The position numbers and the translations under genes were made by a program. From contig JAUWOV010000076.1 of assembly GCA_030611945.1 (NCBI GenBank), positions 1-8,575 on the forward strand: 8,575 bases of DNA, given 5' to 3'. Positions 1 to 8,575 of the stretch are shown here, in pieces; the first letter of the stretch is position 1; each line of letters opens with the position of its first letter. The notes under the pieces were generated by a model. It worked only from the letters and a program-made list of their open reading frames with translations. It was not told where the DNA came from and searched no databases. This stretch comes from a bacterium (GTDB lineage Bacteria > JAHJDO01).

Positions 1-1372
1 ATACATGTGTAATTCCATCTGCGTCAATATTAAATGCTACTTCTATTTGAGGTACTCCGCGTGGAGCAGAAGGTATACCCACCAGGTCAAACCTGCCAAG
101 AGTCTTATTATACTGCGCCATTTCCCGCTCTCCCTGCAATACATGTATGCTTACAGCTGTCTGGTTATCTGCAGCTGTACTGAATGTCTGGGATTTCTTT
201 GTCGGAATGGTTGTATTTCTCTCTATAAGCTTTGTGCAAACTCCTCCCAAGGTCTCAATCCCAAGAGAAAGAGGAGTAACATCAAGAAGCGTTACGTCTT
301 TAACCTCTCCTGAAAGCACACCGGCCTGTATAGCAGCTCCAACAGCAACAACCTCGTCCGGGTTAACGCCCTTATAAAGTTCTTTGCCAAAAAACTGTTT
401 TACTGCTTCCTGAACCTTTGGAGACCTTGTCTGCCCGCCAACAAGTATTACATGATCAATATCCTTTGTTTCCATTTTTGCATCAGCCAGCGCTTGTTTA
501 CACGGGGCAATTGTGCTGTCTACAAGGGCTTGTGTCAGCTTTTCCAGCTGCGCGCGCGTAAGTGTTATATCCAGATGCTTTGGTCCGCTTTGATCCGCTG
601 TTATGAATGGAAGGTTTATATTCGCTGTCTGAGCAGTAGAAAGCTCTACTTTTGCCTTTTCAGCGCCTTCTCTCAATCTCTGCATCGCCATCTTATCATT
701 ACTCAAATCCATACCATTGGACTTTTTAAATTCGCTGACCAGCCAGTCAAGGATTTTCTGATCAAAGTCATCTCCGCCTAACTTCGTATTACCATTAGTT
801 GCCTTAACCTCAAAAACCCCATCTCCAATATCAAGTATGGAAATATCAAATGTTCCGCCGCCAAGGTCGTACACTGCAAGAATCTGTTCCTTTTTTTTAT
901 CAAGCCCATATGCTAAAGAAGCCGCAGTCGGCTCATTTACTATTCTAAGCACTTCAAGACCTGCAATCTTACCGGCATCCTTGGTAGCCTGTCTCTGGCT
1001 GTCATCAAAATACGCAGGAACAGTAATAACCGCTTTTTCAACTTTATTTCCCAAATAACTTTCTGCGTCCTGTTTGAATTTCTGAAGTATTGCAGCAGAT
1101 ATCTCAGGAGGAGTATATTCCTTATCACCGGCTTTTACCTTTGTTTTTTGTCCCATTTTTCTCTTTATTGAGCTTATTGTATTCTCAGGATTTGACACTG
1201 CCTGTCTTTTAGCAATCTGTCCAACCAATCTTTCTCCTGTTTTGGATATTGCCACAACAGACGGAGTAGTTCTGCTTCCTTCTGCATTAGCAATGACAAC
1301 AGGTTTCCCGCCTTCCATAACTGCCATGCAGGAATTAGTCGTTCCTAAATCAATACCTATTACTTTACCCAT
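1..1372 (-). CDS. dnaK: Molecular chaperone DnaK (Hsp70), C-terminal part cut by window edge
   Basis: DnaK is the ATP-dependent cytosolic Hsp70 that binds unfolded peptides and works with DnaJ and GrpE. The reading frame is open from the ATG at 1372 to base 2, giving 457 codons; the rest of the substrate-binding domain and the lid lie outside the window. Visible signatures are the phosphate-1 motif IDLGTTNS (residues 7-14), [11 protein letters not shown] (about 146-156), the phosphate-2 motif [12 protein letters not shown] (167-178), VILVGGQTR (308-316) and the interdomain linker around [11 protein letters not shown] (364-374), followed by the beta-sandwich start ending in DADGITHV. The segment between IKRKMGQ and YTPPEIS (about residues 69-91) is short, as in Firmicutes; E. 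coli-type proteins carry about 20 extra residues there. A strong AGGAGG Shine-Dalgarno (1380-1385) lies 7 nt before the ATG. The gene starts 24 bp after grpE and is presumably transcribed from the CIRCE-controlled hrcA promoter. Identification is secure. Confidence 0.98.
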
Positions 1373-1396
1373 TACCAGTCCTCCTTTTTTATTCCA

Positions 1397-1915
1397 TTAT
1401 TTATTTTGTTTTTTTAATATCTTTTTTGACACTTTTACAAGAGACGGTCTTATAACCTTTCCATGCAGTTTATAACCTGCGCTAACTTCTTCAACTACCG
1501 TGTCTTCAGGATGTTTATCAGTTTCTACCTGCATAACCGCCTCATGCTTATCAGGATTAAACTGAGTACCATGAGCCCTGATCTCTTCCAGCCCATTTTG
1601 TCTCAAGATATCCTCAAATTGCTTTAAAACCAGTTTAATGCCCTTTTTGAGGTCATTGATATTACTTGCCTTATCCGCTGAGTCTACAGCTCTTTTAAAA
1701 TTATCAACAACAGGTAATATCTCATTGATTAGTTTCTCATTTGCAAATTTAGCAAGAGATTCATATTCTCTTGCAGTCCTCTTTTTAAAATTGTCAAACT
1801 CTGCCTGCAGCCTTAAAAGCTGGTCATGTCTTTCATCACATAAAGCAGATTTTTCTTCCAGCTTCTTTAGTTCTTTCGCTGTATATTTTGATTTTTTTAC
1901 TGTCTCTTTACGCAT
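1397..1915 (-). CDS. grpE: Nucleotide exchange factor GrpE
   Basis: GrpE dimers release ADP from DnaK and so drive the chaperone cycle in the cytosol. The 172-residue protein has the family layout: a short charged N-terminus, a long helical region likely to form the dimeric coiled coil (about residues 13-60, including LQAEFDNFKKRTARE), a four-helix-bundle part (about 61-107) and a C-terminal beta domain with FNPDKHEAV (119-127) and GYKLHGKVIRPSLVKV (147-162). It is a little shorter than E. coli GrpE (197 aa), mainly because the disordered N-terminal tail is short. The ATG at 1915 is supported by AAGGGG (1923-1928), 7 nt upstream; two bases of that site come from the end of an 8-bp tandem repeat filling the gap after hrcA. 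It lies 42 bp after hrcA and 24 bp before dnaK in the same operon. Confidence 0.96.
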   Translation of the reverse strand: MRKETVKKSKYTAKELKKLEEKSALCDERHDQLLRLQAEFDNFKKRTAREYESLAKFANEKLINEILPVVDNFKRAVDSADKASNINDLKKGIKLVLKQFEDILRQNGLEEIRAHGTQFNPDKHEAVMQVETDKHPEDTVVEEVSAGYKLHGKVIRPSLVKVSKKILKKQNK

Positions 1916-1926
1916 CGCTATTCCCC

Positions 1927-1950
1927 TTTGTGCCTCTGTGCCCTTGTGCC
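1927..1950 (-). repeat. Three-copy 8-bp tandem repeat in the hrcA-grpE gap
   Basis: On the minus strand three units follow each other directly: GGCACAAG (1950-1943), GGCACAGA (1942-1935) and GGCACAAA (1934-1927), with a degenerate continuation GGGGAATA next to them. The array occupies most of the 42-bp gap between the hrcA stop and the grpE start. The end of the last unit plus the following GGGG forms the likely grpE ribosome-binding site. The repetition is seen directly; any function, or membership of a dispersed repeat family, is inference. Confidence 0.8.
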
Positions 1951-1957
1951 TACTTTC

Positions 1958-3010
1958 TTATTCAAGCAAGAGTTTTTTCATAATATCACTTAATTTACAC
2001 GCAGTATAATTTAGTTTACTTATTACTCTTGAATATGCCATTCTTCTTGGCCCTATTATGCCTAATGATCCCATTGGAGATCCAAACAGGCCATACCTTA
2101 TAGTAAGCAAACTACAGTTCTCTATGTCGCTGTCAGCTGTTTCCCTGCCAATAAGAACTTTTATCCCGTTGCTGTCAATGGGCATATTAAGAATTTTAGA
2201 CAAATACCTTGTATTCAATGCCCTGAACATAGCTTGCGCTTTATTAATATCACTAAATTCAGGATACTGCATAAGATATTCATAGCCGTCAATGAAAACA
2301 GTTTTTTCTTCCTCAAAAGAAAGAATGACATCCAGTATATCCATCACGCAGTTATATGCTGTTTCGTCAAGGTGGGAATATTTCTCTTTAAAAATCTCTC
2401 TAAAATCTGAGCGTATGTGAATAAAGTCAAGCCCTTCCAGGTTCTCATTCAGAAATGCGCATATTCTTTGCAGATCAGTAATTGATACTTCATCCCTGAA
2501 ACAAACCACCTTTTTTTTCATATCTCCTGAACGCATAATAATAATAATCATAATTCTGTGACCTTGAAGAGCTATAAGCTCCAAATGCTTGAATGTCCCG
2601 CTATCATGAAATCTTGGCAGTTCTGCAAATCCCATATAGTTAGTTATAAAAGACAGCATCTTTGTTGTTTCTTTAATTATTGACTCAATATCATAACTAA
2701 TACTTGAATATGCATCATCTATAAAGTTTCTTTCTTCATCTGCAAGCAGTTCTGTCTTTATAAGATAATTAACATAAAAGCGGTACCCTTTATCAGTAGG
2801 GACTCTGCCTGCAGAAGTGTGAGGCTGTATCAAATACCCTTGCTCCTCCAACTTTACCAGAATATTCCTGACAGTAGCTGATGATACGTTTAATTTGTAA
2901 GCCTTAACCAGTTTTTGAGAAGCAATAGGCTCTCCAGTATTAATATATGAATAAATTGCTGCTTTTAAGATATTTGCTTCTCTGTTGCCAACTACTGTCT
3001 TTTCAATCAC
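1958..3010 (-). CDS. hrcA: Heat-inducible transcription repressor HrcA
   Basis: HrcA is a dimeric repressor that binds the CIRCE operator upstream of class I heat-shock genes; in well-studied species its activity depends on GroEL. The 350-residue protein has the usual length. An N-terminal winged helix (about residues 8-80) includes the recognition-helix region SSATVRNILVKLEEQGYL (43-60) and the family signature HTSAGRVPTDKGYRFYV (64-80). A middle GAF-like region follows, then the conserved C-terminal block GSLGIIGPRRMAYSRVI (314-330). The start is a GTG at 3010, preceded by AAAGGAG with about 5 nt spacing; no ATG lies nearby in frame, and the conserved N-terminus fits this start. A perfect CIRCE and a promoter lie just upstream, so it should repress itself and the downstream grpE-dnaK. 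A run of isoleucines near residues 153-158 is unusual but does not disturb the frame. Confidence 0.97.
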   Translation of the reverse strand: MIEKTVVGNREANILKAAIYSYINTGEPIASQKLVKAYKLNVSSATVRNILVKLEEQGYLIQPHTSAGRVPTDKGYRFYVNYLIKTELLADEERNFIDDAYSSISYDIESIIKETTKMLSFITNYMGFAELPRFHDSGTFKHLELIALQGHRIMIIIIMRSGDMKKKVVCFRDEVSITDLQRICAFLNENLEGLDFIHIRSDFREIFKEKYSHLDETAYNCVMDILDVILSFEEEKTVFIDGYEYLMQYPEFSDINKAQAMFRALNTRYLSKILNMPIDSNGIKVLIGRETADSDIENCSLLTIRYGLFGSPMGSLGIIGPRRMAYSRVISKLNYTACKLSDIMKKLLLE

Positions 3011-3023
3011 TTCTGCTCCTTTT

Positions 3024-3050
3024 TTAGCACTCTAAAGCCGAGAGTGCTAA
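3024..3050 (-). promoter_or_regulatory. CIRCE operator (HrcA binding site)
   Basis: The sequence TTAGCACTC, then 9 nt (3033-3041), then GAGTGCTAA forms a perfect 9-bp inverted repeat that matches the CIRCE consensus exactly. It lies between the promoter -10 box and the hrcA ribosome-binding site, with its upstream edge at about the expected transcription start. HrcA bound here should block initiation at the hrcA-grpE-dnaK promoter. Confidence 0.98.
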
Positions 3051-3060
3051 ACTTAAGCAT

Positions 3061-3089
3061 AAAATAGCAATTAGAGTGACTTTTGTCAA
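3061..3089 (-). promoter_or_regulatory. Sigma-70-type promoter of the hrcA-grpE-dnaK operon
   Basis: On the minus strand a consensus -35 box TTGACA (3089-3084) is followed after exactly 17 bp by TATTTT (3066-3061) as the -10 box. The expected start, 6-8 nt further on, falls at about 3053-3055, directly before CIRCE. The stretch between the promoter and the initiator tRNA (3090-3166) shows no gene and no convincing U-tailed terminator hairpin, so read-through from the upstream operon is possible. Confidence 0.85.
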
Positions 3090-3166
3090 GTTGAATTTTT
3101 TCTGATTCTTTTCAGGCAGGTTTGTTTTCCCAGAACATCCATTACATCAAATATTGGTGGGCTTAG

Positions 3167-3240
<74 letters not shown>

Positions 3241-3252
3241 ATATTCTATATG

Positions 3253-3323
3253 TTGCCCGGCAAGGGCTCGAACCTCGAATCTCAGTACCAAAAACTGATG
3301 TGTTACCATTACACCACCGGGCA
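3253..3323 (-). tRNA. tRNA-Gln, anticodon UUG
   Basis: The 71-nt gene gives a clean cloverleaf: acceptor TGCCCGG/CCGGGCA, D stem GTGT/ACAC with loop AATGGTA, anticodon stem TCAGT/ACTGA, loop TTTTGGT with anticodon TTG, and T stem CGAGG/CCTTG (one G-U pair) with loop TTCGAGC. The weak U1-A72 pair is typical of glutamine tRNAs. CCA is not encoded. It starts 27 bp after the spoVG stop and is followed 12 bp later by the initiator tRNA, so the two tRNAs are probably processed from one transcript, possibly that of the pyr-ispE-spoVG operon. Confidence 0.95.
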
Positions 3324-3350
3324 ATTAAATTGTTATTATTTCTGACTTAT

Positions 3351-3890
3351 CTACTCAGCTTTCTCTGTTTGATCTGCATTAAGCTCAATTTCTGGTGATT
3401 GAGCAGACGTATCTTCAGGCTGTTGTTCAACCTTTTCTACCGGCTGCTCAACGCTAGGTTCAGTACTTATAGGCTGTTCAACTTCAGGTTTAATCTCAGG
3501 TTTAACCTCCTGAGGCAATTCTGCTCTTTCTGCTTCATAAACTTCTAATATCTTTTTCTGCAGATAGTTTCTGGCTTCTGTAGTTATTGGATGCGCTATA
3601 TCTCTGTGCTCATCTATTCTATCTTCTCCTTCTTTCATTTGAACGCTCTGAAATTCAAGAGCCTTGCCGCACTGATTACAAAATTTACTTCTAAGAGCAT
3701 TACGATGATGACAGTTGGGACATGCTTCTCTTACCTGCCTGGAAGGCATTGCTACAAACAACCCTTTTCTCCCATCAATAACTTTTAAATCTCTCACAAC
3801 AAAAGAATTGTCAAAAATAATAGTTGCATACGCTTTTAATTTGCTGCCTTCTCTATCTCTTAGTCTAACTTTTACTTCTGTGATTTCCAT
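3351..3890 (-). CDS. spoVG: SpoVG-family nucleic-acid-binding protein with inserted zinc ribbon and charged tail
   Basis: SpoVG proteins are small regulators, shown to bind DNA or RNA in Staphylococcus, Listeria and Borrelia and linked to septation and sporulation in Bacillus. The N-terminal core (residues 1-51: MEITEVKVRLR, then FVVRDLKVIDGRKGLFVAMPSR) and the second core block RDIAHPITTEARNYLQKKILEVYEAE (96-121) match B. subtilis SpoVG. Between them, where B. subtilis has about 8 residues, there are about 45. These hold CPNC (57-60) and CNQC (71-74), a C-x2-C-x10-C-x2-C pattern typical of a zinc ribbon. Residues 122-179 form a Pro/Glu/Gln-rich, probably disordered tail. Total length is 179 aa against about 97 in B. 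subtilis. The ATG has AAGGAG (3900-3905) upstream with 9 nt spacing. It lies 33 bp after ispE; ispE and spoVG are also near neighbours in B. subtilis. Family assignment is firm; the role here is unknown. Confidence 0.92.
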   Translation of the reverse strand: MEITEVKVRLRDREGSKLKAYATIIFDNSFVVRDLKVIDGRKGLFVAMPSRQVREACPNCHHRNALRSKFCNQCGKALEFQSVQMKEGEDRIDEHRDIAHPITTEARNYLQKKILEVYEAERAELPQEVKPEIKPEVEQPISTEPSVEQPVEKVEQQPEDTSAQSPEIELNADQTEKAE

Positions 3891-3923
3891 TAAAATTTAC
3901 TCCTTAATTTGTTGTTCACTACT

Positions 3924-4796
3924 TTAAATGCCTTTTGCCACATAACAGACTACTCCTAATTTTTGGTCATTAGAAAGATTTTCGGATATCAAGTAAGCAT
4001 CGTCTTTGCTTGAGACTATACCAAAAACTGTAGACCCTGTTCCACTCATTAAGGCGCCGCTTGCTCCACAAGCTATCATTTTCTTCTTAATGTATTTAAC
4101 AAGCGGATATTCTTTAAACACTACCCCCTCCAATCTGTTAAACAAATTATCTGCGATATCCTTAATCTGTAATTTCTTAAGCTTCGGCAACTTAGCACTA
4201 TTTATGTTTTTTGTCAACTCCCTATCCAATCTTCCATATGCCCATTTTGTTGAAACGCTCATATTTGGAACAGCTAGAACAAGCCATATCTTAGGTATAG
4301 CAAAACAAGTGTGTATTTTTACTCCTCGTCCTTTTACCAGCGCAGTTTTACCATTAATGAAGAATGGAACATCAGAACCTATTTCTGCTCCTAATTCCTG
4401 TAATTGCGCATTTTTTAACCCAATATTCCAGAGTTGATTTAAGCCTTTGAGAACCGAAGCCGCATTGCTACTGCCGCCGCCCAAACCGGATCCAACAGGT
4501 ATTTTTTTGTCAATTGTAATAGAAATCCCCTTTTTAATATTGAATCTTTCTATAAGTAGTTTTGCCGCTTTGTATGCCAGATTGTCCCGAAAGTTTTCGG
4601 GATTAGATGGAATGCTGATTTCTCTATTTGGGCAGAGAATGGTTATATCTCTCAGCCTATCCTCCAATAGTATATTATCGCATAAACTTATTTTTTGAAT
4701 TAGGCTTTCAATTTCGTGGTAACCATCATCTCTCTTTCCTAATACCTCTAAAAACAAATTAACTTTTGCATACGATTTTAGAGAGAGACTGCTCAT
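3924..4796 (-). CDS. ispE: 4-diphosphocytidyl-2-C-methyl-D-erythritol kinase IspE
   Basis: IspE phosphorylates CDP-methylerythritol with ATP, the fourth step of the MEP route to isopentenyl diphosphate. The 290-residue protein is a GHMP kinase of normal length. The N-terminal SYAKVNLFLEVLGKRDDGYH (8-27) contains the catalytic Lys11. The glycine-rich ATP loop is PVGSGLGGGSSNA (100-112), and GSDVPFF (140-146) supplies the catalytic Asp142. The C-terminal GHMP motif is GALMSGTGSTVFGI, near residue 250. Its ATG overlaps the pyrD stop by 4 nt (ATGA), with a weak AGGGA ribosome site, which suggests coupling to pyrD. Between SIP and NLAYKAAKLL (about 64-71) there are several more residues than I expect for the family, coinciding with an 18-bp palindrome. 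Function is confident. Confidence 0.96.
   Translation of the reverse strand: MSSLSLKSYAKVNLFLEVLGKRDDGYHEIESLIQKISLCDNILLEDRLRDITILCPNREISIPSNPENFRDNLAYKAAKLLIERFNIKKGISITIDKKIPVGSGLGGGSSNAASVLKGLNQLWNIGLKNAQLQELGAEIGSDVPFFINGKTALVKGRGVKIHTCFAIPKIWLVLAVPNMSVSTKWAYGRLDRELTKNINSAKLPKLKKLQIKDIADNLFNRLEGVVFKEYPLVKYIKKKMIACGASGALMSGTGSTVFGIVSSKDDAYLISENLSNDQKLGVVCYVAKGI
4585..4602. repeat. Perfect 18-bp palindrome inside ispE
   Basis: TCCCGAAA, a 2-nt spacer (GT) and TTTCGGGA form an uninterrupted 8-bp inverted repeat. On the coding strand it spans the codons around residues 65-71 of IspE (NPENFRD), a surface loop between conserved segments. A stem with a 2-nt loop is strained, so a slightly opened hairpin is more likely in RNA. 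No T-rich tail follows it, so it does not look like an intrinsic terminator. It may be a small inserted repeat. Confidence 0.75.
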
Positions 4797-5701
4797 TTAA
4801 GTTTCCCTGTGATATCTGATATTTTATTGAATCTGTTATCTTCCATATACTTTTTAATGCCATCTATAATCTCAGAACAAGTATTGGGATTAACAAAGTT
4901 TGCTGTGCCAATGGCAACTGCGCTTGCACCGGCAAGCAAAAATTCAATAGCGTCGTCTGAAGTCATTATTCCACCCATACCAATTACCGGGATACTGACT
5001 TTTTTAGATGCTTCGTAAACCATTCTTAATGCTACTGGTTTAACCGCAGGACCTGACAGCCCTCCAATGACATTTGCCAGCTTAGGCTTTTTTGTCTGAA
5101 CATCAATACTCATGCCTATCAGAGTATTGATTAAAGATACTGCATCTGCGCCTGCGTCTTCTGCTGCTCTGGCAATTAGTGTAATATCTGTGACATTAGG
5201 AGTAAGTTTAACAATTAATGGCAAACCTGTAACCTTTCTTACTTTTTTAACAAGTTGATAAGTTAAGTTTGCGTCTTGGGCAAACAATCCTGCGCGTTCT
5301 ACATTAGGGCAGGAAATATTTATTTCCAATCCCGACAATCCAATATCTTTCAATAGATCAGCAAGTTTGACAAACTCTGCCTCCTTGCTGCCTGAAATAT
5401 TTGCTATAATTGGCACCCTATACCCTTTTAGCTTTGGTAGTTTTTCTTCAATAAAAACCTTGGCTCCCGGATTCTGAAGTCCTATTGAATTCAGCATACC
5501 ACCAGCTACCTCCACAATCCTAGGTTGAGGATTACCAATCCTCGGTTCCAGAGTTATAGTCTTTGCAACAATTGCTCCAAATTTTTTTATATCTATTAGT
5601 TGTGAATACTCCAGCCCGTATCCGAATGTGCCAGAAGCTGTCATTATTGGGTTTTTCATCTTTATTCCAGCAATATCCACACCAAGACTTAATTTACTCA
5701 C
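4793..5701 (-). CDS. pyrD: Dihydroorotate dehydrogenase class IB, catalytic subunit PyrD
   Basis: This FMN enzyme oxidises dihydroorotate to orotate in the cytosol, passing electrons to PyrK. The protein is a TIM barrel with KNPIMTASGTFGYG (16-29), the substrate-contacting NSIGLQNPG (71-79), the catalytic loop NISCPNV with Cys131, and the FMN-phosphate end GMGGI (241-245) and AVAIGTA. A catalytic Cys, rather than Ser, marks class I; the adjacent pyrK makes it class IB. I chose the GTG at 5701, giving 302 aa: GTGA overlaps the pyrK stop by 4 nt, GGAGGA sits just upstream, and the N-terminus then matches relatives. A TTG at 5713 would add four residues (starting L/M-G-G-D) but would consume the ribosome-binding site. 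The gene overlaps ispE by 4 nt. Confidence 0.96.
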   Translation of the reverse strand: MSKLSLGVDIAGIKMKNPIMTASGTFGYGLEYSQLIDIKKFGAIVAKTITLEPRIGNPQPRIVEVAGGMLNSIGLQNPGAKVFIEEKLPKLKGYRVPIIANISGSKEAEFVKLADLLKDIGLSGLEINISCPNVERAGLFAQDANLTYQLVKKVRKVTGLPLIVKLTPNVTDITLIARAAEDAGADAVSLINTLIGMSIDVQTKKPKLANVIGGLSGPAVKPVALRMVYEASKKVSIPVIGMGGIMTSDDAIEFLLAGASAVAIGTANFVNPNTCSEIIDGIKKYMEDNRFNKISDITGKLK

Positions 5702-6522
5702 ATCTCCTCCCAAACAATTTCTTTTATATCAAAGACGGGCCCATCTTTACAAACCCGTTTGTAATTTTGAGTTTTGCCTTTTGAGTTTTGCCTTTTGAGT
5801 TTTAACTTTTGAGTTTTTATCGCGCATCCCATACACGCTCCAACACCACACGCCATTTGCCTTTCTAATGAGACCTGAGAGGAAACATTATACTTGGAAA
5901 CTAATTGATTAACCTGTTTCAGCATAGGGACAGGTCCGCAGACGAACACCTTCAATTTTGAATTAAGTTCCTTTCTTAGTAGATCAACAACTGTTCCATG
6001 AAGCCCAAAACTTCCATCATCCGTAGATACTTTCACTTTGCAATCCAATTTTTCAAGCTCATCTATGCAGAGAATGCTGCGTTTAGTATCCGCGCCAATA
6101 AGAACAGTTACATTTGAGCACTGCTCAACAAGTCTCTGAGCAAGAAAATATAATGGCGCAATTCCTATACCTCCTCCAACAAGAATTGGCAATTGGCAAT
6201 TGGAAACTAATTGGTAATCAAAACCACTGCCTAATGGACCTAGAACATCTATGGTATCGCCTGATGTCTTCTTAGATAATAATCCTGTTCCTCTTCCAAT
6301 TACTTTATAAAGAATTTCAATAATATTGTTTTCTATACTATAAACACTGATGGGTCTTCTTAATAAAGGATCATAACTCTCTGTACATCTTATATGAAGA
6401 AACTGCCCTGGTCTTGCTTGCCCAGCTATTTCTTTTGACTCAAACGTCATTCTATAACAATCAGAAGAGACCTTTGTGTTTTCTATTATTTCTTTTTTGA
6501 CACTAAAATTTTTTGTTCTCAT
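5698..6522 (-). CDS. pyrK: Dihydroorotate dehydrogenase electron-transfer subunit PyrK
   Basis: PyrK carries FAD and a [2Fe-2S] cluster and moves electrons from PyrD-bound FMN to NAD+. The 274-residue protein has an FAD-binding beta barrel with RRPIS (55-59), a nucleotide-binding fold with GGGIGIAPL (116-124) and FVCGP (193-197), and a C-terminal cluster domain. The cluster ligands should be Cys225, Cys230, Cys233 and Cys258 (C-x4-C-x2-C...C, then KDGPVFD). The gap between the third and fourth Cys is 24 residues, against about 14 in Lactococcus lactis PyrK; residues 238-253 are lysine/glutamine-rich and come from a 14-bp tandem repeat. A second repeat lies under the linker at about residues 105-112. 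The ATG has AAGGA upstream and begins 6 bp after pyrC; the stop overlaps the pyrD GTG. Function should be intact, since all motifs remain. Confidence 0.95.
   Translation of the reverse strand: MRTKNFSVKKEIIENTKVSSDCYRMTFESKEIAGQARPGQFLHIRCTESYDPLLRRPISVYSIENNIIEILYKVIGRGTGLLSKKTSGDTIDVLGPLGSGFDYQLVSNCQLPILVGGGIGIAPLYFLAQRLVEQCSNVTVLIGADTKRSILCIDELEKLDCKVKVSTDDGSFGLHGTVVDLLRKELNSKLKVFVCGPVPMLKQVNQLVSKYNVSSQVSLERQMACGVGACMGCAIKTQKLKLKRQNSKGKTQNYKRVCKDGPVFDIKEIVWEEM
5765..5818 (-). repeat. 14-bp tandem repeat inside pyrK
   Basis: On the plus strand the unit GTTTTGCCTTTTGA occurs at 5771-5784 and 5785-5798, then as GTTTTAACTTTTGA at 5799-5812. Partial units flank these (TTTTGA at 5765-5770 and GTTTTT at 5813-5818), nearly four copies in all. 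Because 14 is not a multiple of 3, successive copies are read in different frames, and three copies (42 bp) keep the gene in frame. It encodes a basic, polar stretch (about residues 236-253) between the third and fourth cluster cysteines of PyrK. Confidence 0.92.
6184..6215 (-). repeat. 7-bp short tandem repeat inside pyrK
   Basis: On the plus strand AATTGGC (6184-6190), AATTGGC (6191-6197) and AATTGGA (6198-6204) follow each other; another ATTGG occurs after a 5-nt break (6210-6214). Each unit contains the near-palindrome CAATTG. It encodes the segment around residues 104-113 of PyrK (QLVSNCQLPI), a linker just before the GGGIG nucleotide-binding motif. The repetition is clear though short; its origin is inference. 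Confidence 0.7.
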
Positions 6523-6528
6523 GTTCTG

Positions 6529-7806
6529 TTAATCCTTAAAAACAACTCTTCCACCAACAATCGTTGCTATTACTTTGCCATTTAACTTTCTGTTATGATA
6601 TGGACAATTTTTACTTTTTGAGAGGAACCTGTTGACATCTACGATCCATTTTTTATTCTCATCTATTATTGTTATGTCTGCGTCTGAGCCGGTTTTCAAT
6701 GTTCCTTTTGTCTCAAGTCCAAGAATTTTCGCAGGATTGCAGGAGAGCTTTTCAATAAGCTGGGATAATGATAAAACCTTGCTAAGAACAAGTTCTGTAA
6801 GGGCAAGCCCTATAGCTGTTTCAAAACCAACAATCCCGAACGGGGCATTATCATACGCGTATTCCTTCTCTGTTATTGTGTGAGGAGCGTGATCTGTTGC
6901 TATAACATCTATTGTTCCATCAGCAAGCCCGTTTTTTATGGCTTGAATATCATCTTCGCTTCTCAATGGGGGATTAACCTTCGTATTTGTATCATAATCA
7001 TTAATAGCTTTCTCTGTTAATGTGAAGTGATTAGGAGTTATTTCACAACTGACTTTTATATTGCGAGTTTTAGCATCTTTTATCAATTCTACTGTTCCTC
7101 CGCTTGATACATGAGCAATATGTATTCTGGTATTCAACATATTCGCTAAGCTTATATCTCTAAAAACAGCTATTTCCTCTGCTTCTCTGGGAATGCCTTT
7201 CAGTCCAAGAACAGTTGAAATATAACTTTCGTTCATCATTCCTTTCTCTGAGAGTGTCCTATCCTCGCAATGCGATATTACCGGAATATTAAATATCCCG
7301 CTATATTCAAGCGCTCTTCTCATGAGAGCGGAATTCTCTACCCAATTACCATCATCTGAAACAGCAACTACTCCCGCATCTTTCATATCCCCGATTTCTG
7401 CAAGTTCGGCTCCCTTTCGCCCCTTTGTGATTGCGCCAATAGGAAACACATTGACCTTGCCATCTTTTTTAGCTTTTTCTAAAACAAACCTTACAACGGA
7501 TTGATTATCTATTGCAGGCTCTGTATTTGGCATACAGCAAACTGAAGTAAACCCACCCTTTGCAGCAGACGCGGTTCCTGTGGCTATTGTTTCTGCGTCT
7601 TCTCTGCCGGGTTCTCTCAGATGAGCATGCATATCAATAAATCCGGGAGAAACGATCATATCTTTGGCATTGAATATCTCGCATCCATTTTCATTGATAT
7701 TCTTACCTAGCTTGCATATTTTGCCATTTTCTATTAACACATCCATTTTTTTATTTATATGTTGAGATGGATCAACAACACAACCATTTTTAATGAGTAG
7801 TTTCAT
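6529..7806 (-). CDS. pyrC: Dihydroorotase PyrC (class I, bacterial long type)
   Basis: PyrC cyclises carbamoyl-aspartate to dihydroorotate, the third step of UMP synthesis. The 425-residue protein is of the long amidohydrolase type found in Bacillus and Aquifex. The binuclear zinc site is complete: His60 and His62 in [10 protein letters not shown], Asp152 in SDDGNW as the bridging acid (in place of the carboxylated Lys of E. coli), His179 in SHCED, His232 in HIAHVSS and the catalytic Asp305 in ATDHAPH. Substrate contacts include CMPNT (91-95). All ligands are present, so it is an active enzyme rather than a PyrC' structural pseudo-DHOase. Its ATG overlaps the pyrB TGA by 4 nt, with AGAGG about 10 nt upstream, and pyrK begins 6 bp downstream. 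Adjacent PyrB and PyrC proteins are known to associate in some bacteria (Aquifex). Confidence 0.98.
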
Positions 7807-8575
7807 ACACTCGTACCTCTTGTTTTACTGCCTGTAATAAGATAGAGAACAGCCATACGAACTGCAAGGCCATTGGTTACCTGCTCGAGAATAACTGAAT
7901 ATGGACCATCAGCCACTTCAGGCATAATTTCCACGCCTCTGTTCATAGGTCCCGGATGCATTATTAAAACGTCTTCTTTTGCATACTTAAGTCTCTCGCT
8001 TGTAATTCCATATAGCTTTGAATATTCTCTGATTGACGGGAAATAGCTTTGTCCTTGTCTTTCTTTCTGAATTCTTAGCGCCATAATAACATCTACATTC
8101 TTTACGGCATGTTCTATATTGTAGAAAACTTTTACGCCGGTTTTTTCAATATCAACAGGCAATAATGTCTTTGGTCCGCATATTCTCATCTCCATTCCCA
8201 TTTTCATCATACCCCAGATGTTGCTTCTTGCAACACGGCTGTGTCTGATATCTCCCACAATCGCTATCTTAAGTCCCTCTAGTCTGTTTTTCTTCTCTCT
8301 TATTGTAAACATGTCCAAAAGCGCCTGCGTTGGATGCTCATGAGTTCCATCTCCTGCATTTATAACACCTGCATTCAGCTTTCTTGACAGCATATAGGAT
8401 GCGCCTGAAGAGCCGTGGCGTATCACAACACAATCTATTTTCATAGCTTCAATATTTCTTGCTGTATCAATTAATGTCTCGCCTTTTGAGAGACTGCTTG
8501 TTGAGGCGGAAAAGTTTACTACGTCTGCGCTTAGGCGCTTCTCTGCAAGCTCAAAAGATATCCTTGTTCTTGTGC
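7803..8575 (-). CDS. pyrB: Aspartate carbamoyltransferase catalytic chain PyrB, N-terminus cut by window edge
   Basis: PyrB condenses carbamoyl phosphate with aspartate, the committed step of pyrimidine synthesis. The frame is open from the right edge to the TGA at 7803, giving 256 codons; about 45-50 N-terminal residues are missing by comparison with Bacillus PyrB (304 aa). An internal ATG at 8444 is not the start, because conserved sequence continues upstream to the edge. The fragment opens with the carbamoyl-phosphate loop TRTR[10 protein letters not shown]. It then has SSLSKGET (the active-site Lys loop), [30 protein letters not shown], the aspartate-binding LRIQKERQ and [11 protein letters not shown]. 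No regulatory chain (pyrI) follows; pyrC does, with a 4-nt overlap, so this is probably a stand-alone trimer or PyrC-associated type. Confidence in function is very high. Confidence 0.98.

Follow-up and report, generated by a model that had tools for sequence, protein, structure and literature searches.

The 8,575-nucleotide stretch of bacterial DNA analysed here (the window) carries, all on the minus strand, the genes pyrB-pyrC-pyrK-pyrD-ispE-spoVG-tRNA-Gln-tRNA-Met-hrcA-grpE-dnaK, where names other than spoVG were read from the translations. A perfect CIRCE element (TTAGCACTC-N9-GAGTGCTAA, window positions 3024–3050) lies directly upstream of hrcA-grpE-dnaK and matches HrcA autoregulation, as expected. 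The phylum-level group of the window assembly was represented in the comparison set by one genus with five genomes. The spoVG gene and its two neighbours are placed as follows:

3924..4796, minus strand: ispE, directly upstream of spoVG; a conserved neighbour, on the same strand in 78 of 80 related loci
3351..3890, minus strand: spoVG coding sequence with a nested predicted zinc ribbon; open reading frame of 179 aa
3252..3323, minus strand: tRNA-Gln, directly downstream of spoVG; a conserved neighbour, in 68 of 80 named loci

The same ispE-spoVG-tRNA-Gln locus was found in 34 of 51 genomes with canonical SpoVG, which argues for vertical inheritance rather than a mobile gene. The neighbourhood of ribbon-bearing spoVG genes revealed no partner gene beyond ispE and tRNA-Gln, both of which are common to canonical SpoVG. 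Within the coding sequence, the following parts were distinguished:

3735..3890, minus strand: N-terminal half of the SpoVG core, residues 1–52, ending in AMPSRQ (PF04026; crystal structures 2ia9/2i9x/2i9z)
3735..3740, minus strand: R51-Q52, the counterpart by alignment of the Staphylococcus aureus SpoVG K50-R51 doublet, with Gln second in this genus
3612..3734, minus strand: inserted segment, residues 53–93, from loop comparison with canonical SpoVG
3666..3722, minus strand: predicted zinc ribbon C57-x2-C60-x3-N64-x6-C71-x2-C74-G75, net charge +3 (Pfam, AlphaFold, superposition)
3606..3665, minus strand: acidic linker from ribbon to core, residues 76–95, net charge −3, of low confidence (pLDDT 46–63 in blocks 81–100)
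3519..3605, minus strand: C-terminal core half with RDIAHPI and the specificity helix (helix 104–124; PF04026, AlphaFold model)
3354..3518, minus strand: Pro/Glu-rich acidic tail, residues 125–179, predicted to be disordered (pLDDT 54–64 from residue 131; 79 in block 121–130)

The PF04026 profile matched residues 1–119 over profile positions 1–81 of 82 with 97.9 bits, against a gathering score of 29.6, and a PDB sequence search matched the two halves of the core separately to SpoVG crystal structures (residues 1–53 and 94 onward). A sequence-only reading of this DNA had described a SpoVG core split by an insertion with both halves intact in one frame; the profile match bears this out, and one open frame with PF04026 over the whole core rules out a frameshifted or broken gene. 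The NCBI equivalog 'septation regulator SpoVG' (NF009749) scored 94.5 bits, below its curated cut-off of 108, the match being broken into two parts by the insert. In S. aureus SpoVG, DNA binding requires both K50 and R51, and sequence specificity is determined by residues 66–71 in the C-terminal helix (PMC3688583). Alignment places the start of the insert immediately after this doublet and its end just before the specificity-helix segment. The doublet is basic in 96–100% of copies from Omnitrophota and in 99% of those from a Planctomycetota-like phylum, and in the window genus it reads R-Q, with R51 kept and Gln as the second residue; the helix Arg is invariant, bar one copy, in the ribbon-bearing and canonical sets. 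The tail carries a net charge of −12 over residues 123–179, and its 55-residue acidic, Pro/Glu-rich stretch differs in length among members of the genus.

The span from 'MP' to 'HP' measures 50 residues in the window protein and 13 in canonical SpoVG, a net gain of 37; the earlier reading was thus right that the loop had been replaced by an in-frame insert, and wrong on its size, which it gave as about 45 residues for 8. Cys57, Cys60, Cys71 and Cys74 are exactly where it had placed them (codons in 3722–3669). Scored alone, the insert exceeded the gathering cut-offs of Zn_Ribbon_1 (PF13240; 28.1 against 25) and DZR (PF12773; 28.0 against 27.3), and a whole-genome search gave Zn_Ribbon_1 27.6 bits at the window spoVG, again above the cut-off; with the full protein as query, both profiles fell slightly under theirs (24.9 and 25.7 bits, respectively). 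The insert shares with these families the C-x2-C-x10-C-x2-C-G spacing, but the SpoVG ribbon is strongly basic, has a conserved K-N at x3-x4 and is nested inside another domain. Chance CxxC pairs are ruled out by the Pfam scores together with ligand conservation.

To view the insert in three dimensions, we used an AlphaFold2 model of the window SpoVG, a monomer built from 56 sequences and holding neither nucleic acid nor zinc. The pLDDT was mostly 81–96 in the SpoVG core, 87–94 in the ribbon region, 46–63 in the linker and poor over most of the acidic tail, and the core superposed on 2ia9_F with Z 12.3 and an rmsd of 2.8 over 85 residues. The ribbon region matched ribosomal eL40 (rmsd 1.9 over 28 columns at a Foldseek probability of 0.97), NZF domains (1.0 Å over 25–27 columns) and RanBP2 fingers (1.6 Å over 31 residues). 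In absolute terms these matches score low, with Z between 2 and 4 and Foldseek E-values higher than 0.5, no more than a segment of 30 residues would be expected to give. A second AlphaFold model, of a Planctomycetota-like protein, showed the same arrangement, with the ribbon at residues 54–76 on a SpoVG fold, and over these residues the two models from different phyla reached pLDDT of about 87–94 and 87–91. The sequence-only reading had named Cys residues lying far apart in a structure model as evidence against a ribbon; because the insert superposes on zinc-bound folds, the four Cys would have to cluster, and we infer that they do. The SpoVG ribbon has in common with RanBP2-type/NZF fingers and eL40 the predicted fold and the C-x2-C-x3-N-x6-C-x2-C pattern, but lacks a Trp at position −2 relative to the first Cys. 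This Trp belongs to the published signature of the RanBP2-type zinc finger (PF00641), W-x-C-x2-4-C-x3-N-x6-C (PMC6384913). The C/N part of that signature is present in the SpoVG ribbons (N in 96%), and at position −2 Asp or Glu accounts for 67% (Glu in the window), with Trp outside the five commonest residues; a GGU reader of the RanBP2 type is ruled out by the missing Trp.

The distribution of the insert was surveyed in two ways. A pattern scan of named genomes gave at least 506 relatives among the 587 pattern matches listed, and the best 80 were kept; Candidatus Omnitrophota made up most of these, the rest being Auribacterota, NPL-UPA2 and a few whose labels are doubtful. In this score-selected set, all 84 ribbon-bearing proteins have the exact C-x2-C-x10-C-x2-C spacing. 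Because the set is biased by score, and one search pattern contained KFCNQCG, the survey was run again with PF04026, a profile that does not favour proteins with the insert. The ribbon was then found in all four full-length copies from the window phylum (one genus, 5 genomes). In Omnitrophota, SpoVG occurs in 107 of 136 genomes, and among the loci extracted 52 had a ribbon, each with four Cys at x10 spacing (52/52); the phylum, that of genome G288, was identified by a SpoVG that agreed with the SpoVG of a named Omnitrophota record at all 120 residues compared. In a Planctomycetota-like phylum, that of genome G276, SpoVG occurs in 91 of 139 genomes, nearly all in the long form, and 90 of 90 extracted loci keep the four Cys, 88 with exact spacing and two with spacing variants. 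PF07596, which we take to be a family expanded in Planctomycetota, had 57–70 matches in three of the Planctomycetota-like genomes tested and 0–1 in two others. These counts, with the agreement between our copies and a 2012 paper (PMC3444138), suggest that this phylum is Planctomycetota itself. In a broad sample, SpoVG was present in 185 of 385 bacterial genomes, with the ribbon form in at least 18 genomes belonging to 16 other families, and nearly all best-scoring canonical proteins had the 13-residue loop. The search for a C-x2-C-x10-C-x2-C insert among PF04026 homologues, which the earlier reading had proposed, therefore returned it from Omnitrophota, the Planctomycetota-like phylum, the window phylum and other families.

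Many Omnitrophota encode a second, short SpoVG paralogue without a ribbon (L316–L323, L325), and several of those extracted carry a KDGKWY-like motif and no longer contain HPI. A subset of Omnitrophota ribbon SpoVGs (L033, L037, L081, L303 and others) has a long linker followed by an acidic-hydrophobic C-terminal tip (EDDDIEL or EGDLEF, for example), which resembles the C-terminal tip of SSB and is uncommon in the unbiased sample.

Conservation in the ribbon extends beyond the Cys ligands: over 158 copies, K/R occupies x3 in 96%, N occupies x4 in 96%, and K/R is found at x7 in 72% and at x9 in 70%, while Gly follows the last Cys in 93%. The mean net charge of the ribbon is about +2.3 to +3.6, compared with −0.3 for a small control of 21 other CxxC-x10-CxxC ribbons from seven of the same genomes, taken from loci of the PF13240 search. 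The SpoVG ribbon thus has a basic conserved face. No relative was found that keeps the whole insert without the four Cys, a pattern that would have spoken against the sequence-only reading; the only long loop devoid of Cys is that of L177, in an Omnitrophota family that has been losing the ribbon. Sequence, profile, conservation and structure prediction agree on a nested domain rather than a broken gene, as that reading had proposed. Taken together, they point to an insert that is a structural zinc ribbon, probably zinc-binding, and support the assignment of the window protein as a SpoVG (PF04026) orthologue with this predicted ribbon nested in an intact core. Against canonical SpoVG (B. subtilis 2ia9, and the proteins of S. 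aureus and B. burgdorferi whose DNA binding has been studied), it shares the core halves, the fold, the helix Arg, the basic first residue of the doublet and the ispE-linked locus, and differs in its loop of 50 rather than 13 residues, its C4 zinc ribbon and its long acidic tail.

An insert in SpoVG has been published as a taxonomic marker. Gupta, Bhandari and Naushad (2012) described a 36-aa insert (32–36 in the figure legend) within a conserved SpoVG region as a signature of Planctomycetes, found in every member of the group sequenced at the time and absent from all other organisms, and their text does not mention zinc (PMC3444138). Our Planctomycetota-like copies have an insert of about equal size (net 37 in the window), and from this size and these copies we infer that the indel and the ribbon occupy the same position. 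Relative to that description, the insert is here identified as a predicted zinc ribbon and is also found in Omnitrophota, the candidate phylum of the window and other lineages; the restriction to Planctomycetes fails, since it also occurs in records titled Omnitrophota, Auribacterota and NPL-UPA2. A search of a literature made up largely of non-subscription journals did not find the zinc-ribbon identity, the wider range, the basic face or the in-place loss, and queries joining SpoVG with zinc ribbon, or Omnitrophica, insertion and zinc, returned nothing relevant. The window protein is a non-Planctomycetes member of a published kind of insert, to which the ribbon identity, the wider distribution and a loss are added here.

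This loss emerged from a tree of the SpoVG core (insert left out, 85 columns, weakly resolved), on which three changes between ribbon and no ribbon suffice and ribbon-bearing copies group together apart from unresolved forks. Seven ribbon-less proteins of one Omnitrophota family (f259) form a clade (100/99) inside the ribbon-bearing group, and L305, a member of the same family that keeps the ribbon, lies beside them (98/80). The ispE-spoVG locus is present in all seven and tRNA-Gln in six; three retain EHRDIAHPI or EHRDVAHP after the insert position and the others have a Tyr form, and L177 has a 24-residue loop without Cys. Most simply, the ribbon was lost in place. Horizontal replacement is ruled out by the shared ispE-spoVG-tRNA-Gln locus, the nesting within the ribbon clade and the retained EHRDIAHPI or close forms.

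What the ribbon does was weighed with these results in hand. The sequence-only reading had listed a change of nucleic-acid specificity, an added protein contact, and sensitivity to zinc or redox state; we favour the first on the predicted basic surface and its position, and the ribbon may well enlarge the nucleic-acid-binding surface of SpoVG. It would bind Zn2+, pack beside the DNA/RNA-binding groove and add contacts to phosphate or to single-stranded RNA or DNA, and these contacts would alter how tightly, or with what specificity, this global regulator binds DNA and RNA; SpoVG of Listeria monocytogenes binds RNA (PMC4959528). We hold this explanation as a whole, including inheritance of the ribbon-bearing gene in an ancestral ispE-spoVG-tRNA-Gln locus and an insertion made long ago, with moderate confidence. 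Several points weigh against it: core DNA contacts may differ in the window genus, given its Gln at the second doublet position; the ribbon is dispensable in the Omnitrophota family that keeps SpoVG without it; the model is a monomer devoid of nucleic acid and zinc, with a low-confidence linker behind the ribbon; and acidic proteins or rRNA are equally possible docking sites for a basic surface.

The main rival is a docking module: the ribbon would hold SpoVG to a partner, for example the ribosome, RNA polymerase or an RNase, and leave nucleic-acid specificity to the core. The look-alikes of the fold include NZF/RanBP2 fingers that bind ubiquitin or Ran as well as ribosomal eL40, and the doublet and the helix Arg are conserved about equally with and without the ribbon, so the core groove looks unchanged; however, most of the conserved residues other than the ligands are basic, and the spoVG neighbourhood shows no partner gene besides ispE and tRNA-Gln, and we judge docking somewhat unlikely. 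We find it improbable that the ribbon is an old insertion with little specific function, tolerated by the loop and stabilised by zinc: its clean loss from a gene retained at the same locus, and its publication solely as a taxonomic indel (PMC3444138), would fit a lineage marker, but a neutral insertion would not be expected to show the near-absolute conservation of the ligands and of Lys/Asn seen over 158 copies from at least three phylum-level groups. Least credible is that the four Cys, all-or-none in a short ribbon, switch SpoVG on and off in response to redox state or zinc, since structural (x4 Asn 96%, Gly 93%) and basic residues are conserved as well, as in a structural site, and the ribbon is retained across several phylum-level groups.

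One could speculate that SpoVG proteins with the zinc ribbon form a class of their own among global RNA/DNA-binding regulators in the Planctomycetota-Omnitrophota assemblage, the ribbon reading single-stranded RNA beside the SpoVG groove in a role comparable to that of a CsrA- or Hfq-like post-transcriptional regulator, though we think this a long shot. The published taxonomic marker is corrected in any case: the insert is wider than Planctomycetes and has a recognisable, predicted metal-binding fold. SpoVG is a pleiotropic regulator whose target choice is poorly understood, and the ribbon sits exactly between its two nucleic-acid-contacting elements. Ribbon-bearing SpoVG and its close ribbon-less relatives are thus a ready comparison for what sets SpoVG specificity.
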